A DNA stretch of 64,000 nucleotides. It comes from Rodentibacter trehalosifermentans (GTDB lineage Bacteria > Pseudomonadota > Gammaproteobacteria > Enterobacterales > Pasteurellaceae). The stretch's first letter is position 1, and each line of letters begins with the position of its first letter. This document shows positions 1 to 64,000 of this stretch, piece after piece. Position numbers and translations under genes: made by a program. The DNA is taken from positions 1 through 64,000 of the forward strand of contig NZ_MLHL01000021.1 of the NCBI RefSeq assembly GCF_002000545.1, written 5' to 3'. The notes beneath the pieces were generated by a model. That model did not search any database. It was not told the origin of the DNA and was given only the letters and a program-made list of their open reading frames with translations.

Positions 1-681
1 GTCAGCCCCTTTATTTTTAATCAATACTCGACAGGGTGCTCCATCTGTATTCTCTATTGCGATCGGGATCATTAATGCTTCAATTTCTGAGCTGGTAATG
101 CTTTTAGTGTTACAGAGATATTCCACTAATGTCACACCTTTTATTAATAGATGATGATGTGTCACATGTTTGCTTAACGGTTTTTCCATTGTATTTGTTA
201 ACCAACCTCGAATAGGATAATCTTGTGGAAAATCAAAAGCGATAATTTCAATTTGTTGAGATGCCAAATAAGCAGCACCGTCATCTGTAATATAGGGGGC
301 ATTCCCCCAAAACTCTTGAGAGCTATAGCTATAATGAGTATCCCAGCATGTTTTAAAAATAAATTTTTTATATTTTTGCTGATTAGGCCAAATAGATTTA
401 AGAACCTCTGCTGTAACTGCAAAGTTATCAGTGATTCTGTTTGATAAATCTAAAACATGAAAGTCACCAATAAATATTTCAGGCGCAATATCTAATATAT
501 TATAGGCACCTTTCTGTATATGGCTTAATGCATCCATATGTGTAAAAGCATGACAAGAAACTTGTAGCTGTGTTGCTTCAAATAAATCTCCATTATCAAA
601 ATTACCTTTTTTTTCGACCGCACTTTTCCAACGAATATGGTTAGTTGAAATTGGCATAGATAAATCAATCCATTTATTCAT
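1..681 (-). CDS. Cyclase-family metal-dependent hydrolase, C-terminus cut by window edge
   Basis: The reading frame runs open from an ATG at 681 to the left edge, giving 227 residues and no stop. The N-terminal third carries the cyclase/kynurenine-formamidase family metal motif: His44, Phe-Thr-His48, Met-Asp50 and His54 in a CHAFTHMDALSH stretch. That family (PF04199 type) hydrolyses amides or lactone-like rings with a divalent metal. It starts 10 bases after the stop of the TRAP permease dctM1, so it looks like the next gene of the same long operon; the operon therefore continues beyond the window. An uptake signal lies at 617-625 inside the coding region. The substrate is unknown; by context it should open or trim a sugar-acid derivative. 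Family call fairly sure, function inferred. Confidence 0.75.
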   Translation of the reverse strand, partial: MNKWIDLSMPISTNHIRWKSAVEKKGNFDNGDLFEATQLQVSCHAFTHMDALSHIQKGAYNILDIAPEIFIGDFHVLDLSNRITDNFAVTAEVLKSIWPNQQKYKKFIFKTCWDTHYSYSSQEFWGNAPYITDDGAAYLASQQIEIIAFDFPQDYPIRGWLTNTMEKPLSKHVTHHHLLIKGVTLVEYLCNTKSITSSEIEALMIPIAIENTDGAPCRVLIKNKGAD

Positions 682-691
682 TATTTAGCTC

Positions 692-1984
692 CTATGCAAA
701 AAATAGATTCGGCAAAAACGTACTAAATTCCGGAACAATAATTAACAAAATTAATAGAGCAAAGAGGGCTAACAAATATGGAAGACTGGCTTTCAGTACT
801 TTCATAGGTTCGCATTCGGCTATATTTGCTGACAAAAATATTAGATAACCTACAGGTGGCGTAACCAAACCTATCATTAAATTTAAAATAATTACTAAAC
901 CAAAATGAATAGGATCAATGCCAAACTGACTAACAATCGGCATAAAAACGGGAACTAAAATTGTTAATGCTGCGGTAGGATCCATCACCATACCAATGAA
1001 CAATACGATGATATTTATCAATATCAGCGCTTCGAGGGGGTGATCACAAATTGAAGAAATCCATGCTGCGACCTGGTGACTAATTTGTAAACGAGCAATT
1101 ATCCAAGCAAAGATAGATGACGCCCCCACAATCAACATGACAGTAACCGTTCCTTTTAGAGACGAGATTAGAGCTTTTTTCAATCGCTCAATACTGAGTT
1201 CTTTATAAATAAAAGTTCCGACTAAATAAGCATATACTACTGATACAGCTCCTGCTTCAGTTGCTGTAAATACACCAGAAATAATGCCATAAAGAATAAT
1301 AATAGGACAAAGCAATGCCCAAACTGCATCTTTTGCACTATCTTTAACTTCTTTAAGATTGAACTCTACAGATTTATTGCCATATTTATATATTTTACTC
1401 AGAATTAATGTCACTAAAATCAATATCAGTGCAATCATAATGCCCGGAATAATTCCTGACATAAACATTTTTCCGACCGAAACACCTGCTCCAGCCAAAG
1501 CTGCAAATACAATCATAGGAACACTTGGAGGGATAATAGGCCCAATAATTGAGGCGGATTGTGTCAGGGCGGCAGCAAATGGTGCGGGATATCCATTCTT
1601 TTTCATTTCGGGGATTAAAGAACTACCAATAGCAGCCGTCGATGCAACAGCAGACCCACTAATAGAACCAAAAAATAAACTAGAGAAGATATTGATATAT
1701 GCTAATGACCCCTTCCAACGTCCAATTAATGAGGTAACAAAGCGGATAATTCTGGAAGTAATACCTCCTACGCTCATTAACTCTCCAGCTAAGAAAAAGA
1801 AAGCTAATGCTTGTAAAGCGTTCGTATCTAATCCTTGCATAACTTGCTGTGCAACAATAGTTACCGGCACATAAGGCAAGAACATAAATAAAGTGACAAT
1901 AGATGCAAAAATAATGCTGTAGAATAGTGGTAATCCCAAAACAGTCAGAATAAACATGATACCAAGTAATACAATAAATGACAT
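692..1984 (-). CDS. dctM: TRAP transporter large permease DctM (system 1)
   Basis: A 430-residue hydrophobic protein with about 12 membrane segments and the glycine/proline-rich loops of the TRAP DctM subunit (for example IGPIIPPSVPMI and MDPTAALTILVP). This is the ion-coupled translocation channel of a tripartite ATP-independent periplasmic transporter in the inner membrane. Its ATG overlaps the stop of dctQ1 by one base (TAATG), which implies translational coupling. It is the usual length for the family. It sits in the long catabolic operon between dctQ1 and the cyclase gene. The substrate cannot be read from this subunit; context suggests a sugar acid or a related hydroxy acid. Confidence 0.93.
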   Translation of the reverse strand: MSFIVLLGIMFILTVLGLPLFYSIIFASIVTLFMFLPYVPVTIVAQQVMQGLDTNALQALAFFFLAGELMSVGGITSRIIRFVTSLIGRWKGSLAYINIFSSLFFGSISGSAVASTAAIGSSLIPEMKKNGYPAPFAAALTQSASIIGPIIPPSVPMIVFAALAGAGVSVGKMFMSGIIPGIMIALILILVTLILSKIYKYGNKSVEFNLKEVKDSAKDAVWALLCPIIILYGIISGVFTATEAGAVSVVYAYLVGTFIYKELSIERLKKALISSLKGTVTVMLIVGASSIFAWIIARLQISHQVAAWISSICDHPLEALILINIIVLFIGMVMDPTAALTILVPVFMPIVSQFGIDPIHFGLVIILNLMIGLVTPPVGYLIFLSANIAECEPMKVLKASLPYLLALFALLILLIIVPEFSTFLPNLFFA

Positions 1985-2460
1985 TATAACTCCCTCACTT
2001 TTCTCGTTTTAGCTAAAGATATAAATGCAATGACTACTCTTACCATTTCAAGAATTAGACAAAGGATAAATGGAACATATATCCATGAAATAGATATTTT
2101 AAAGGCTGAATAGTAGCTATTTATATTCATTTCATAGAGCTTAATCCCACCTTTTACTAATAAAAATAAGCAAATTAGCATAACAATATATAAAACCGAT
2201 GATAACAGCCAGCCGTATTTGAATCGCTCAAATATCATTATTCTCAATAATGGAACCTGTATTTGAGCAGTTGTCAAAATTCCAAATAGAATCATACAGG
2301 TATAGCTAAAACGTAAAAACTCCTCTGCCCATGGGAAAGATATATTAACGATATACCTTGTAATAACTTGAATGAATGTCATAACAACAATAATAAGAAA
2401 AAAGAGACATCCTAATGATAAAAATGTCTTACTAATAAATTTTTCATAATTATCAACCAT
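1984..2460 (-). CDS. dctQ: TRAP transporter small permease DctQ (system 1)
   Basis: A 158-residue protein with four hydrophobic segments and the family motif WAEEFLRF after the second segment, typical of DctQ, the small membrane subunit that pairs with DctM. It begins 34 bases after dctP1 and its stop overlaps the dctM1 start. A strong ribosome binding site (AAGGAGGC) lies just upstream of its ATG. Together the three genes encode a complete transporter. Nothing is truncated. Confidence 0.9.
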   Translation of the reverse strand: MVDNYEKFISKTFLSLGCLFFLIIVVMTFIQVITRYIVNISFPWAEEFLRFSYTCMILFGILTTAQIQVPLLRIMIFERFKYGWLLSSVLYIVMLICLFLLVKGGIKLYEMNINSYYSAFKISISWIYVPFILCLILEMVRVVIAFISLAKTRKVREL

Positions 2461-2494
2461 AAATCAGCCTCCTTTTCCTTTATGTAACATTAAC

Positions 2495-3472
2495 TTATTT
2501 GAGATCAATAACTTTATTTAGAACATTGTTTCCAAATTTCTTAGCGTAATCATCCCAAGCTTTTTTTGCTCCTATTTGAAATGAAGATATATCTGGATTT
2601 TCCTCAATCTCCATACCTTGTTCTTTTAATTTTCCAAGATAAATTTTATTCTCTTCTATATTAAGTTTTTTCTCTAACTCAGCACCTTCTTTTGCAGCCT
2701 GTAAAAGAATATCCTGATCTTCTTTGTCCATATAATTAAAACGATCTAAATTCATAGCCATAGGCGCTGCTGTATAAGCATGATTTGTTAAAGATAAATA
2801 TTTCTGCACTTCTTGCAAATTATTATTATAAATATGGTGAACAGGGTTTTCTTGTCCATCAATTACACCTGTTTTTAAAGAAAAATAAACTTCATTGAAC
2901 GGCATAGGTGTTGGATTTACGCCCCATTCTTTAAATGCCGCAATATGAGCGGGGTTTGGTGTAGTCCGTAATTTCAAACCAGATAAATCAGCAACTGTTT
3001 TAATCTGTTTCTTGCTGTTAGTGATATCTCTAAATCCAATTTCATAAAACGCCAATCCTTTCAATCCCGATTTTTCTAATGATTTTAGAAGAATATCACC
3101 AACTTCACCGCTTAATACTTTTTCTACATGAACTTCATTTCTAAATAAAAATGGTAAATCCAATAAATTAAGCTCTTCATTAAAAGTTGTGTAATAAGGA
3201 TTACCGACAACAACAATATCAATAGTTCCCATTCTAGTTCCATCGATTTGTGTGCCTGAAGGTCCTAGTTCACTGTTCGGATGTAGTTTGATAGTAATTC
3301 GACCATCAGAGAGTTCAGCCACTCGTTTAGCCATAAATTCAGTTGCCTTAGTCACTGTATCATTTGGTGAACCATAGTGACTGAGTGCTAAAGTATGTGT
3401 TCCAGCCGAAAGTACTGAACCTGAAACAACTGAAAATAAAATAGCTGTAGAAATAACATTTATTTTTTTCAT
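2495..3472 (-). CDS. dctP: TRAP transporter periplasmic solute-binding protein DctP (system 1)
   Basis: A 325-residue secreted protein with a signal peptide of about 23 residues (Lys-Lys start, hydrophobic core, likely cut after LSA). It carries the DctP-family landmarks: GFRDITN near residue 146, KLRTTPNP with the probable carboxylate-binding Arg169, and PTPMPFNEVYFSLKTGVIDG near 187-206. The protein captures an organic anion in the periplasm and delivers it to DctQM. It lies 54 bases after the RpiB-like gene in the same direction. It shares the PTP-PF-EV and TGVIDGQENP motifs with the second DctP at 12967-13959, so the two are paralogues, but the sequences differ widely elsewhere and may bind different ligands. 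Confidence 0.93.
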   Translation of the reverse strand: MKKINVISTAILFSVVSGSVLSAGTHTLALSHYGSPNDTVTKATEFMAKRVAELSDGRITIKLHPNSELGPSGTQIDGTRMGTIDIVVVGNPYYTTFNEELNLLDLPFLFRNEVHVEKVLSGEVGDILLKSLEKSGLKGLAFYEIGFRDITNSKKQIKTVADLSGLKLRTTPNPAHIAAFKEWGVNPTPMPFNEVYFSLKTGVIDGQENPVHHIYNNNLQEVQKYLSLTNHAYTAAPMAMNLDRFNYMDKEDQDILLQAAKEGAELEKKLNIEENKIYLGKLKEQGMEIEENPDISSFQIGAKKAWDDYAKKFGNNVLNKVIDLK

Positions 3473-3526
3473 AAGGACACCCCAAATATATAATTTTATT
3501 GCTAATCAATAACTTAAACTAAGAAA

Positions 3527-3979
3527 TCAAATATTGTGATACTTAGCATCAATTATGTTAATTTTCTCAACTTTAGGTGTAGAACCACCTCCTGAAAATT
3601 CTGAATCAAGCCAAACTTTAAGTAATGATTTTGCAAGCTCAACCCCTATGACTCGCTCCCCGAAACAGATAATTTGTGCATCATTGCTTTTTCTTGCCCT
3701 CTCAGCTGAAAAAACATCATGACATACGGCAGCTCTTACTCCTGGAATCTTATTAGCTGTAATGGCCATTCCAATTCCTGTTCCACAAGTTAAAATAGCT
3801 CGCTCATATTTGCCTTCAGAAACTGCTAAAGCTACTTTTTCAGCAATATCTGGATATAACACTACTGAGCCTTCATCTGCACCAAAATCATCATATTCAA
3901 TACCTAGATACTCTAGATATTTTATTAACTCAATCTTAAGACGATATGCAGCCTCATCACACCCTATTGCAATTTTCAT
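3527..3979 (-). CDS. RpiB/LacAB-family sugar-phosphate isomerase
   Basis: A 150-residue protein with the RpiB fold signature. The catalytic cysteine is Cys65 in ILTCGTGIGM, followed by NKIPGVRAA and the SNDAQIICFGERV stretch. The family interconverts aldose and ketose phosphates (ribose-5-phosphate, allose-6-phosphate, galactose-6-phosphate, and in tetritol pathways D-erythrulose-4-phosphate). The usual N-terminal Cys-Asp-His-Ala-Gly motif reads CDEAA here, so the common His is Glu9, which argues against a plain ribose-5-phosphate isomerase. The gene lies 23 bases after the SorC regulator and before TRAP system 1. In context with the DhaK/DhaL kinase it could act on a tetrulose phosphate; that is inference. 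Confidence 0.85.
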   Translation of the reverse strand: MKIAIGCDEAAYRLKIELIKYLEYLGIEYDDFGADEGSVVLYPDIAEKVALAVSEGKYERAILTCGTGIGMAITANKIPGVRAAVCHDVFSAERARKSNDAQIICFGERVIGVELAKSLLKVWLDSEFSGGGSTPKVEKINIIDAKYHNI

Positions 3980-4002
3980 TTTTGTCTCCTGTTTTTTTAT
4001 AA

Positions 4003-4956
4003 CTACTCTTTTGCTAAATTTAAGATTATGTTAATGTTACTAGCACTCGTTGCTATTACATCAATAATGCCTGTGCGCAAAGCACCAAGTATTGCCATTG
4101 CTTTCGTATTTTCAGAAGCAATACCAATAACACAAGGGATCGCTTTTAAATCTTCTAAGCTTAACCCAATTACTCTGTTATTCATTACAGTATCAACAGG
4201 TTCACCCTGAATATTAAAAAAGCCATATCCAGCAATATCACCGACAACTCCCAAATTTCTTTTAGCTTCAGTTACTTCTTTAGCAGTAAACCATCCTAGT
4301 CTAACCATGTAGCTATCTTCATTCATATCTCCAATACCCACTAAAGCAATATCTGCTTTACGAGCTCTATCTAGTGTTTCTTTAATAACTCCATTACTCA
4401 TAAAAATATCTCTAAAATCTTTATTTTCTAAATATGCTGGAGCATATAAAGTTTCATTCATTCCATTAAATTTATTTGCTAGATTTCTACAAATATTATC
4501 CGCATCTACAGGATCTCCAATATGTTGAACTCCTCCAATACCACAAATAAATTTACATTTTTTCTCTGATGGTATTCCTACGTATTCTCCTATTGCAGCG
4601 ACGTTCCGTCCTTGTCCGACGGCTACTGTCATACCATCTTTTAAAATATTTGAAAGATATGAACTCACTAAAGAGGCGACCTGTTTTCTTTGTTCTTTTT
4701 CATTATGTTCATCTATTGCAATTAAAGCGCGTTGAATACCAAATACTTCTATTAACCGTTGCTCTAACTGAGATGTAAAAACGGGATGATATTTAACATT
4801 TATTTCTACTACACCTTCTTGTCTTGCTTTTTTTAATAAACGACCTACTTTAATTCGAGAAATATTAAACTTTCTAGCAATATCTTCTTGAGTAAGTTCA
4901 TGCTCATAATATGCAATAGCAATTTCTGTTAATAAATTACTTTCCTTCAAGTTCAT
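4003..4956 (-). CDS. SorC/DeoR-type sugar-binding transcriptional regulator
   Basis: A 317-residue protein with an N-terminal helix-turn-helix (about residues 12-50, LTQEDIARKFNISRIKVGRLLKK in two adjoining helices) and the SorC-family C-terminal effector domain related to phosphosugar isomerase folds (GMTVAVGQGRN near 110, ADIALVGIGD near 200, GEPVD near 245). These regulators respond to a phosphorylated sugar, usually by losing DNA binding. The gene is embedded in the operon, 16 bases after the TIM-barrel gene, so it would regulate itself. A candidate operator is the inverted repeat at 10832-10853 upstream of the first gene. The effector is probably a phosphorylated intermediate of the pathway. 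Confidence 0.88.
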   Translation of the reverse strand: MNLKESNLLTEIAIAYYEHELTQEDIARKFNISRIKVGRLLKKARQEGVVEINVKYHPVFTSQLEQRLIEVFGIQRALIAIDEHNEKEQRKQVASLVSSYLSNILKDGMTVAVGQGRNVAAIGEYVGIPSEKKCKFICGIGGVQHIGDPVDADNICRNLANKFNGMNETLYAPAYLENKDFRDIFMSNGVIKETLDRARKADIALVGIGDMNEDSYMVRLGWFTAKEVTEAKRNLGVVGDIAGYGFFNIQGEPVDTVMNNRVIGLSLEDLKAIPCVIGIASENTKAMAILGALRTGIIDVIATSASNINIILNLAKE

Positions 4957-4972
4957 AATTAACCTCTTTTAA

Positions 4973-5809
4973 TTATAAAGATTCAATATATTTTTTTGAT
5001 TTTATTAGAGTGTCTTCAATAAGACTTAAAGGAACTTCCTTATCATATTTTTTCGGCATAGAATCAAGCTCTCTATAAATTTTCAAGGGGATTTCTAAAC
5101 TACTTGGTATACCTTTATCTTTTAATTTTAAAAGAATATCCTTATACTTTATCAATCCATCATCTCCTATAGATATAAATTCGAATTTATTATCCGAAAT
5201 CTTAACATCCTTAATATGAAAATATCCTGAGTAATCTAATGCAGTAAAAGATTGAGATAATACATCTAAGTCTTTTTTATAAGTTACCATATTACCTGGA
5301 TCAAAATTTATTGAATAAATATCATCTCCTAATTCATTAATTAGGTATAGTCCTTCCTCTATAGTAATAAATGCGTTGAAATTATAATCACCACCATTTT
5401 CTAAACAAAGAATACAACCTGTTTCTTCTAGTATGGGTCTTAATAATCTTAAATTATTAATCATTTTAAATTTATTTTCTAATTTGGTTGTACAAACATT
5501 TATATATTTAGCTCCAATTAAACTGGCAAAATAAATTCTAGGAATAAAAATGTCAACAAACCCATCAACAGAAAGATCCATAGTACATCCGAGAGCATTT
5601 GTATCTAATCCATATTTTACTTTAAGAGCATTGATAGTATTTGCATTATCAACACTAAATAAACCTTGGTGTAAATTTCCTATATACCCTTGGTTATATG
5701 CTAATTCAAAATATTTAAAGCCGCACTTTCTAATTGAACTAAAAGTCGTATCTAAATCATATCCATCATAGATAGATGTATTAACAGATAAATTTGTTAG
5801 ATTAGCCAT
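4973..5809 (-). CDS. Xylose-isomerase-like TIM-barrel enzyme (sugar phosphate isomerase/epimerase family)
   Basis: A 278-residue protein of the AP-endonuclease-2/xylose-isomerase-like TIM-barrel family. Probable metal ligands can be seen at the ends of the barrel strands: Glu137 (CLENGGD), Asp170 (NFDPGN), His198 (YFHIKDV) and Glu239 (SLEIPL). Relatives isomerise or epimerise keto sugars and acids; some decarboxylate oxo-acids (3-oxo-isoapionate decarboxylase is of this fold). I chose the ATG at 5809, which has a GGGAG ribosome site five bases away; an upstream GTG at 5821 in the same frame is less likely. Gaps to the neighbours are 27 and 16 bases. The reaction is unknown. Confidence 0.82.
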   Translation of the reverse strand: MANLTNLSVNTSIYDGYDLDTTFSSIRKCGFKYFELAYNQGYIGNLHQGLFSVDNANTINALKVKYGLDTNALGCTMDLSVDGFVDIFIPRIYFASLIGAKYINVCTTKLENKFKMINNLRLLRPILEETGCILCLENGGDYNFNAFITIEEGLYLINELGDDIYSINFDPGNMVTYKKDLDVLSQSFTALDYSGYFHIKDVKISDNKFEFISIGDDGLIKYKDILLKLKDKGIPSSLEIPLKIYRELDSMPKKYDKEVPLSLIEDTLIKSKKYIESL

Positions 5810-5836
5810 TTTTACTCCCACTCTTTTACAATATTA

Positions 5837-6757
5837 CTAAATATCAATTTTGTAATACTTTTTAGCATTTGCAAAAAACATTTTATGTTGTTCATCATAA
5901 CTATATTCTTTAACTGCCTCTTTAAACCCAGTAAAAATAGTTTCTAACTCTCCACATAAACTATCTACTGGAAAATTACTGGCAAACATAGCACGTTCTA
6001 TGCCAAATATTTTAACTGTCTCTTGTATAATCCATCGGTTATCTTCAATATCCCACCGCTTTTCGGGTAAACCAATACCTGAAATTTTCACAACAACATT
6101 AGGAATATCTGATAATTGGCTCATTGCTTTATGCCAAGCAGCCAGCCCTTCTCGAGAGCGATCTGACGGTAACCCAGTATGATTTAAAATAATGAGCGTA
6201 TTTGGAAAATCTAAAGCCAGTTGCTTCGCCTCATGTAAATTCCACCAAGGCGTTTGCAAATCAAAATTTAAATTAAATTTTTCTAATAACTCATAGCCAC
6301 TACGCCATTTGCTATCGCTCATCAAGGTTCTTACACCTTTCTGAACTTCTTGTGGAGATAATGCTCCCGCCGGTTTATGACGAACACTTCTTACTAATGG
6401 GAATGCTGATTGCGCTCTCAGTACAGGTTCAACGTCATCTGCTTGTAGCCATGCCTGAGCAACAACCGCATTAGGCATTCCATATTTTTCTTCAATTGTA
6501 TGAATATAAGCTGTTTCTCCCATAGGATCTTGAGGATCCCATTCTGCATCAACATAAACTGTTGCAATAACATTATGCTTAGGAGTTGCATCTTTTAAGT
6601 AATCAGGTGGTAAATACTCTTGTTTGATGGATGTATAATCACCATATCTAAATGGAATCAATACACCAGGAGCCAACCACGGATGCGGATTGATTTGCGG
6701 TTGCCAAAAGTGCTGATGTGCATCAATCATCGGACCATCATATAAGTTATATTCCAT
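5837..6757 (-). CDS. COG3618 amidohydrolase, probable sugar lactonase
   Basis: A 306-residue member of the amidohydrolase-2 family, which includes L-fuconolactonase, L-rhamnonolactonase and pyrone-dicarboxylate lactonase. The opening metal motif is IDAHQHFW with His14 and His16; RHKPAG (around 126-131) and LNHTG (His193) follow. The last motif reads FASNFPVD, with Asn261 where many relatives have Asp in FGSDWP. The expected reaction is hydrolysis of a sugar lactone to the free acid in the cytoplasm. It is preceded by the MFS permease gene (15-base gap), which fits an imported lactone or acid. Family is secure, substrate unknown. Confidence 0.85.
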   Translation of the reverse strand: MEYNLYDGPMIDAHQHFWQPQINPHPWLAPGVLIPFRYGDYTSIKQEYLPPDYLKDATPKHNVIATVYVDAEWDPQDPMGETAYIHTIEEKYGMPNAVVAQAWLQADDVEPVLRAQSAFPLVRSVRHKPAGALSPQEVQKGVRTLMSDSKWRSGYELLEKFNLNFDLQTPWWNLHEAKQLALDFPNTLIILNHTGLPSDRSREGLAAWHKAMSQLSDIPNVVVKISGIGLPEKRWDIEDNRWIIQETVKIFGIERAMFASNFPVDSLCGELETIFTGFKEAVKEYSYDEQHKMFFANAKKYYKIDI

Positions 6758-6772
6758 ACATTTCCATCCTTA

Positions 6773-8044
6773 TTACTTATTTTGTTTACTTAACTGAATA
6801 CTTAACGTGCCCAAAATATATACTATGGAACACCCTGCAAAGAAGAATAGTACATTATCGTAGTTATCTGTTTTTTGTAGAATAAAACCAACTAAAATCG
6901 GTACAATAATTCCCCCTAAACTACCAGCCATATTCATAATACCGCCAACAAGACCCACTTTATTCTTTGGTGCAAGTAGAGCTGGAAAACTCCAATACAA
7001 ACTGCCCCACATTAAGAAAAAAGCAGCAATAGAAAGTACTGCGATAGCAATGACTGGGTCATTCATATGTGGCAGGAGAGAAAATGCGACTAATGTACTG
7101 ATTCCCGAAATAGTCAAGACACCTTTAATTGCGATACGCTGAGTAACGCCCCATTTGACTAATGAATCAGAGAAAAAACCTCCACACAATGAACCCAAAG
7201 AACCAAATAAGAAAATAATAAATGTCGCATTTCCCACACCTTTAATATCAAATCCTCTGACTTGTGCTAAATAACTTGGTCCCCAAGTGAGCAACCCAAA
7301 GAACATCATTGCCCAAGCAGCACGACCAAACAAAATAGCGATTAATGAAATTTTTGAAACGCCTATACTTTTAGAAACATCTTCTTTTATGACCGCACTT
7401 TCTGTATTACTTACTGTTTCAGCTTTGATAATTTTTAATTCTTCTTCATTCACATTTTTATGTTCTTGTGGTGTATCACGTAAATATCGCCAAGTGACAA
7501 CGCCTAATAACATAGTAATAATCCCAATAATAGCGAATACTATGCGCCAAGATCCGATAGCGGCAATCATATAAGCAATAATAATGCCGCCAAGCGCTGC
7601 ACCTAAAGGTCCTCCACAATCCATAATAACCGCACCACGCCCACGTTCTTTAGAAGATAACCATGTTGAATTTAATTTTCCCCCAGCCGGGAAAAGAGGA
7701 GCTTCTCCAGCCCCAAGCATAAAGCGCGACAATAAAAGCGACACCCCACCAGTTGAAAACGCCGCAAGAGTTTGAAATACCCCCCACAATACTGTAGAAC
7801 CGGTAATCATCTTACGAGGTCCATACTTATCAATTAACCACCCTCCCGGTACTTGTAAAAGAGCATAGGCCCAGAAGAAACTACTTAAAATAATACCTTG
7901 CATTGTAGGAGACAACTCGAATTCTTTAGCAATAGTAGGCATTGCGATAGAGAGCGATATTCGGTCAATCAAGTTAACCATAACCAGTAAAAAGATAATA
8001 CCAAATACAAACCAACGAACATTAGACGCTTTATTTTGTTTCAT
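6773..8044 (-). CDS. MFS permease, anion:cation symporter (sugar-acid) type
   Basis: A 423-residue membrane protein with about 12 hydrophobic segments. The first half contains NLIDRISLSIAMP, GGWLIDKYGPRK and LGAGEAPLFPAG, the pattern of the anion:cation symporter branch of the major facilitator family that imports galactonate, glucarate and related hexose or tetronate acids. The central loop is charged (about residues 190-225) and carries an uptake signal at 7392-7400. It lies 53 bases after dhaL, with a hairpin in the gap, and 15 bases before the lactonase. It provides a third uptake route in this locus besides two TRAP systems. Confidence 0.88.
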   Translation of the reverse strand: MKQNKASNVRWFVFGIIFLLVMVNLIDRISLSIAMPTIAKEFELSPTMQGIILSSFFWAYALLQVPGGWLIDKYGPRKMITGSTVLWGVFQTLAAFSTGGVSLLLSRFMLGAGEAPLFPAGGKLNSTWLSSKERGRGAVIMDCGGPLGAALGGIIIAYMIAAIGSWRIVFAIIGIITMLLGVVTWRYLRDTPQEHKNVNEEELKIIKAETVSNTESAVIKEDVSKSIGVSKISLIAILFGRAAWAMMFFGLLTWGPSYLAQVRGFDIKGVGNATFIIFLFGSLGSLCGGFFSDSLVKWGVTQRIAIKGVLTISGISTLVAFSLLPHMNDPVIAIAVLSIAAFFLMWGSLYWSFPALLAPKNKVGLVGGIMNMAGSLGGIIVPILVGFILQKTDNYDNVLFFFAGCSIVYILGTLSIQLSKQNK

Positions 8045-8060
8045 AGTACTCTCCTCATTA

Positions 8061-8092
8061 AAATAAGACTTAGGACATGCTAAGCCTTATTT
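8061..8092 (-). terminator. Intercistronic stem-loop between dhaL and the MFS gene
   Basis: Positions 8061-8073 and 8080-8092 pair over 13 bases with one G-U pair and a six-base loop. On the minus strand the stem is followed only by TTAATGAGG, a poor U-tract, so it may be an RNA-processing or partial attenuation signal more than a full terminator. It sits six bases after the dhaL stop and about 17 bases before the permease start. Confidence 0.5.
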
Positions 8093-8097
8093 CATGG

Positions 8098-8730
8098 TTA
8101 TTTGTTATTTTTTATAAACTCTGACATATATTTAAGAATAAATGACATAGAAACAGCACCTGGATCCACATGCCCCAAAGAGCGCTCTCCTAGACTTTTT
8201 GCTCGACCAAAAACAGCTATTTGGTCTTTCGTACTTTCGGCTCCTTGCTCTGCCGCTATTGCGATTAGGTCTACAGCATCCACCAGACTTTCATTTTGTA
8301 CAGCAATAGCTTTTGATGTTGCTGCTGCTAATGCATCCATCATTGTTTTATCGCCTGGTTTCGCTCCTCCTCGGTTAAATACTCCCTCTTTACCCGCAGA
8401 TAAAAATTGGGTCAATATCTTAGTGTCAAAAGTTTCTGTACCCGCGATAGCTTTTCCACCAGCTCGGAACAATGTACCGAAAATAGCACCAGAAGCACCT
8501 CCCATACTAGACATCATTTTCGTACCAACGGTTACAAATAATTCGCCAATATCTTTAGGCTGAAAGGTCTCTGTCTTTAATAAATCTCTTACTGCAGCAA
8601 AACCACGTTGCATACCTAAACCATGATCGCCATCTCCTATTTTCAAATCCAGCTCAGTTAAAACAGGCTCACTTTCAACCATTTTTTCCGCGATATAAAG
8701 CAATAAGTTTTTAGTTTCTGATACATTCAT
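8098..8730 (-). CDS. dhaL: DhaL-like nucleotide-binding subunit of a dihydroxyacetone-kinase-type sugar kinase
   Basis: A 210-residue DhaL-family protein. The Mg-nucleotide site LDLKIGDGDHGLGM lies at about residues 28-40, followed by the glycine-rich SSMGGASGAIFGTLF and RGGAKPGDKTMMDAL motifs. In bacteria DhaL holds ADP or ATP and phosphorylates a short keto sugar bound to DhaK. I place the start at the ATG at 8730, one base after the dhaK stop at 8732-8734; a longer frame reaching 8790 would overlap dhaK deeply and lacks a ribosome site. No DhaM (PTS donor) gene is present, so the phosphate donor is open. Its substrate here is probably not dihydroxyacetone itself, given the neighbours. Confidence 0.9.
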   Translation of the reverse strand: MNVSETKNLLLYIAEKMVESEPVLTELDLKIGDGDHGLGMQRGFAAVRDLLKTETFQPKDIGELFVTVGTKMMSSMGGASGAIFGTLFRAGGKAIAGTETFDTKILTQFLSAGKEGVFNRGGAKPGDKTMMDALAAATSKAIAVQNESLVDAVDLIAIAAEQGAESTKDQIAVFGRAKSLGERSLGHVDPGAVSMSFILKYMSEFIKNNK

Positions 8731-8731
8731 A

Positions 8732-9736
8732 CTATTTTCTCCACGCAAAACTGTCACAAGGCATATCATAAAGTTTTTGCAATTCATCATCTAAACGGAA
8801 TACGGTAACTGAATATCCTGCCATTTCTTGTGAAGTGCAGTATCCACCGATTAACGTGTCATAAACCTGTATGTTACGAGCATTTAATTCCTGATGAACT
8901 TTCCGGTTTGCAATTAATAATTCGGTATATGTAGAGCTTCCTAAATTATTGATTGTTACGCATACCTTATCTCCTGCTTGCAAATTGATATCGGCACATA
9001 AATTTTCAATAATCTCTCCGTTTATTTCATCTGCCGATGTCATTTTCTGTCTTCTAACACCCGGTTCTCCATGAATGCCCATACCCAATTCAAGTTCATC
9101 ATCAGCCAATTCAAAATTGAATTTCCCCGTCTGAGGAATCGAACAAGCACCTAAAGCGACTCCCATTGTCCGTGTGTTAAAATTAGCTTTTGCAGTAACC
9201 TCATACAATTCTTCTAAATCATATCCGGACTCAGCTGCTGCACCCGCAATTTTTAAAACATACATATCTCCAGCGACCCCTCGACGATCATTCATTTTTG
9301 ATAATGGTGCGGCTGAGATATCATCAGTTACACGAACAGTTTTAACCTGAATACCTTCCTCTTCTAATAATTCTGCTGCAATATCAAAATTCATATTATC
9401 ACCAGCATAATTACCATAAACAAAGAGCACTCCTTTGCCTTTTTGTGCGGCTTTAGTTGTTTCAATAATGATATCCGGAGATGGAGAAGCAAATATTTCA
9501 CCCAATGCTGCAGCATCAGCTAAACCTTTTCCTACATAACCAGCAAACATTGGTTCGTGACCGCTTCCTCCACCAGTTACAACAATGACCCTATCAGATT
9601 GGATATCACTACAAATTACCCCACTGTATCCTTCGACTTTTGTTAATTTTCCGTTGCAGGCGTGCAATAAACCTTCTAACTGTTCAAGTGGAACATCACT
9701 TGGGTTATTCAGTAATTTTTTGGGTTTTCTACTCAT
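8732..9736 (-). CDS. dhaK: DhaK-like substrate-binding subunit of a dihydroxyacetone-kinase-type sugar kinase
   Basis: A 334-residue DhaK-family protein with all key motifs: VVTGGGSGHEP with His60, YAGDNMNF with Asp113, and MGIHGEPG with His222, the residue that in this family forms a covalent hemiaminal with the keto group of the substrate. It should therefore phosphorylate a C3 or C4 ketose such as dihydroxyacetone or erythrulose. The gene starts 11 bases after the PdxA-like gene and is coupled to dhaL. In known tetritol pathways DhaK-type kinases act on D- or L-erythrulose; that assignment here is an inference from the RpiB and TIM-barrel neighbours. Confidence 0.92.
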   Translation of the reverse strand: MSRKPKKLLNNPSDVPLEQLEGLLHACNGKLTKVEGYSGVICSDIQSDRVIVVTGGGSGHEPMFAGYVGKGLADAAALGEIFASPSPDIIIETTKAAQKGKGVLFVYGNYAGDNMNFDIAAELLEEEGIQVKTVRVTDDISAAPLSKMNDRRGVAGDMYVLKIAGAAAESGYDLEELYEVTAKANFNTRTMGVALGACSIPQTGKFNFELADDELELGMGIHGEPGVRRQKMTSADEINGEIIENLCADINLQAGDKVCVTINNLGSSTYTELLIANRKVHQELNARNIQVYDTLIGGYCTSQEMAGYSVTVFRLDDELQKLYDMPCDSFAWRK

Positions 9737-9747
9737 AGCTTAGTCTC

Positions 9748-10761
9748 CTATTTTGAAGATAAAACGCCTGTTCCCATACGAACAGCAATATTAAAAGCAG
9801 CTTCAAATGCCGTTGGAATCGCCACATTTTTGCCATACAAATCAAATGCAGTACCATGATTAGCGGTAGTGATAGGAATAGGGATACCTCCTTGAACCGT
9901 AACACCTCGTTCGAAACCAAGTAATTTAAGAGCTGTCGAAAACTGATCATGATACATAGAAAGCACACCATCAATTTTTAGACGTTCAACTTCGCGCATT
10001 GTTGTATCTCCTGGAAATGGACCATAAACATCAATCCCATACTCACGAGCCTTCTCTATCCCTGGGGCAATAATAGTAATTTCTTCATCACCAAATACCC
10101 CACCTTCCCCTCCATGCGGATTTAAAGCTTGAACTGCTATTTTAGGATTTTGAACTCCAGCTTGAGATAAAGCTTTGTGTAGAAGACGGACTCCGTCGAC
10201 GATTCCTTGAACAGATAAATTAGGCACAATATCTTTAAATGGAATGTGAGAAGTTACACGCCCAGCCCAAATATTATCAACAACGTTTAACTCACAAACA
10301 AATCCATGATAATTTGTTTGATCTGCGAACCAATGTAATTCATCTCTGTATTGCAAACCACCTTTATGCATTGCTTGTTTATTAAGTGGGGCAAAGCAAA
10401 TAGATTGAATATACCCCGCTTGAGCAAAATCGACCGCCCGCTTGAGAGTTTCTAATATATACACCCCACTTTGAGCTGTTGCTTTACCATATTCAAAAGG
10501 CAATGGATGGGAGCCCTTATGTGTAATTAAAGCAGGTATTCCATCCTTAAAAGAATAATCTGGTAACTGTTCTTCTGTAATTTGCTCATATTTAAAGTTA
10601 ATTTGAGCGATATCCATACCTCTGTGCAATTCATCAGGATCTGCAATCAGTAAAACATTTGCTTTTTGTCTTTGTTCATTTTGAACTAATAATTTAGCAA
10701 CTAATTCTGGTCCAACACCAGCTGGATCTCCCAAAACCATTGCAACTGTAGGTTTCTGCAT
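9748..10761 (-). CDS. pdxA2: PdxA2-like 4-phospho-hydroxyacid dehydrogenase
   Basis: A 337-residue protein of the PdxA family of NAD-dependent, metal-dependent oxidative decarboxylases. It opens with VAMVLGDPAGVGPELV, and the three metal-binding histidines are visible: His172 (SHIPF), His216 (NPHGGEGG) and His271 (MYHDQF). The ending GGIPIPITTANHGTAFD is standard. The PdxA2 branch oxidises 4-phospho-D-erythronate or -threonate to dihydroxyacetone phosphate and CO2 in sugar-acid breakdown; true PdxA works in vitamin B6 synthesis. The catabolic neighbours favour PdxA2. The ATG at 10761 follows a GAGG ribosome site; an upstream in-frame start at 10821 has none. It is the first gene of the long operon. 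Confidence 0.88.
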   Translation of the reverse strand: MQKPTVAMVLGDPAGVGPELVAKLLVQNEQRQKANVLLIADPDELHRGMDIAQINFKYEQITEEQLPDYSFKDGIPALITHKGSHPLPFEYGKATAQSGVYILETLKRAVDFAQAGYIQSICFAPLNKQAMHKGGLQYRDELHWFADQTNYHGFVCELNVVDNIWAGRVTSHIPFKDIVPNLSVQGIVDGVRLLHKALSQAGVQNPKIAVQALNPHGGEGGVFGDEEITIIAPGIEKAREYGIDVYGPFPGDTTMREVERLKIDGVLSMYHDQFSTALKLLGFERGVTVQGGIPIPITTANHGTAFDLYGKNVAIPTAFEAAFNIAVRMGTGVLSSK

Positions 10762-10831
10762 ACTAATATCCTCGTGAAAATCAACTATTCTTAAGATTAC
10801 ACCGACTAAACAAAAGAACAATAAATTAACT

Positions 10832-10853
10832 TTTGTTCTAGAATTAGAACAAA
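10832..10853. promoter_or_regulatory. Inverted repeat, candidate SorC-family operator
   Basis: TTTGTTCTA (10832-10840) and TAGAACAAA (10845-10853) are perfect inverted arms around a four-base spacer. A further half-site AGAACAA is at 10815-10821. They lie between the CRP box and the pdxA2 start, about 70-90 bases upstream of the ATG, where a repressor would block transcription. Assignment to the operon's own SorC regulator is inference. Confidence 0.6.
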
Positions 10854-10869
10854 TTTTTCAAGAAAAAAA

Positions 10870-10885
10870 AGTGATATTCATCACA
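10870..10885. promoter_or_regulatory. CRP-like box, proximal, upstream of pdxA2
   Basis: AGTGA-N6-TCACA matches the CRP consensus TGTGA-N6-TCACA at nine of ten fixed positions. It lies about 110 bases upstream of the pdxA2 ATG, next to the candidate repressor operator. Confidence 0.6.
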
Positions 10886-10918
10886 AAATAGAACTTTATG
10901 TAATTTAAATTATAAATT

Positions 10919-10934
10919 TGTGAGGTATATCACA
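10919..10934. promoter_or_regulatory. Perfect CRP box, distal, upstream of pdxA2
   Basis: TGTGA-GGTATA-TCACA is a perfect match to the CRP consensus. It is 49 bases from the proximal site. The pair suggests cAMP-CRP activation of the catabolic operon when preferred sugars are absent. The rest of 10762-11096 holds no gene. Confidence 0.75.
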
Positions 10935-10984
10935 GATCTAGTATGAAATTTCACGTTGAAGTGCTCCCCTAAAAACGTTGTAAA

Positions 10985-11002
10985 GATATATAACTATATA
11001 TC
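10985..11002. promoter_or_regulatory. AT-rich palindrome in the control region
   Basis: GATATATA and TATATATC are inverted around AC. It lies between the dctM2 terminator and the distal CRP box. Its low complexity makes a chance origin possible; an operator is only a suggestion. Confidence 0.25.
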
Positions 11003-11056
11003 AGCATTGGAGCTTAAGAAAAAAGAGAAAGGGAGAGATAGAAAAACTTATAAAGT

Positions 11057-11085
11057 TTAATTCCTCCAAATTCAGGAGGAATTAA
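11057..11085 (-). terminator. Terminator-like hairpin after dctM2
   Basis: TTAATTCCTCC (11057-11067) pairs with GGAGGAATTAA (11075-11085), an 11-base perfect stem with a seven-base loop, located 11 bases after the dctM2 stop. On the minus strand AAACTTTATAAGTTTTTC follows. It should separate TRAP system 2 from the pdxA2 operon. Confidence 0.65.
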
Positions 11086-11096
11086 TTATCTACAAA

Positions 11097-12377
11097 TTAA
11101 TACACAAAATTAACCATTCCTATAGTCAATGAAGGAATATAAGTAACAGCAAGCAGTGTTATAAGTAAGACTAAAATAAACCATAAATTATCCTTAGTAA
11201 CACTCCAAATATCTTTTTTAGCGATTGAAGAAGCTGTAATCAATACGCTCGCTACAGGTGGTGTCTGCTGTCCTACGGCAATATTAAGCGTCAAAATTAT
11301 ACCGAAATGTATAGGGTCGATCCCTAATTGAATAATCAGTGGCATCACAATAGGAACAACCAAAATGATTGCTGCCGCACCATGTAAAAACATACCAATA
11401 ATAAACAGCATCAGATTGAGCATCATTAGTACAATATATTTATTATCCGATACACCCAAAATAGCTGATGCCATATGTTGCGGAACTTCTTGTTCAGTTA
11501 AAAACAATCCTAAAACAGCTGAAGTTGCAACTAAAAGCATTACTACTGAAGTTCCATTTACACTTTCAACCAACGCTTTAAATAAAGATGAAATACTCAA
11601 TTCTTTATAGATAAAAAAACCTATAAGAAATGCCAACAATACTGCCAAACCAGCTGCTTCAGTTGCCGTAGTAAAGCCAGAGATAATGCCACCTAAAATG
11701 ATAGCAGGTAATGTCAATGCCCAAAATGCTTCTTTGAAGGAAGAGCATAATTTACGTAAACTAAAAGATTCTTCTCTAGGTAAATTATATTTAACTGCAT
11801 AATAATAACAAACCACAAACATACCTAAAGAGGCTATTCCTCCAGCAGCTAATCCAGCAATAAATAACTTAGATATAGATACATCAGCCATAGCACCATA
11901 AATAATCATTGGTAATGATGGGGGAATAATAACGGCCAATGAAGCAGAAGAGGATGTGACTGCTGCTGAAAAACTACCACTATATCCACGTTTTTTCATT
12001 GCCGGAATCAGAATTGATCCTAAAGCCGCTACATCTGCTACTGATGAACCGGATATTTCAGCAAAAATCATTGATACACCAACATTTACCATTGCCAGCC
12101 CACCCCGAACAAATCCAATAAGAGCATTTACAAAGTTAATTAAACGAACTGAAATTCCTCCTGTGTTCATTAATGAACCAGCTAAAATAAAAAGAGGAAT
12201 TGCTAATAACGAAAAATTAGATGCGCCATCAAACACAGATAACGCCACATTATATACAGCACCAAAATTGTTCGTAATTAACATTCCTACCAACGATACT
12301 ACACCAATAGCAACTGCAATAGGTACATTAATCATTACTAACAGAATCAAACTAAGCAGTACGATAAGTGCTATCAT
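11097..12377 (-). CDS. dctM: TRAP transporter large permease DctM (system 2)
   Basis: A 426-residue, very hydrophobic protein with about 12 membrane segments and DctM landmarks (VIIPPSLPMIIYGAMAD, GFTTATEAAG, VGQQTPPVASVL). It forms the transport channel of the second TRAP system. Its ATG overlaps the dctQ2 stop by four bases (ATGA), so the two are translationally coupled. A hairpin after the stop ends the three-gene operon. The protein is clearly related to DctM1 at 692-1984 but is not a recent copy. Confidence 0.93.
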   Translation of the reverse strand: MIALIVLLSLILLVMINVPIAVAIGVVSLVGMLITNNFGAVYNVALSVFDGASNFSLLAIPLFILAGSLMNTGGISVRLINFVNALIGFVRGGLAMVNVGVSMIFAEISGSSVADVAALGSILIPAMKKRGYSGSFSAAVTSSSASLAVIIPPSLPMIIYGAMADVSISKLFIAGLAAGGIASLGMFVVCYYYAVKYNLPREESFSLRKLCSSFKEAFWALTLPAIILGGIISGFTTATEAAGLAVLLAFLIGFFIYKELSISSLFKALVESVNGTSVVMLLVATSAVLGLFLTEQEVPQHMASAILGVSDNKYIVLMMLNLMLFIIGMFLHGAAAIILVVPIVMPLIIQLGIDPIHFGIILTLNIAVGQQTPPVASVLITASSIAKKDIWSVTKDNLWFILVLLITLLAVTYIPSLTIGMVNFVY

Positions 12378-12934
12378 GATAATTTCTCCTTAGCCATTTT
12401 AATATCAACACTATTGTTAACGTTACGTAAAGCTTGCTCTATTTCTTCATCATCTTGAGTTTTATTTTCTAAAATAGATTTAAATGCTTTTGGCATTGAA
12501 ATAATCTCTGCAATAATAAATAAAACACATCCAATTGGTAATGCAGATTGTGCCATTGCTTGAGTAATAAAACTTAAACTAGTCAAGGTTTCATCGCCAA
12601 ATATAGATAATACATAAAACCCAGCCCAAGCTAGAGTGATAAAGAAACTGATTACAATAATTTCATTTAAGAAAAAAATATATTTCTTAATATTGTACGG
12701 CATTGAAACAATAAGATTACCAAATCCCATATGATTACGATTTAAGGCACATAAAGCAGCACCATAAAAGGTTAACCACGCAAGCAAAATTGATGATACT
12801 TCATCATACCAATATAACGATATTCCAATAAAACGAGAAAATATTGATGTTATAATAATGATAGTTAATACAGCTAATATTGTAGATGATATTATTGTTA
12901 ATATCTTTCTTACTAGATTAAATAATCTTTCCAT
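12374..12934 (-). CDS. dctQ: TRAP transporter small permease DctQ (system 2)
   Basis: A 186-residue protein with four hydrophobic segments and the DctQ-like stretch WYDEVSSILLAWLTFYGAA, followed by a charged C-terminal tail rich in Glu, Asp and Lys (about residues 150-186) that DctQ1 lacks. It is the small membrane subunit of the second TRAP system. It starts 32 bases after dctP2 with a GGAGGG ribosome site. It overlaps dctM2 by four bases. Confidence 0.9.
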   Translation of the reverse strand: MERLFNLVRKILTIISSTILAVLTIIIITSIFSRFIGISLYWYDEVSSILLAWLTFYGAALCALNRNHMGFGNLIVSMPYNIKKYIFFLNEIIVISFFITLAWAGFYVLSIFGDETLTSLSFITQAMAQSALPIGCVLFIIAEIISMPKAFKSILENKTQDDEEIEQALRNVNNSVDIKMAKEKLS

Positions 12935-12966
12935 ATAAATCCCTCCTGAAAAAATCTATTCTATCT

Positions 12967-13959
12967 CTATGGTTTAATCACTTCTTGTGTCTTATCTAAT
13001 AATACTTTTCCATTGGGAACTGATGATATAAACTCCTGATAAATAGGCTTACTTGCCTCAATAAAGGATGCCGTATCAACCTCATTTAACAGCATTCCAC
13101 TAGCAATTAATTTTTTAATCAATTCTGTATCTGATTTCTCAGCTTCTTTGTATGCCCAACTTTGAGTTTCTTTTGAAGATAATTCAATAATATTTTTTAC
13201 CTCCTGAGGCAATTTTTTATATGAATTAACTCCTACGGTTAAGTATGAGGGAGAATATACATGATTAGTAATACTTAAATATTTTTGAACTTCTTGTAAT
13301 TTAGCAGCATAAATATTGGTTAGTGGATTCTCTTGCCCATCAATGACACCGGTTCTTAAACCAATAAATACATCACCAAATGGCAATGGTGTCGGATTAG
13401 CTCCCCATTCTTTAAACATTTTTAAACGCCACGAACTATTTGGAGTACGAATTTTTAATCCTTTTAAATCTTCTGGTTTAGTTATAGGTCTAACATTATT
13501 TGTTATATTCCTAAAACCGTTTTCCCATAGACCAATTACCTTATACCCTTTTTTTTCTGCTTCAGGTGCAATATATGGATAAAAAACTTGTTCCTCTATT
13601 TCAATTAATTGCCGACGATTAGTAATTAAAAACGGTAATTCAAATATAGCCATTTGTGGAATATTGGTTGCAAGTGTAGAAGATAACAATGCAATATCAA
13701 TTGTGCCTAATTTTAATTTTTGTTGTGTATCTTTATCAGATCCTAATTGCCCAGAACCAAAAAATTTCAATTGATAATCTAACTTAGCCGCAGATAATTT
13801 TTCATTGGTTATATCGACAAAATGTTTAGTTGTATTATATTGTAGAGATCCTACACTTGCAGAAGTTGATACAATTAAGTCTTTAGCTTGTAAGGAAAAA
13901 CTTATAATAAATAGAATGATAGTAGTAATACTGAGTTTTTTGCATAAATGAAATTTCAT
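12967..13959 (-). CDS. dctP: TRAP transporter periplasmic solute-binding protein DctP (system 2)
   Basis: A 330-residue secreted protein with a signal peptide of about 25 residues ending in LQA. DctP landmarks are ENGFRNITNN near 146-155, GLKIRTPN with the likely carboxylate-binding Arg171, and PTPLPFGDVFIGLRTGVIDG near 189-208. It binds an organic anion for the DctQM pair. It is first in its operon and is preceded by two perfect CRP boxes at 14073 and 14114. It is a distant paralogue of DctP1. The ligand is unknown; both systems may import related acids, or the acid and its precursor. Confidence 0.93.
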   Translation of the reverse strand: MKFHLCKKLSITTIILFIISFSLQAKDLIVSTSASVGSLQYNTTKHFVDITNEKLSAAKLDYQLKFFGSGQLGSDKDTQQKLKLGTIDIALLSSTLATNIPQMAIFELPFLITNRRQLIEIEEQVFYPYIAPEAEKKGYKVIGLWENGFRNITNNVRPITKPEDLKGLKIRTPNSSWRLKMFKEWGANPTPLPFGDVFIGLRTGVIDGQENPLTNIYAAKLQEVQKYLSITNHVYSPSYLTVGVNSYKKLPQEVKNIIELSSKETQSWAYKEAEKSDTELIKKLIASGMLLNEVDTASFIEASKPIYQEFISSVPNGKVLLDKTQEVIKP

Positions 13960-14072
13960 ATTAAGAGTCTCCTTTTATGAACATTATTAAATAGAAATAA
14001 CATATGAAAAGCTTAATTAATAGCAATAAAATAACTATAGTCACTACTTTTTCAAGATATAATTTATTAGTA

Positions 14073-14088
14073 TGTGATATTTATCACA
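14073..14088. promoter_or_regulatory. Perfect CRP box 1 upstream of dctP2
   Basis: TGTGA-TATTTA-TCACA is an exact consensus CRP site, centred about 120 bases upstream of the dctP2 ATG. It is the proximal member of a tandem pair. Confidence 0.75.
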
Positions 14089-14113
14089 ATAATTTAAAGG
14101 AAATTATTGGTTT

Positions 14114-14129
14114 TGTGATATACATCACA
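14114..14129. promoter_or_regulatory. Perfect CRP box 2 upstream of dctP2
   Basis: TGTGA-TATACA-TCACA is an exact consensus CRP site 41 bases (about four helical turns) from box 1, so both sites face nearly the same side of the helix. Catabolite activation of the TRAP operon is the expected effect. Confidence 0.75.
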
Positions 14130-14710
14130 AATTTTCTTAATGATTCATAATATACATATGTATAAGCTCACCAAAAATAGAATTACATATGTTCACATCA
14201 ATAACATTATGTTCCTTAGGAAAATCAATTTTAACTTTCCGAAATTAAAGAAAACTAATTAATATCTCTAAAAAGTTTCATAAAATTCAATTAACTATAT
14301 TCAAATAAAATTTTTGTTATCTGAATAATTTTATCTTACTGAATACAAATGTAATTTACTTCCAAGTACTGTTGAGTTTTCTTTAATTTTTTGAGAAATA
14401 AGACATAATAATTAAGCAATTGCAATCAGATAATTTTACTATCTCTCTATATATAAAAACCAATATTTATTATCACTGGTTTTATTCTTTCTATATAAAA
14501 ATAAAATTGGCTTAATGAGTGAGAAAATATGAAAAGTATTATTTTAATATCTATCAAATAAATTGATTTTTGTTTAAAGAGTTTGCATGATAAAGTATCA
14601 ATATTATAGAAATAATTTGAGTATAGGATAGTAGGAAACTTTTTTAGATAAGTAAACTTAATAAGTTTTTTGAAATATTTGAGGAGATTCAGAGATAGTA
14701 GGTGCAATAG
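14130..14710. other. AT-rich intergenic stretch without a recognisable gene
   Basis: Between the TRAP-2 control region and the tsf terminator the sequence is strongly AT-rich. One short open frame on the minus strand (14447-14707, 86 residues) is composed almost entirely of Ile, Leu, Phe, Lys and Tyr, has no ribosome site, and looks like chance. I see no RNA gene or repeat. It may mark the boundary between the accessory block and the core chromosome. Confidence 0.5.
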
Positions 14711-14712
14711 AA

Positions 14713-14745
14713 AAGGACTAAGTCATAGAATAAGGCTTAGTCCTT
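14713..14745 (-). terminator. tsf terminator
   Basis: AAGGACTAAG (14713-14722) and CTTAGTCCTT (14736-14745) form a 10-base perfect stem. On the minus strand it is followed by TTCTATT. It lies about 65 bases after the tsf stop. Confidence 0.6.
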
Positions 14746-14809
14746 AAGTTAAATCAATACATTTTCAAGGTCAAATCAATATCTGATTTATATTTCAAAA
14801 GAGGGGAAA

Positions 14810-15661
14810 TTAAGCATTACCACCTGTGATTTTCGCTACTTCTGCGGCGAAATCTTCTTCGACTTTCTCAATCCCTTCACCGACCTCTAAACGGATGAAG
14901 TTAGTCACTTTCGTATTCACTGATTTTAAGTAGTCGCCTACCGATTGAGAAGGATCCATAACGAACGCTTGACCGGTTAAAGATACTTCGCCGGTGAATT
15001 TCTTCATACGGCCTTCAACCATTTTCTCTGCGATTTCTTTCGGTTTGCCTGAGTTGATAGCAATGTCGATTTGAATTTGACGCTCACGTTCCACCACTTC
15101 AGCAGAAACATCTTCCGGATTAACGAATTCAGGTTTAGATGCAGCAACGTGCATAGCCACTTTTTTCAGTTCTTCAACAGAACCTTCACCTGCCACTAAT
15201 ACCCCAATTTTCGCACCGTGTAAGTATTGAGCGATCACATTGCCTTCAAGGTAAGCAACACGACGAATTGTCATATTTTCACCAATTTTTGCCACTAATG
15301 CAGCACGTTTTTCTTCAAATTGTGCTTGTAATTGCTCGATAGTGGTGCCTTTGTTTGCCGCAGCGTAATCTGCGACTTCATTGGCTAAATCTAAGAAACC
15401 GGCATCTTTTGCCACGAAATCGGTTTCACAGTTCATTTCAATTAACACACCGAAACCTGCTTCAACACGAGCGATGATCACACCTTCTGCCGCTACACGA
15501 CCTGCTTTTTTCGCCGCTTTTGCTTGACCGGATTTACGCATGTTATCAATAGCTAACTCAATATCGCCGTTAGCTTCAACCAATGCTTTTTTACATTCCA
15601 TCATACCTGCGCCGGTACGTTCACGAAGTTCTTTAACAAGTGCTGCTGTAATTTCAGCCAT
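14810..15661 (-). CDS. tsf: Elongation factor Ts
   Basis: A 283-residue protein, the same length as E. coli EF-Ts, starting [20 protein letters not shown] and containing the family motifs [12 protein letters not shown] and AAEGVI. It is the guanine nucleotide exchange factor that recycles EF-Tu during translation. I chose the ATG at 15661; an in-frame extension to 15748 has no homology pattern and crosses the intercistronic hairpin. It follows rpsB in the conserved rpsB-tsf operon, with a hairpin and an uptake signal in the 135-base gap. Confidence 0.98.
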
Positions 15662-15719
15662 TTTTCCAATCCTCTGTCTGAAAGTGCGGTGATTTTTGCC
15701 ACACTTTTTAGATAAAAAT

Positions 15720-15743
15720 ACAGGGGCAATTTCTCGCCCCTGT
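15720..15743 (-). terminator. Attenuator hairpin between rpsB and tsf
   Basis: ACAGGGGC and GCCCCTGT form an eight-base GC-rich stem with an eight-base loop; on the minus strand ATTTTTATC follows. A partial terminator at this place would lower tsf expression relative to rpsB, as known in enterobacteria. Confidence 0.65.
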
Positions 15744-15796
15744 GCCAATTAATCGTTTTGATTAATAAGGGCTATGCCTTATTTTGATAACTTGAA

Positions 15797-16522
15797 TTAT
15801 TCTGCATCCGCTGCGGCTAATTCTTCCGCAACAGCCGCTTCGTTACCACGACCTTCTTTTACTGCCGCTGCTGCCGCAGTTAAGTAAAGTTGGATCGCAC
15901 GGGTCGCATCATCGTTACCCGGGATAACAAAATCAACACCCGCCGGTGTAGAGTTGGTATCAACAATTGCAAATACCGGAATACCAAGATTATTGGCTTC
16001 TTTCACTGCGATATGTTCATGATCGGCACCGATTACAAATAATGCATCCGGTAAACCACCCATATCTTTGATACCGCCAAGGCTTAATTCAAGTTTTTCC
16101 ATCTCACGGCTACGCATTAATGCTTCTTTTTTGGTTAATTTGTCAAAAGTACCGTCTTGAGATTGTGCTTCTAAATCTTTTAAACGTTTAATTGATTGAC
16201 GCACTGTTTTCCAGTTAGTCAACATACCACCTAACCAACGGTGGTTTACATAATATTGTTGACAGTCTAATGCTGCAGCTTGCACTGCTTCTGATGCCGC
16301 ACGTTTTGTACCTACGAATAAAATTTTACCGTTATTGCTCGCAATACGCGTTAATTCAGCTAATGCATCGTTAAATAAAGGTAAGGTTTTTTCAAGGTTG
16401 ATAATGTGAACACCGTTACGCGCACCAAAAATGAAAGGTTTCATTTGTGGGTTCCAGTAACGGGTTTGGTGTCCGAAGTGTACGCCTGCGTTGATCATTT
16501 CACGCATTGAAACTTGTGCCAT
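15797..16522 (-). CDS. rpsB: 30S ribosomal protein S2
   Basis: A 241-residue protein of standard length. It starts [20 protein letters not shown] and contains [30 protein letters not shown] and IVDTNS, all S2 signatures. It binds the 30S head near S1 and is needed for S1 attachment. It is first in the rpsB-tsf operon. A structured leader upstream is likely the target of S2 autoregulation. Confidence 0.98.
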
Positions 16523-16536
16523 AATATTTTCCTTTT

Positions 16537-16610
16537 ATTGGGGTTGAGCCTCCACATATCAGCTCATCGACCGTTTGGCACCCCGATGAAGCCTTAATGA
16601 TATGTGTGTG
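16537..16610 (-). promoter_or_regulatory. Structured rpsB leader (t44-type, S2 autoregulatory RNA)
   Basis: On the minus strand the 5' leader can form a nine-base closing helix (TGATATGTG at 16598-16606 with CACATATCA at 16553-16561). A second pairing brings GGGGT (around 16580-16584) to ACCCC (16540-16544) just before the ribosome site, crossing the first helix as a pseudoknot. This layout and the GGCTCAACCCC element match the gammaproteobacterial rpsB leader family (t44 RNA), by which S2 represses its own translation. Recognition is from memory of the layout. Confidence 0.62.
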
Positions 16611-16703
16611 TTATTTAAGTTAAAAATTCACTCTTTTTTACGGAAAAAAGAGCGGTGCGATTTATACCATAAAGTGCGGTTAAATTCTAGTTTATTTTTG
16701 GGT

Positions 16704-17465
16704 TTACCGCATTTTCTTTGCTCGTATGAAAAGCAACACCGGACGATGCTGCAAATCTTTAAATTCAGCGTGCCATTGAGGGTGCTCCGCCAACATGGGT
16801 TCGGCCATCTGTTCAATTTGAAAACCTGTGGAAATAATATGATTAATAATGGTGGCAGTGGTGCGGTGATAGGTTTTAAAAGGCTGTTTAAACCAATTTC
16901 TTTCCCGTTCACCCTCATCACGATAATGGTTCAAGCGGTATGCCACCTGTTGTTTGTTTTCATCTTTTTCCCAACGCTCCCCCATTTTATGGCAAGTGGT
17001 GATAGGGTGTTCTTGAGAAAACACCAATGTTCCCTTTGGTTTTAATTTTTTGAAAATCGCTGTCAACAACGCAGAGAAATCCTGCACATAATGAAAAGCA
17101 AAAGAGCTGGTGATAACATCAAAATTTTCCTCAGGCAAATCTGCAAGGTTTTCCATTGCAAGTTGATATAAAGAAAAACGCCCGTGAAATTGACCGCACT
17201 TTTCCAAATCTGTTTGTGCTTGTTTTAACATATTGGCGGATAAATCCATTCCCACGACTGCTCTTGCGCCCCGCTCTAAGTAAAGTGCTAAATGCCCACC
17301 GCTACCACAGCCAAGATCCAATAACGTTTTGCCTTGAAGATCGGGCAAAAGAGAAAGCATTGTCGGTTTTTCTACGATTTCATTCAAACTCATCGGGTTT
17401 TCACGAAGCTTTTGATAACGTTCAAAGAAGTTTTCCCTATCATAAACGCTGGTGTTGTTCTTCAT
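16704..17465 (-). CDS. Class I SAM-dependent methyltransferase
   Basis: A 253-residue protein with the Rossmann-type SAM site LLDLGCGSGGHLALYL at about residues 47-62, the acidic loop VGMDLSANML, and the post-II motif FDVITSSFAFHYVQD. These are standard for small-molecule methyltransferases of the UbiE/BioC-like superfamily; the target is unknown. The ATG at 17465 has an AGGA ribosome site; longer frames upstream run through the mtr terminator. Uptake signals lie at 17193 inside the gene and 16672 after it. It is transcribed in the same direction as mtr but separated by a terminator. Confidence 0.85.
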   Translation of the reverse strand: MKNNTSVYDRENFFERYQKLRENPMSLNEIVEKPTMLSLLPDLQGKTLLDLGCGSGGHLALYLERGARAVVGMDLSANMLKQAQTDLEKCGQFHGRFSLYQLAMENLADLPEENFDVITSSFAFHYVQDFSALLTAIFKKLKPKGTLVFSQEHPITTCHKMGERWEKDENKQQVAYRLNHYRDEGERERNWFKQPFKTYHRTTATIINHIISTGFQIEQMAEPMLAEHPQWHAEFKDLQHRPVLLFIRAKKMR

Positions 17466-17500
17466 GGATAATTCCTGTTGGTGAAAGCCAAAATGTAAAA

Positions 17501-17520
17501 GGGCGTATAATCCTACGCCC
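17501..17520 (-). terminator. mtr terminator
   Basis: GGGCGTA and TACGCCC form a seven-base GC-rich stem with a six-base loop; TTTTACATTTT follows on the minus strand. It lies 22 bases after the mtr stop. Confidence 0.8.
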
Positions 17521-17541
17521 TTAGAATACAATGGGATAGGA

Positions 17542-18798
17542 TTATCCCATAAAACTTGCAAACCAGCCTAAATTAGCCCCCACTTGCGCCACAATATTAA
17601 GCACACCAAAGAGGATAATAAAACCAATCATCGCATTGCCACCATAAACCCGATAAGTAGCGTTCGGGAATTTTTGGCGGCTTGCCTTTGCAAGTAATGC
17701 CGGCACAATAGCGGCCCAAATGGTTGCTGCTAACCCCGCATAACCAATAGCAATCACAAAACCATAAGGGAACTGAAGGCTTAATAATAAAGGAGGTAAA
17801 AAGGTGACCAAGGTGGTTTTTGTTCTTCCCATTAGGCTGTCGTCAAATTTCAACAAATCCGCGATATAGTCGAACAATCCCAATGTAACTCCGAGGAAAG
17901 AACTGGCAATTGCCATATAAGCAAAGAAATTCAACATTACTGCAATATAATCCGTTTCAATATAGCGGCGTAATGCTTCAAGTAATGCGGAAACATCACC
18001 GCCTTTTTCAATCACCGGTGCAAATTCTGCACGAGGTAAATTGCCTTGAATCGCAAGCTGCCAGAGAATATAGATAATGAGTGCCAAACCGGTACCGGTG
18101 AAAATGGCTTTCATCACCCGATTGCCATCACGTTGATAATATTTCACAAGGCTTGGTACATTGCCGTGGAAACCGAAGGAAACCAAACACACCGGCAGTG
18201 CGGTCAATAAATAAGGTAGATATTGCTGCTCGCCTTGTGCCACCGTATTAAATAAAACCTCTGTTTTTACTGAACCGAGCAAGCCTGCGGTAGAAAGAAA
18301 AAAGGCGATAACCATCCCACCAATTAATATTGTGGTAAAACGATCGACCGCTTTGGTTGAAAGCCAGACAAACGCCGCTAAAACCAAGCAAAAAATCAGT
18401 GAGCCGGAAGTCCGCCCAATATCAACCGCACTTTCGCTACTACTCAACAGCTGATTGAATAAATTTTGTGTAATACCACCCCCTGAGGTGATATAGGCAT
18501 AGGTTAAAATATAAAGCACAAAGGCAACAGATAACCCATTAACCACATTCCACCCTTTACCAAGCAGATCTTTGACAATGGTGTCGAAACTTGCCCCTGT
18601 GGGATAATGCAAATTGGCTTCTAAAATCATTAAACCGGAAGTGGTCATACAAAACCAAGTATAAATCAGCGCAAGAAGTGAGCCGATAAACCACACGCCT
18701 GCGGTTGAAGTGGGGTTAGCCAACATACCTGCACCAATGGCCGTGCCGGCAATAATCATGGCACCGCCTAATAAAGAAGGGGATTTTTGTTGTGTCAT
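17542..18798 (-). CDS. mtr: Tryptophan-specific permease of the aromatic amino acid family
   Basis: A 418-residue inner-membrane protein with about 11 membrane segments. Long stretches agree with E. coli Mtr as I remember it, for example SPSLLGGAMII, SFDTIVKDLLGKGWNVVNG, FVLYILTYAYI, GNVPSLVKYY and GYAGLAATIWAAIVPALLA. It is a proton-linked importer of tryptophan; TyrP is the close alternative. The gene is divergent from the LoiP-like protease gene. A 26-base palindrome with features of a TrpR operator covers the promoter. Confidence 0.88.
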   Translation of the reverse strand: MTQQKSPSLLGGAMIIAGTAIGAGMLANPTSTAGVWFIGSLLALIYTWFCMTTSGLMILEANLHYPTGASFDTIVKDLLGKGWNVVNGLSVAFVLYILTYAYITSGGGITQNLFNQLLSSSESAVDIGRTSGSLIFCLVLAAFVWLSTKAVDRFTTILIGGMVIAFFLSTAGLLGSVKTEVLFNTVAQGEQQYLPYLLTALPVCLVSFGFHGNVPSLVKYYQRDGNRVMKAIFTGTGLALIIYILWQLAIQGNLPRAEFAPVIEKGGDVSALLEALRRYIETDYIAVMLNFFAYMAIASSFLGVTLGLFDYIADLLKFDDSLMGRTKTTLVTFLPPLLLSLQFPYGFVIAIGYAGLAATIWAAIVPALLAKASRQKFPNATYRVYGGNAMIGFIILFGVLNIVAQVGANLGWFASFMG

Positions 18799-18820
18799 AA
18801 TTTATTCTCTAATAGCAAAA

Positions 18821-18846
18821 ATTTGCACTATTATAATAGTGCAAAT
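18821..18846. promoter_or_regulatory. 26-base perfect palindrome over the mtr promoter, candidate TrpR operator
   Basis: ATTTGCACTATTA (18821-18833) is followed directly by its exact reverse complement (18834-18846). The centre contains TATAAT (18832-18837). The inner 18 bases (GCACTA at one end, TAGTGC at the other) agree with the E. coli TrpR operator GTACTAGTTAACTAGTAC at about 12 positions. It lies 23 bases upstream of the mtr ATG. Confidence 0.65.
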
Positions 18847-18939
18847 CAAAAACTCAATGGTTTTTTATTAGACAAGGTGATCGGACTTTTCTTATAATTT
18901 TGCCATCTCTAAAGTTGATACCCATAAGAGGAATTAAAA

Positions 18940-19713
18940 ATGAAAAAATACATCAAATCCTTTGCCTTTGCTTCTGTCGCCGCATTAGTGCTTAATGCCT
19001 GTGCAGATTCCGCTTCCATTAATCAACAAGCGGCCTCAAGCTATGCCCAAGAAATGGGTAAAATTCGCACTCAAGGAGCGGTAGATACCACCTCTCAAAC
19101 GGCAAAACGTATTCATCGAATTTTCAACAAAATGGTGCCTTATGCCAATAAAGAAAACCAAACCGGTCAACCTTTTAACTGGCAGATTACCGTCATTAAA
19201 TCGAAAGAGTTAAACGCCTGGGCTATGCCGGGCGGGAAAATGGCCTTTTATACGGGGTTAGTAGATACCTTAAAGCTCAACGATGATGAAATTGCCACCG
19301 TCATGGGGCACGAAATGGCACACGCCCTAAAAGAGCATGGTAAAGCGAAAGCGAATTTCGGTATGGCTACCGGCATTGCGGCACAATTGGGTCATATTGC
19401 CCTTTCTACTGTGGTCGGGTCTGATTTAAGTGGAGTCGCAATTGGCTTAACCAAAGATTTTGCATTAGATAAACCTTATTCCCGTAGTGCAGAAACCGAA
19501 GCCGATGAAGTGGGCCTATTGCTGATGGCAAAATCAGGCTTTAATCCACAAGCTGCCCCTGGTTTATGGGATAAAATGAAAAAGGCCTCCGGTGGTTCCA
19601 AGGGGGCATTAGAGGCTCTAGCCTCTACCCACCCGACAGATGAAGATCGCCAAGAAAATTTACAACGTTTACTTCCGGAAGCGATGAAACTCTACGAAGC
19701 CTCAAAAAAATAA
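18940..19713 (+). CDS. loiP: M48-family metalloprotease lipoprotein (LoiP-like)
   Basis: A 257-residue protein with a lipoprotein signal peptide and Cys21 after LVLNA. The zinc site is MGHEMAHAL (His124, Glu125, His128), and the third-ligand region is AETEADEVG (around 185-191). The order and length fit E. coli LoiP (YggG), an outer-membrane-attached protease for periplasmic quality control. It has an AGAGG ribosome site. It is divergent from mtr and converges with psiE. Confidence 0.88.
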   Translation: MKKYIKSFAFASVAALVLNACADSASINQQAASSYAQEMGKIRTQGAVDTTSQTAKRIHRIFNKMVPYANKENQTGQPFNWQITVIKSKELNAWAMPGGKMAFYTGLVDTLKLNDDEIATVMGHEMAHALKEHGKAKANFGMATGIAAQLGHIALSTVVGSDLSGVAIGLTKDFALDKPYSRSAETEADEVGLLLMAKSGFNPQAAPGLWDKMKKASGGSKGALEALASTHPTDEDRQENLQRLLPEAMKLYEASKK

Positions 19714-19743
19714 AACTTTTGTAAAATTGGCCGCACTTTGTTC

Positions 19744-19787
19744 CTTCAAAAGTTAGACACACAAGCACACTAGTCCGACTTTTGAGG
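19744..19787. terminator. Possible bidirectional hairpin between loiP and psiE
   Basis: CTTCAAAAGTTAGAC (19744-19758) and GTCCGACTTTTGAGG (19773-19787) pair imperfectly, in the 81-base gap between two converging genes. Modest evidence because of mismatches. Confidence 0.35.
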
Positions 19788-19794
19788 GGACATT

Positions 19795-20211
19795 TTAAAT
19801 ATTTCTCAATTTATTGGAATAAAGCATTAAACAAAGAGCAATGACCATAATCAAAATGGCACCGGCAAATAAAATGGTATCGACCGCATTTTCATGTTTC
19901 ACAATAATTAAACGCAACATTGCTGTGATACCGGCGTAAATGAAGTAGCGTAGCGGAAAGTGATAACCGCTTTTAAAATATTGCACAATTAAACCGATAA
20001 ACCCAAAATACAAGAAAAACATGACCGCTTGTTCTGCCAACGCATAAGGAACCGTTGTGGAAGGAGTTAGCACCATTAAGGCAAGAGAATAGGTAATCTT
20101 AGCCAACGCAATAATCAATACGATCGCAAGTGCAATAAGTGATGTGCTTAACACATATTTGAGTATGCCGGTAATGAGTAGCGGAAATCTTTCGACTTGA
20201 TTTTGTTCCAT
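19795..20211 (-). CDS. psiE: PsiE-family membrane protein
   Basis: A 138-residue protein with four membrane segments (about 16-38, 60-82, 88-106, 112-132) and the PsiE-type features YFKSGYHFPLRYFIYAGITAMLRLIIV and a short charged segment before the last helix. PsiE is known as phosphate-starvation inducible in E. coli, but its molecular role is not known. It follows queH in the same direction, with an uptake-signal pair between. Confidence 0.8.
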   Translation of the reverse strand: MEQNQVERFPLLITGILKYVLSTSLIALAIVLIIALAKITYSLALMVLTPSTTVPYALAEQAVMFFLYFGFIGLIVQYFKSGYHFPLRYFIYAGITAMLRLIIVKHENAVDTILFAGAILIMVIALCLMLYSNKLRNI

Positions 20212-20247
20212 TTTTCTTCCTTTTATTTTGTATGAATGTAAATGATA

Positions 20248-20275
20248 ACCGCACTTTTTTATGGAAAAGTGCGGT
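20248..20275 (-). terminator. Inverted uptake-signal pair between queH and psiE
   Basis: ACCGCACTTTT (20248-20258) and AAAAGTGCGGT (20265-20275) form an 11-base stem. It lies 17 bases after the queH stop. The stem could end queH transcription, although the U-tract outside it is weak on the minus strand. Confidence 0.5.
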
Positions 20276-20291
20276 CATTTTTTCTGGCATT

Positions 20292-21008
20292 TTAATCTGG
20301 GGAATAATAGAGCTTTCCGATTTCAATTTTCTGACGCCCCGTTTCTTCACGCCATTTATTACTGTCTCTTAATGAATAAACACAGCCACAATATTCTTGT
20401 TGGTAAAAGCGTTCACGTTTGCTTATCTCAATCATACGTTGTGAGCCGCCTTCTTTACGCCAGTTGTAATCCCAATAAATGACATCATCGTATTTTTCTG
20501 CCGCCCGATGACCACAGCCGTTAATTTGATTCATATCCTTCCAGCGGGAAATACCAAGACAGCTGGTGAATACCGGGAAACCGTGTTGATGGGCATATTC
20601 TGCCGCTTTTTCAAAGCGCATATCAAAACACATGGTACAGCGAATACCTCGCTCCGGTTCCCATTCCATTCCTTTGGCTCGGTCAAACCAATTTTGTCGG
20701 TCGTAATCAGCATCAATAAAAGGAATGCCAAATTTTTTAGCAAAACGAATATTTTCTTCTTTACGGATCAAATATTCTTTTAATGGGTGAATATTGGGAT
20801 TATAGAAATAAATCGTAAATTCAATCCCGGAGGCTAAAATGGCCTCCATCACCTCACCGGAACAAGGGGCGCAACAGGAATGAAGCAGGAGTTTGTTATG
20901 CCCATTGGGAAGCTCAAGTTTTTCACGGATAAAAGGGGCATTTGGATCTTTTTTCGCTTTTTTAGTGCGGTTTTTAGGTTGGAAACCTGTCATATTTTCG
21001 TTATTCAT
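20292..21008 (-). CDS. queH: Epoxyqueuosine reductase QueH
   Basis: A protein of about 238 residues with the QueH (DUF208) signature HSCCAPCSG (Cys45, Cys46, Cys49), then [14 protein letters not shown] and EYCGCVYSL, whose cysteines bind iron-sulfur and metal centres. QueH catalyses the last step of queuosine tRNA modification, reducing epoxyqueuosine, as a non-homologous alternative to QueG. Start choice is uncertain: I take the ATG at 21008; a TTG at 21041 would overlap ispB and an ATG at 20993 is also possible. No clear ribosome site separates them. The gene directly follows ispB. Confidence 0.88.
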
Positions 21009-21024
21009 AAAGTCATTGGGGAGA

Positions 21025-22014
21025 TTAATAAGTTCGATCAACAGATAAATATGCCAAGGAAATCAGCGCTTGTTTATACTCGCTTTCAGGCAAAATAGAA
21101 ACCGCATCAACGGCTTTTTGCGCTTCTTGTTTTGCCCGTTCCATTGCATAGTCCAACGATTTATGTTGCGCCATAATCGCTAGCACCTCATCAATAATTT
21201 CACGTTTGCCACCTTGTTCAATGGCATCTCGAATGAGGGCGGCCTGTTGTGCATTAGCATGATGCATCGCATGTAATAACGGCAAGGTTGGTTTGCCTTC
21301 GGCTAAATCATCGCCCACATTCTTACCGAGATCTTGGGCATTAGCACTGTAATCTAATACATCATCCACCAGCTGAAATGCCGTTCCAAGATAACGCCCA
21401 TAATCTTGCAACGCTTTTTCTTGGGCTTCCGTGGCGCCGGCGACAATGGCAGCGGCTTGTCCTGCCACTTCAAATAAACGGGCGGTTTTGCTATAAATCA
21501 CCCGCATATAATTCGCTTCGGTGGTTTGCGGATCGTTGACATTCATTAATTGTTGCACTTCCCCTTCTGCCAATACATTTGTGGCATCTGCCATAATGCG
21601 AAGGATTTTCAAGGATTCGAGTTGTGCAACAAGTTGGAAGGCGCGGGTATAAATGAAATCTCCCACTAATACACTTGCGGCATTACCAAATTCGGCATTC
21701 GCTGTGGCACGCCCTCGGCGCATATCGGATTCATCGACCACATCGTCATGTAGCAAGGATGCGGTGTGGATAAATTCGACAAAAGTGGCACAAGTTATGG
21801 CTTGCAATCCTTCAAACCCTAAAGAACGTGCAGCAAGCACAGCGATCAACGGTCGGATCCTTTTTCCACCACCTTGAACGATATAAAAACCAAGTTGACT
21901 AATTAATGCCACATCAGAATTGAGTTGGGCAAGAATATTCTGATTGACTTTTTGCATATCCGGATCGGCTAATTGCTGAATGGTATGCATCGTCATGAGG
22001 TCTTGTTTTTCCAT
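21025..22014 (-). CDS. ispB: Octaprenyl diphosphate synthase
   Basis: A 329-residue trans-prenyltransferase. The two aspartate-rich Mg-binding motifs are [15 protein letters not shown] (first) and [10 protein letters not shown] (second), with GGGKRIRP near residue 49. It extends farnesyl diphosphate to the side chain of ubiquinone and menaquinone. The gene is divergent from rplU, the same arrangement as in E. coli (ispB next to rplU). It is likely co-transcribed with queH. Confidence 0.95.
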
Positions 22015-22128
22015 TGTTTATCGTTAATTATCAAATAAAGAATGCGGTGCATTTTACCTGAATTTTTGTACTTTCTAAAATTAATCAATCAGAAAAGGGA
22101 ATTTTTTTATTTTATTGTAAATAAATTC

Positions 22129-22157
22129 TTGCCAGGAGATTGTTTTTTCCGTAGAAT
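22129..22157 (+). promoter_or_regulatory. rplU promoter
   Basis: TTGCCA (22129-22134) and TAGAAT (22152-22157) are separated by 17 bases, a good sigma-70 promoter for rplU-rpmA. A small stem-loop follows in the leader (CTGCC at 22193-22197 with GGCAG at 22202-22206, flanked by GTGC/GCAC). Confidence 0.7.
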
Positions 22158-22231
22158 TTGCGACCTATTTTATATGAATTTTGAAGTGCATACTGCCTAA
22201 GGGCAGCGAAGCACAGTTAAGCGGAGTATTT

Positions 22232-22543
22232 ATGTACGCAGTTTTTCAAAGTGGCGGTAAACAACACCGTGTAAGCGAAGGTCAAGTGGTTCGTTTAGAG
22301 AAACTTGAGCTTGCAACCGGCGAAAAAGTTGAGTTCGATTCGGTGTTGATGGTCGTTAACGGTGAAGATGTTAAAATCGGCGCACCGGTTGTAGCCGGCG
22401 CAAAAGTAATTGCTGAAGTTGTGGCACAGGGTCGTGGCGAGAAAGTTAAAATCGTTAAATTCCGTCGTCGCAAACACAGTCGTAAACAACAAGGTCATCG
22501 CCAGTGGTTCACTGAAGTGAAAATCACTGGGATTCAAGCATAA
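22232..22543 (+). CDS. rplU: 50S ribosomal protein L21
   Basis: A 103-residue protein, [20 protein letters not shown] at the N-terminus and [14 protein letters not shown]-type basic C-terminus, as in L21. The ATG at 22232 is chosen because the family begins MYAV; a frame extending to 22181 runs through the structured leader. It binds 23S rRNA near L20. It forms an operon with rpmA, 19 bases downstream. Confidence 0.98.
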
Positions 22544-22562
22544 TTCAGAGGAGAGCAAGTAG

Positions 22563-22820
22563 ATGGCAACTAAAAAAGCTGGTGGTTCAACTCGTAATGG
22601 TCGCGATTCTGAAGCTAAACGCCTTGGGGTTAAACGTTTCGGTGGTGAGTCTGTTTTAGCGGGTAGCATTATTGTTCGTCAACGTGGTACAAAATTCCAT
22701 GCCGGTACGAACGTAGGTATGGGTAGAGATCATACTTTATTCGCTACCGCTGATGGTAAAGTTAAATTTGAAGTAAAAGGCGAAAAAAGCCGTAAATACG
22801 TAAGTATTGTTACTGAGTAA
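22563..22820 (+). CDS. rpmA: 50S ribosomal protein L27
   Basis: An 85-residue protein starting [20 protein letters not shown], the L27 signature, followed by [21 protein letters not shown]27 lies close to the peptidyl transferase centre. It has a GGAG ribosome site and follows rplU. A terminator lies about 20 bases after the stop. Confidence 0.98.
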
Positions 22821-22841
22821 TTTAAAACATTAATCGAATTG

Positions 22842-22873
22842 AACGCCCCGCAGTTTTGTGGGGCGTTTTGTCT
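22842..22873 (+). terminator. rplU-rpmA terminator
   Basis: AACGCCCCGCA (22842-22852) pairs with TGTGGGGCGTT (22857-22867) with one mismatch, followed by TTGTCTTTTTT. A strong intrinsic terminator, leaving yhbE some readthrough or its own promoter. Confidence 0.85.
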
Positions 22874-22898
22874 TTTTTAACCTTTGTAAGTGAGAAAT

Positions 22899-23822
22899 AT
22901 GAAACAACAACCTTTATTCGGTTTCATGTTTGCACTCATTGCCGCAATGGCTTGGGGATCGTTACCTATCGCCTTAAAGCAAGTGCTATCAATCATGAAT
23001 GCTCAAACTATCGTGTGGTATCGTTTTGTGGTTGCTACTCTTGCTTTATTGTTTTTACTGGCTTACAAAAAGACACTCCCCGAAGCAAGAAAAGTCGGGC
23101 GTTATGGCTGGTTGGCAATCATCGGTGTATTTGGGCTTGCCGGTAATTTTTTGCTATTTAGTTCCTCCTTAAACTATATCGAACCCTCAATTGCCCAAAT
23201 TTTTATTCACCTTTCCTCTTTTGGTATGTTGATTTGCGGTGTGCTTATCTTCAAAGAAACCTTAGGGGGGCATCAAAAAGTGGGCATCTTGCTTTTATTG
23301 ATAGGTCTTGGGTTATTTTTTAACGACCGTTTTGAAACTTTCGTTGGGATAAATCAATATTCAACCGGCGTCATACTCAGTGTAAGTGCCGCATTAGTAT
23401 GGGTTGCCTATGGCATGGTGCAAAAATTAATGTTGCGTAAATTTAGCTCGCAACAAATTCTCGTTATGATGTATTTCGGCTGTGCAATGGTGTTCACCCC
23501 AATGGCGGATTTTTCCCAAGTGAGCGCACTCACGCCTTTTGCATTAGCTTGTTTTATTTACTGTTGTTTGAATACCTTGATTGGTTATGGGGCTTATGCC
23601 GAGGCATTAAACCGCTGGGATGTGTCAAAAGTAAGTGTTGTCGTGACCTTGGTTCCTCTTTTTACTATTTTCTTCTCACATATTGCACATATTATCAGCC
23701 CCGAGCATTTCAATGCGCCGGAATTAAATAGCATTAGCTATATCGGGGCGTTTATTGTAGTATGCGGAGCAATTTTATCGGCTATTGGGCATAAATTATT
23801 ACCGTCGCACAAAGTGAAATAA
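22899..23822 (+). CDS. yhbE: EamA/DMT-family transporter (YhbE-like)
   Basis: A 307-residue membrane protein with about ten hydrophobic segments forming two EamA repeats; the first starts FALIAAMAWGSLPIALKQ and the second SVSAALVWVAYGMVQK. These are drug/metabolite-type exporters with unknown substrate. The position between rpmA and obgE matches yhbE in E. coli. I take the ATG at 22899; a GTG at 22890 in frame is possible. An uptake signal lies in the gap before obgE. Confidence 0.85.
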   Translation: MKQQPLFGFMFALIAAMAWGSLPIALKQVLSIMNAQTIVWYRFVVATLALLFLLAYKKTLPEARKVGRYGWLAIIGVFGLAGNFLLFSSSLNYIEPSIAQIFIHLSSFGMLICGVLIFKETLGGHQKVGILLLLIGLGLFFNDRFETFVGINQYSTGVILSVSAALVWVAYGMVQKLMLRKFSSQQILVMMYFGCAMVFTPMADFSQVSALTPFALACFIYCCLNTLIGYGAYAEALNRWDVSKVSVVVTLVPLFTIFFSHIAHIISPEHFNAPELNSISYIGAFIVVCGAILSAIGHKLLPSHKVK

Positions 23823-25028
<1,206 letters not shown>

Positions 25029-25040
25029 TTCTTCCTAAAA

Positions 25041-25080
25041 AAGTGCGGTCGATTTTAACAATGAAATCGACCGCACTTTG
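25041..25080. terminator. Bidirectional terminator between obgE and smpB (uptake-signal pair)
   Basis: AAAGTGCGGTCGATTT (25041-25056) and AAATCGACCGCACTTT (25065-25080) are perfect 16-base inverted arms. On the plus strand GTTTTTGG follows; on the minus strand TTTAGGAAG follows. Confidence 0.8.
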
Positions 25081-25103
25081 TTTTTGGAGCGATGGAGAGA
25101 ATA

Positions 25104-25586
25104 TCACCCACGGTTGGCATTTTTCATAATTCGTTCTTTTGCCAGCTTCCATTCCCGATCTTTAATATCATCACGCTTATCGTGTTGTTTTTTACCTTTC
25201 GCTAGCCCAATTTTAATTTTTGCCCAAGCGCCTTTCCAATAGAGCGAAAGGGCGACGATGGTGAAACCATCACGGCTGGATTTACCAAAAAGAGATTCCA
25301 ATTCTCGTTTATTGAGTAATAGTTTTCGGGTACGGGTGGGATCACAAACAATATGGGTTGAAGCCAAACTGAGAGGCTGGATTGTCGCCCCGAATAAATA
25401 GGCTTCCCCTTGTTTGAAAATAATGTAGCTGTCGCTAATGTTGGCTTTGCCTGCGCGCATGGATTTTACTTCCCAGCCTTGTAATTCAAGCCCGGCTTCG
25501 ATTTCATCTTCAATAAAATAATCGTGACGTGCCCGTTTGTTGAGCGCGATGGTATTTGAACCCGGTTTTAGTTTTTTCTTTGTCAT
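25104..25586 (-). CDS. smpB: SsrA-binding protein SmpB
   Basis: A 160-residue basic protein with [37 protein letters not shown] split across the conserved OB-fold, and the lysine-rich tail [17 protein letters not shown]. It binds tmRNA and guides trans-translation on stalled ribosomes. No tmRNA gene is visible nearby. The gene converges with obgE. Confidence 0.97.
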
Positions 25587-25716
25587 AATTTTCCGTATTT
25601 TTTAATTTTTGCTGATTTTACCGAATATGTCTCTTGATAGCAAAGTCGGGCAAAAGTTAAAAGGATTGGTCTTTGAGCTGAAATGGCAAACCGATCTAAC
25701 AAACGGATTTTCACTA

Positions 25717-26058
25717 TTATTTCAATGTATCTAAAAATGCCACAAAGGCTCGTTTTTGCTCGCTGGATAAGTTTTCCCATTTTTGATTGATTTCCATCTC
25801 TTTTAACTCTTTTTTCATTAATGTGTCCGGCATACAATCTTGAAAAAACCAGCTGATGGGGGTGTTAAACAAGATCGCAATGTCAATCAAATGGTTTACA
25901 TTGATTTTACTGACACCGCGTTCATAACGGGAAAGTTGCTGTTGGGATAAATTGATCAATTCCGATAACTTTTCTGCTGAATAGCCAAATTCCTTTCTTT
26001 TTTGTTGAATGCGTTGCCCGATTGATTTGTCTGCCGCTGCTGCCAGTAACTGTGCCAT
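25717..26058 (-). CDS. XRE-family helix-turn-helix regulator
   Basis: A 113-residue protein with a Cro/C1-type helix-turn-helix at about residues 14-68 (IGQRIQQKRKEFGYSAEKLSE, then QQLSRYERGVSKI). A short C-terminal part ends SSEQKRAFVAFLDTLK and has no recognised effector domain. It is similar in layout to small chromosomal regulators common in Pasteurellaceae. It lies between arcA and smpB on the same strand. Targets are unknown. Confidence 0.82.
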   Translation of the reverse strand: MAQLLAAAADKSIGQRIQQKRKEFGYSAEKLSELINLSQQQLSRYERGVSKINVNHLIDIAILFNTPISWFFQDCMPDTLMKKELKEMEINQKWENLSSEQKRAFVAFLDTLK

Positions 26059-26127
26059 TGCTAATTCTATTGCTATTTTTCCTGAATACCCATTTATTCA
26101 CATTTTGTCGTTTTTTGAGGCTTAGGC

Positions 26128-26154
26128 TTAAGGGTGAACTAGATTCACCCTTAA
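26128..26154 (-). terminator. Hairpin after arcA
   Basis: TTAAGGGTGAA (26128-26138) pairs perfectly with TTCACCCTTAA (26144-26154). It lies 22 bases after the arcA stop; the sequence following on the minus strand is not U-rich, so termination efficiency is uncertain. Confidence 0.5.
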
Positions 26155-26175
26155 AGAAGGAAGGAAAAATCGTTT

Positions 26176-26889
26176 TTACGATTCAATTTCACCACAGAAA
26201 CGATAACCCTCACCGTGAACTGTGGCGATAATTTCAGGTGTATTCGGGTGATCTTCAAAATGTTTACGGATGCGGCGAATTGTGACATCTACGGTCCGAT
26301 CCTGTGGTTTTAGTGGGCGCCCGGTCATTTTTTTTAACAATTCTTCACGGGTTTGTAATTTCCCCGGATTTTCGCAAAAATGTAACATTGCACGGAACTC
26401 GCTACGCGGAAGTTTAGATTCGACTCCCTCCGGTGTGATCAGACTATGACTGTTTAAATCCAATGTCCAACCATTGAAACGATAAAACTCACGTTCAGTA
26501 TTGTTTTCTTTTTCATATTGCGGCATTGCACGGTGTAACAAATTGCGTGCACGAATAGTTAATTCACGAGGATTGAACGGTTTGGTAAGATAATCATCCG
26601 CACCAATTTCCAACCCTAAAATTTTATCGACTTCGTTATCGCGTCCGGTTAAAAAAATTAAAGGTAAATTGGCATATTCACGTAATTCACGCGCTAATAA
26701 AAGTCCATTTTTTCCGGGCAGGTTAATGTCCATCACAACCAGATTTACTGTATTATTTTTTAAAATTTCATGCATTTCAGCTCCGTCTTGCGCTTCAAGA
26801 ACGGAATAGCCTTCCGCTTCAAAAATACCTTTTAAGGCATTTCGGGTAACGGTTTCATCTTCAACAAGAAGAACTTGTGGCGTTGCCAT
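26176..26889 (-). CDS. arcA: Two-component response regulator ArcA
   Basis: A 237-residue OmpR-type regulator: receiver domain with Glu10, Asp11 and phospho-acceptor Asp54 ([12 protein letters not shown]) and [10 protein letters not shown], then a C-terminal winged helix ([23 protein letters not shown]). The sequence matches the aerobic respiration regulator ArcA, which represses respiratory genes when oxygen is low; its partner kinase ArcB is not in the window. It is divergent from dsbD; the shared intergenic region has an FNR-like box and a palindrome. Confidence 0.95.
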
Positions 26890-26941
26890 ATTTTCACCCT
26901 TTTCTGGTTATTTAAGAAAATGACTTATTCTATCTTTGTAA

Positions 26942-26957
26942 CATTGTTGTAACAATG
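26942..26957. promoter_or_regulatory. Palindrome upstream of arcA
   Basis: CATTGTT and AACAATG are inverted around GT, about 55 bases upstream of the arcA ATG. It could be an operator or a leader hairpin. It overlaps no gene and adjoins an uptake signal at 26961-26969. Confidence 0.4.
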
Positions 26958-26994
26958 GGAAAGTGCGGTTATTTTTGCTGATCTTTTTATTTTT

Positions 26995-27008
26995 ATGATC
27001 TAAATCAT
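26995..27008. promoter_or_regulatory. FNR-like box between arcA and dsbD
   Basis: ATGAT-CTAA-ATCAT differs from the FNR consensus TTGAT-N4-ATCAA at only the first and last bases and is extended to a symmetric TATGAT/ATCATA. FNR control of arcA is known in enterobacteria; here it is inferred from the site. Confidence 0.5.
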
Positions 27009-27070
27009 ACTTTTGGGCTTTCAAATGGCTTTGTGTTAGAATTTTCCCACGCCAATTTATCATTTCTTCT

Positions 27071-28795
27071 ATGAAAAAATTTCTTCTTTTTTTGATACTC
27101 ATTTTCACGGTATTAACAAGCTGGGGGGGATTATTTAAGTCCACAGGTTTTCTTAAGGTTGATGAAGCCTTTCCTTTTTCAGCTCAAATTTCTTCTGATA
27201 AAAAACAATTGCGAATTCAGTGGGATATTGCACAGGGATATTATCTCTATCAAGATAAAATCGCCGCAAAACTGGAGGGCTCAATCGCACAACTTCCCGT
27301 TAATTTTAATCTCTCCCCTGAAATACACGATGATCCTTATTTTGGGCGTGTTGCCGTTTTCACTCAACCTTTCGTGGCTTATTTCTCCGGTGAAACTTTT
27401 GAAGCGCATCAGAATATTGAGCTTTCCTATCAAGGATGTACAGAAGGATTTTGCTATCCACCGGAAGTCAAAACCTTGAAAGTGGGCGACTTACCTATTG
27501 TTTCAGCGCAAGAAAAAACACCGATAAATCCTACCGCACTTTTGGCAGAACAAGACCGCTTAGCTGCAGGTTTGTTCCACAGTAAATATGCGGTGTTCGG
27601 CTTTTTCTTACTCGGCATTGGATTAGCGTTCACACCTTGTGTTTTACCGATGTTGCCTTTGCTTTCCTCCATTGTTATCGGTCAGCAACAGCGTCCGAAT
27701 ACGTTGCGTGCGTTTTTTCTTAGTTTTCTCTATGTGCAGGGAATGGCGCTCACTTATACCTTGTTGGGGCTTACTGTTGCGGCAATAGGTTTACCATTTC
27801 AAATCGCATTACAACATCCTTACGTCATGATTGCGCTTTCTGTGTTGTTTACGTTATTGGCATTATCCATGTTTGGGGTATTCACGCTGCAATTACCGGC
27901 TTCTTTGCAAACTAAGCTCAATGCGTTAAGCCAAAAACAAACTTCCGGTGCGTTCGGTGGGGTGTTTTTAATGGGGATGATTGCAGGCCTTGTCGCCTCA
28001 CCTTGTACTTCTGCCCCGCTTTCCGGTGCATTGCTTTATGTGGCACAAAGTGGTGATCTGCTTACCGGTGGGATAACCCTCTATTTGTTGGCGCTGGGGA
28101 TGGGCATTCCACTTATGCTCATCACATTATTCGGTAATAAAATTTTGCCGAAATCAGGGGAGTGGATGAATACGGTCAAACAATCCTTTGGTTTTGTGAT
28201 GCTTGCTCTACCGGTATTTTTGCTTTCCCGTATTTTGCCTGAAACCTGGGAGAGTGGTTTGTGGGCATTATTGGCAACGACATTCTTCCTTTGGTTTGCT
28301 TTGCAAATGCCTAAACGTGGTTTGGGTTATGGCGTCAAAGTGCTTTCATTGCTTTGTGCCATGGTGGCGGTGCAGCCTTTGCAACAGCTTGTATGGCAAG
28401 ATCAGCAAAGTGCGGTCAAAAATACGGTGATTTCTCATACCCCATTTCAGCGTATTCAAAATTTACAAGAATTAGATGAGCTGTTAGCGAAAAATCCTCA
28501 CCGTATCGCTTTGTTAGATTTATATGCGGATTGGTGCGTGGCTTGTAAAGAATTTGAACGTTATACTTTCAGTGATAAAAATGTACAGAATGCCTTTGAA
28601 AATATGCTGGTGTTGCAAGTGGATATGACAAAAAACAGCGCAGAAAATAAAGCCATCATGGAACGTTATCAGGTGTTAGGGTTACCGACAATCTTATTTT
28701 TAGATCGTTCAGGTAATGAAATTTCAGGGAGCCGCATCACCGGTTTTATGGAAGCCGATCGCTTTTTAGATTGGCTAAATAAAATTGAAAATTAA
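27071..28795 (+). CDS. dsbD: Thiol:disulfide interchange protein DsbD
   Basis: A 574-residue inner-membrane reductase with three parts: signal peptide and periplasmic domain with the CTEGFC cysteine pair, about eight membrane segments with cysteines in FTPCVLPMLP and SPCTSAPLSG, and a C-terminal thioredoxin domain with DWCVACKEFE. It carries electrons from cytoplasmic thioredoxin to DsbC and cytochrome c maturation in the periplasm. The family length is normal. Two uptake signals lie inside the gene (27533, 28408). It is divergent from arcA. Confidence 0.95.
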   Translation: MKKFLLFLILIFTVLTSWGGLFKSTGFLKVDEAFPFSAQISSDKKQLRIQWDIAQGYYLYQDKIAAKLEGSIAQLPVNFNLSPEIHDDPYFGRVAVFTQPFVAYFSGETFEAHQNIELSYQGCTEGFCYPPEVKTLKVGDLPIVSAQEKTPINPTALLAEQDRLAAGLFHSKYAVFGFFLLGIGLAFTPCVLPMLPLLSSIVIGQQQRPNTLRAFFLSFLYVQGMALTYTLLGLTVAAIGLPFQIALQHPYVMIALSVLFTLLALSMFGVFTLQLPASLQTKLNALSQKQTSGAFGGVFLMGMIAGLVASPCTSAPLSGALLYVAQSGDLLTGGITLYLLALGMGIPLMLITLFGNKILPKSGEWMNTVKQSFGFVMLALPVFLLSRILPETWESGLWALLATTFFLWFALQMPKRGLGYGVKVLSLLCAMVAVQPLQQLVWQDQQSAVKNTVISHTPFQRIQNLQELDELLAKNPHRIALLDLYADWCVACKEFERYTFSDKNVQNAFENMLVLQVDMTKNSAENKAIMERYQVLGLPTILFLDRSGNEISGSRITGFMEADRFLDWLNKIEN

Positions 28796-28907
28796 CGTAT
28801 TTTTAACTGAAAGGAAAAAGTCTTTTTCAAACTGGCTACTTGTTTGATAAAACGCTAATCGTTATGATCTGCGCACCTTTTCATTCATCTTTAAATAAGG
28901 AAACTTT

Positions 28908-29309
28908 ATGAATAATCTTGAAAAATTTCGTCCCTATGCTTTAGCGTTATTACGCATTGTGGCGGCTTATATGTTTATCTTACATGGCACGGCTAAATTT
29001 TGGGAATTTCCCATCTCGATGACCGGTGGCAATGGTGCGGTTGGCGATCCATTAATGATTGTTGGTGGCATCATTGAAATTGTGGGGGGCGTTTTAGTCT
29101 TGTTAGGCCTATTTACCCGCCCTGCTGCTTTTATCTTATCCGGTCAAATGGCATACGCTTATTTCTTTATGCATGCGGCAAAAGGCGAATTATTTTTCCC
29201 ACTCGCAAACGGTGGTGAACTCGCATTACTTTATTCTGTTGTTTTCTTCTACTTTGTTTTTGCCGGCAGTGGTGCATTGGCATTAGACAATAAATTTAAG
29301 AAAAACTAA
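28908..29309 (+). CDS. DoxX-family membrane protein
   Basis: A 133-residue protein with four membrane segments and the DoxX pattern (RIVAAYMFILHGTAKFWEF, GIIEIVGGVLVLLGLFTRPAAF, ANGGELALLYSVVFFYFVF). DoxX relatives are linked to oxidative stress or quinone-related redox functions in other bacteria, but the role here is not known. It has an AAGGAAA ribosome site, its own upstream region, and an intrinsic terminator. Confidence 0.85.
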   Translation: MNNLEKFRPYALALLRIVAAYMFILHGTAKFWEFPISMTGGNGAVGDPLMIVGGIIEIVGGVLVLLGLFTRPAAFILSGQMAYAYFFMHAAKGELFFPLANGGELALLYSVVFFYFVFAGSGALALDNKFKKN

Positions 29310-29339
29310 TATAGATTTTATTCTTTATACCTCCAATTT

Positions 29340-29364
29340 GCCCACGATATGTGGGCTTTTCTTT
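29340..29364 (+). terminator. Terminator after the DoxX gene
   Basis: GCCCAC (29340-29345) and GTGGGC (29351-29356) with a five-base loop, followed by TTTTCTTT. Confidence 0.75.
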
Positions 29365-29426
29365 AAAATATCTTCCGTTTTGACCGCACTTCTTTCCACG
29401 GATTTTCTTTAATCTTTTCTATATTT

Positions 29427-29442
29427 ACGCAACCGTTTGCGT
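29427..29442. promoter_or_regulatory. PurR box upstream of purH
   Basis: ACGCAACCGTTTGCGT matches the E. coli PurR operator ACGCAAACGTTTGCGT at 15 of 16 positions. A TATAAT -10 element follows directly at 29443-29448, so bound PurR would occlude the promoter. Purine repression of purH is expected. Confidence 0.88.
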
Positions 29443-29491
29443 TATAATCTGCGCGCTTATTTTTTTAACCTCTTTATGAAAGGAAAATGTA

Positions 29492-31090
29492 ATGACAGCT
29501 CGTCCTATTCGTCAGGCTTTATTAAGTGTTTCAGATAAAACCGGTGTTGTAGAATTTGCCCAAGGGCTTGTACAACGTGGTGTAAAATTACTCTCAACAG
29601 GTGGTACCGCAAAACTTTTAGAACAAAATGGTTTGCCTGTGACAGAAGTGTCCGATTACACGGGCTTTCCTGAAATGATGGACGGACGTGTGAAAACCTT
29701 ACATCCTAAGGTTCATGGAGGGATCTTGGGTCGCCGTGGAACAGACGATGCGATTATGCAGCAACATGGTATAGAAGCCATTGATATGGTGGTGGTTAAT
29801 TTATATCCCTTTGCACAAACTGTTGCAAAATCAGGTTGCACCTTGGAAGAGGCGGTAGAAAATATTGATATTGGCGGCCCAACAATGGTGCGTTCTGCGG
29901 CAAAAAATCACAAAGATGTTGCTATCGTCGTCAATAATCAAGATTTCAATGCTATTCTCGCCGAAATGGATCAACATCAAAACACCCTGACCTTGGAAAC
30001 TCGTTTTGATCTTGCCATCAAAGCCTTTGAACATACCGCACAGTACGATTCAATGATCGCCAATTATTTCGGTCAGCTTGTGAAGCCTTATTATGTGGCT
30101 GCAGAAGAGGATATTGATGCGAAGTGCGGTCAATTTCCACGGACTTTAAACCTAAATTTTGTACGTAAACAAACCATGCGATATGGTGAAAATGCCCACC
30201 AAAACGCCGCTTTCTATGTGGATCTCAATGTCAAAGAAGCCAGTGTGGCAACCGCAACACAATTACAAGGCAAAGCCCTTTCTTACAATAATATTGCAGA
30301 TACCGATGCCGCCCTTGAATGTGTGAAAGAATTTGACGAACCGGCATGTGTAATCGTCAAGCATGCCAACCCTTGCGGCGTGGCATTAGGTAAAGATATT
30401 TTAGAAGCCTATAATCGAGCCTATCAAACCGACCCTACCTCCGCTTTTGGCGGAATTATCGCCTTTAACCGTGAATTAGACGAAAAAACTGCCACAGAAA
30501 TTGTGGAACGCCAGTTTGTGGAAGTGATTATTGTGCCGAAAGTTTCGGCAGAAGCCGTTGAAGTGGTGAAGCGTAAGAAAAATGTTCGTTTGCTGGAATG
30601 TGGTGAATGGCAACATCGCACTCAACGTTTAGATTTTAAACGGGTAAACGGCGGTTTATTGGTACAAGATGCGGATTTAGGTATGGTCGGCTTGGACGAT
30701 TTAAAAGTAGTGAGCAAACGTCAGCCTACCGAACAAGAACTCAAAGACTTATTATTCTGCTGGAAAGTGGCGAAATTTGTGAAATCCAATGCCATTGTTT
30801 ATGCCAAAAATAACCAAACCATTGGCATTGGCGCAGGGCAAATGAGCCGAGTTTATTCCGCTAAAATTGCCGGTATCAAGGCGCAAGATGAAGGGCTGGA
30901 AGTCGCCGGTTGTGTGATGGCATCTGATGCCTTCTTCCCATTCCGTGACGGTATTGATGCCGCCGCAAAAGTGGGTATTCAGTGTGTCATTCACCCGGGC
31001 GGTTCCATGCGTGATCAGGAAGTGATTGATGCGGCTGATGAACATGGCATGGTGATGGTATTAACCGGAATGCGGCATTTTAGACACTAA
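29492..31090 (+). CDS. purH: Bifunctional AICAR transformylase/IMP cyclohydrolase
   Basis: A 532-residue protein of full family length. The N-terminal cyclohydrolase part has [18 protein letters not shown] and [10 protein letters not shown] and the C-terminal transformylase part has [11 protein letters not shown] and ATEIV and ends [11 protein letters not shown] and [13 protein letters not shown]. It carries out the last two steps of IMP synthesis. It is followed by purD after a 114-base gap containing a G-rich repeat. It has an AAAGGAAAA ribosome site. Confidence 0.97.
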
Positions 31091-31130
31091 TTCATATCGG
31101 GATTTGCCCCAGCAGGTAACTGACTATCTC

Positions 31131-31177
31131 CCCCTCTTTTGTAAAGAGGGGCGGGGGAATTTAAACCAGGGGGAATT
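31131..31177. repeat. G-rich palindromic intergenic repeat between purH and purD
   Basis: CCCCTCTTT (31131-31139) and AAAGAGGGG (31143-31151) form a nine-base stem with a three-base loop. It is followed by two direct copies of GGGGGAATT at 31153-31161 and 31169-31177. The unit looks like a small dispersed intergenic repeat; it resembles in style the larger element at 58749-58875. Confidence 0.5.
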
Positions 31178-31204
31178 CAAAATTTCAATACACAAGGACA
31201 CATT

Positions 31205-32497
31205 ATGAATATTTTAATTATCGGAAACGGTGGTCGTGAACATGCGCTAGCTTGGAAAGTTGCACAATCTCCATTGGCTAAGAAAGTGTTTGTCGCACCG
31301 GGTAATGCAGGAACAGCGTTGGAACAGAATATTGAAAATGTGAATATTGCGGTTACCGATATTTCAGCACTGGTTCAATTTGCCCAAGATAATCAAATCG
31401 ACTTGACCATTGTAGGGCCTGAAGCGCCGCTTGTTATCGGAGTGGTGGATGCGTTCCGTGCAGCAGGATTAAAAATTTTTGGACCAACCCAAGCGGCTGC
31501 ACAATTAGAGGGCTCGAAAGCTTTTACTAAAGATTTTTTAGCCCGTCACAATATTCCTACAGCGGAATATCAAAATTTTACTGAAGTCGAACCGGCATTG
31601 GCGTATTTGCGTGAAAAAGGCGCCCCCATTGTGGTGAAAGCCGATGGTTTGGCAGCAGGAAAAGGGGTTATCGTGGCGATGACTTTGCAGGAAGCAGAAG
31701 AGGCGGTGCGTGATATGTTATCAGGCAATGCTTTTGGGCAAGCGGGTAGCCGTGTGGTGATTGAAGAGTTTTTGGACGGTGAAGAGACCAGTTTTATCGT
31801 GATGGTGGATGGCAAAAATGTTGAGCCGATGGCAACTAGTCAAGATCATAAACGGGTGGGAGAAAATGATACAGGGTTGAACACCGGAGGAATGGGGGCT
31901 TATTCACCAGCACCTGTTGTCACCCCGGAAATTCACGATCGTATTATGAAAGAGGTAATCTATCCAACAGTTAACGGTATGGCGGCTGAAGGCAATGTGT
32001 ACACCGGGTTTTTATATGCCGGGTTAATGATTATGCCAAACGGTCAGCCGAAAGTGATTGAGTTTAACTGCCGTTTTGGTGATCCGGAAACCCAACCGAT
32101 TATGTTGCGTTTAGAATCCGATTTAGTGGAACTTTGTCTTAAGGCCTGTGAAGGCAAGTTAGATGAAATGCAATCCCAATGGAACCCTAAGGCATCACTG
32201 GGTATTGTGCTTGCGGCTGAAGGTTATCCGGGGGATTACCGCAAAGGTGATGAAATCATCGGTCTGCCACAAAGTGCGGTTGAAAATGAAAAAGTTTTCT
32301 TAGCCGGAGTGGAAGCGAAAGAAGGGAAATTGCTAACCAATGGCGGCCGTGTGTTATGTGTGACGGCTTTAGGTGATAGCGTATTTGAAGCGCAACAAAA
32401 AGCACTGAAACTTGCCGAACAAATCCAATGGAATGGGCGTTTTTATCGCCGTGATATTGGTTACCGTGCGGTACAACGTGAACAGAAAAATCACTAA
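31205..32497 (+). CDS. purD: Phosphoribosylamine-glycine ligase
   Basis: A 430-residue ATP-grasp enzyme beginning MNILIIGNGGREHALAWK with VVKADGLAAGKGV, SFIVMVDGKNV and EFNCRFGDPETQ motifs. It catalyses the second step of purine synthesis, joining glycine to phosphoribosylamine. It lies downstream of purH in the same direction, as in many gammaproteobacteria. A stem-loop follows. Confidence 0.97.
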   Translation: MNILIIGNGGREHALAWKVAQSPLAKKVFVAPGNAGTALEQNIENVNIAVTDISALVQFAQDNQIDLTIVGPEAPLVIGVVDAFRAAGLKIFGPTQAAAQLEGSKAFTKDFLARHNIPTAEYQNFTEVEPALAYLREKGAPIVVKADGLAAGKGVIVAMTLQEAEEAVRDMLSGNAFGQAGSRVVIEEFLDGEETSFIVMVDGKNVEPMATSQDHKRVGENDTGLNTGGMGAYSPAPVVTPEIHDRIMKEVIYPTVNGMAAEGNVYTGFLYAGLMIMPNGQPKVIEFNCRFGDPETQPIMLRLESDLVELCLKACEGKLDEMQSQWNPKASLGIVLAAEGYPGDYRKGDEIIGLPQSAVENEKVFLAGVEAKEGKLLTNGGRVLCVTALGDSVFEAQQKALKLAEQIQWNGRFYRRDIGYRAVQREQKNH

Positions 32498-32504
32498 GCT
32501 TATC

Positions 32505-32539
32505 CGGTAGATAATCATTCTCTTGTGATTTATCTACCG
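32505..32539 (+). terminator. purD terminator-like stem-loop
   Basis: CGGTAGATAA (32505-32514) pairs with TTATCTACCG (32530-32539). The stem is ten bases and the loop 15 bases, located eight bases after the purD stop; no strong U-tract. Confidence 0.45.
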
Positions 32540-32589
32540 CTAACAATAAACGAGAATATTGCCCCAATTTTTATGATTTAGACTATTTT

Positions 32590-34164
32590 ATGAAACAATT
32601 GATCATAGCATTATGTTATTCGGCGCTACTGCTTATTCTAGAAATCCTTTATCGTAAGATCTTTCATATTCCAAGCATAGAACGCTATGCTGAAAGCTAT
32701 CTTTTCGTTTGTTTATTCGTGGTCTTGTTTGTTTATTCCAAGTATCGAATAACCCGAATATTGGTGGCGACACTGTTTGCAATAAGTGTTTTAGTCAATA
32801 ATGTGCATTATGCCTTATATCAGTCTTGGATTGGCCCTGTCAGTTATTCACTCGCCTTTAAAGAGGTGAAAGAAATTACGCAAGCCGGCATAACGATGGT
32901 TGATCGATTTATTTATCCATTATTATTCGGCTTGTTCGAAGTTGCCGTATTTTTGAGTTTAAATTTTATTAAAAGAAAGCGATATAAATTCTCTTGGGTA
33001 TTTGATGCTGTCTTTTATATTTTAATGATGTATGTTTTTGTTCGTGCCTATACCACAAAATCTCACGAAAGATTTATTTCCCCTAATACGGTTTATTCTC
33101 GATTAAAATCGAATTATTTCTCCGTTGGTTATTTTATTGGCCGCATTTTGCCCTATGAACTTTTCTCTTTATCCGATGTTCCGCTCTATCATCAAAACAG
33201 ACCTAACAAAACTCAAGCCTTACCTAAAGTAAGAAATATTATTTTGATTATGGGAGAAAGTGCCACCGCCAGTCATTTTAGTGCTTTTGGGTATGAAAGA
33301 GAGACCTCACCGTTTTTAGCCCGTTTTAAGAATGAAACCGGTGTCGTGATGAAAGAAGCTTATTCCGGCGGGATGTTGACTGCCATTTCATTACCGATGT
33401 TTTTCAATGCAATTCCCTATCCAAATGGAATGCAACAAATTGCAAAAGGGGATACGAATTTATTTAATTTAGCCAAAACGCAGGGGTTTAATACCTATTT
33501 TTATTCGGCACAAGCCCGTGATGATATGCATATGATGAATTTCTTAGGCGGTGCTTGGGTTGATAAAATGAGATTTCCGGATAATGAGGGCTATTCCCTC
33601 CGAGAATCCATGCCGGATAATAAATTATTACCTGAATTTAAAAAGATTAATTTAGAGGAGGGGAATCATTTTATTGTGTTACATCATCGTGGAAGCCATA
33701 TTCCTTATGGCGCTTTGCTCGATGAAAAAGAGAAAGTCTTTGGGCAAATTCAGGCAATAGATAATTATGATAATACGATTTTAAATACGGATCGTTTTAT
33801 TTCGGTCGTATATCAGCATCTTTCTGCACGAAATTCTGATGATTGGCTGATTGTCTATACTTCAGATCATGGGCAATATGTTAAAAGTGATACTTATAAA
33901 CAAGGTACGTTAGACCAAGACAGCTATATTGTTCCTTTAGTAGTGTATAGTCCAAATAAAGATATACAAAAAACCACCTCAACGGTTTTTTCTTCTTGTC
34001 AGCGTACATTCCATTATCAATTATCTAGTTTATTGATCAATACGATGGGATACGATTATCAAATAGGCAATTGTTTGGAAGGTGTGGTAAATGGCAATAT
34101 TCTCAGTGGCGATGCGGGTTATCTTAAGATTGAATCGGATGGTAAAGAGACCTATGTCCACTGA
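32590..34164 (+). CDS. Lipopolysaccharide phosphoethanolamine transferase (EptA/CptA/Lpt6-like)
   Basis: A 524-residue inner-membrane enzyme with about five N-terminal membrane segments (to residue 155) and a periplasmic alkaline-phosphatase/sulfatase-type domain. Active-site features are LIMGESATASHFSAFGYER (metal ligand Glu223), GGMLTAISLPM (probable nucleophile Thr264), HHRGSH and TSDHGQY. It should transfer phosphoethanolamine from phosphatidylethanolamine to lipid A or core sugars; H. influenzae Lpt6 modifies a heptose, but which position is modified here is not shown. It lies between purD and glyA with no link to those pathways. Confidence 0.85.
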   Translation: MKQLIIALCYSALLLILEILYRKIFHIPSIERYAESYLFVCLFVVLFVYSKYRITRILVATLFAISVLVNNVHYALYQSWIGPVSYSLAFKEVKEITQAGITMVDRFIYPLLFGLFEVAVFLSLNFIKRKRYKFSWVFDAVFYILMMYVFVRAYTTKSHERFISPNTVYSRLKSNYFSVGYFIGRILPYELFSLSDVPLYHQNRPNKTQALPKVRNIILIMGESATASHFSAFGYERETSPFLARFKNETGVVMKEAYSGGMLTAISLPMFFNAIPYPNGMQQIAKGDTNLFNLAKTQGFNTYFYSAQARDDMHMMNFLGGAWVDKMRFPDNEGYSLRESMPDNKLLPEFKKINLEEGNHFIVLHHRGSHIPYGALLDEKEKVFGQIQAIDNYDNTILNTDRFISVVYQHLSARNSDDWLIVYTSDHGQYVKSDTYKQGTLDQDSYIVPLVVYSPNKDIQKTTSTVFSSCQRTFHYQLSSLLINTMGYDYQIGNCLEGVVNGNILSGDAGYLKIESDGKETYVH

Positions 34165-34281
34165 TTGGATAAAATGATGAATATTCATCATCATAATGAA
34201 AAATATGAATGAAATTTTAATTAAATTTAAATCAATAAGCGGTTACACTATAGATCGCAAATCACATAACAGGAGAACACC

Positions 34282-35547
34282 ATGTTTACTAAAAATATGA
34301 ATATCGCTGACTATGATCCGGTATTATGGCAGGCGATTTTAGATGAAAATCGCCGTCAAGAAGAGCATATTGAATTAATTGCCTCTGAAAACTATGCCAG
34401 TCCGCGAGTGATGGAAGCACAGGGCTGTCAATTCACTAATAAATATGCAGAAGGCTATCCGGGCAAACGTTATTATGGTGGTTGTGAGTATGCCGATATT
34501 GTGGAACAACTTGCCATTGATCGTGCCAAAGAATTATTTGGGGCAGATTATGTTAATGTGCAACCTCACTCCGGCTCGCAAGCCAATGCTGCAGTGTATG
34601 GGGCATTAATTAATGCAGGTGATACCATCCTCGGTATGGACTTGGCACATGGTGGACATTTAACACATGGTGCAAAAGTGAGCTTCTCCGGTAAAATTTA
34701 TAATTCGGTGCTTTATGGTATTACCGCAGACGGTTTAATTGATTATGAAGATGTGCGTCAAAAAGCATTGGAAGCAAAACCAAAAATGATTGTTGCCGGT
34801 TTCTCCGCCTATTCTCAAGTGGTGGATTGGGCGAAAATGCGTGAAATTGCCGATGAAGTCGGGGCCTATTTGTTTGTGGATATGGCTCATGTTGCAGGGT
34901 TAATTGCAGCAGGTCTTTATCCAAACCCGTTACCTCATGCCCATGTTGTCACCACAACCACCCATAAAACCTTAGGTGGACCTCGTGGTGGGTTAATTCT
35001 TTCTTCTTGTGGTGATGAAGAAATCTATAAAAAATTACAATCTTCCGTATTCCCGGCAAACCAAGGCGGCCCATTAGTCCATATTATTGCAGCAAAAGCG
35101 GTATGTTTTAAAGAAGCCCTAGAACCGCAATATAAGGTCTATCAAGCCAATGTATTGAAAAATGCAAAAGCGATGGTCGAGGTGTTTAAACAACGTGGTT
35201 ATGATGTGGTCTCAAATGGTACGGAAAACCACCTGTTCTTGGTGAGTTTTATCAAACAGGGCTTAACCGGTAAAGCCGCTGATGCGGCATTAGGTAAAGC
35301 CAATATTACCGTGAATAAAAACTCTGTGCCAAATGATCCGCAAAAACCTTTTGTGACTTCCGGTATTCGAGTGGGAACCCCTGCTGTTACCCGTCGTGGT
35401 TTTAATGAACAAGATTGCCGTGATTTAGCAGGTTGGATGTGTGATATTTTAGATGCGCTTGGTAAAGAAAACGAAGCGCAGGTGATTGAGGCAACGAAAG
35501 AGAAAGTCTTAGCCATTTGTAAACGTCTTCCGGTTTATCCGGCATAA
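34282..35547 (+). CDS. glyA: Serine hydroxymethyltransferase
   Basis: A 421-residue PLP enzyme with the lysine motif [15 protein letters not shown] and the N-terminal [14 protein letters not shown]. It interconverts serine and glycine and supplies one-carbon units to folate, which purH and other purine steps use. A strong AGGAGAA ribosome site lies before the ATG. A strong terminator follows. No PurR box is visible upstream. Confidence 0.98.
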
Positions 35548-35566
35548 TTCCTTTGTATGATTGATG

Positions 35567-35599
35567 AATAAGCGGCGAAATAGCGCCGCTTATTTTTTT
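35567..35599 (+). terminator. glyA terminator
   Basis: AATAAGCGGCG (35567-35577) pairs perfectly with CGCCGCTTATT (35584-35594), then TTTTTC. Confidence 0.9.
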
Positions 35600-35644
35600 C
35601 ATAAAGGGAAGAATGACAGAGGATTGATACCACCTCAACATTAA

Positions 35645-35663
35645 AATGAGAATAATTATTATT
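35645..35663. promoter_or_regulatory. Fur box upstream of the iron transporter
   Basis: The 19 bases AATGAGAATAATTATTATT match the classical Fur box GATAATGATAATCATTATC at about 13 positions. They lie 76 bases upstream of the fbpA start, so iron-replete repression is expected. Confidence 0.7.
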
Positions 35664-35738
35664 GACGGGAGTGGGATAACCTTTTAGAATCCCCACATTA
35701 TTAACACACAATCACCCCTTTCTTACGGAGGAAACCCC

Positions 35739-36752
35739 ATGAAAAAATTGACCACCTTTGCACTTTCTCTTTCTGCACTGCTTTCTGCTTCAGCATTGGC
35801 AGCCAATGAAGTGAATGTTTACTCTTATCGTCAACCTTATCTTATTGAACCGATGCTTAAAGACTTTGAAAAAGAAACGGGCATTAAAGTCAATGTGATT
35901 TTTGCTGACAAAGGTTTGGTGGAACGTGTCAAACAAGAAGGTGAATTAAGTCCGGCAGATGTGTTATTAACCGTGGATATTTCCCGTGTCATGCAAATTG
36001 TTAATGAAGGTTTGGCACAACCTTTCACCTCTAAGATCTTAGATGAAAATATTCCGGCGCAATATCGTGATTCTGAGGGCAAATGGTATGGTTTAACCAC
36101 CCGTGCTAGAGCGATTTATTCCTCTAAAGATCGGGTAGGAAAATTACCGGCGGGTTTTGATTATTTAGATTTAGCCAAACCGGAATTTAAAGGCAAAGTT
36201 TGCGTGCGCTCAGGTAAAAATGCCTATAACGTTTCGCTCTTTGCTTCTATGATTGAACATTATGGTGAAGCGAAAACCAAGGCTTTCTTAGAAGGTTTAA
36301 AAGCAAATCTTGCCCAGAAACCGCAAGGTGGCGACCGTGACCAAGTGAAAGCGATTAAAGAAGGAATTTGTGATTATTCACTCGGTAACAGCTATTACTA
36401 CGGTAAAATGTTAGACGATGAAAAACAAAAAGCTTGGGCTGAAGCTGCCGTGATCAACTTCCCGGCCGGAAAATATGGCACACATGTCAATATCAGTGGT
36501 GTCGCATTGGCAAAATATGCACCAAATAAAGAAAATGCGATAAAACTTGTGGAGTATTTAAGTGGTGAAAAAGCCCAAAAACTTTATGCACAGCTTAACC
36601 ACGAATACCCGGTTAAAGCAGGTGTTGAGCCTTCCGACTTAGTAAAAGGCTGGGGGACATTCACTCCGGATAGCTTAAAATTAGAAACCATCGCCAAAAA
36701 TTATGAGAAAGCGTTAAAATTAGTCGATGAAGTCAAATTTGATGAATTTTAA
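35739..36752 (+). CDS. fbpA: Periplasmic ferric-ion-binding protein (FbpA/FutA type)
   Basis: A 337-residue protein with a 21-residue signal peptide cut after ALA, then NEVNVYSYRQPYLIEPML, the start of the FutA/FbpA-like ferric-binding family. The likely iron ligands are the Tyr cluster in LGNSYYYGKM around residue 220-227. It differs from H. influenzae HitA as I recall it, so it is a different subclass. It captures Fe(III) in the periplasm for the FbpBC pump. A Fur box precedes it, and a long stem-loop separates it from fbpB. Ribosome site GGAGG. Confidence 0.85.
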   Translation: MKKLTTFALSLSALLSASALAANEVNVYSYRQPYLIEPMLKDFEKETGIKVNVIFADKGLVERVKQEGELSPADVLLTVDISRVMQIVNEGLAQPFTSKILDENIPAQYRDSEGKWYGLTTRARAIYSSKDRVGKLPAGFDYLDLAKPEFKGKVCVRSGKNAYNVSLFASMIEHYGEAKTKAFLEGLKANLAQKPQGGDRDQVKAIKEGICDYSLGNSYYYGKMLDDEKQKAWAEAAVINFPAGKYGTHVNISGVALAKYAPNKENAIKLVEYLSGEKAQKLYAQLNHEYPVKAGVEPSDLVKGWGTFTPDSLKLETIAKNYEKALKLVDEVKFDEF

Positions 36753-36776
36753 TGATTAAGCTTTCTTGATTAAAAT

Positions 36777-36830
36777 AAAACGGGCTTTTAACAAAATGAG
36801 ATTTTCTAAAAATTTGTTAAGGCTCGTTTT
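36777..36830 (+). terminator. Attenuator-type stem-loop between fbpA and fbpB
   Basis: AAAACGGGCTTTTAACAAA (36777-36795) and TTTGTTAAGGCTCGTTTT (36813-36830) form a long, nearly perfect stem that ends in CGTTTT. It would stop most transcripts after fbpA and yield excess binding protein relative to the permease. Confidence 0.6.
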
Positions 36831-36929
36831 ACTGCCTAAAATGATTTATTCTTAATCAATCTTCTTTTTGCGCTAATAATATTTGTTTCGGATTGCTAAA
36901 TCACGAATTTGTATGGGAAACCCCTTTAA

Positions 36930-38579
36930 ATGACCCGTCATCTAGCTTGGAAATTATTTGCGATTTTGACCGCACTTTTTATTCTATTACCCTTGCTCGC
37001 CATTGCCTACCATGCCTTAGAGGGTGAGACGGATAATCTGATTCATCTTTGGAACACGATGCTGGGTCGCTATGTGATTAATTCCGTATTATTGGTCATA
37101 GGCACTGTCGCCTTGGCGTTATTTTTCGCTCTCCCTTCGGCATGGTTGGTGGCTAATTTTCAGTTTTGGGGACAGCGTTCATTACAGTGGTTACTTTGCC
37201 TACCCCTTGCGATGCCGGCTTATTTAATCGCTTATCTTTATACGGATTTACTTGATTATTCGGGTGCTTTTCAATCCTTATTGCGCCATATGTTTGGCTG
37301 GCAAACCCCGCAAGACTATTGGTTTCCTCAAATTAGAACGCTTTATGGCGCCTGTTTTGTCCTTGCCTTAGTGTTGTATCCTTATATTTTTCTCCTTGTG
37401 CGTGTGGCATTTTTAGAGCAATCGGAAAATTTGCAGCAGAGTGCAAAAATGCTAGGTGCTACGCCTTTGCAAATTTTTCGCCGTGTTACTTTTCCGCTTA
37501 TTCGCCCTGCTATTGCCGTGGGAATGGCATTGGTTGCCATGGAAACCCTAGGCGATTTTGGCACTGTTGCTTATTTTGCGTTGCCTACATTAACCACCGC
37601 CATCTACGATTCGTGGCTGAGTTTTCACGATCTTGGCACGGCAAGCCGTATCTCAATTTTTATGTTGCTGATGATTTTTCTTTTTATCAGCCTAGAACAA
37701 TATAGTCGCCGTAAACAGAAAAGCTATCAACGGGGTTATGAGAAAAAAACACAAGCTAAAACATTAACCGGCTGGCGTGGCGGTTTGGCATTTGCATGGT
37801 GCTGGGGGCTATTGGCTATCGCATTTTTTATTCCATTCGGCCGATTGATTTTCTGGTCGATAGATTATTTTGAACAATCTTGGAATTGGGATTTTATTCA
37901 ATTTGCCCTCAATAGTTTAAAGGTCTCCTCGATTGCGGCAGTCACAACGGTATGTGTCGCCCTGTTGTTACATTTTGCCCACCGGTTATCTTCAAATAGC
38001 CCATTTTTTGGCAAAATGACCCGACTTTCCCTTTCCTTATCGAGTTTTGGTTATGCTATTCCCGGGACGGTGTTGGCAATTGGCTTGCTTGCTCCGTTGA
38101 CTTTTGCGGATCATCAACTGCATGGTTTGCTCAAAAGCTTGGCATTAAAACCCATTGGGCTTATTTTTTCCGGCTCGATCTTTGCTTTAGTGTTGGCTTA
38201 TACCATTCGTTTTTTAGCGATGGCAATTGGAAGTCTTGGTGCCTGTTTGGAAAATGTTTCCCCGACATTAGATATGGCAAGCCGAACTATGGGAAAAAGT
38301 GGGGTAACTATGTTTAAGCAGATTCATATTCCACTCATTTCTAAGGGAATGATCACGGCAGCGTTAATGGTTTTTATTGAAAGTATGAAAGAGCTGAATG
38401 CTTCATTACTACTTCGTCCTTTCAATTTTGATACGCTGGCGACCTATGTTTTCACTTTTACTTCGGATGAACAGCTAGAGCGGGCAGCAATGCCGGCAAT
38501 TATCTTGGTGCTGGTTGGCTTAATCCCTGTGATTTGGCTCACTCGCTCGCTGATTTCTCAATCACAAAAAGAGCGTTAA
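36930..38579 (+). CDS. fbpB: Ferric iron ABC transporter permease
   Basis: A 549-residue inner-membrane protein with about 12 membrane segments made of two repeated permease halves. Each half ends in an EAA-type loop for the ATPase (ENLQQSAKMLGATPLQIFRRVTFP and LDMASRTMGKSGVTMFKQIHIP). This two-domain form is typical of FbpB/HitB. Its stop (TAA) is followed directly by the fbpC ATG, so the two are coupled. An uptake signal lies near its 5' end (36969). Confidence 0.9.
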   Translation: MTRHLAWKLFAILTALFILLPLLAIAYHALEGETDNLIHLWNTMLGRYVINSVLLVIGTVALALFFALPSAWLVANFQFWGQRSLQWLLCLPLAMPAYLIAYLYTDLLDYSGAFQSLLRHMFGWQTPQDYWFPQIRTLYGACFVLALVLYPYIFLLVRVAFLEQSENLQQSAKMLGATPLQIFRRVTFPLIRPAIAVGMALVAMETLGDFGTVAYFALPTLTTAIYDSWLSFHDLGTASRISIFMLLMIFLFISLEQYSRRKQKSYQRGYEKKTQAKTLTGWRGGLAFAWCWGLLAIAFFIPFGRLIFWSIDYFEQSWNWDFIQFALNSLKVSSIAAVTTVCVALLLHFAHRLSSNSPFFGKMTRLSLSLSSFGYAIPGTVLAIGLLAPLTFADHQLHGLLKSLALKPIGLIFSGSIFALVLAYTIRFLAMAIGSLGACLENVSPTLDMASRTMGKSGVTMFKQIHIPLISKGMITAALMVFIESMKELNASLLLRPFNFDTLATYVFTFTSDEQLERAAMPAIILVLVGLIPVIWLTRSLISQSQKER

Positions 38580-39599
38580 ATGAAATTACTTGAAGTGCAG
38601 CAATTAAGCTGCAGGTTTGAACAAAACCTGATTTTAAAATCTCTTGATCTTGATGTTGAAGAAAATGAGATTGTTTGTTTACTCGGTGCAAGCGGCTGTG
38701 GTAAGACAACGCTACTTAAAGCCATTGCCGGGTTAATTCCAAGTTCACAAGGTTGGGTAAAACTTGCAGGAAAGGTGATGAACCCTATTCCGGTGGAGCA
38801 ACGTAAAATCGGCTTGATTTTTCAAGATTATGCCCTCTTTCCCCATTTAACCGTCGCAGAAAATATCCAATTTGGGTTGGGTCAATTGACGAAACATGAA
38901 CAGCAAATCATAACCCAACAAATGCTGAATGTTGTGAAATTGGCAGGCTTTGAACAACGTTTTCCCCATGAACTCTCAGGTGGGCAACAGCAGCGGGTCG
39001 CTATTGCGAGATCTTTAGCTTGTAAACCGGCGTTACTTTTATTAGATGAGCCCTTTTCCAACATCGATAGCCAAACACGTTATGCGATGATTCAGGAAAT
39101 TAAACAGATTTTAAAAAATCAAAAAGTGGCGGCTATTTTTGTGACACACAGCAAAGAAGAAGCTTTTGCTTTTGCCGATAAAATTGCGGTGATGGATCAA
39201 GGAAAAATTGTGCAAATCGGCACACCGACTCAGCTTTATCACACGCCAATTAATCACTTTGTGGCAGATTTTCTCGGCAGCACCAATTATCTTGAGTGTG
39301 AAATTCAAGGGGGACAACATCTTAAAAGTCCGATTGGGACTTATCATCTTTTTCCTGAAATGGATTATGCCATTGGGCGGTATGAATGGTTACTTCGACC
39401 GGAACAAATTCTGCTCAAATTAGATGAGGCAGGTGAGGGGCGTGTTGTTGAGAAACTTTTTTTAGGTCAATACTATCGCTATCAAATTGCGATTAACGGT
39501 ATTCATCTTATTGTTTATGACAGTGCGGATTTACCTTTAAACGCAACCGTAAGTGTGACCTTTCAATGTCGGGAATTTGTCTTTTTTCCCCTCTCATAA
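38580..39599 (+). CDS. fbpC: Ferric iron ABC transporter ATP-binding protein
   Basis: A 339-residue ATPase with Walker A LLGASGCGKTTLLK, Q-loop FQDYALFPH, signature LSGGQQQRVAIARSL, Walker B LLLLDEPFSN and switch histidine VTHSKEE. A C-terminal TOBE-like domain covers about residues 240-339. It drives iron import together with FbpB. It starts directly after the fbpB stop, with no gap. Confidence 0.92.
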   Translation: MKLLEVQQLSCRFEQNLILKSLDLDVEENEIVCLLGASGCGKTTLLKAIAGLIPSSQGWVKLAGKVMNPIPVEQRKIGLIFQDYALFPHLTVAENIQFGLGQLTKHEQQIITQQMLNVVKLAGFEQRFPHELSGGQQQRVAIARSLACKPALLLLDEPFSNIDSQTRYAMIQEIKQILKNQKVAAIFVTHSKEEAFAFADKIAVMDQGKIVQIGTPTQLYHTPINHFVADFLGSTNYLECEIQGGQHLKSPIGTYHLFPEMDYAIGRYEWLLRPEQILLKLDEAGEGRVVEKLFLGQYYRYQIAINGIHLIVYDSADLPLNATVSVTFQCREFVFFPLS

Positions 39600-39700
39600 G
39601 AATAAGTCAGGTATTGGGGCAAGCCTTAGGGGATAAATGAAACCTGATGTAAAGTGCGGTCGTTTTTTTTATTAATTTTACGGTCTCATACCGTTAATTA

Positions 39701-39739
39701 AAAACAGCATAAAAGGTGTGACCGTTTTATGCTGTTTTT
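39701..39739. terminator. Bidirectional terminator between fbpC and yggL
   Basis: AAAACAGCATAAAA (39701-39714) and TTTTATGCTGTTTT (39725-39738) form a 14-base perfect stem with A- and T-rich ends, suitable on both strands. Confidence 0.8.
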
Positions 39740-39750
39740 CGTTAAAAAAC

Positions 39751-40095
39751 TTAGGCTTTTGAAGCAGGGTAATCCCACCAAATATCAAATAATTCACTGA
39801 TTTCGATTTGTTGTAAGCCGTTGCTTTCAAGCCATTTTTTTACGGTTTCACGGTGGCTTTCATCGCATTTACCGATTTTTTCCAAGCACACCAATCCTTC
39901 CCAGTGTAAATAGCCGCTGCCTTCATAAGCCAACCCGTTTGGTTGGATCACTTCGGTGATAAAACGGTCAACAACTTCATCTACCGTATCAATTGAAGTG
40001 CCTTCAGCAAATTGGAAATTCACCAAAAAGCCTAATTCTTGGAACTCGGCAAGATGAAGTTTTTTACGCTGGCGTTGATTGTAAGATTTAGACAT
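39751..40095 (-). CDS. yggL: YggL-family (DUF469) protein
   Basis: A 114-residue protein with the DUF469 pattern: RQRKKLHLAEFQELGF near the N-terminus, then VDRFITEVIQPNGLAYEGSG and a tryptophan-rich end. E. coli YggL is reported to associate with the 50S ribosomal subunit; its precise role is unsettled. It follows trmB by 74 bases in the same direction, the same gene pair as in other gammaproteobacteria. A strong AGGAGAA-like ribosome site (GAGAACCTC) lies before the ATG. Confidence 0.88.
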   Translation of the reverse strand: MSKSYNQRQRKKLHLAEFQELGFLVNFQFAEGTSIDTVDEVVDRFITEVIQPNGLAYEGSGYLHWEGLVCLEKIGKCDESHRETVKKWLESNGLQQIEISELFDIWWDYPASKA

Positions 40096-40169
40096 TTTGA
40101 GGTTCTCCTATTTAGAGGGTTGTGAGAAATTTAATGGCGCATCCGTCTTTCACAGATGCCGTTATAAAA

Positions 40170-40916
40170 TCAAACTGATTTTTTCGTAAAGAATAAATCC
40201 CATACGCCATGACCTAAACGATGGCCACGCGCCTCAAATTTCGTTAAGGGGCGGAAATCAGGACGCGGGATATAGTCTGCGTTTTCTGAGGTGTTGGTCA
40301 AATGAGGATTGGCACTGAGTACTTCAAGCATTTGTTCGGCATAATTTCCCCAATCTGTTGCCATATGAATAAAGCCATTGTCTTTCAGTTTTTTTACTAC
40401 GTTTTCGACAAAGTGCGGTTGAACAATACGGCGTTTATGGTGTTTTGCTTTATGCCAAGGGTCGGGGAAAAAAAGTTGTAACCCGCCTAAGGTATTATCT
40501 GCGATGCTGTCTCGTAAAATTTCCGTGGCATCGTGGCAAATCACGCGAAGATTTTTTATCCCTTTTTCCACGGCGTAGGCAATACAGGCACCCACACCCG
40601 GCGTATGTACTTCGATCCCAAGATAATTCTTATCCGGGTTGGCATAGGCCATATCCACAAGAGATTGCCCCATACCGAAACCGATTTCTAAAATCACCGG
40701 ATTGGCATTACCATAAACACGGGCAAAATCAAAAGGCGTGTTTTGATAATCTAAACCTAATTCTCCCCAATGCGTATTCATCATGGTTTTTTGAAATTCG
40801 CTTAAGCGCCCCGTGCGTAACACAAAACTGCGTACTTTGCGTTTATAGCGCCCATCTTCGGTAAATTCAGCGGTTTCTATGGTTTTACGTTTTTGGTCGG
40901 CAAAGGTTGATATCAT
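40170..40916 (-). CDS. trmB: tRNA (guanine-N7-)-methyltransferase
   Basis: A 248-residue enzyme with the SAM site [17 protein letters not shown], the acidic loop [12 protein letters not shown], the catalytic-region [18 protein letters not shown], and the C-terminal [17 protein letters not shown]. It makes m7G46 in tRNA. I chose the ATG at 40916 because homology starts there; a longer frame to 41159 would run antisense into priA. It is divergent from priA and forms a unit with yggL. An uptake signal lies at 40411. Confidence 0.95.
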
Positions 40917-41018
40917 AAGTTTTTGATTACAAAATGAATGTGTAAAATTGTCGGCGATTATACACGAAATCCTTATCTTTTCCCGTATAATACGCCAAAT
41001 TTTTTCCTGAAGGTGATT

Positions 41019-43211
41019 ATGAAAATTGTCCGTGTCGCACTGCCTGTGCCGCTTCCCCGTTTGTTTGATTATTGGCTGCCCGATGACATTTCTTTGGAGG
41101 TGGGAGCCCGTGTGGTTGTGCCTTTTGGTCGGCAAAAAAAAGTGGCGATTGTTGTGCAATTGTCGGAAACGACAACGATACCGAAGGAAAAATTAAAGGA
41201 AATTATTGCACCGTTGGATTCGCTATCCCTATTTTCCCCGGTGAGTTGGCAATGGTTACAGTGGGCGGCGAATTATTATCAAGCCGCATTGGGCGAAGTG
41301 CTGTTTCAGGCGTTGCCGGTGAAATTGCGTAACGGTGAAAATGTGGTGAAAAATGACCGCACTTTTTGGCGTATCACGGAGGAGGGAAAACATGCCCTGT
41401 GGCGTGATGAACTCAAACGTTCGAAAAAACAAGCGGAAGTCTTGCAATATTTGTTTGAAAAGGATTGGGAAAAAGGCGAGGGCGAGGTGAGCTCTTCTGT
41501 TTGGTCGGCATTAAAAGCTAAACATTTTATCCAAGAGATCGTCGTGCCGGAGGAAATAAAAAGCTGGCAAAGTGTTTTGGGTGATAAACCCTTAGTGAAT
41601 GTCGATAACCGTCTGACTTTAAACAAACAGCAAGCCTTAGCCTTTAGTCAATTGATGTTTCAACGTGAATTCAATGTGTGGTTACTGGAAGGGGTAACAG
41701 GCTCAGGCAAAACAGAAATTTATTTGCAATATATTGAAGAAATATTGAAATCCGGCAAGCAGGTGTTGGTATTGGTGCCGGAAATTGGCTTAACCCCGCA
41801 AACCGTTCAACGTTTTAAAGCCCGTTTTAATGTGGAAATAGATGTGCTTCATTCCCATTTGAATGATACCCAACGACTTAATGTGTGGAATCGGGCAAAA
41901 ACAGGGCAAAGTGCGGTGGTGATAGGGACAAGATCGGCATTATTCACTCAATTTGCCAATTTGGGTGCGATTATTTTGGATGAAGAGCAGGATAGTTCTT
42001 TCAAACAACAAGACGGCTGGCGTTATCATGCCCGTGATCTGGCAATTGTGCTGGCTCAAAAACTGAATATTCCTGTATTAATGGGCTCGGCAACGCCAAG
42101 TTTAGAAAGCATTAATAATGTACAAAACGGTAAATATAAACATTTGGTTTTGTCAAAAAGAGCGGGTAATGCAACGGCACTTCGTCAGTTTGTTATTGAT
42201 TTGAAAAATCAATCGGTACAAAACGGTTTATCGCAACCTTTATTAACACGAATGAAGCATCACCTTGAAAAAGGCAATCAGGTTTTATTATTTCTCAACC
42301 GTCGGGGATTTGCCCCGGTTTTGCTTTGCCACGAATGTGGTTGGATTGCACAATGTCCTCATTGCGAAAAACCTTATACCTATCATCAACATCAACGGGT
42401 ATTACGTTGTCATCACTGTGGTTCGCAAAAAGCGATACCACGTCAGTGTGGCGATTGTGGTTCAACCCATTTAGTGACGACAGGGCTTGGTACGGAGCAG
42501 TTGGAAGAAACCCTGAAAGCACAATTTCCTGCTTATTCGGTGGCGCGTATAGACCGAGACAGCACATCTCGAAAAGGGGCATTAGAAGATTATTTAGAGA
42601 ACATTCAACAAGGAAAAAGCCAAATTTTAATTGGTACGCAAATGTTGGCAAAAGGGCATCATTTTCCGAATGTAACCTTGGTAGCTTTAGTTAATGTTGA
42701 TAGTGCGCTATTTTCCTTGGATTTTCGTGCAGAAGAACGTTTGGCACAGCTTTATGTTCAAGTCGCAGGCCGTTCCGGTAGGGCTGAGAAACAAGGGGAA
42801 GTGGTGTTGCAAACCCATTATCCGGATCACCCGTTACTTACCACCTTATTGGCAGAAGGCTATTCGGCATTTGCACAAGAAACCTTAGGTTTGCGTCACA
42901 AAATGGGATTACCGCCTTTTAGTTTTCAAGCGTTATTTAAAGCACAGGCCCGTTTTAGTGAACTGGCGGAGGAATGTTTAATTAAGATTGCGGATTTTTT
43001 TCAAGCCAAAACCATTGAGGGATTACAAATTTTAGGGCCAATGCCTGCCCCTTTGAGCAAAAAAGCCGGACAATTTCGTTGGCAATTGCTTTTACAACAC
43101 CCCTCCCGCCTAGCGCTACAAAAGGTATTGCTGGCGTATCAACAGGCAGATTTAGAAAAAAATAGCCAAGTGCGGTTAATTTTAGATGTGGATCCTCAGG
43201 ATTTTAGCTAG
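41019..43211 (+). CDS. priA: Primosomal replication protein PriA
   Basis: A 730-residue DEXH-type helicase. Walker [15 protein letters not shown], the DEEQD box, and zinc-binding cysteine pairs ([25 protein letters not shown]) are all present, with the [10 protein letters not shown] motif VI. It restarts stalled replication forks by loading the replicative helicase. The ATG at 41019 follows an AAGGTG ribosome site and a TATAAT box lies at 40986-40991; a longer frame from 40938 is not supported. Three uptake signals lie inside. Confidence 0.96.
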
Positions 43212-43285
43212 AAAATCTCCATATTTTTCAGTAAACTTGGCAAATTTTCAGCAGAGTTAAACATCATTAACGTTTAGGATTTATC

Positions 43286-44089
43286 GTGGCACATCGAGAT
43301 TTTGCAGCCCGCCGTGGTTCAAATAAGAAAAAAAAGGCAACAAATAAAAATGTATTGATAGGCATCGCATTAGGCGTATTGCTTGCTTTTGGGATTGGGC
43401 TTTATTTTTTAAAAACCAAAACCCCTGCCCCTGTTGTTTCAGAGGTAAAACAGCCTGAAAAAACACCACCCAAAAGTGTGTTACCAAATCGACCGGAAGA
43501 GGTGTGGAGCTATATTAAAGCGTTGGAAACCCGCACGGTTCCAGTGGATGATAAGCCTTCGAGTGTCGAAAAAAATATGCGTTTAACGGAAGAGCAGCGC
43601 CAAGTCTTAATTCAAATGGAAAAAGAACAAAAAGCTGCGGAGGAAGCGCGTAAATTAGCAGAAAAACGTAAAGCAGAAGAGGCTGAAAAAGCCCAACAAC
43701 AAGCCATAACGGCAAAGGCAGAGACGCCGAAACAAGAAGTGAAAAAACAACCGGAAACCACGAAGAAAACAGAACCTGTGAAAAAGCCTGAACCGGTGAA
43801 GGTGGAGACGGCGAAAAAAGCAGAAACCAAAACAGAGGAAAGCAAACCGGCTGCAACCGCGGGATCCGGTGAGGGGAAACGCTTTGGTTTGCAATGTGGC
43901 GCTTTTAAAAACCGGGCTCAAGCAGAAAATTTACAGGGTCGTTTAGTGATGTCCGGTATTAATGCGCAAGTGATGGTCAATGGTGAATGGAATCGGGTTC
44001 GTGTTGGCCCCTTTGCAAGTCGAGATGCGGCTTCTCAGGCACAGGATAAAGCAAAATCTGTGGCAGGTTGTGTGATTATCGGGATGTAG
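43286..44089 (+). CDS. ftsN: Cell division protein FtsN (SPOR domain)
   Basis: A 267-residue bitopic protein: a basic cytoplasmic tail, one membrane segment at about 23-43, a long Lys/Glu/Ala/Pro-rich periplasmic linker with coiled-coil character (110-190), and a C-terminal SPOR domain (about 196-267, RFGLQCGAFKNRAQAENLQ to GCVIIGM). SPOR domains bind denuded septal peptidoglycan, and FtsN triggers septal synthesis. The start is GTG with an AGGAT ribosome site. It follows priA by 74 bases. A terminator made of an uptake-signal pair follows. Confidence 0.9.
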   Translation: MAHRDFAARRGSNKKKKATNKNVLIGIALGVLLAFGIGLYFLKTKTPAPVVSEVKQPEKTPPKSVLPNRPEEVWSYIKALETRTVPVDDKPSSVEKNMRLTEEQRQVLIQMEKEQKAAEEARKLAEKRKAEEAEKAQQQAITAKAETPKQEVKKQPETTKKTEPVKKPEPVKVETAKKAETKTEESKPAATAGSGEGKRFGLQCGAFKNRAQAENLQGRLVMSGINAQVMVNGEWNRVRVGPFASRDAASQAQDKAKSVAGCVIIGM

Positions 44090-44134
44090 ATTGTGGTGTA
44101 ATCGAGGGATACTCGGTCTAATTGTGATAAAGAG

Positions 44135-44165
44135 AAGTGCGGTGAAAAATGACCGCACTTTTTTG
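44135..44165 (+). terminator. ftsN terminator (inverted uptake-signal pair)
   Basis: AAGTGCGGT (44135-44143) and ACCGCACTT (44152-44160) form a stem followed by TTTTG. Confidence 0.8.
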
Positions 44166-44200
44166 TGTTTTTAACTTGCTAAAAAATGAAAAATCTCTAA

Positions 44201-44218
44201 AATGAACGCTCGTTCATT
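44201..44218. promoter_or_regulatory. Inverted repeat, likely operator of the TetR-family regulator
   Basis: AATGAACG and CGTTCATT are perfect inverted arms around CT. The site is about 50 bases upstream of the acrR start, as expected for autoregulation of an acrR-acrA-acrB operon. Confidence 0.7.
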
Positions 44219-44268
44219 CTGGGGCTTAAATGTTCCCTTTTTATTTTTAAACCTAAGACTTTTTATAT

Positions 44269-44832
44269 ATGCGGCACGCTAAGTTAGATCTTGCCGAGCA
44301 AATTTTTATAGCAGTAGATTGCCTAATGGCAAAAGAAGGTTTGAACCAACTTTCGATGCAAAAATTGGCAAAAGAAGCCAAGATTGCAGTCGGAACGATT
44401 TATCTTTATTTTAAAGATAAAGATGAATTGTTAGAACAATTTGCTCGGCGTGTGTTTGCGCTCTTTGTCGCAGCACTAGAGAAGGATTTTGACGAATCGG
44501 AATCCTTTTTTCAACAGTATCGAAGAATGTGGTGGAATATCTGGCTGTTTTTACAAGAAAATCCCACGGTTTTATCGAACTTGAATCAATATCAATCTTT
44601 ACCCAACTTTGCCGACCTTTGTCGGGAAATTGACAATAGTTGTTGGGATCGTTTTTGTTTGCAGGCGAAAGCAGCGGACGAATTAGCTGATCTACCTGAT
44701 GATGTGCTTTTCCAACTGAGTTTAAAAACATCAATGACGATGGCATCGGATATTCAGTTTTTAAATGTGGAACTCACTCATGAAATTTTAGAATCTGTGA
44801 TTGAACGCTCTTGGCGGGCAATTCAGAAATAA
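44269..44832 (+). CDS. acrR: TetR-family repressor AcrR
   Basis: A 187-residue regulator with the TetR helix-turn-helix at about residues 23-48 (LSMQKLAKEAKIAVGTIYLYF) and an alpha-helical ligand-binding part of typical size. It is directly upstream of the acrAB efflux genes (33-base gap), so it most likely represses them and releases DNA when it binds a drug. The start ATG at 44269 has no strong ribosome site; no better in-frame start is visible. Confidence 0.88.
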   Translation: MRHAKLDLAEQIFIAVDCLMAKEGLNQLSMQKLAKEAKIAVGTIYLYFKDKDELLEQFARRVFALFVAALEKDFDESESFFQQYRRMWWNIWLFLQENPTVLSNLNQYQSLPNFADLCREIDNSCWDRFCLQAKAADELADLPDDVLFQLSLKTSMTMASDIQFLNVELTHEILESVIERSWRAIQK

Positions 44833-44865
44833 GCATTATTTTTTGTATTACGGAGTTTTAAACAA

Positions 44866-46062
44866 ATGAGTCAAACTCAAACAACCCGACCGAAACGCTC
44901 ACATGTTTTCTTTATGAAAATTATTTTAGTAGTGTTTGTTTTAATTTTTGCCGGTGTTATCGGTTTTAATGTGCTACGGGGCATTATGATCGGTAAGGCC
45001 ATTGCCAATATGCTGGAGGCTTCAAGCCCGGTGACAGCCGTGGAAGTGAAGGCAAGTGAGTGGACACCGGTGATCAATACCACTGGGCTTGTGCGCCCAA
45101 ACCAAGGGGCGATGCTGAGTGCGCAAAATGCCGGAACGGTATCGAAGGTGTTGGTGCAAAACGGACAGCTTGTTAAAAAAGGTGATTTATTGGTCGAACT
45201 TGACAGTTCGGTGGAACGTGCAAGCCTTCAAGCTGCGCAAGCTCAGCTTCCTGCATTGCGTCAAACCTATCAACGTTATGCCAATTTATTATCAAGCAGT
45301 GCGGTTTCCCGCCAAGAAGTCGATAATGCGAAATCGGCTTATGATGCGCAAGTGGCGAATATCGAATCCTTAAAAGCGACCATTGAACGTCGTCAAATTG
45401 TGGCGCCATTTGATGGTAAAGCGGGTATTGTCAAAGTCAATGTCGGTCAATATGTGAATATCGGTACGGAAATTGTTCGTGTCGAAGACACCAGTTCGAT
45501 GAAAATTGATTTTGCCATTTCACAAAATGAGTTGGATAGATTGCATCTTGGCCAACGTGTAACGGCAACCACCGATGCCCGCCAAGGCGAAACCTTCTCT
45601 GCCCGCATTACGGCAATTGAACCGGCAATTAATTCATCAACAGGGTTAGTAGATGTTCAAGCAACCTTTGATCCTGAAGATGGGGCGAAATTGCTTTCCG
45701 GTATGTTCTCTCGTTTGCGTATTGCTTTACCGACAGAAACCAATCAAATCGTGGTGCCACAAGTTGCGGTCAGCTATAACATGTACGGTGAAATTTCTTA
45801 TTTACTTGAGCCTTTATCAGATGAAGATAAAGCAAAATTTGCCGATAACCCGAAATTAGACAGCCTCTATCGTGCAAAACAAATCACGGTATTTACTAAA
45901 GACCGTCAAGGTATTTACTCCCAGTTACAAGGCGATGAAGTCAAAGTCGGGGATAAAATTATTACCGGTGGTCAACAAGGTATTGGTAATGGCAGCCTTG
46001 TTGAATGGATTAAGAAAGATATCGTTGGTGGAACGGAACCTGCGAAGAAAACCAATCTTTAA
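44866..46062 (+). CDS. acrA: RND efflux periplasmic adaptor AcrA
   Basis: A 398-residue membrane-fusion protein. The N-terminal membrane anchor lies at about 17-38, followed by the two lipoyl half-motifs (GLVRPNQGAMLSAQNAGTVSKV and IVAPFDGKAGIVKVNVGQYV) around a coiled-coil hairpin, and a beta-barrel with RQGETFSARITAIEPAINSSTGLVDV. It lacks a lipobox, so it is anchored by its uncleaved helix. It links AcrB to an outer-membrane channel encoded elsewhere. Ribosome site GGAG; 17 bases before acrB. Confidence 0.92.
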   Translation: MSQTQTTRPKRSHVFFMKIILVVFVLIFAGVIGFNVLRGIMIGKAIANMLEASSPVTAVEVKASEWTPVINTTGLVRPNQGAMLSAQNAGTVSKVLVQNGQLVKKGDLLVELDSSVERASLQAAQAQLPALRQTYQRYANLLSSSAVSRQEVDNAKSAYDAQVANIESLKATIERRQIVAPFDGKAGIVKVNVGQYVNIGTEIVRVEDTSSMKIDFAISQNELDRLHLGQRVTATTDARQGETFSARITAIEPAINSSTGLVDVQATFDPEDGAKLLSGMFSRLRIALPTETNQIVVPQVAVSYNMYGEISYLLEPLSDEDKAKFADNPKLDSLYRAKQITVFTKDRQGIYSQLQGDEVKVGDKIITGGQQGIGNGSLVEWIKKDIVGGTEPAKKTNL

Positions 46063-46079
46063 TAGGCTAGGAAATACGA

Positions 46080-49000
46080 ATGAAATTTACTGATATCTTT
46101 ATTCGTCGCCCTGTTTTAGCGATTTCGATTAGTTTGCTTATCATTATTTTAGGTTTGCAGGCAGTGTCGAAATTAGCAGTGCGTGAATATCCTAAAATGA
46201 CAACCACGGTGATTACCGTAACCACTGCTTATCCGGGGGCTGATGCGAATCTGATCCAAGCTTTCGTGACCTCTAAATTGGAAGAGTCTATTGCTCAGGC
46301 TGATAATATTGACTATATGTCTTCATCAAGTGCGCCAAGCTCTTCTACGATCACCGTTAAAATGAAATTAAATACAGACCCGGCAGGGGCATTGGCGGAT
46401 GTATTAGCAAAAGTAAATGCGGTGCGTTCGGAATTGCCAAGCGGTATTGAAGATCCCACAGTGGCTTCCTCATCAGGGGGAACGGGGATTATGTATATTA
46501 GTTTCCGCTCTAACAAGTTAGATTCAAGCCAAGTGACGGACTATATTAACCGGGTCGTCAAGCCTCAGTTCTTTACCATTGAAGGGGTGGCGGAAGTCCA
46601 AATCTTTGGTGCGGCAGAATATGCGATGCGTATTTGGCTCGATCCGCAAAAAATGGCGGGACAAAATCTTTCTGCTTCACAGGTAATGTCGGCACTCTCT
46701 GCCAATAACATTCAAACAGCAGCAGGGAGTGATAACGGTTATTATGTGAGTTATCGTAATAAGGTGGAAACCACCACAAAATCTGTCGAGCAGTTAGGCA
46801 ATTTGATTGTGGCTTCTAATGGCGATGATTTAGTGCGTTTGCGTGATATTGCCACCGTTGAACTTAATAAAGAAAGTGATAATTCACGGGCGACCGCAAA
46901 CGGTGGCGAATCGGTAGTATTGGGGATCAATCCAACTTCTTCTGCCAACCCGTTGACGGTGGCGGAAAAAATCCGTCCGCTTTATGACAGCATTAAAAAA
47001 CAGCTTCCGGACAGTATGGAATCGGATATTCTTTACGACCGTACCATTGCGATTAACAGTTCCATCAATGAAGTGGTTAAAACGATTGTTGAAGCGACCG
47101 TTATCGTATTAGTAGTGATTTTGATGTTTATCGGTTCACTGCGTGCCATTATCATTCCGGTTATCACCATTCCGATTTCCTTGATCGGGGTGCTAATGAT
47201 GTTACAAAGTTTAGATTTCTCAATTAACTTGATGACATTATTGGCGTTGATTCTTGCCATTGGTTTGGTGGTGGACGATGCGATTGTAGTATTGGAAAAC
47301 GTTGACCGTCACATTAAAGAAGGGGAAACCCCATTCCGAGCTGCGATTATTGGTACGCGTGAAATTGCCTTACCCGTGATTTCCATGACCATTTCCTTGA
47401 TTGCGGTTTACTCGCCAATGGCATTGATGGGCGGTATTACAGGTACATTATTTAAAGAGTTTGCCCTCACCTTGGCTGGCTCGGTCTTTATTTCCGGTAT
47501 TGTGGCGTTAACCCTTTCGCCGATGATGACCAGTAAATTGCTGAAATCTAATGCCGAGCCAACTTGGATGGAACGTAAAGTTGAGCACACCTTATCTAAA
47601 ATGAATAATGTGTATAACTATATGTTGGATATTGTGATGCAAAATCGCAAAGCCATGGTGGCGTTTGCGGTGGCAATTTTTGCGATACTGCCGTTCCTTT
47701 TTAACTCACTTTCCAGTGAACTAACACCTAATGAGGACAAAGGGGCATTTATCGCCATTGGTTCTGCACCTTCTAATGTGAACGTGGATTATATCCAAGA
47801 TGCGATGCAACCTTATATGAAAACCGTTATGGATACCCCGGAAGTGTGGTTTGGTATGAGTATTGCGGGTGCACCAAGTTCTAATCAATCTCTTAATATT
47901 GTGACATTAAAGGATTGGAAAGACCGTTCACGCAAACAACCGGAAATTATGAACGAGTTGAATACCAAGGCAAAATCCATTCCTGAAGTCTCGGTCTCTG
48001 CCTTTAACTTCCCTGAAATTGATACAGGGGAACAAGGCCCTCCGGTTGCTATCGTGTTGAAAACGGCACAGGATTATAACGCGCTAGCCAATACGGCTGA
48101 GAAGTTTTTAGAAGCGATGCGGGCATCAGGCAAGTTTGTTTATACCAATCTTGATTTGAAATACGACACCGCGCAAATGACGATTTCAGTGGATAAAGAA
48201 AAAGCCGGTACCTATGGCATTACGATGCAGCAAATTAGTAATACCTTAGGAAGCTTCCTTTCCGGTGCTACTATTACCCGTGTGGATATTGACGGACGGG
48301 CTTATAAAGTGATCTCACAGGTTAAACGTGATGATCGCCTCTCGCCGGAAAGCTTTAAAAATTACTACCTCACGGCAAGTAATGGTGAATCTGTGCCATT
48401 AAGCAGCTTGATTAGTATGGAATTGGAAACCCAGCCGACTTCTTTACCACGTTTTAGCCAGTTAAATGCAGCGACCATTCAAGCCGTACCTATGCCGGGA
48501 ACCTCAACAGGGGATGCTGTGGCATGGCTACAACAGCAGGCGGATACCACCTTGCCACAAGGCTATACTTACGATTTCCGTTCGGAATCCCGTCAGTTAG
48601 TGCAAGAAGGGAATGCGTTGGTGGTGACCTTTGCGTTGGCGGTCATTATCATCTTCTTGGTATTAGCGATTCAATTTGAATCAGTACGTGATCCGCTTGT
48701 GATCATGATCTCTGTGCCATTGGCCGTGAGTGGGGCATTATTGACACTGAACTTCTTGTCTTTCTTTGGTATTTCAGGCACAACCTTGAATATTTACTCA
48801 CAAGTGGGCTTAATTACCTTGGTGGGCTTGATTACCAAACACGGTATTTTGATGTGTGAAGTGGCGAAAGAAGAGCAATTATTGCACGGTAAAAACCGTA
48901 TTGATGCGATCACCGCCGCCGCTAAAGTGCGTTTACGTCCAATTTTAATGACGACAGCCGCCATGGTGGCAGGGTTGATTCCATTGCTTTATGCAACAGG

Positions 49001-49166
49001 AGCAGGGGCAGTATCACGCTTTAGTATTGGGATTGTGATCGTAGCTGGTTTATCTATCGGCACTATCTTCACCTTGTTTGTTCTTCCGGTTATTTATAGT
49101 TATGTGGCAACGGAACACAAACCATTACCGGTTTTTGAAGAAGACGAAACGAAACCGGCTCATTAA
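46080..49166 (+). CDS. acrB: RND multidrug efflux pump AcrB
   Basis: A 1028-residue transporter with about 12 membrane segments. It opens with FTDIFIRRPVLAISISLLIIILG; the proton-relay aspartates are in the fourth segment (GLVVDDAIVVLENVDRHI). The two large periplasmic loops are present. It exports drugs, bile salts and dyes by proton exchange. The length is normal for the MexK/AcrB-type family in Pasteurellaceae. A terminator made of an uptake-signal pair lies about 20 bases after the stop. Confidence 0.95.
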   Translation: MKFTDIFIRRPVLAISISLLIIILGLQAVSKLAVREYPKMTTTVITVTTAYPGADANLIQAFVTSKLEESIAQADNIDYMSSSSAPSSSTITVKMKLNTDPAGALADVLAKVNAVRSELPSGIEDPTVASSSGGTGIMYISFRSNKLDSSQVTDYINRVVKPQFFTIEGVAEVQIFGAAEYAMRIWLDPQKMAGQNLSASQVMSALSANNIQTAAGSDNGYYVSYRNKVETTTKSVEQLGNLIVASNGDDLVRLRDIATVELNKESDNSRATANGGESVVLGINPTSSANPLTVAEKIRPLYDSIKKQLPDSMESDILYDRTIAINSSINEVVKTIVEATVIVLVVILMFIGSLRAIIIPVITIPISLIGVLMMLQSLDFSINLMTLLALILAIGLVVDDAIVVLENVDRHIKEGETPFRAAIIGTREIALPVISMTISLIAVYSPMALMGGITGTLFKEFALTLAGSVFISGIVALTLSPMMTSKLLKSNAEPTWMERKVEHTLSKMNNVYNYMLDIVMQNRKAMVAFAVAIFAILPFLFNSLSSELTPNEDKGAFIAIGSAPSNVNVDYIQDAMQPYMKTVMDTPEVWFGMSIAGAPSSNQSLNIVTLKDWKDRSRKQPEIMNELNTKAKSIPEVSVSAFNFPEIDTGEQGPPVAIVLKTAQDYNALANTAEKFLEAMRASGKFVYTNLDLKYDTAQMTISVDKEKAGTYGITMQQISNTLGSFLSGATITRVDIDGRAYKVISQVKRDDRLSPESFKNYYLTASNGESVPLSSLISMELETQPTSLPRFSQLNAATIQAVPMPGTSTGDAVAWLQQQADTTLPQGYTYDFRSESRQLVQEGNALVVTFALAVIIIFLVLAIQFESVRDPLVIMISVPLAVSGALLTLNFLSFFGISGTTLNIYSQVGLITLVGLITKHGILMCEVAKEEQLLHGKNRIDAITAAAKVRLRPILMTTAAMVAGLIPLLYATGAGAVSRFSIGIVIVAGLSIGTIFTLFVLPVIYSYVATEHKPLPVFEEDETKPAH

Positions 49167-49187
49167 TATAAAAATACCTTAAAATTC

Positions 49188-49222
49188 AACCGCACTTTTG
49201 GCAACGAAAGTGCGGTTTTTTA
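49188..49222 (+). terminator. acrB terminator (inverted uptake-signal pair)
   Basis: AACCGCACTTT (49188-49198) and AAAGTGCGGTT (49207-49217) form an 11-base stem followed by TTTTTA. Confidence 0.85.
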
Positions 49223-49390
49223 TCGCATAGTTTTTGGTTATTAATTAACTAGGATATTGTTTTTGTGACGCCAATCAACTGAAGAGGGCATAATATGCTA
49301 TTAAAAGAAACGGGATATGATGAATTTGACAAAAAATTCAGGTATTGCACTCATTCATTCACCATACAACATAAATAAATAGAAAAAACA

Positions 49391-49414
49391 AAGGCGAATC
49401 TTTCGATTCGCCTT
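49391..49414 (-). terminator. Porin gene terminator
   Basis: AAGGCGAATC (49391-49400) and GATTCGCCTT (49405-49414) form a ten-base perfect stem with a four-base loop. On the minus strand TGTTTTTTC follows, 26 bases after the porin stop. Confidence 0.85.
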
Positions 49415-49440
49415 GTTAAAGATTTGAAAACAAATTCAAA

Positions 49441-50523
49441 TTACCAAACTACACGCATACCTACACCGATAGCTTTGTCATCTTTTTTACCGCTGTAGTC
49501 ATAACCACCATTGGCATTGTAGTCGTACTCTTTAGTACGTTCATATTTACCTTCTACATACACGAGAACTTGTTTATGGAATTTATAGTCAACACCAAGT
49601 AAGAAACCGTGTTTCTTTTCTTTGCTGTCTTCTTTTGCTTTTGAATGTTCGTATAGGTAGTTACCATAGATTTTTGATTTTGGAAGCACTTGGTATTCAA
49701 AGCCCGGTGCAACATAGTATTTATCAATTTTTACACCTGAATCTTTTTCATGAGCATAACCGAAATCGCCGATTAATTTGAAATCTCCAAATTTATAGCT
49801 TAACGAGGTAAGGAAGCCATCTTTGCGATGAGTCTCATTTGCAACGCCAGTTTCATAGTTGGTATGACCATAAGCAAAACGAAGATCATAATTATCTACC
49901 GCATAGATTGCACCCACACCAAATGCACTTTTGAGATAGGGCTCCGGCGTTGTTAATTTTGCCAAATCGCGACCTTTTGCATCATGTTTCTGACCAAAAT
50001 TATAGTTTGCGCTTAATTGTAAGCCATCAATTCCAAAATAGTCATAGCGAACAACCCCAGTACCATCAGTTGGGATATAATCGCCCTTTGGAATGATTCC
50101 ATATTCATAGTCATGGGATTGGCTTAAATCATCGGCGATAACTACCCAGCGACCAAATGTTAATTCACCATATTGCTTGCTACCTAAACCTAAATAAGCG
50201 CGTTTGGCGTAAATGCTACCGAACTTATCACGAGATTCGGTATCGTCAAAACGGAATTCTACACGACCTAATGCGTAGAAATCGTTATCTAAATTGTGTT
50301 TAAGTTTAAAACCGAAACGTGAACCAGCGTTACGTAATGCAGATTGTGATTTTTTTGTAGAAGAGCCATTAGCGTCAGTAGTTTTTTTGCTACCTTTCTC
50401 TAACATGATTTGAAGTCTGCCGTATAGCTCAAGGTTTGTATCTTTGTCTGTATAGACATCTATCGCATTCGCTGCTGAGGCGGCAAATGCACCGACGATT
50501 AATGCTGCTAGTGTTTTTTTCAT
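49441..50523 (-). CDS. OmpP2-type general porin
   Basis: A 360-residue outer-membrane protein. The signal peptide MKKTLAALIVGAFAASAANA is almost that of H. influenzae OmpP2. The body has the alternating strands of a 16-stranded trimeric porin (LYGRLQIMLEKG, SRFGFKLKHNL, YALGRVEFRF, LTFGRW) and ends in aromatic Trp, the usual outer-membrane insertion signal. Loop segments are rich in Lys and Asp. It lets small solutes through the outer membrane and is probably an abundant surface antigen. It stands alone with its own terminator and control region. Confidence 0.9.
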   Translation of the reverse strand: MKKTLAALIVGAFAASAANAIDVYTDKDTNLELYGRLQIMLEKGSKKTTDANGSSTKKSQSALRNAGSRFGFKLKHNLDNDFYALGRVEFRFDDTESRDKFGSIYAKRAYLGLGSKQYGELTFGRWVVIADDLSQSHDYEYGIIPKGDYIPTDGTGVVRYDYFGIDGLQLSANYNFGQKHDAKGRDLAKLTTPEPYLKSAFGVGAIYAVDNYDLRFAYGHTNYETGVANETHRKDGFLTSLSYKFGDFKLIGDFGYAHEKDSGVKIDKYYVAPGFEYQVLPKSKIYGNYLYEHSKAKEDSKEKKHGFLLGVDYKFHKQVLVYVEGKYERTKEYDYNANGGYDYSGKKDDKAIGVGMRVVW

Positions 50524-50824
50524 AATTGTTATTCCTTATTGGTTTGTTAACGACCAAGACTGAACTTTTCATTATTTAAAATGTCAAGCCGCCTACATAG
50601 GCGGTTTGGATCATTGCAAAAAGCCTTTTTTCTGTCAATGGAAAACGATTGCGAATATTCAAATATCCGATCAAGATCACATTTTTTAGTCAATGAAGAA
50701 TGAAATTTGAACAAATTTTTGTTCATAAAATAAGAAAAAAATCAACCGCACTTTTTATTATTCCACTGCTAATGCCCATCTCTGATGGAGGTTGAGACGA
50801 AGAAAGATAATAAGGCGTAAAAGA
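50524..50824. promoter_or_regulatory. Porin upstream region (about 300 bases without a gene)
   Basis: The stretch contains a perfect palindrome (CCGCCTA at 50589-50595, TAGGCGG at 50598-50604) about 65-80 bases upstream of the porin ATG, AT-rich flanks, and one uptake signal at 50745-50753. A TTGACA hexamer adjoins the palindrome on the minus strand (50581-50586 region), but no good -10 is found at the right distance. I see no gene or RNA here. Confidence 0.4.
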
Positions 50825-50854
50825 AAAAGTGCGGTCAATTTTGACCGCACTTTT
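50825..50854 (-). terminator. glgP terminator (inverted uptake-signal pair)
   Basis: AAAAGTGCGGTCAA (50825-50838) and TTGACCGCACTTTT (50841-50854) form a 14-base perfect stem with a two-base loop; TTCTTTTACGCC follows on the minus strand. It lies 22 bases after the glgP stop. Confidence 0.8.
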
Positions 50855-50876
50855 GGTGCCTCATTAAAGTTTTGCT

Positions 50877-53339
50877 TTAATTGACTTTAATCGGTTCGAT
50901 TTTCCAAATATTTTTGGCGTATTCAAGAATCGTTCTGTCCGATGAGAAGAAACCCATATTGATGATATTCTGGATGGTGCTTTCAATCCATTGATCACGT
51001 TGCTTGTATTTCTCATCTACCGTATTTTGTGCTTCCACGTAGCTGCGGAAATCGGCAAAGGCTTGATAATAATCGTGATATTGCAGACCTTGCAACAACG
51101 ATAAATAGCGTTGAGGCTCATCCGGCGAGAATACACCAGAGGTAATTTGATCTACCACGGTGCGTAATTCTGCATCGTTTTGATAATAATCAAACGGGCG
51201 GTAACCATCACGGCGCAATTGTTCCACTTGCTCTACGGTGTTACCGAAGATAAAGATATGCTCTTCGCCTACATTTTCCAAAATTTCTACGTTTGCACCA
51301 TCAAGCGTACCCAGTGTTAATGCGCCGTTGAGTGCGAATTTCATATTACTTGTACCGGAGGCCTCCGTGCCGGCAAGGGAAATTTGCTCGGAAATGTCTG
51401 CCGCAGGAATAATCAGTTGGGCAAGGCTTACGCTGTAATTTGGGATGAACACCACTTTTAAGCGGCCTTGCAAACGTTCGTCATTGTTGATGACATTCGC
51501 AACATCATTAATCAGGCGGATAGTTTGTTTTGCCGCATAATAGGCGGAGGCGGCTTTTCCTGCCAAGATAAATACACGAGATTGCCAATTTTTTTCAGGG
51601 GTGGCAATCATGGCATTGTAGCGTGCAATAATGTGTAACACATTCAACATTTGGCGTTTATATTCGTGGATTCGTTTTACCTGCACGTCAAATAGCGCAT
51701 TCGGATCCAATTCAATACCCAGCGTGTGTTTCACATAATCGGCAAGTTTCACCTTATTGGCATATTTAATATCGGCAATTGCTTCTTTGAATGCTTTTTC
51801 ATGGGCAAAAGTTTCTAATTTTTTGATTTGGCTGAGATCACAACGCCATTCCGTACCAATGTATTTGTCGAATAATGCGGCTAATTGTGGATTCGCTACC
51901 GCCAGCCAACGGCGAGGAGTAATGCCGTTCGTGACATTGGTGAAGCGTTCCGGATAAATGCGTGCGAAGTCTGCGAAGGTCGAAGTCACCATTAAGTCAG
52001 AGTGAATTGCCGCTACGCCGTTGATTTTGTGTGAACCAACCACGGATAGCCATCCCATACGTACTTTACGTTGATGCCCTTCTTCAATAAGCGACACACG
52101 GCGGATAAATTCATTATCCGTGGTGATATAAGTGCGTACATATTCTAAGAAATGATCGTTAATGTCGAAAATCATCTGCAAGTGGCGAGGCAAAATTTTC
52201 GCCATCATCTCAACCGGCCAAGTTTCTAATGCTTCAGACATCAGAGTGTGGCAAGTGTAAGAGAAAATACGGCAGGTCATATCCCATGCTTTTTGCCATT
52301 CAAAACCTTCTTCATCAATTAATACACGCATTAATTCGGGAATGGCTAATGCAGGGTGAGTATCATTTAAGTGAATCGCCACTTTATCCGCTAAATTTTC
52401 AAGGCTGTTGTGGGTGCGTTTGTGACGGCGAATAATATCTTGTAATGAGGCGGATACTAAGAAATATTCTTGGCGTAAACGCAATTCACGCCCGTTCCAA
52501 GTGGAATCATCAGGATAGAGCACCCGTGATAAGTTTTTGCTGGCAGCTCTGGCTTCTACCGCCGCCAAATGTTCCCCACGGTTAAATTCTGCAAGGTCAA
52601 AATTTTCTCCGCCATGGGCAGACCATAAACGCAAGGTCGCTGCAGAATCGTTTTTATAACCCGGGATCATTTGATCGTAGGCAAGTGCGGTCACATTTTC
52701 TTGTGGATTCCACACGCATTTTTTGCCTTCAAAATGAATGTTTCCACCAAAAGCAACATGGAAACGTTTTGACGGGCGCAAAAATTCCCATGGTGCACCT
52801 TTTTCCAACCACGCATCCGGGCGTTCTACTTGCTGACCATTTTCAATTTTTTGGCGGAACATCCCGTATTCATAGCGAATACCATAGCCCATACCCGGTA
52901 AAGAAAGTGTGGCGATAGAGTCCATAAAGCAAGCAGCCAAACGACCTAAACCCCCGTTTCCTAATCCCGGATCCACTTCTTTTTCAATAATTTCTTCTAA
53001 ATCAACATTTAATTCATTTAACGCTTCTTTCGTTAAACTGTAAACATCTTCTGCAATCAGTGCATTGGAAAGCGTGCGACCGATTAAAAATTCCATAGAA
53101 AGGTAATAAACCCGACGGGCATCGTCTGCACGGGCTTGACGGGCGGTACTGATCCAGCCCTCAGTAACCAAATCGCGCACCGCATATAATGTTGCATTGA
53201 GCCAATCCCGTTGGCTGGCTTCGCGCGGTGAACGACCGATAGAAAAAATTAATTTATAAACGATAGATTTTTTTAATGCCTGAATATCCAATTCAGGACG
53301 ATTATAAAGAAATGGAGAATCAAAATTATCCATTATCAT
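50877..53339 (-). CDS. glgP: Glycogen phosphorylase
   Basis: An 820-residue enzyme of the alpha-glucan phosphorylase family. The PLP-binding lysine is Lys667 in the segment EASGTSNMKFALNGALTLG; YLSMEFLIGR, NGGLGRLAACF and RQMLNVLHI are also present. It releases glucose-1-phosphate from glycogen chains. The ATG at 53339 has an AGAGG ribosome site; a second ATG at 53333 is possible. It is the last gene of the glg cluster. A strong hairpin after glgA suggests it also has its own promoter. Confidence 0.96.
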   Translation of the reverse strand: MIMDNFDSPFLYNRPELDIQALKKSIVYKLIFSIGRSPREASQRDWLNATLYAVRDLVTEGWISTARQARADDARRVYYLSMEFLIGRTLSNALIAEDVYSLTKEALNELNVDLEEIIEKEVDPGLGNGGLGRLAACFMDSIATLSLPGMGYGIRYEYGMFRQKIENGQQVERPDAWLEKGAPWEFLRPSKRFHVAFGGNIHFEGKKCVWNPQENVTALAYDQMIPGYKNDSAATLRLWSAHGGENFDLAEFNRGEHLAAVEARAASKNLSRVLYPDDSTWNGRELRLRQEYFLVSASLQDIIRRHKRTHNSLENLADKVAIHLNDTHPALAIPELMRVLIDEEGFEWQKAWDMTCRIFSYTCHTLMSEALETWPVEMMAKILPRHLQMIFDINDHFLEYVRTYITTDNEFIRRVSLIEEGHQRKVRMGWLSVVGSHKINGVAAIHSDLMVTSTFADFARIYPERFTNVTNGITPRRWLAVANPQLAALFDKYIGTEWRCDLSQIKKLETFAHEKAFKEAIADIKYANKVKLADYVKHTLGIELDPNALFDVQVKRIHEYKRQMLNVLHIIARYNAMIATPEKNWQSRVFILAGKAASAYYAAKQTIRLINDVANVINNDERLQGRLKVVFIPNYSVSLAQLIIPAADISEQISLAGTEASGTSNMKFALNGALTLGTLDGANVEILENVGEEHIFIFGNTVEQVEQLRRDGYRPFDYYQNDAELRTVVDQITSGVFSPDEPQRYLSLLQGLQYHDYYQAFADFRSYVEAQNTVDEKYKQRDQWIESTIQNIINMGFFSSDRTILEYAKNIWKIEPIKVN

Positions 53340-53542
53340 AACGTTAAACCTCTATAAAAAGTAGAAATGACAGTAGTGAGAGGGGGATAATCAAACAATA
53401 AAACTCCATTTAATGGCGATCACTTTTAAAAACATCATAAAAAACGTCCGCACTTTTCAAATATCCCTATTCATTGATGCTAAAATTAGCCCCACAAAAA
53501 CGCCTAAATTCTAGTCATTCTTATACAAAAAACAACCAAAAT

Positions 53543-53577
53543 TACAGTGTTTGAGAAAAAAATCCTCAAACACTGTA
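53543..53577 (-). terminator. glgA terminator
   Basis: TACAGTGTTTGAG (53543-53555) and CTCAAACACTGTA (53565-53577) form a 13-base perfect stem; the loop on the minus strand is U-rich and ATTTTGG follows. It lies 36 bases after the glgA stop. Confidence 0.7.
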
Positions 53578-53612
53578 TGCGTAAACCATTTGTTGGAAAC
53601 CAACATAGTAAA

Positions 53613-55043
53613 TTATAGCCGTTGATACAATGCCAAATAATCTTTCGCCGATTTTTGCCAGCTGAGATCTTGTTCCATTGCATCGGTGCGAACCATTGAC
53701 CAAGCACGCGGTTTTTGCCAAAGGGCAAAAGCACGTTGCAAGGCGTGGCGTAGCGCTTCAGGTGTTGCGTTGTCAAACACAAAACCGGTTGCTGTGCGAT
53801 CTTTTATCGTAGCGGATGTGCTGTCCACCACGGTATCAGCCAATCCACCGGTTTTGCGAACCAAAGGAAGCGTGCCATATTGCAAGCCGTAAAGTTGGGT
53901 TAGCCCACAAGGTTCAAAGCGGCTTGGTACAAGAATGACATCACCGCCTGCGACCATCAGGTGGGAAAGGGCTTCATCATAACCAATTTTCACTGCAATA
54001 TGTTGTGGATAGGTTTCAGCGAGATGACGGATACCGGCTTCCAAATGTGGTGCACCTGACCCCAAAATCATCAGTTGCCCGCCTTGTTTGACAATTTCGT
54101 CCGCACTTTCAATCAGCAAATCTACGCCTTTTTGTTCCGTTAAACGGGTGATCATTACAAAGATTGGGATATTTTCATTTTGCGGTAAATTGAAATAGGC
54201 TTGTAATTCGGCTTTGTTTTTCTTTTTGCCTGCCATATATTTCAATTTGTAATGATGTTGGATGTAACCATCTACATTCGGATGCCAAATGGTTTCATCC
54301 ACACCGTTTAAAATGCCCACTAAGCGATTCTCTGCTTTTAGTCCGCCAAGTAAACCTTGCAATCCGTAGGCAAACTCCGGTGTGGTAATTTCTTCTGCAT
54401 AAGTCGGGCTTACCGCCGTCACCGCATCAGAATAGTACAACCCTGCTTTGAGATATGAAATTTGTCCGTAAAGCTCCAAGCCGTCCACATGGAACATTCC
54501 GGAAGGCAAGCCAATTTCATATAAGTGATGATAAGAAAATTGCCCTTGATAGGCTAAGTTGTGAATAGTGAAGACGGATTTTGCCGGGCGGCCTTTATTG
54601 AATAAATAGGCGGCACATAAACCTGCGTGCCAATCGTGAGCGTGAACCACTTCCGCACGCCACCAACTGTCTAAGCCTGTCGCCAGTTCTGCGCCAACCC
54701 AACCAAGCAAGGCAAAACGCTTATAGTTATCGCCATAATCGTTGTAATAAATATCGTGGTAAGGATTACCTTCACGATGATACAAATGAGGGGCATCAAT
54801 TAAATAAATACCAACTCCATTGTATTCTCCATAACGCAAAACAATGTGCCCTGCAAAATTGTCAAATTCTGCAACAATTTGTGTATTTGGAATACCTGCC
54901 GCAATAGCGGGGTACGCAGGTAATAATATGCGGGCATCCAACCCGATTTGATTTTGTGCTTGTGGCAATGCCCCCAGCACATCCGCTAATCCGCCTGTTT
55001 TTAGTAACGGATAAAATTCCGAGCAAACGTGTAATATTTTCAT
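53613..55043 (-). CDS. glgA: Glycogen synthase
   Basis: A 476-residue GT5 glycosyltransferase; E. coli GlgA has 477. It starts MKILHVCSEFYPLLKTGGLADV, with the ADP-glucose-binding KTGGL motif at 15-19, and has the C-terminal ILVPSRFEPCGLTQLYGLQYG. It adds glucose from ADP-glucose to the growing chain. I chose the ATG at 55043 because the family begins there; an extension to 55097 crosses a small hairpin in the leader. It lies between glgC and glgP. Confidence 0.96.
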   Translation of the reverse strand: MKILHVCSEFYPLLKTGGLADVLGALPQAQNQIGLDARILLPAYPAIAAGIPNTQIVAEFDNFAGHIVLRYGEYNGVGIYLIDAPHLYHREGNPYHDIYYNDYGDNYKRFALLGWVGAELATGLDSWWRAEVVHAHDWHAGLCAAYLFNKGRPAKSVFTIHNLAYQGQFSYHHLYEIGLPSGMFHVDGLELYGQISYLKAGLYYSDAVTAVSPTYAEEITTPEFAYGLQGLLGGLKAENRLVGILNGVDETIWHPNVDGYIQHHYKLKYMAGKKKNKAELQAYFNLPQNENIPIFVMITRLTEQKGVDLLIESADEIVKQGGQLMILGSGAPHLEAGIRHLAETYPQHIAVKIGYDEALSHLMVAGGDVILVPSRFEPCGLTQLYGLQYGTLPLVRKTGGLADTVVDSTSATIKDRTATGFVFDNATPEALRHALQRAFALWQKPRAWSMVRTDAMEQDLSWQKSAKDYLALYQRL

Positions 55044-55186
55044 CTCATTTTCCATAATAGTTTGTAAGAACACACTGCGTGTGTTCATCTTTAACATATT
55101 GAAATCATTAGATTTTATAAAGAACGCACGCAGTGCATCCCTATATTTTTCCTTTGTGCAACAGCGACATAATGTCGGTGACTTGC

Positions 55187-55268
55187 AAAAGTGCGGTGAA
55201 AATTGACCGCGCTTTTAAATACCCCAAAGGGAATGATGATATTTAACCGTGGGTGTTGATACCCACGG
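55187..55268 (-). terminator. Two hairpins in the glgC-glgA gap
   Basis: Right after glgC there is CCGTGGGT (55247-55254) with ACCCACGG (55261-55268). It is followed on the minus strand by a near-perfect uptake-signal pair, AAAAGTGCGGT (55187-55197) with ACCGCGCTTTT (55206-55216, one mismatch). Either could attenuate transcription into glgA. U-tracts are weak. Confidence 0.45.
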
Positions 55269-55280
55269 CATATCTACCTG

Positions 55281-56582
55281 TTAATCCAAATGTGGTTCTG
55301 AGGCAATTTCTTCCCCCTCCAGTTTCTTAAGCATTTTCGGGGTGACTAAAATTACTTTACCGGTTGAACTGATGCGGAAACGTTTACGATCTTCTTCTAA
55401 ATTCACGCCGATTTGCATGCCGTCCGGAATATCGCAATGGCGATCAATAATACAGTTTTTCAGCACACAATTTTTACCAACCGTCACTTCAGGTAATACC
55501 ACGCAATGTTCTACTTTTGAGAAAGACTCCACTTTAATACGATCAAATAGTACAGAATTACTGATTGATGCATCGGTAATGACACAGCCTCCACCGATAA
55601 GTGAATTATCGACCGGATGCACTTTGGAATGTTTATAAAAGAACTTGGACGGATACGCCTGAATCGGATTACCACGAATCGGCCAACTTTGATCATAAAT
55701 ATCAAGCTGTGGATTTTCGGAAACCAAGTCAATATTTGATTGCCAGAAACTATCAAGTGTGCCCACATCACGCCAGTAAATTTCGCCTTCGGTATTGCGC
55801 CCCATACAAGAACGGCTGAACGGATGAGCATAGAGGGTTTCTTCTTCCAAACATCTTGGTAAGACGTTTTTACCAAAATCGTGACTGGTTTCAGGGGTAT
55901 TCACTTCGCGTTCAAGCATCTCGTAAAGATAATCGGCATTAAAGACATAAATTCCCATGGAAGCAAGGGAAACATCCGGCTTACCCACCATAGCCGGCGG
56001 ATCTTTTGGTTTTTCCACAAAGGCTTTCACTTTTAAGTTTTCATTCACCGCCATCACACCGAATTCGTGAGCTTCCGAACGTGGTACTTCAATGCAACCG
56101 ACGGTACATTTCGCCCCGCTATTAACGTGATCCATTAGCATCACACTATAATCTTGTTTATAAATATGGTCGCCGGCCAAAATCAGCACATATTTCGGAC
56201 GATAATGATCTCGAATAATCGCCATATTTTGATACACAGCATCCGCTGTGCCACGATACCAAGTGGAATCATCAATTTGCTGACGGGCAGGGAGCATATC
56301 CACAAATTCCCCGCGTTCTTGCGGCAGGAATGACCAACCGGTTTGCAAATGGCGAAGCAAAGAGTGAGCGGCATATTGGGTGACGACGCCAATGCGGTTT
56401 AAACCGGAATTGATACAGTTAGAAAGGGCAAAGTCGATAATGCGGCGGTTACCGCCGAAATAAAGTGCCGGTTTGGCTCGTTTATCGGTCAATTCATGTA
56501 AACGCGAACCCCGTCCTCCCGCTAAAATCAATACTAAGGTATTTTTGACCAGGTCATACTTGTTTAAGTCGCGAGTTTTCAT
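55281..56582 (-). CDS. glgC: Glucose-1-phosphate adenylyltransferase
   Basis: A 433-residue nucleotidyltransferase with the pyrophosphorylase motif LAGGRGSRLHELT (residues 20-32), KPALYFGGNRRIIDFALSN, the VEKPKDPP loop, and a C-terminal left-handed beta-helix region. It makes ADP-glucose, the controlled step of glycogen synthesis. I chose the ATG at 56582, which has a GGAG ribosome site six bases away; an in-frame ATG at 56612 would overlap glgX. Confidence 0.96.
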   Translation of the reverse strand: MKTRDLNKYDLVKNTLVLILAGGRGSRLHELTDKRAKPALYFGGNRRIIDFALSNCINSGLNRIGVVTQYAAHSLLRHLQTGWSFLPQERGEFVDMLPARQQIDDSTWYRGTADAVYQNMAIIRDHYRPKYVLILAGDHIYKQDYSVMLMDHVNSGAKCTVGCIEVPRSEAHEFGVMAVNENLKVKAFVEKPKDPPAMVGKPDVSLASMGIYVFNADYLYEMLEREVNTPETSHDFGKNVLPRCLEEETLYAHPFSRSCMGRNTEGEIYWRDVGTLDSFWQSNIDLVSENPQLDIYDQSWPIRGNPIQAYPSKFFYKHSKVHPVDNSLIGGGCVITDASISNSVLFDRIKVESFSKVEHCVVLPEVTVGKNCVLKNCIIDRHCDIPDGMQIGVNLEEDRKRFRISSTGKVILVTPKMLKKLEGEEIASEPHLD

Positions 56583-56604
56583 AAAGATCTCCATAATATT
56601 ATTG

Positions 56605-58581
56605 TTATTCACTACTCAACACACAACATCCCATCGCAGAAAGCTCGGCGTGCTGTGCAGCGAGTGCCAAATTATTTGTACCGATTCGGGTCTTCCATTT
56701 CCCTTGAGGCAAACAAAAACGTTGCCCCTCGGCTTTGGCATTAACCAACAAAAGCCAACGATTATCTAAAACTACCTGTAATGCTTTGGTTTCTCGATCT
56801 TGCCAATCTTCAAGGCTCATCGGCTGACCGTGAATGTTGAGCCATTGCACGTTATCAACCGACCACCATTGATCTTGCGTTAAACTCACCATTTGCTTGC
56901 GTAATGCAATGGTTTTTTTGGTGAGTTCAAATAAATCTTGATTAAAATCAGCCCATTTCAGCCAAGTGATCTCATTATCTTGGCAGTAGGCATTGTTATT
57001 ACCGAATTGAGTATTTCCGAATTCATCACCCGCCAGCAACATTGGTGTACCATTGGCAAGCAACAAACTCATCAGTAAACCACTTTGGGCAAAAGTGCGG
57101 TCATTTTCCACCGCACTTTTTTGCGGCTCGGGTAAGTTTTCCGTTGAACCTTCCACTCCGTGGTTGTAACTGTAATTTTCGTTGCGACCATCCCGATTAT
57201 CTTCACCATTGGCTTCGTTATGTTTTGTGTTATAGCTCACTAAATCTTGCAAAGTAAAACCATCGTGAGCGGTGATAAAGTTGAGTGAACAATGGGGCAA
57301 GCGGTCGTTTTTTTGGAATAAATCGCTAGAGCCGGCAAAGCGTTGTGCAAACGCTCCCGGTTCACCACTTTTCCACAACCAGAAACGGCAGAGATCATCA
57401 CGGAAACGGTCATTCCATTCGGCAAAATAGCTTGGGAAATGACCCACTTGATAGCCGTAATCACCAATATCCCAAGGCTCGGCAATCAATTTAACCTTTT
57501 GTAAACCCGGCTCATTGGCAATATCCGCAAAAAGTTGGGCTGAAGCATTAAAATCGGGTTTATCACGCCCAAGTACGCTCGCTAAATCAAATCGGAAACC
57601 GTCCACGTGGCATTGTTCCACCCAATAACGTAAACAATCCACTACCCATTTTCTCCCCATATCGGAGGATAAATTCAGCATATTGCCGCAGCCTGTCCAA
57701 TTGATGTAATACCCGTGATCGTTTCGCCAATAATAGGTTTGATCGTCAATGCCTCGTTGGCAGAAAGTCGGGAAATGCTGTTCGGATTCGGCGGAATGAT
57801 TGAATACCACGTCTAAAATCACTTCAATACCTGCTTGGTGGAAAGCTTTCACCATCGTTTTAAATTCTTTGAGGGGATCATTTGTCGCCGCATATTTCGG
57901 TTCTACGGCAAACATCGCCAATGGATTGTAGCCCCAGTAATTATCCTGTCCACGGGCTTGCAAGTGCGGTTCATTGACATGGAAATTAACGGGAAGTAAT
58001 TCCACGGCTGTCACGCCCAATTCCTGTAAATAGGCAAGGTTTACCGGATGAGCCAATCCGGCGTAAGTGCCACGCAATGAGGCGGGAATCTTCTCATTTA
58101 ATCGGCTAAACCCTTTGACGTGCAATTCATATACCACGCTTTCGCCCCAAGGAATGGCTGGATGCTTATCATCGCCCCAATCAAAATCTTCTTCAATAAT
58201 GACCGCTCTTGGAGCAAGATGGGCGTTATCACGGGGATCGCTTAATAAGAACCATTGACGGCTTTCTTCCGTGCTTAAATCAGGTTTATGGCTTACCGCT
58301 TTCGAATAAGGATCGAGCATTAATTTCTGTGGATTGGTGTGTTCGCCGTGAATGCGGAAAGCGTATTGCGTGCCAACTTTCGCCCCTGTGACGGCTAAAT
58401 GCCAAACATTGTCGGTGCGAACCATAGGAAAACGGGTTTCACTTTCCCCTTCAAATAAACAGAGTTCCACGGCATTTGCTGCCGCAGAAAATAAGGCAAA
58501 ATTAGTCACTTTCTCACCGTTCTCGACTGATTGCGAATAGCCGAATGGTGTTGTTGTGCTGTGATGATGGATTTTGAACAT
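56605..58581 (-). CDS. glgX: Glycogen debranching enzyme
   Basis: A 658-residue GH13 enzyme. It has an N-terminal CBM48-like domain (SQSVENGEKVTNFALFS) and catalytic motifs VILDVVFNHS, DGFRFDLASVLG (nucleophile Asp), LIAEPWD and FITAHDGFT. It removes the short branches left by GlgP. Length agrees with E. coli GlgX. Inside it, positions 57091-57120 are a perfect inverted pair of uptake signals translated as part of the protein (KSAVENDRTF). It is followed directly by glgC. Confidence 0.94.
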   Translation of the reverse strand: MFKIHHHSTTTPFGYSQSVENGEKVTNFALFSAAANAVELCLFEGESETRFPMVRTDNVWHLAVTGAKVGTQYAFRIHGEHTNPQKLMLDPYSKAVSHKPDLSTEESRQWFLLSDPRDNAHLAPRAVIIEEDFDWGDDKHPAIPWGESVVYELHVKGFSRLNEKIPASLRGTYAGLAHPVNLAYLQELGVTAVELLPVNFHVNEPHLQARGQDNYWGYNPLAMFAVEPKYAATNDPLKEFKTMVKAFHQAGIEVILDVVFNHSAESEQHFPTFCQRGIDDQTYYWRNDHGYYINWTGCGNMLNLSSDMGRKWVVDCLRYWVEQCHVDGFRFDLASVLGRDKPDFNASAQLFADIANEPGLQKVKLIAEPWDIGDYGYQVGHFPSYFAEWNDRFRDDLCRFWLWKSGEPGAFAQRFAGSSDLFQKNDRLPHCSLNFITAHDGFTLQDLVSYNTKHNEANGEDNRDGRNENYSYNHGVEGSTENLPEPQKSAVENDRTFAQSGLLMSLLLANGTPMLLAGDEFGNTQFGNNNAYCQDNEITWLKWADFNQDLFELTKKTIALRKQMVSLTQDQWWSVDNVQWLNIHGQPMSLEDWQDRETKALQVVLDNRWLLLVNAKAEGQRFCLPQGKWKTRIGTNNLALAAQHAELSAMGCCVLSSE

Positions 58582-58978
58582 ATTTATCTCGTTATTACTC
58601 CAATCCTCTCGCCTCTCTCGCCCAATTTTTGCGGAGAAACAGACGGAAATTGCATTCGCCGATTGTCCTCAGAGAGAGGGAAAGAGCGGTCATTTTTCAT
58701 AAAATTTTGCAGTATTATGTAGCACTTGCACAAAACTCTTGGATACCTTCCCTCCGTTTACGGGGAGGTGCCGCAGGCGGAGGGGGGAAAGTGCGGTTAT
58801 TTTTCACCGAGTTTTTGCAACTTCGTTGCAATCCCCCCTCAGGGCTACGCCCAGCTCCCCCCGTAAACGGAGGGAGCGAAAAATTATCCATTGTGCAACA
58901 TAATATCCCAATTTTGCCCCTTTCTTTCCGAAATCCGTTGGATTTCCTCTCTGCGATAAATGGGCGAAAATAGGTTAG
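58582..58978. other. glgB-glgX intergenic stretch
   Basis: These 397 bases hold no convincing gene. They contain the long inverted repeat at 58749-58875, one uptake signal (58789-58797), and AT-rich flanks. A near-match to the uptake signal (AGAGCGGT) lies at about 58683-58690. The gap interrupts an otherwise tightly packed glg cluster. Confidence 0.6.
58749..58875. repeat. Long inverted repeat element (possible small non-autonomous element)
   Basis: TCCCTCCGTTTACGGGGAG (58749-58767) is matched by its reverse complement at 58855-58875 with two extra C bases. Inside the ends, each side continues with a G/C-rich tract (GGCGGAGGGGGG near 58775-58786; CCCCCCTCAGGGCTACGCCC near 58832-58851). The 127-base unit encloses a complete uptake signal. 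Terminal inverted repeats of this kind suggest a REP-like or miniature element. Confidence 0.55.
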
Positions 58979-61183
58979 CTATGCTTTCAATTTTAAATAA
59001 ATCGTTGCCAATGGCGGTATAGAAACCAAAATAGAATTTTCCCGTCCGTGGCTTTCAATCGCTTCACTTTGAACACAGCCGAAATTACCTACATTGGAAC
59101 CTTGATAATACATAGAATCCGTATTCAAAATTTCTTCGTATTCTCCCTCTACGTTCACACCAATACGGTAATCGTAACGTGGCACCGGCGTAAAATTGCT
59201 GATGACAATAATCCGTTCACATTCCCCTTTTTCATCAGGTTCGCTGCGGCGTTCAAAGGCGAAGACAGAATTTGCCGCATCATCAACCACCAACCAATCA
59301 AAGCCATCAGGGGAATTATCCAGTTCAAAGAGCGGTCGATTTTGGCGGTAAATACGGTTTAAATCTTTCACCAGCTGTAACACACCTTTATGCCAGCCGC
59401 CGCCAACGTTTTCATCAAGCAGGAACCAATCCAAACTTTCTTCATAATTCCACTCTCTGCCTTGGGCAAATTCGTTCCCCATAAAGAGCAATTTTTTGCC
59501 CGGGTAACCCCACATATAGCCATAATAAGCCCGTAAATTGGCAAATTTTTGCCACGCATCGCCCGGCATTTTACCGAGAAGCGAGGATTTACCATGTACG
59601 ACTTCATCGTGAGAAAGCGGCAACACAAAGTTTTCGCTATATTGATACACCATGCCAAATGTCATTTTATTGTGGTGATATTGGCGGTAAATCGGATCAA
59701 GTTGCATATAGGAAAGGGTGTCGTTCATCCAACCCATATTCCATTTGAAATTAAAGCCTAATCCGCCTTTTTCGCTTGGATGGGTTACGCCGGGGAATGA
59801 GGTGGATTCTTCTGCAATGGAAATTGCTCCTTCCATTTCATTGTGAATTTTCCAATTGGTATGTTTTAAAAACTCAATGGCTTCAAGGTTTTCCCGTCCG
59901 CCATATTGGTTGGGGATCCATTCACCCTCGGCTCGGCTGTAATCACGGTAAATCATCGAAGCCACTGCATCGACCCGAATACCGTCCAAGCCGAAACGCT
60001 CTAGCCAGTAAAGGGCGTTACTGGAAAGAAAATTGCGGACTTCGTTGCGACCATAGTTATAAATCAACGTGTTCCAATCTTGATGATACCCTTCACGTGG
60101 ATCGGCGTGTTCATATAATGCCGTACCGTCAAAGGCGACCAGTCCATGGGTATCGCTTGGAAAATGCCCCGGCACCCAGTCTAAAATCACATTGATTCCT
60201 GCCTCATGGGCTCGTTTCACCAAACGGCGGAAACCTTCCGCCGTACCGAAACGGCTGGTTGGCGAATAAAGTCCAAGAGGTTGATATCCCCAAGAACCGT
60301 CATAAGGAAATTCGGAAAGAGGCATAAATTCAATATGGGTAAAACCCATATCTTTCACATAAGGAATGAGTTCATCGGCGATTTGGTCATAATCCAACCA
60401 AAAATTATTTTCAAGATTACGCCGCCATGAACCTAAATGCACTTCATAAATGGAAATCGGTTGATTTCCTTGATTTGCCTTGCGGCGGATTTCGGTCATT
60501 TCCACTACGTTTGGTAAAGCACTGATTTGTGATGCGGTATCCGGGCGAAGTTGTGAGCTGAAAGCATAAGGATCCGCTTTCAAACGAAAATTGCCGTGGC
60601 AGTCGATAAGCTCAAATTTATAGAGTTGACCAAGGCTGGCTTTCGGTAAGAATAATTCCCATACGCCGCTTTTCGGGTGGAATCGCATCGGGTGGCGGCG
60701 ACCGTCCCAATAGTTGAAATCCCCCACAATGGAAACCCGTTTGGCATTGGGTGCCCACAGGCGGAAATTTACTCCGCTTACGCCATCACATTCCATAAAA
60801 TGTGCGCCCAAGACTTCATAGGGGCGGAGCATTGATCCTTCCGAAAGTAGCCAATGTTCCAAATCGTCAATCATTGGATGAAAACGATAGGGATCTTCAA
60901 TAATTTGCGCCTCATTGCCCCAGAAAACCTGTAATTGATAAACAAAAAATTGGTGGCAATTTGGCATCACGCCGGTAAAAAAACCACGTTCGTCCAAGCA
61001 CTCCAATTCGGCAACCGCTTCTCCCGATTCCCGATCTATCACCATAACCCGATCTGCATCAGGTAATAAGGCGCGAATTTCAATGCCGCAATCAGTTTCA
61101 TGCATACCTAAAGTAGCAAAGGGATCGCCATTTGAGGCTTCAAAAAAAGAATCAATAATTGGTTGGGTGATTAAAGTTGTCAT
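58979..61183 (-). CDS. glgB: 1,4-alpha-glucan branching enzyme
   Basis: A 734-residue GH13 enzyme with an N-terminal CBM48 domain ([23 protein letters not shown]) and catalytic motifs [46 protein letters not shown] and LFMGNEFAQ. It introduces alpha-1,6 branches in glycogen. An AAGGAG ribosome site precedes the ATG. It is first of the glg cluster as seen here; no malQ is found upstream, only a short unrecognised ORF. Confidence 0.96.
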
Positions 61184-61193
61184 TGCTTACTCC

Positions 61194-61619
61194 TTATACT
61201 TTTGCGGCCTCATTCATCGCAAAGAAAATTTGGATAAATTTGTAGGGAAAATTCGGGCATTGAGTGTTAGCCCACATATTTTGCTGTTGTAATATCTGTG
61301 GGAGAAAAACCATCCTTGGCGAGACCAATAAACAGATTAAATAACATTGATAGCTTGTTGAAAGCAGTAATTGATAATAGTCGGAAAAGAGGGGATACAA
61401 AGAAAGAGCGGTCGTATTTTGTATTATTTTTTGCGTTTCGGAAAATCCATTTTCCCCTTGCAAAGTTAAGTTACCAATCGGTTTCGTTAAAACAAGCCGG
61501 ACGACATTATAAACGATAGGTTTATTTTCAAAAGCTACCCAAGCACCACCGCTATCCTCATATAGAGAGGCTATCTTTTGGTTTCGGACTGCTTGTTGAC
61601 GTCGTTCTAACAATTCCAT
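61194..61619 (-). CDS. Unrecognised small ORF upstream of glgB
   Basis: A 141-residue frame that I do not recognise. Its N-terminal half (MELLERRQQAVRNQKIASLYEDS, then WVAFENKPIVYNV) is protein-like and soluble; the second half is Leu-, Tyr- and Cys-rich and less convincing. A second minus-strand frame over about 61285-61420 also reads protein-like (LFNLFIGLAKDGFSPTD), which could mean a frameshifted or decayed gene. The ORF ends ten bases before the glgB ATG and supplies its ribosome site, so it may be co-transcribed with glgB. No function is proposed. Confidence 0.35.
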   Translation of the reverse strand: MELLERRQQAVRNQKIASLYEDSGGAWVAFENKPIVYNVVRLVLTKPIGNLTLQGENGFSETQKIIQNTTALSLYPLFSDYYQLLLSTSYQCYLICLLVSPRMVFLPQILQQQNMWANTQCPNFPYKFIQIFFAMNEAAKV

Positions 61620-61917
61620 ATCACTAAAAACAGCAAATTACAACTTGATTTTATTCTAACTTTGTTCTGAATAAATACAACGGCTTTTATTCGAATTAGT
61701 GATCTCTGTCAAAAATTAAATGGTTTTCCTTATCTTCAATTGCTACTTTCTTAATAGAAACTACATATTACGTCCATTTAGAAAGTAACATCCTGCTCTC
61801 CATCGTCTTTCAGGCACAAATTACTAGAGTTTTTCTATTTTCTGATTTAGAATCAGCCGATTTGATTTTCAATCACTCATTCTCACATTAATCCATTCAT
61901 TTGCTAAGGGGCAAATC
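61620..61917. promoter_or_regulatory. Divergent control region between the glg side and upp
   Basis: About 300 bases without a gene, AT-rich. At 61699-61714 AGTGA-N6-TCAAA is a partial CRP-like site that could serve the glg genes (minus strand) or upp. The AAGGGGC ribosome site of upp lies at the right end. I see no RNA gene and no uptake signal. Confidence 0.35.
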
Positions 61918-62544
61918 ATGAAACTCGTTGAAGTTAAACACCCACTCGTTAAACACAAATTAGGCGTGATGCGTGAAGCAGAAATCGACACCAAAAAATT
62001 CCGTGAACTGGCAACAGAAATCGGCAGTTTATTAACTTATGAGGCGACCGCAGATTTAGAAACGGAAAAAGTGATTATTGACGGTTGGAACGGTTCTGTT
62101 GAAATTGATCGTATTAAAGGCAAAAAAGTTACAGTGGTGCCGATTTTGCGTGCAGGTCTTGGAATGATGGACGGTGTATTGGAACATATTCCAAGTGCGC
62201 GTATCAGTGTGGTGGGTATTTACCGTAATGAAGAAACGCTTGAGCCTGTGCCTTATTTCCAAAAATTAGCGAGCGATTTGGAAGAACGCCTTGCCATCGT
62301 AGTGGATCCGATGTTGGCGACCGGCGGTTCAATGATTGCTACCCTTGATTTATTGAAAGCGAAAGGTTGTAAACAAATTAAAGTGTTAGTGCTTGTGGCG
62401 GCACCGGAAGGAATTAAAGCCTTAGAAGCGGCACATCCCGATATTGAGCTTTACTGTGCATCTGTGGATGATCACCTAAATGAGCACGGCTACATTATTC
62501 CGGGTTTGGGTGATGCGGGCGATAAAATTTTTGGAACGAAATAA
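61918..62544 (+). CDS. upp: Uracil phosphoribosyltransferase
   Basis: A 208-residue enzyme of typical length ([20 protein letters not shown]) with the PRPP-binding loop [12 protein letters not shown] and C-terminal [12 protein letters not shown]. It salvages uracil to UMP. It lies just before the uracil permease uraA, with a hairpin between them, as in other gammaproteobacteria. Confidence 0.98.
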
Positions 62545-62562
62545 AATCTGTTCTAAAACATT

Positions 62563-62590
62563 AAGACGGCTTTCAAGCCGTCTTTTTTCG
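62563..62590 (+). terminator. Hairpin between upp and uraA
   Basis: AAGACGGCTT (62563-62572) and AAGCCGTCTT (62575-62584) form a ten-base perfect stem followed by TTTT. It should act as a terminator or attenuator, giving less uraA than upp. Confidence 0.8.
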
Positions 62591-62655
62591 GGCGGAAAAC
62601 AGATCAAAAACCAACCGCACTTTAAAGTTAATTCAAACAGAGAGTTGAAACTAAA

Positions 62656-63912
62656 ATGACTAATCAAAATCAAACTTCTTCCATTCAGCCGGAAGAAACC
62701 CAAAGCATTGCGAAACAATCTTTTGTCGGATTACAAATGCTCTTCGTTGCCTTTGGCGCACTGGTGCTTGTGCCGCTTATCACAGGTTTGGATTCCAACA
62801 CCGCACTCCTTACTGCCGGTATAGGCACGTTGCTATTTCAACTTTGTACCGGCAAACAAGTGCCTATTTTTCTTGCTTCCTCCTTTGCCTTCATCGCACC
62901 GATTCAATATGGCGTACAAACCTGGGGCATTCCCACCACGATGGGCGGTTTGGCCTGTGCCGGCTTGGTTTATTTTGCGCTTTCCGCACTGGTTAAAATT
63001 CGTGGTAGCCAAGCCTTAGAGCGAATTTTCCCACCCGTTGTGGTCGGACCCGTTATCATCATTATCGGCATGGGACTTGCCCCTGTTGCCGTTAATATGG
63101 CATTAGGAAAAGACAGTGCTTATGCCTATAATGATGCGGTACTTGTTTCTATGATCACTTTAATCGTGACACTCTCAGTTGCTGTATTTGCAAAAGGATT
63201 AATGAAGTTAATCCCGATTATGTTTGGTATCACGGCAGGCTATATTCTTTGCCTTTTCCTCGGGCTAATCAATTTCCAACCGGTGATCGATGCCCCTTGG
63301 TTTGAATTACCAAAACTCACCAAACCGGAATTTAATCTTGAAGCCATTCTTTATATGTTACCCATTGCTATTGCACCTGCGGTGGAACATGTGGGGGGCA
63401 TTATGGCGATTAGCTCAGTCACCGGAAAAGATTTTCTCAAAAAGCCGGGATTACACCGTACCCTATTAGGCGATGGCGTTGCTACCGCTGCGGCTTCTTT
63501 AGTCGGCGGTCCACCCAATACGACTTATGCGGAAGTGACCGGGGCAGTCATGCTCACCCGCAACTTTAACCCGAATATTATGACTTGGGCGGCGGTATGG
63601 GCAATCGCTATTTCTTTCTGCGGAAAAGTCGGCGCTTTCCTTTCCACCATTCCAACTATCGTAATGGGAGGGATTATGATGCTGGTTTTCGGTTCTATCG
63701 CTGTGGTGGGGATGAGCACATTAATCAAAGGCAAAGTCGATGTTACAGAGCCCCGCAATCTTTGCATTATTTCTGTCGTGATGACATTCGGTATCGGCAA
63801 TATGTTTGTCAATGTCGGTGATGCTGTTTCATTGAAAGGAATCAGCTTGTGTGCCATCGTAGCGATTGTGCTGAACTTAGTTTTGCCAAAAGCAAAAAAT
63901 GAAGTAGAATAA
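62656..63912 (+). CDS. uraA: Uracil permease, NCS2 family
   Basis: A 418-residue inner-membrane protein with about 14 membrane segments of the nucleobase/cation symporter-2 family. Motifs include FLASSFAFIAPI, VVGPVIIIIGMGLAPVAV, the substrate-site region PVAVEHVGG-type sequence APAVEHVGGIMA, and GGPPNTTYAEVTGA. It imports uracil with protons. It follows upp. An uptake signal lies at 62614-62622 in front of it. Confidence 0.95.
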   Translation: MTNQNQTSSIQPEETQSIAKQSFVGLQMLFVAFGALVLVPLITGLDSNTALLTAGIGTLLFQLCTGKQVPIFLASSFAFIAPIQYGVQTWGIPTTMGGLACAGLVYFALSALVKIRGSQALERIFPPVVVGPVIIIIGMGLAPVAVNMALGKDSAYAYNDAVLVSMITLIVTLSVAVFAKGLMKLIPIMFGITAGYILCLFLGLINFQPVIDAPWFELPKLTKPEFNLEAILYMLPIAIAPAVEHVGGIMAISSVTGKDFLKKPGLHRTLLGDGVATAAASLVGGPPNTTYAEVTGAVMLTRNFNPNIMTWAAVWAIAISFCGKVGAFLSTIPTIVMGGIMMLVFGSIAVVGMSTLIKGKVDVTEPRNLCIISVVMTFGIGNMFVNVGDAVSLKGISLCAIVAIVLNLVLPKAKNEVE

Positions 63913-63921
63913 TCGAAAATT

Positions 63922-63945
63922 AAGGGCTGAAATAGCCCTTTTCTT
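63922..63945. terminator. Terminator after uraA, between converging genes
   Basis: AAGGGCT (63922-63928) and AGCCCTT (63934-63940) form a seven-base stem, followed by TTCTTGC on the plus strand. Confidence 0.65.
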
Positions 63946-63947
63946 GC

Positions 63948-64000
63948 TTAAGAAATAGCCTTACAGTATGTTGAATCAGCAATTGCCTTTGCCCATTCAT
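63948..64000 (-). CDS. C-terminal end of a converging gene, cut by window edge
   Basis: The minus strand reads EWAKAIADSTYCKAIS and a stop at 63948-63950, from the window edge. Sixteen residues are too few to name the protein. The position right after the uraA terminator, and a natural-looking C-terminus, support a real gene end, but a chance frame cannot be excluded. Confidence 0.35.
   Translation of the reverse strand, partial: EWAKAIADSTYCKAIS

Follow-up and report, generated by a model that had tools for sequence, protein, structure and literature searches.

Several described systems share parts with the operon analysed here. In the D-threonate/erythronate pathway, the DUF1537 kinase DtnK is paired with PdxA2, which has in common with the PdxA homologue of the operon the PdxA fold and the metal histidines. 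Unlike this pathway, the operon has no DUF1537 partner, and its PdxA lacks the substrate-binding residues and belongs to another clade. The operon also resembles the PTS kinase DhaKLM in the folds of DhaK and DhaL and in the catalytic histidine (H222, which is conserved), but it does not contain DhaM, and its DhaKL shares about 37-40% identity with the DhaM-linked DhaKL from the same bacterial family. A third system is the lower module for L-erythrulose and D-apionate at the Rhizobium etli oiaX locus, where the enzymes presumably bear the names LerK/LerI/EryI; this module consists of a kinase, a TPI-like isomerase and an RpiB-like isomerase, which lead to erythrose-4-phosphate. As completed from relatives, the operon has a similar TPI-like and RpiB-like pair together with a DhaK-family kinase, while it differs in that entry would occur through a PdxA-clade enzyme, with neither OiaX nor a DUF1537 kinase.

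A pathway for L-ascorbate that involves a PdxA-family decarboxylase has reportedly been described by Stack et al. (JACS, 2020; a study cited in PMC11066805), with a gene set said to be like that found at a Sphingomonas locus considered below. In this pathway, an amidohydrolase reportedly opens 2-carboxy-L-lyxonolactone and the PdxA-family enzyme decarboxylates the product, in a reaction that is said to be redox-neutral and to yield L-lyxonate. The operon shares with it a PdxA of the same clade, a homologous amidohydrolase and MFS permease, and sugar-acid transport genes. In contrast, it lacks the YncE propeller, the gluconolactonase and the lyxonate dehydratase, and the lower half of the ascorbate pathway is replaced by a TIM barrel, DhaKL, TPI2 (a second triose-phosphate isomerase-type protein) and RpiB. 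Finally, the terephthalate dihydrodiol dehydrogenase TphB has, like the PdxA of the operon, a PdxA fold, and its substrate is unphosphorylated and becomes decarboxylated; however, this substrate is aromatic, and the identity between the two proteins is 23-24% in the structure alignment.

The window (the whole stretch of DNA that was analysed) covers the initial 64 kb of a contig 79 kb long, and base 1 of the window is base 1 of the contig. Because of this, the left end of the operon was read from relatives with longer contigs. The operon is a single, tightly packed run of genes on the minus strand in the order pdxA-like, dhaK, dhaL, MFS, amidohydrolase, TIM barrel, SorC-type regulator, RpiB, DctP, DctQ, DctM and cyclase. 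The pdxA-like gene (9748..10761; PF04166) encodes the proposed first enzyme, a putative NAD-dependent beta-hydroxyacid dehydrogenase/decarboxylase, a designation based on its clade signature and an AF2 model. After a gap of 11 bp follows dhaK (8732..9736; PF02733), for the ketose-binding subunit of a proposed erythrulose kinase, whose best NCBIfam match is PRK14479 (fused dihydroxyacetone-kinase family), and after a further 1 bp dhaL (8098..8730; PF02734 and TIGR02365, over cut-off), for the nucleotide-binding subunit. A two-subunit DhaK-DhaL pair coupled directly to a pdxA homologue, as the earlier note on this DNA had described, is thus present. The Pfam scores of the trio (276 bits for PdxA, 389 for Dak1 and 174 for Dak2) are so far over the cut-offs that it is not a chance assembly.

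The remaining genes encode an MFS sugar-acid permease (6773..8044; TIGR00893-like); an amidohydrolase of the COG3618/lactonase type (5837..6757; PF04909, FuconLaconase-like), proposed as a lactonase that feeds PdxA; a xylose-isomerase-like TIM barrel (4973..5809; PF01261), proposed as a 3-oxo-acid decarboxylase or isomerase yielding a ketose; a SorC/DeoR-type sugar-binding regulator of the operon (4003..4956; PF04198), present in 18 of 18 related loci; and an RpiB/LacA-family isomerase (3527..3979). They are followed by a first set of TRAP transporter genes, formed by the solute-binding protein DctP (2495..3472; PF03480 and TIGR00787 over cut-off), the small permease DctQ (1984..2460; an ORF between DctP and DctM) and the large permease DctM (692..1984; an ORF in an order conserved in relatives), and by a cyclase-family hydrolase (1..681; PF04199), which is cut by the contig edge and is 88% identical to a Cricetibacter protein. 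The genome was placed in the Pasteurellaceae on the basis of Cricetibacter, 92% identical, and of other relatives.

A second TRAP set, also on the minus strand, lies upstream of the operon under a separate promoter. It includes DctP (12967..13959), which adjoins pdxA in several relatives, and the ORFs for DctQ (12374..12934) and DctM (11097..12377). The promoters of pdxA and of this second set carry two CRP-type boxes each (TGTGA-N6-TCACW), at 10870..10885 (minus strand) and 10919..10934 upstream of pdxA, and at 14073-14088 and 14114-14129 upstream of DctP. Seven of the eight matches to this pattern in the window correspond to these four boxes, with 0.19 matches expected in the whole window. 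Tandem CRP-type boxes also precede pdxA in most Pasteurellaceae copies of the operon, with a spacing in relatives that is usually 49-50 bp. A palindrome upstream of pdxA (10832-10853) was considered as a SorC operator and discarded, as it is not conserved in relatives.

The pdxA product does not reach the NCBIfam cut-offs for either of the enzymes for which it could be taken, scoring 202 bits versus 583 for D-threonate-4-phosphate dehydrogenase and 244 versus 290 for PdxA. When 398 genomes from the phylum were searched with a profile, it fell in a group of matches scoring at least 389 bits, with the next score at 292. A maximum-likelihood tree recovers this group as a clade of 46 sequences with a support of 100/100. 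The clade includes three proteins (L082, L142 and L150) whose genes are neighbours of those for YncE, a gluconolactonase and a lyxonate-type dehydratase; the window group and this dehydratase-linked group come together with moderate support (83/84), and the nearest sisters with 92/91. The scores, the separate clade and the loss of residues described next exclude an identity as canonical PdxA or as DtnD/PdxA2, so the name PdxA2 given in the earlier note has to be abandoned.

An AF2 model of the protein matches E. coli PdxA (1ps6) with a Z score of 33.6 and an rmsd of 2.6 over 312 aligned residues; structure prediction used alignments free of plasmid-derived rows. In E. coli PdxA, H136 has been reported to hydrogen-bond the substrate (PMC10471632). 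All 46 clade members retain the three metal histidines and the lysine, and all of them show Asp-Glu at the Gly-His that precedes T137 of E. coli PdxA, i.e., Glu plus a hydrophobic residue or His in place of H136-T137. They likewise share a Thr replacing N283, a hydrophobic residue (aliphatic or aromatic) replacing R292, and the presence of R168, a signature that reads D140-E141/R168/T288/I297 in the window protein. The His-Thr pair and the Arg are kept in PdxA, D-threonate-type and DUF1537-linked homologues, with Thr at position 283 in two of the DUF1537-linked proteins. Both features are also lost in two PdxA homologues encoded beside ring-hydroxylating dioxygenases, enzymes whose substrates carry no phosphate. 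In our reading of the PdxA family, the His-Thr/Arg set would constitute a phosphate-type substrate site, and its loss in both the clade and the dioxygenase-linked homologues makes action on an unphosphorylated substrate the simplest interpretation for the clade. The notion that the PdxA of the operon uses phosphorylated hydroxyacids is consequently not upheld, since the phosphate-type residues are gone throughout its clade. If this reading is true, the signature separates PdxA homologues that act on free acids from those that act on phosphorylated acids.

DhaK retains H60, D113 and H222, which argues for a carbonyl compound as its substrate; the earlier note had cited H222 with the correct numbering, and its view of a ketone as the substrate agrees with the three intact residues. 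The window harbors the only Dak1 gene of the genome. A search for DhaM (TIGR02364) across the genome gave no match, and the two PF03610 matches correspond to a mannose-type EIIAB and a short EIIA. DhaM is also missing in nine other operon genomes, one of them a single contig (10 of 17 in total), and in three DhaM-bearing operon genomes that were inspected, its gene accompanies another DhaKL, which shares 37-41% identity with that of the operon. The phosphoryl donor for the operon kinase is thus probably ATP and not DhaM.

No DUF1537 gene is found in the window operon, as the earlier note had stated, or within the related operons. The single copy of the genome maps to a different contig (C36:36749-37420) and belongs to an otn cluster with genes for a DeoR regulator, a threonate-dehydrogenase-like enzyme, OtnK, OtnC and OtnI, a set that matches the four-step L-threonate pathway (PMC12540250). 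Since it belongs to its own cluster elsewhere, this kinase was rejected as the partner of PdxA. A DUF1537 or dhaM gene hidden beyond the contig edge was rejected as well, because relatives with longer contigs, in which the left flank could be followed, show TPI2 and then tal and tkt at that place.

This flanking region completes the gene set. TPI2 is found in 16 of the 17 operon genomes, with 68-100% identity to the Cricetibacter copy, and it is missing only in the draft genome of the window, in which the contig ends exactly where TPI2 should start. In Pasteurella multocida, the order at this end is cyclase, tpiA, tal and tkt. With 42-49% identity, TPI2 and RpiB resemble two proteins encoded side by side at the R. 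etli oiaX locus, next to a gene annotated as 3-oxo-isoapionate-4-phosphate decarboxylase. RpiB scores 161 bits with the D-erythrulose-4-phosphate isomerase model (cut-off 240) and has a Ser in place of the histidine of the EHN motif, as do the RpiB proteins of the R. etli oiaX locus and of a Listeria module. As a 4-phosphotetrose lacks a furanose ring that the enzyme would have to open, this replacement may denote specificity for tetrose phosphates, and the RpiB of the operon is therefore proposed as a D-erythrulose-4-phosphate isomerase.

The TIM barrel occurs in each of the 18 related neighbourhoods that were inspected. Its AF2 model (pLDDT 93.4) finds Art22 and UlaE as the nearest solved folds (Z about 25), and residues E137, D170 and H198 are invariant, with E239 conserved. 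A phmmer search against the PDB gave no useful match, a profile search returned weak relatives such as UlaE, and in the fold comparison epimerases and isomerases appear at tied Z scores. No sequence comparison identifies the protein as a decarboxylase; it may be either an EryC-like epimerase or an OiaC-like decarboxylase.

The operon pdxA occurs in 17 of 140 Pasteurellaceae genomes, distributed over 11 of 43 genera, and in none of the 14 other genomes searched from the genus of the window. In some relatives, PdxA and the TIM barrel remain while the kinase varies: Gilliamella has another DhaKLM instead, and Erwinia and Cedecea have a fused DhaKL beside TPI. These swaps indicate that the type of kinase can be exchanged but that a kinase for ketoses is present in every case. 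In rhizobia (Sinorhizobium, Shinella and Ensifer), PdxA, a tripartite transporter, the TIM barrel and a fused DhaKL recur. Sinorhizobium fredii has a TIM barrel-DhaK-DhaL arrangement with a threonate-dehydrogenase-like enzyme and without PdxA, which suggests that the TIM barrel and the kinase act after an oxidation step.

Other neighbours suggest a link between the clade and ascorbate breakdown. The Sphingomonas member adjoins genes for cytochrome b561, gluconolactonase, YncE and a rhamnonate-type dehydratase, and many other pdxA genes of the clade adjoin the same rhamnonate/lyxonate-type dehydratase. A Caballeronia locus combines this dehydratase with homologues of the MFS (53%), the amidohydrolase (48%) and the PdxA (46%) of the window, and MFS homologues 53-56% identical adjoin clade PdxA and amidohydrolase genes in Caballeronia and Methylobacterium. 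The closest homologues of the amidohydrolase (48-60%), and also its closest plasmid homologues, are encoded next to clade PdxA. The amidohydrolase and the MFS co-occur in 11 of the 18 related loci and are both missing in the other 7, so a lactone is not the sole substrate and the lactone branch is accessory. A lyxonate-dehydratase homologue is absent from 12 of the 17 operon genomes, including that of the window, and the other five yield only matches of 28-36% identity. No ORF for a YncE-type propeller or a gluconolactonase exists among the window operon genes or in the compared Pasteurellaceae loci.

Taken together, it is probable that the locus is a single linear operon under CRP control that converts an unphosphorylated C5 or C6 acid, through a ketotetrose and DhaKL, into erythrose-4-phosphate. 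The genes present, their order and their conservation, the clade of PdxA with its lost phosphate-type residues, the ketose-type catalytic residues of DhaK, and the lack of DhaM and of a DUF1537 partner are observations; from them we infer the substrates and the enzyme activities, which way the flux runs, and how PdxA and the TIM barrel share the work, as follows. The TRAP and MFS carriers would import a free sugar acid, or a lactone that the amidohydrolase would open. The PdxA-clade enzyme would use NAD+ to oxidise this acid, still free of phosphate, at its 3-hydroxyl; a decarboxylation aided by the metal-dependent TIM barrel would give a ketotetrose, most likely L-erythrulose. DhaK-DhaL would phosphorylate it with ATP, and TPI2 (off the contig here) followed by RpiB would turn the tetrulose phosphate into D-erythrose-4-phosphate, to be consumed by transaldolase and transketolase. 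A net oxidation by PdxA is an assumption here, given that the enzyme of the ascorbate pathway is said to be redox-neutral. The starting acid would most likely be a product of ascorbate breakdown (2-carboxy-L-lyxonate or an L-pentonate), as the PdxA clade, the amidohydrolase and the MFS point in that direction; we give an origin specifically from ascorbate slightly less than an even chance. An L-series acid fits with L-erythrulose as the product. In its complete form, in which a PdxA-clade net oxidative decarboxylase acting on 2-carboxy-L-lyxonate or L-pentonate and a TIM-barrel decarboxylase produce L-erythrulose for a DhaM-free DhaKL and, ultimately, erythrose-4-phosphate, the route would be an undescribed one, and this version is tentative, being somewhat more doubtful than believable.

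The same chemistry could operate on an acid one carbon shorter. PdxA would then decarboxylate an unphosphorylated tetronate oxidatively to dihydroxyacetone, the best-known substrate of DhaKL, which would deliver DHAP to glycolysis, and the S. fredii arrangement, with neither TPI2 nor RpiB nearby, is consistent with this. However, this version has no need for the widely conserved TPI2, a tetrose-type RpiB or the P. multocida tal and tkt, and the genome already possesses the otn route for L-threonate; we consider it unlikely.

The earlier note had posed a dilemma, in which either the kinase has a new specificity or two branches share the operon. Its premise of a ketone substrate stands, whereas the dilemma itself falls if PdxA acts first on a free acid, since the conflict arises only when PdxA is assumed to need phosphate and dissolves with DhaKL acting on the resulting ketose. 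A two-branch operon would have PdxA acting on an acid phosphorylated by a kinase encoded elsewhere, such as OtnK, and a separate erythrulose or dihydroxyacetone branch with DhaKL, TPI2 and RpiB. The genome does encode a DUF1537 kinase outside the operon, and Klebsiella and Listeria have a DhaKL-TPI-RpiB module that lacks PdxA. Nevertheless, the clade-wide loss of the phosphate-type residues, the location of the DUF1537 gene in a complete otn cluster of its own, and the persistence of PdxA, TIM barrel and DhaKL together across Gamma- and Alphaproteobacteria despite kinase replacement make this arrangement quite improbable. Marginally less probable still is a redox-neutral PdxA that converts 2-carboxy-L-lyxonate into L-lyxonate to be handled elsewhere, with DhaKL serving imported erythrulose, which agrees with the clade membership and the shared amidohydrolase and MFS neighbours but leaves L-lyxonate with no recognised exit, given the distribution of lyxonate-dehydratase homologues.

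If the preferred linear route is right, it corrects the widespread automatic annotation of these proteins as 4-hydroxythreonine-4-phosphate dehydrogenase and dihydroxyacetone kinase, and the DhaM-free DhaKL gains a concrete substrate. Under this linear route, animal-associated Pasteurellaceae such as P. multocida and Gallibacterium could use a sugar acid derived from the host or its diet, probably one originating from the breakdown of vitamin C. The undescribed version, if true, would give the ascorbate pathway a second and shorter lower half in these animal-associated bacteria.

The second TRAP set of the window (DctP, DctQ and DctM, 11097..13959 on the minus strand, upstream of pdxA) is preceded by two perfect CRP-type palindromes (14073-14088 and 14114-14129), which suggests that this transporter is co-regulated with the pdxA operon. 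Upstream of its counterpart in Cricetibacter lies a second RpiB gene (L022:5470-5922), whose product shares 80% identity with the RpiB of the window.

The second triose-phosphate isomerase of the operon, located beyond the contig edge in relatives, forms a single polypeptide with a PTS EIIB domain (PF00367) in Necropsobacter (L071:2412-3503) and Lonepinella (L072:1012-2097), a fusion already covered by the NCBIfam model PRK14905. Directly after the operon, Necropsobacter encodes another MFS transporter of this type together with a 2-hydroxyacid dehydrogenase, a transaldolase and an ORF of 310 aa that resembles sugar-phosphate isomerases (L071:3575-7743); these genes perhaps constitute an added branch.

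The 260-kb "plasmid" record of Pasteurella multocida (NZ_CP113523.1) bears ileS, ribF, murJ, rpsT and tkt; it has the appearance of a chromosomal fragment that was labelled as a plasmid.

The phosphoryl donor of the pathway that involves PdxA and the xylose-isomerase-like TIM barrel protein appears to be exchangeable, because Gilliamella, which retains both proteins, holds a PTS-type DhaK-DhaL-DhaM adjoining a triose-phosphate isomerase (L034:17171-20055). A DhaKL(M)-triose-phosphate isomerase-RpiB-transketolase module without PdxA is also found in a Klebsiella plasmid (L090), accompanied by a TIM barrel protein of the same family, an MFS transporter and a 2-hydroxyacid dehydrogenase, and in Listeria innocua (L166), accompanied by DhaM2, an SDR and a fructose-6-phosphate aldolase. 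This module seems to represent a general intake for tetrulose phosphates.
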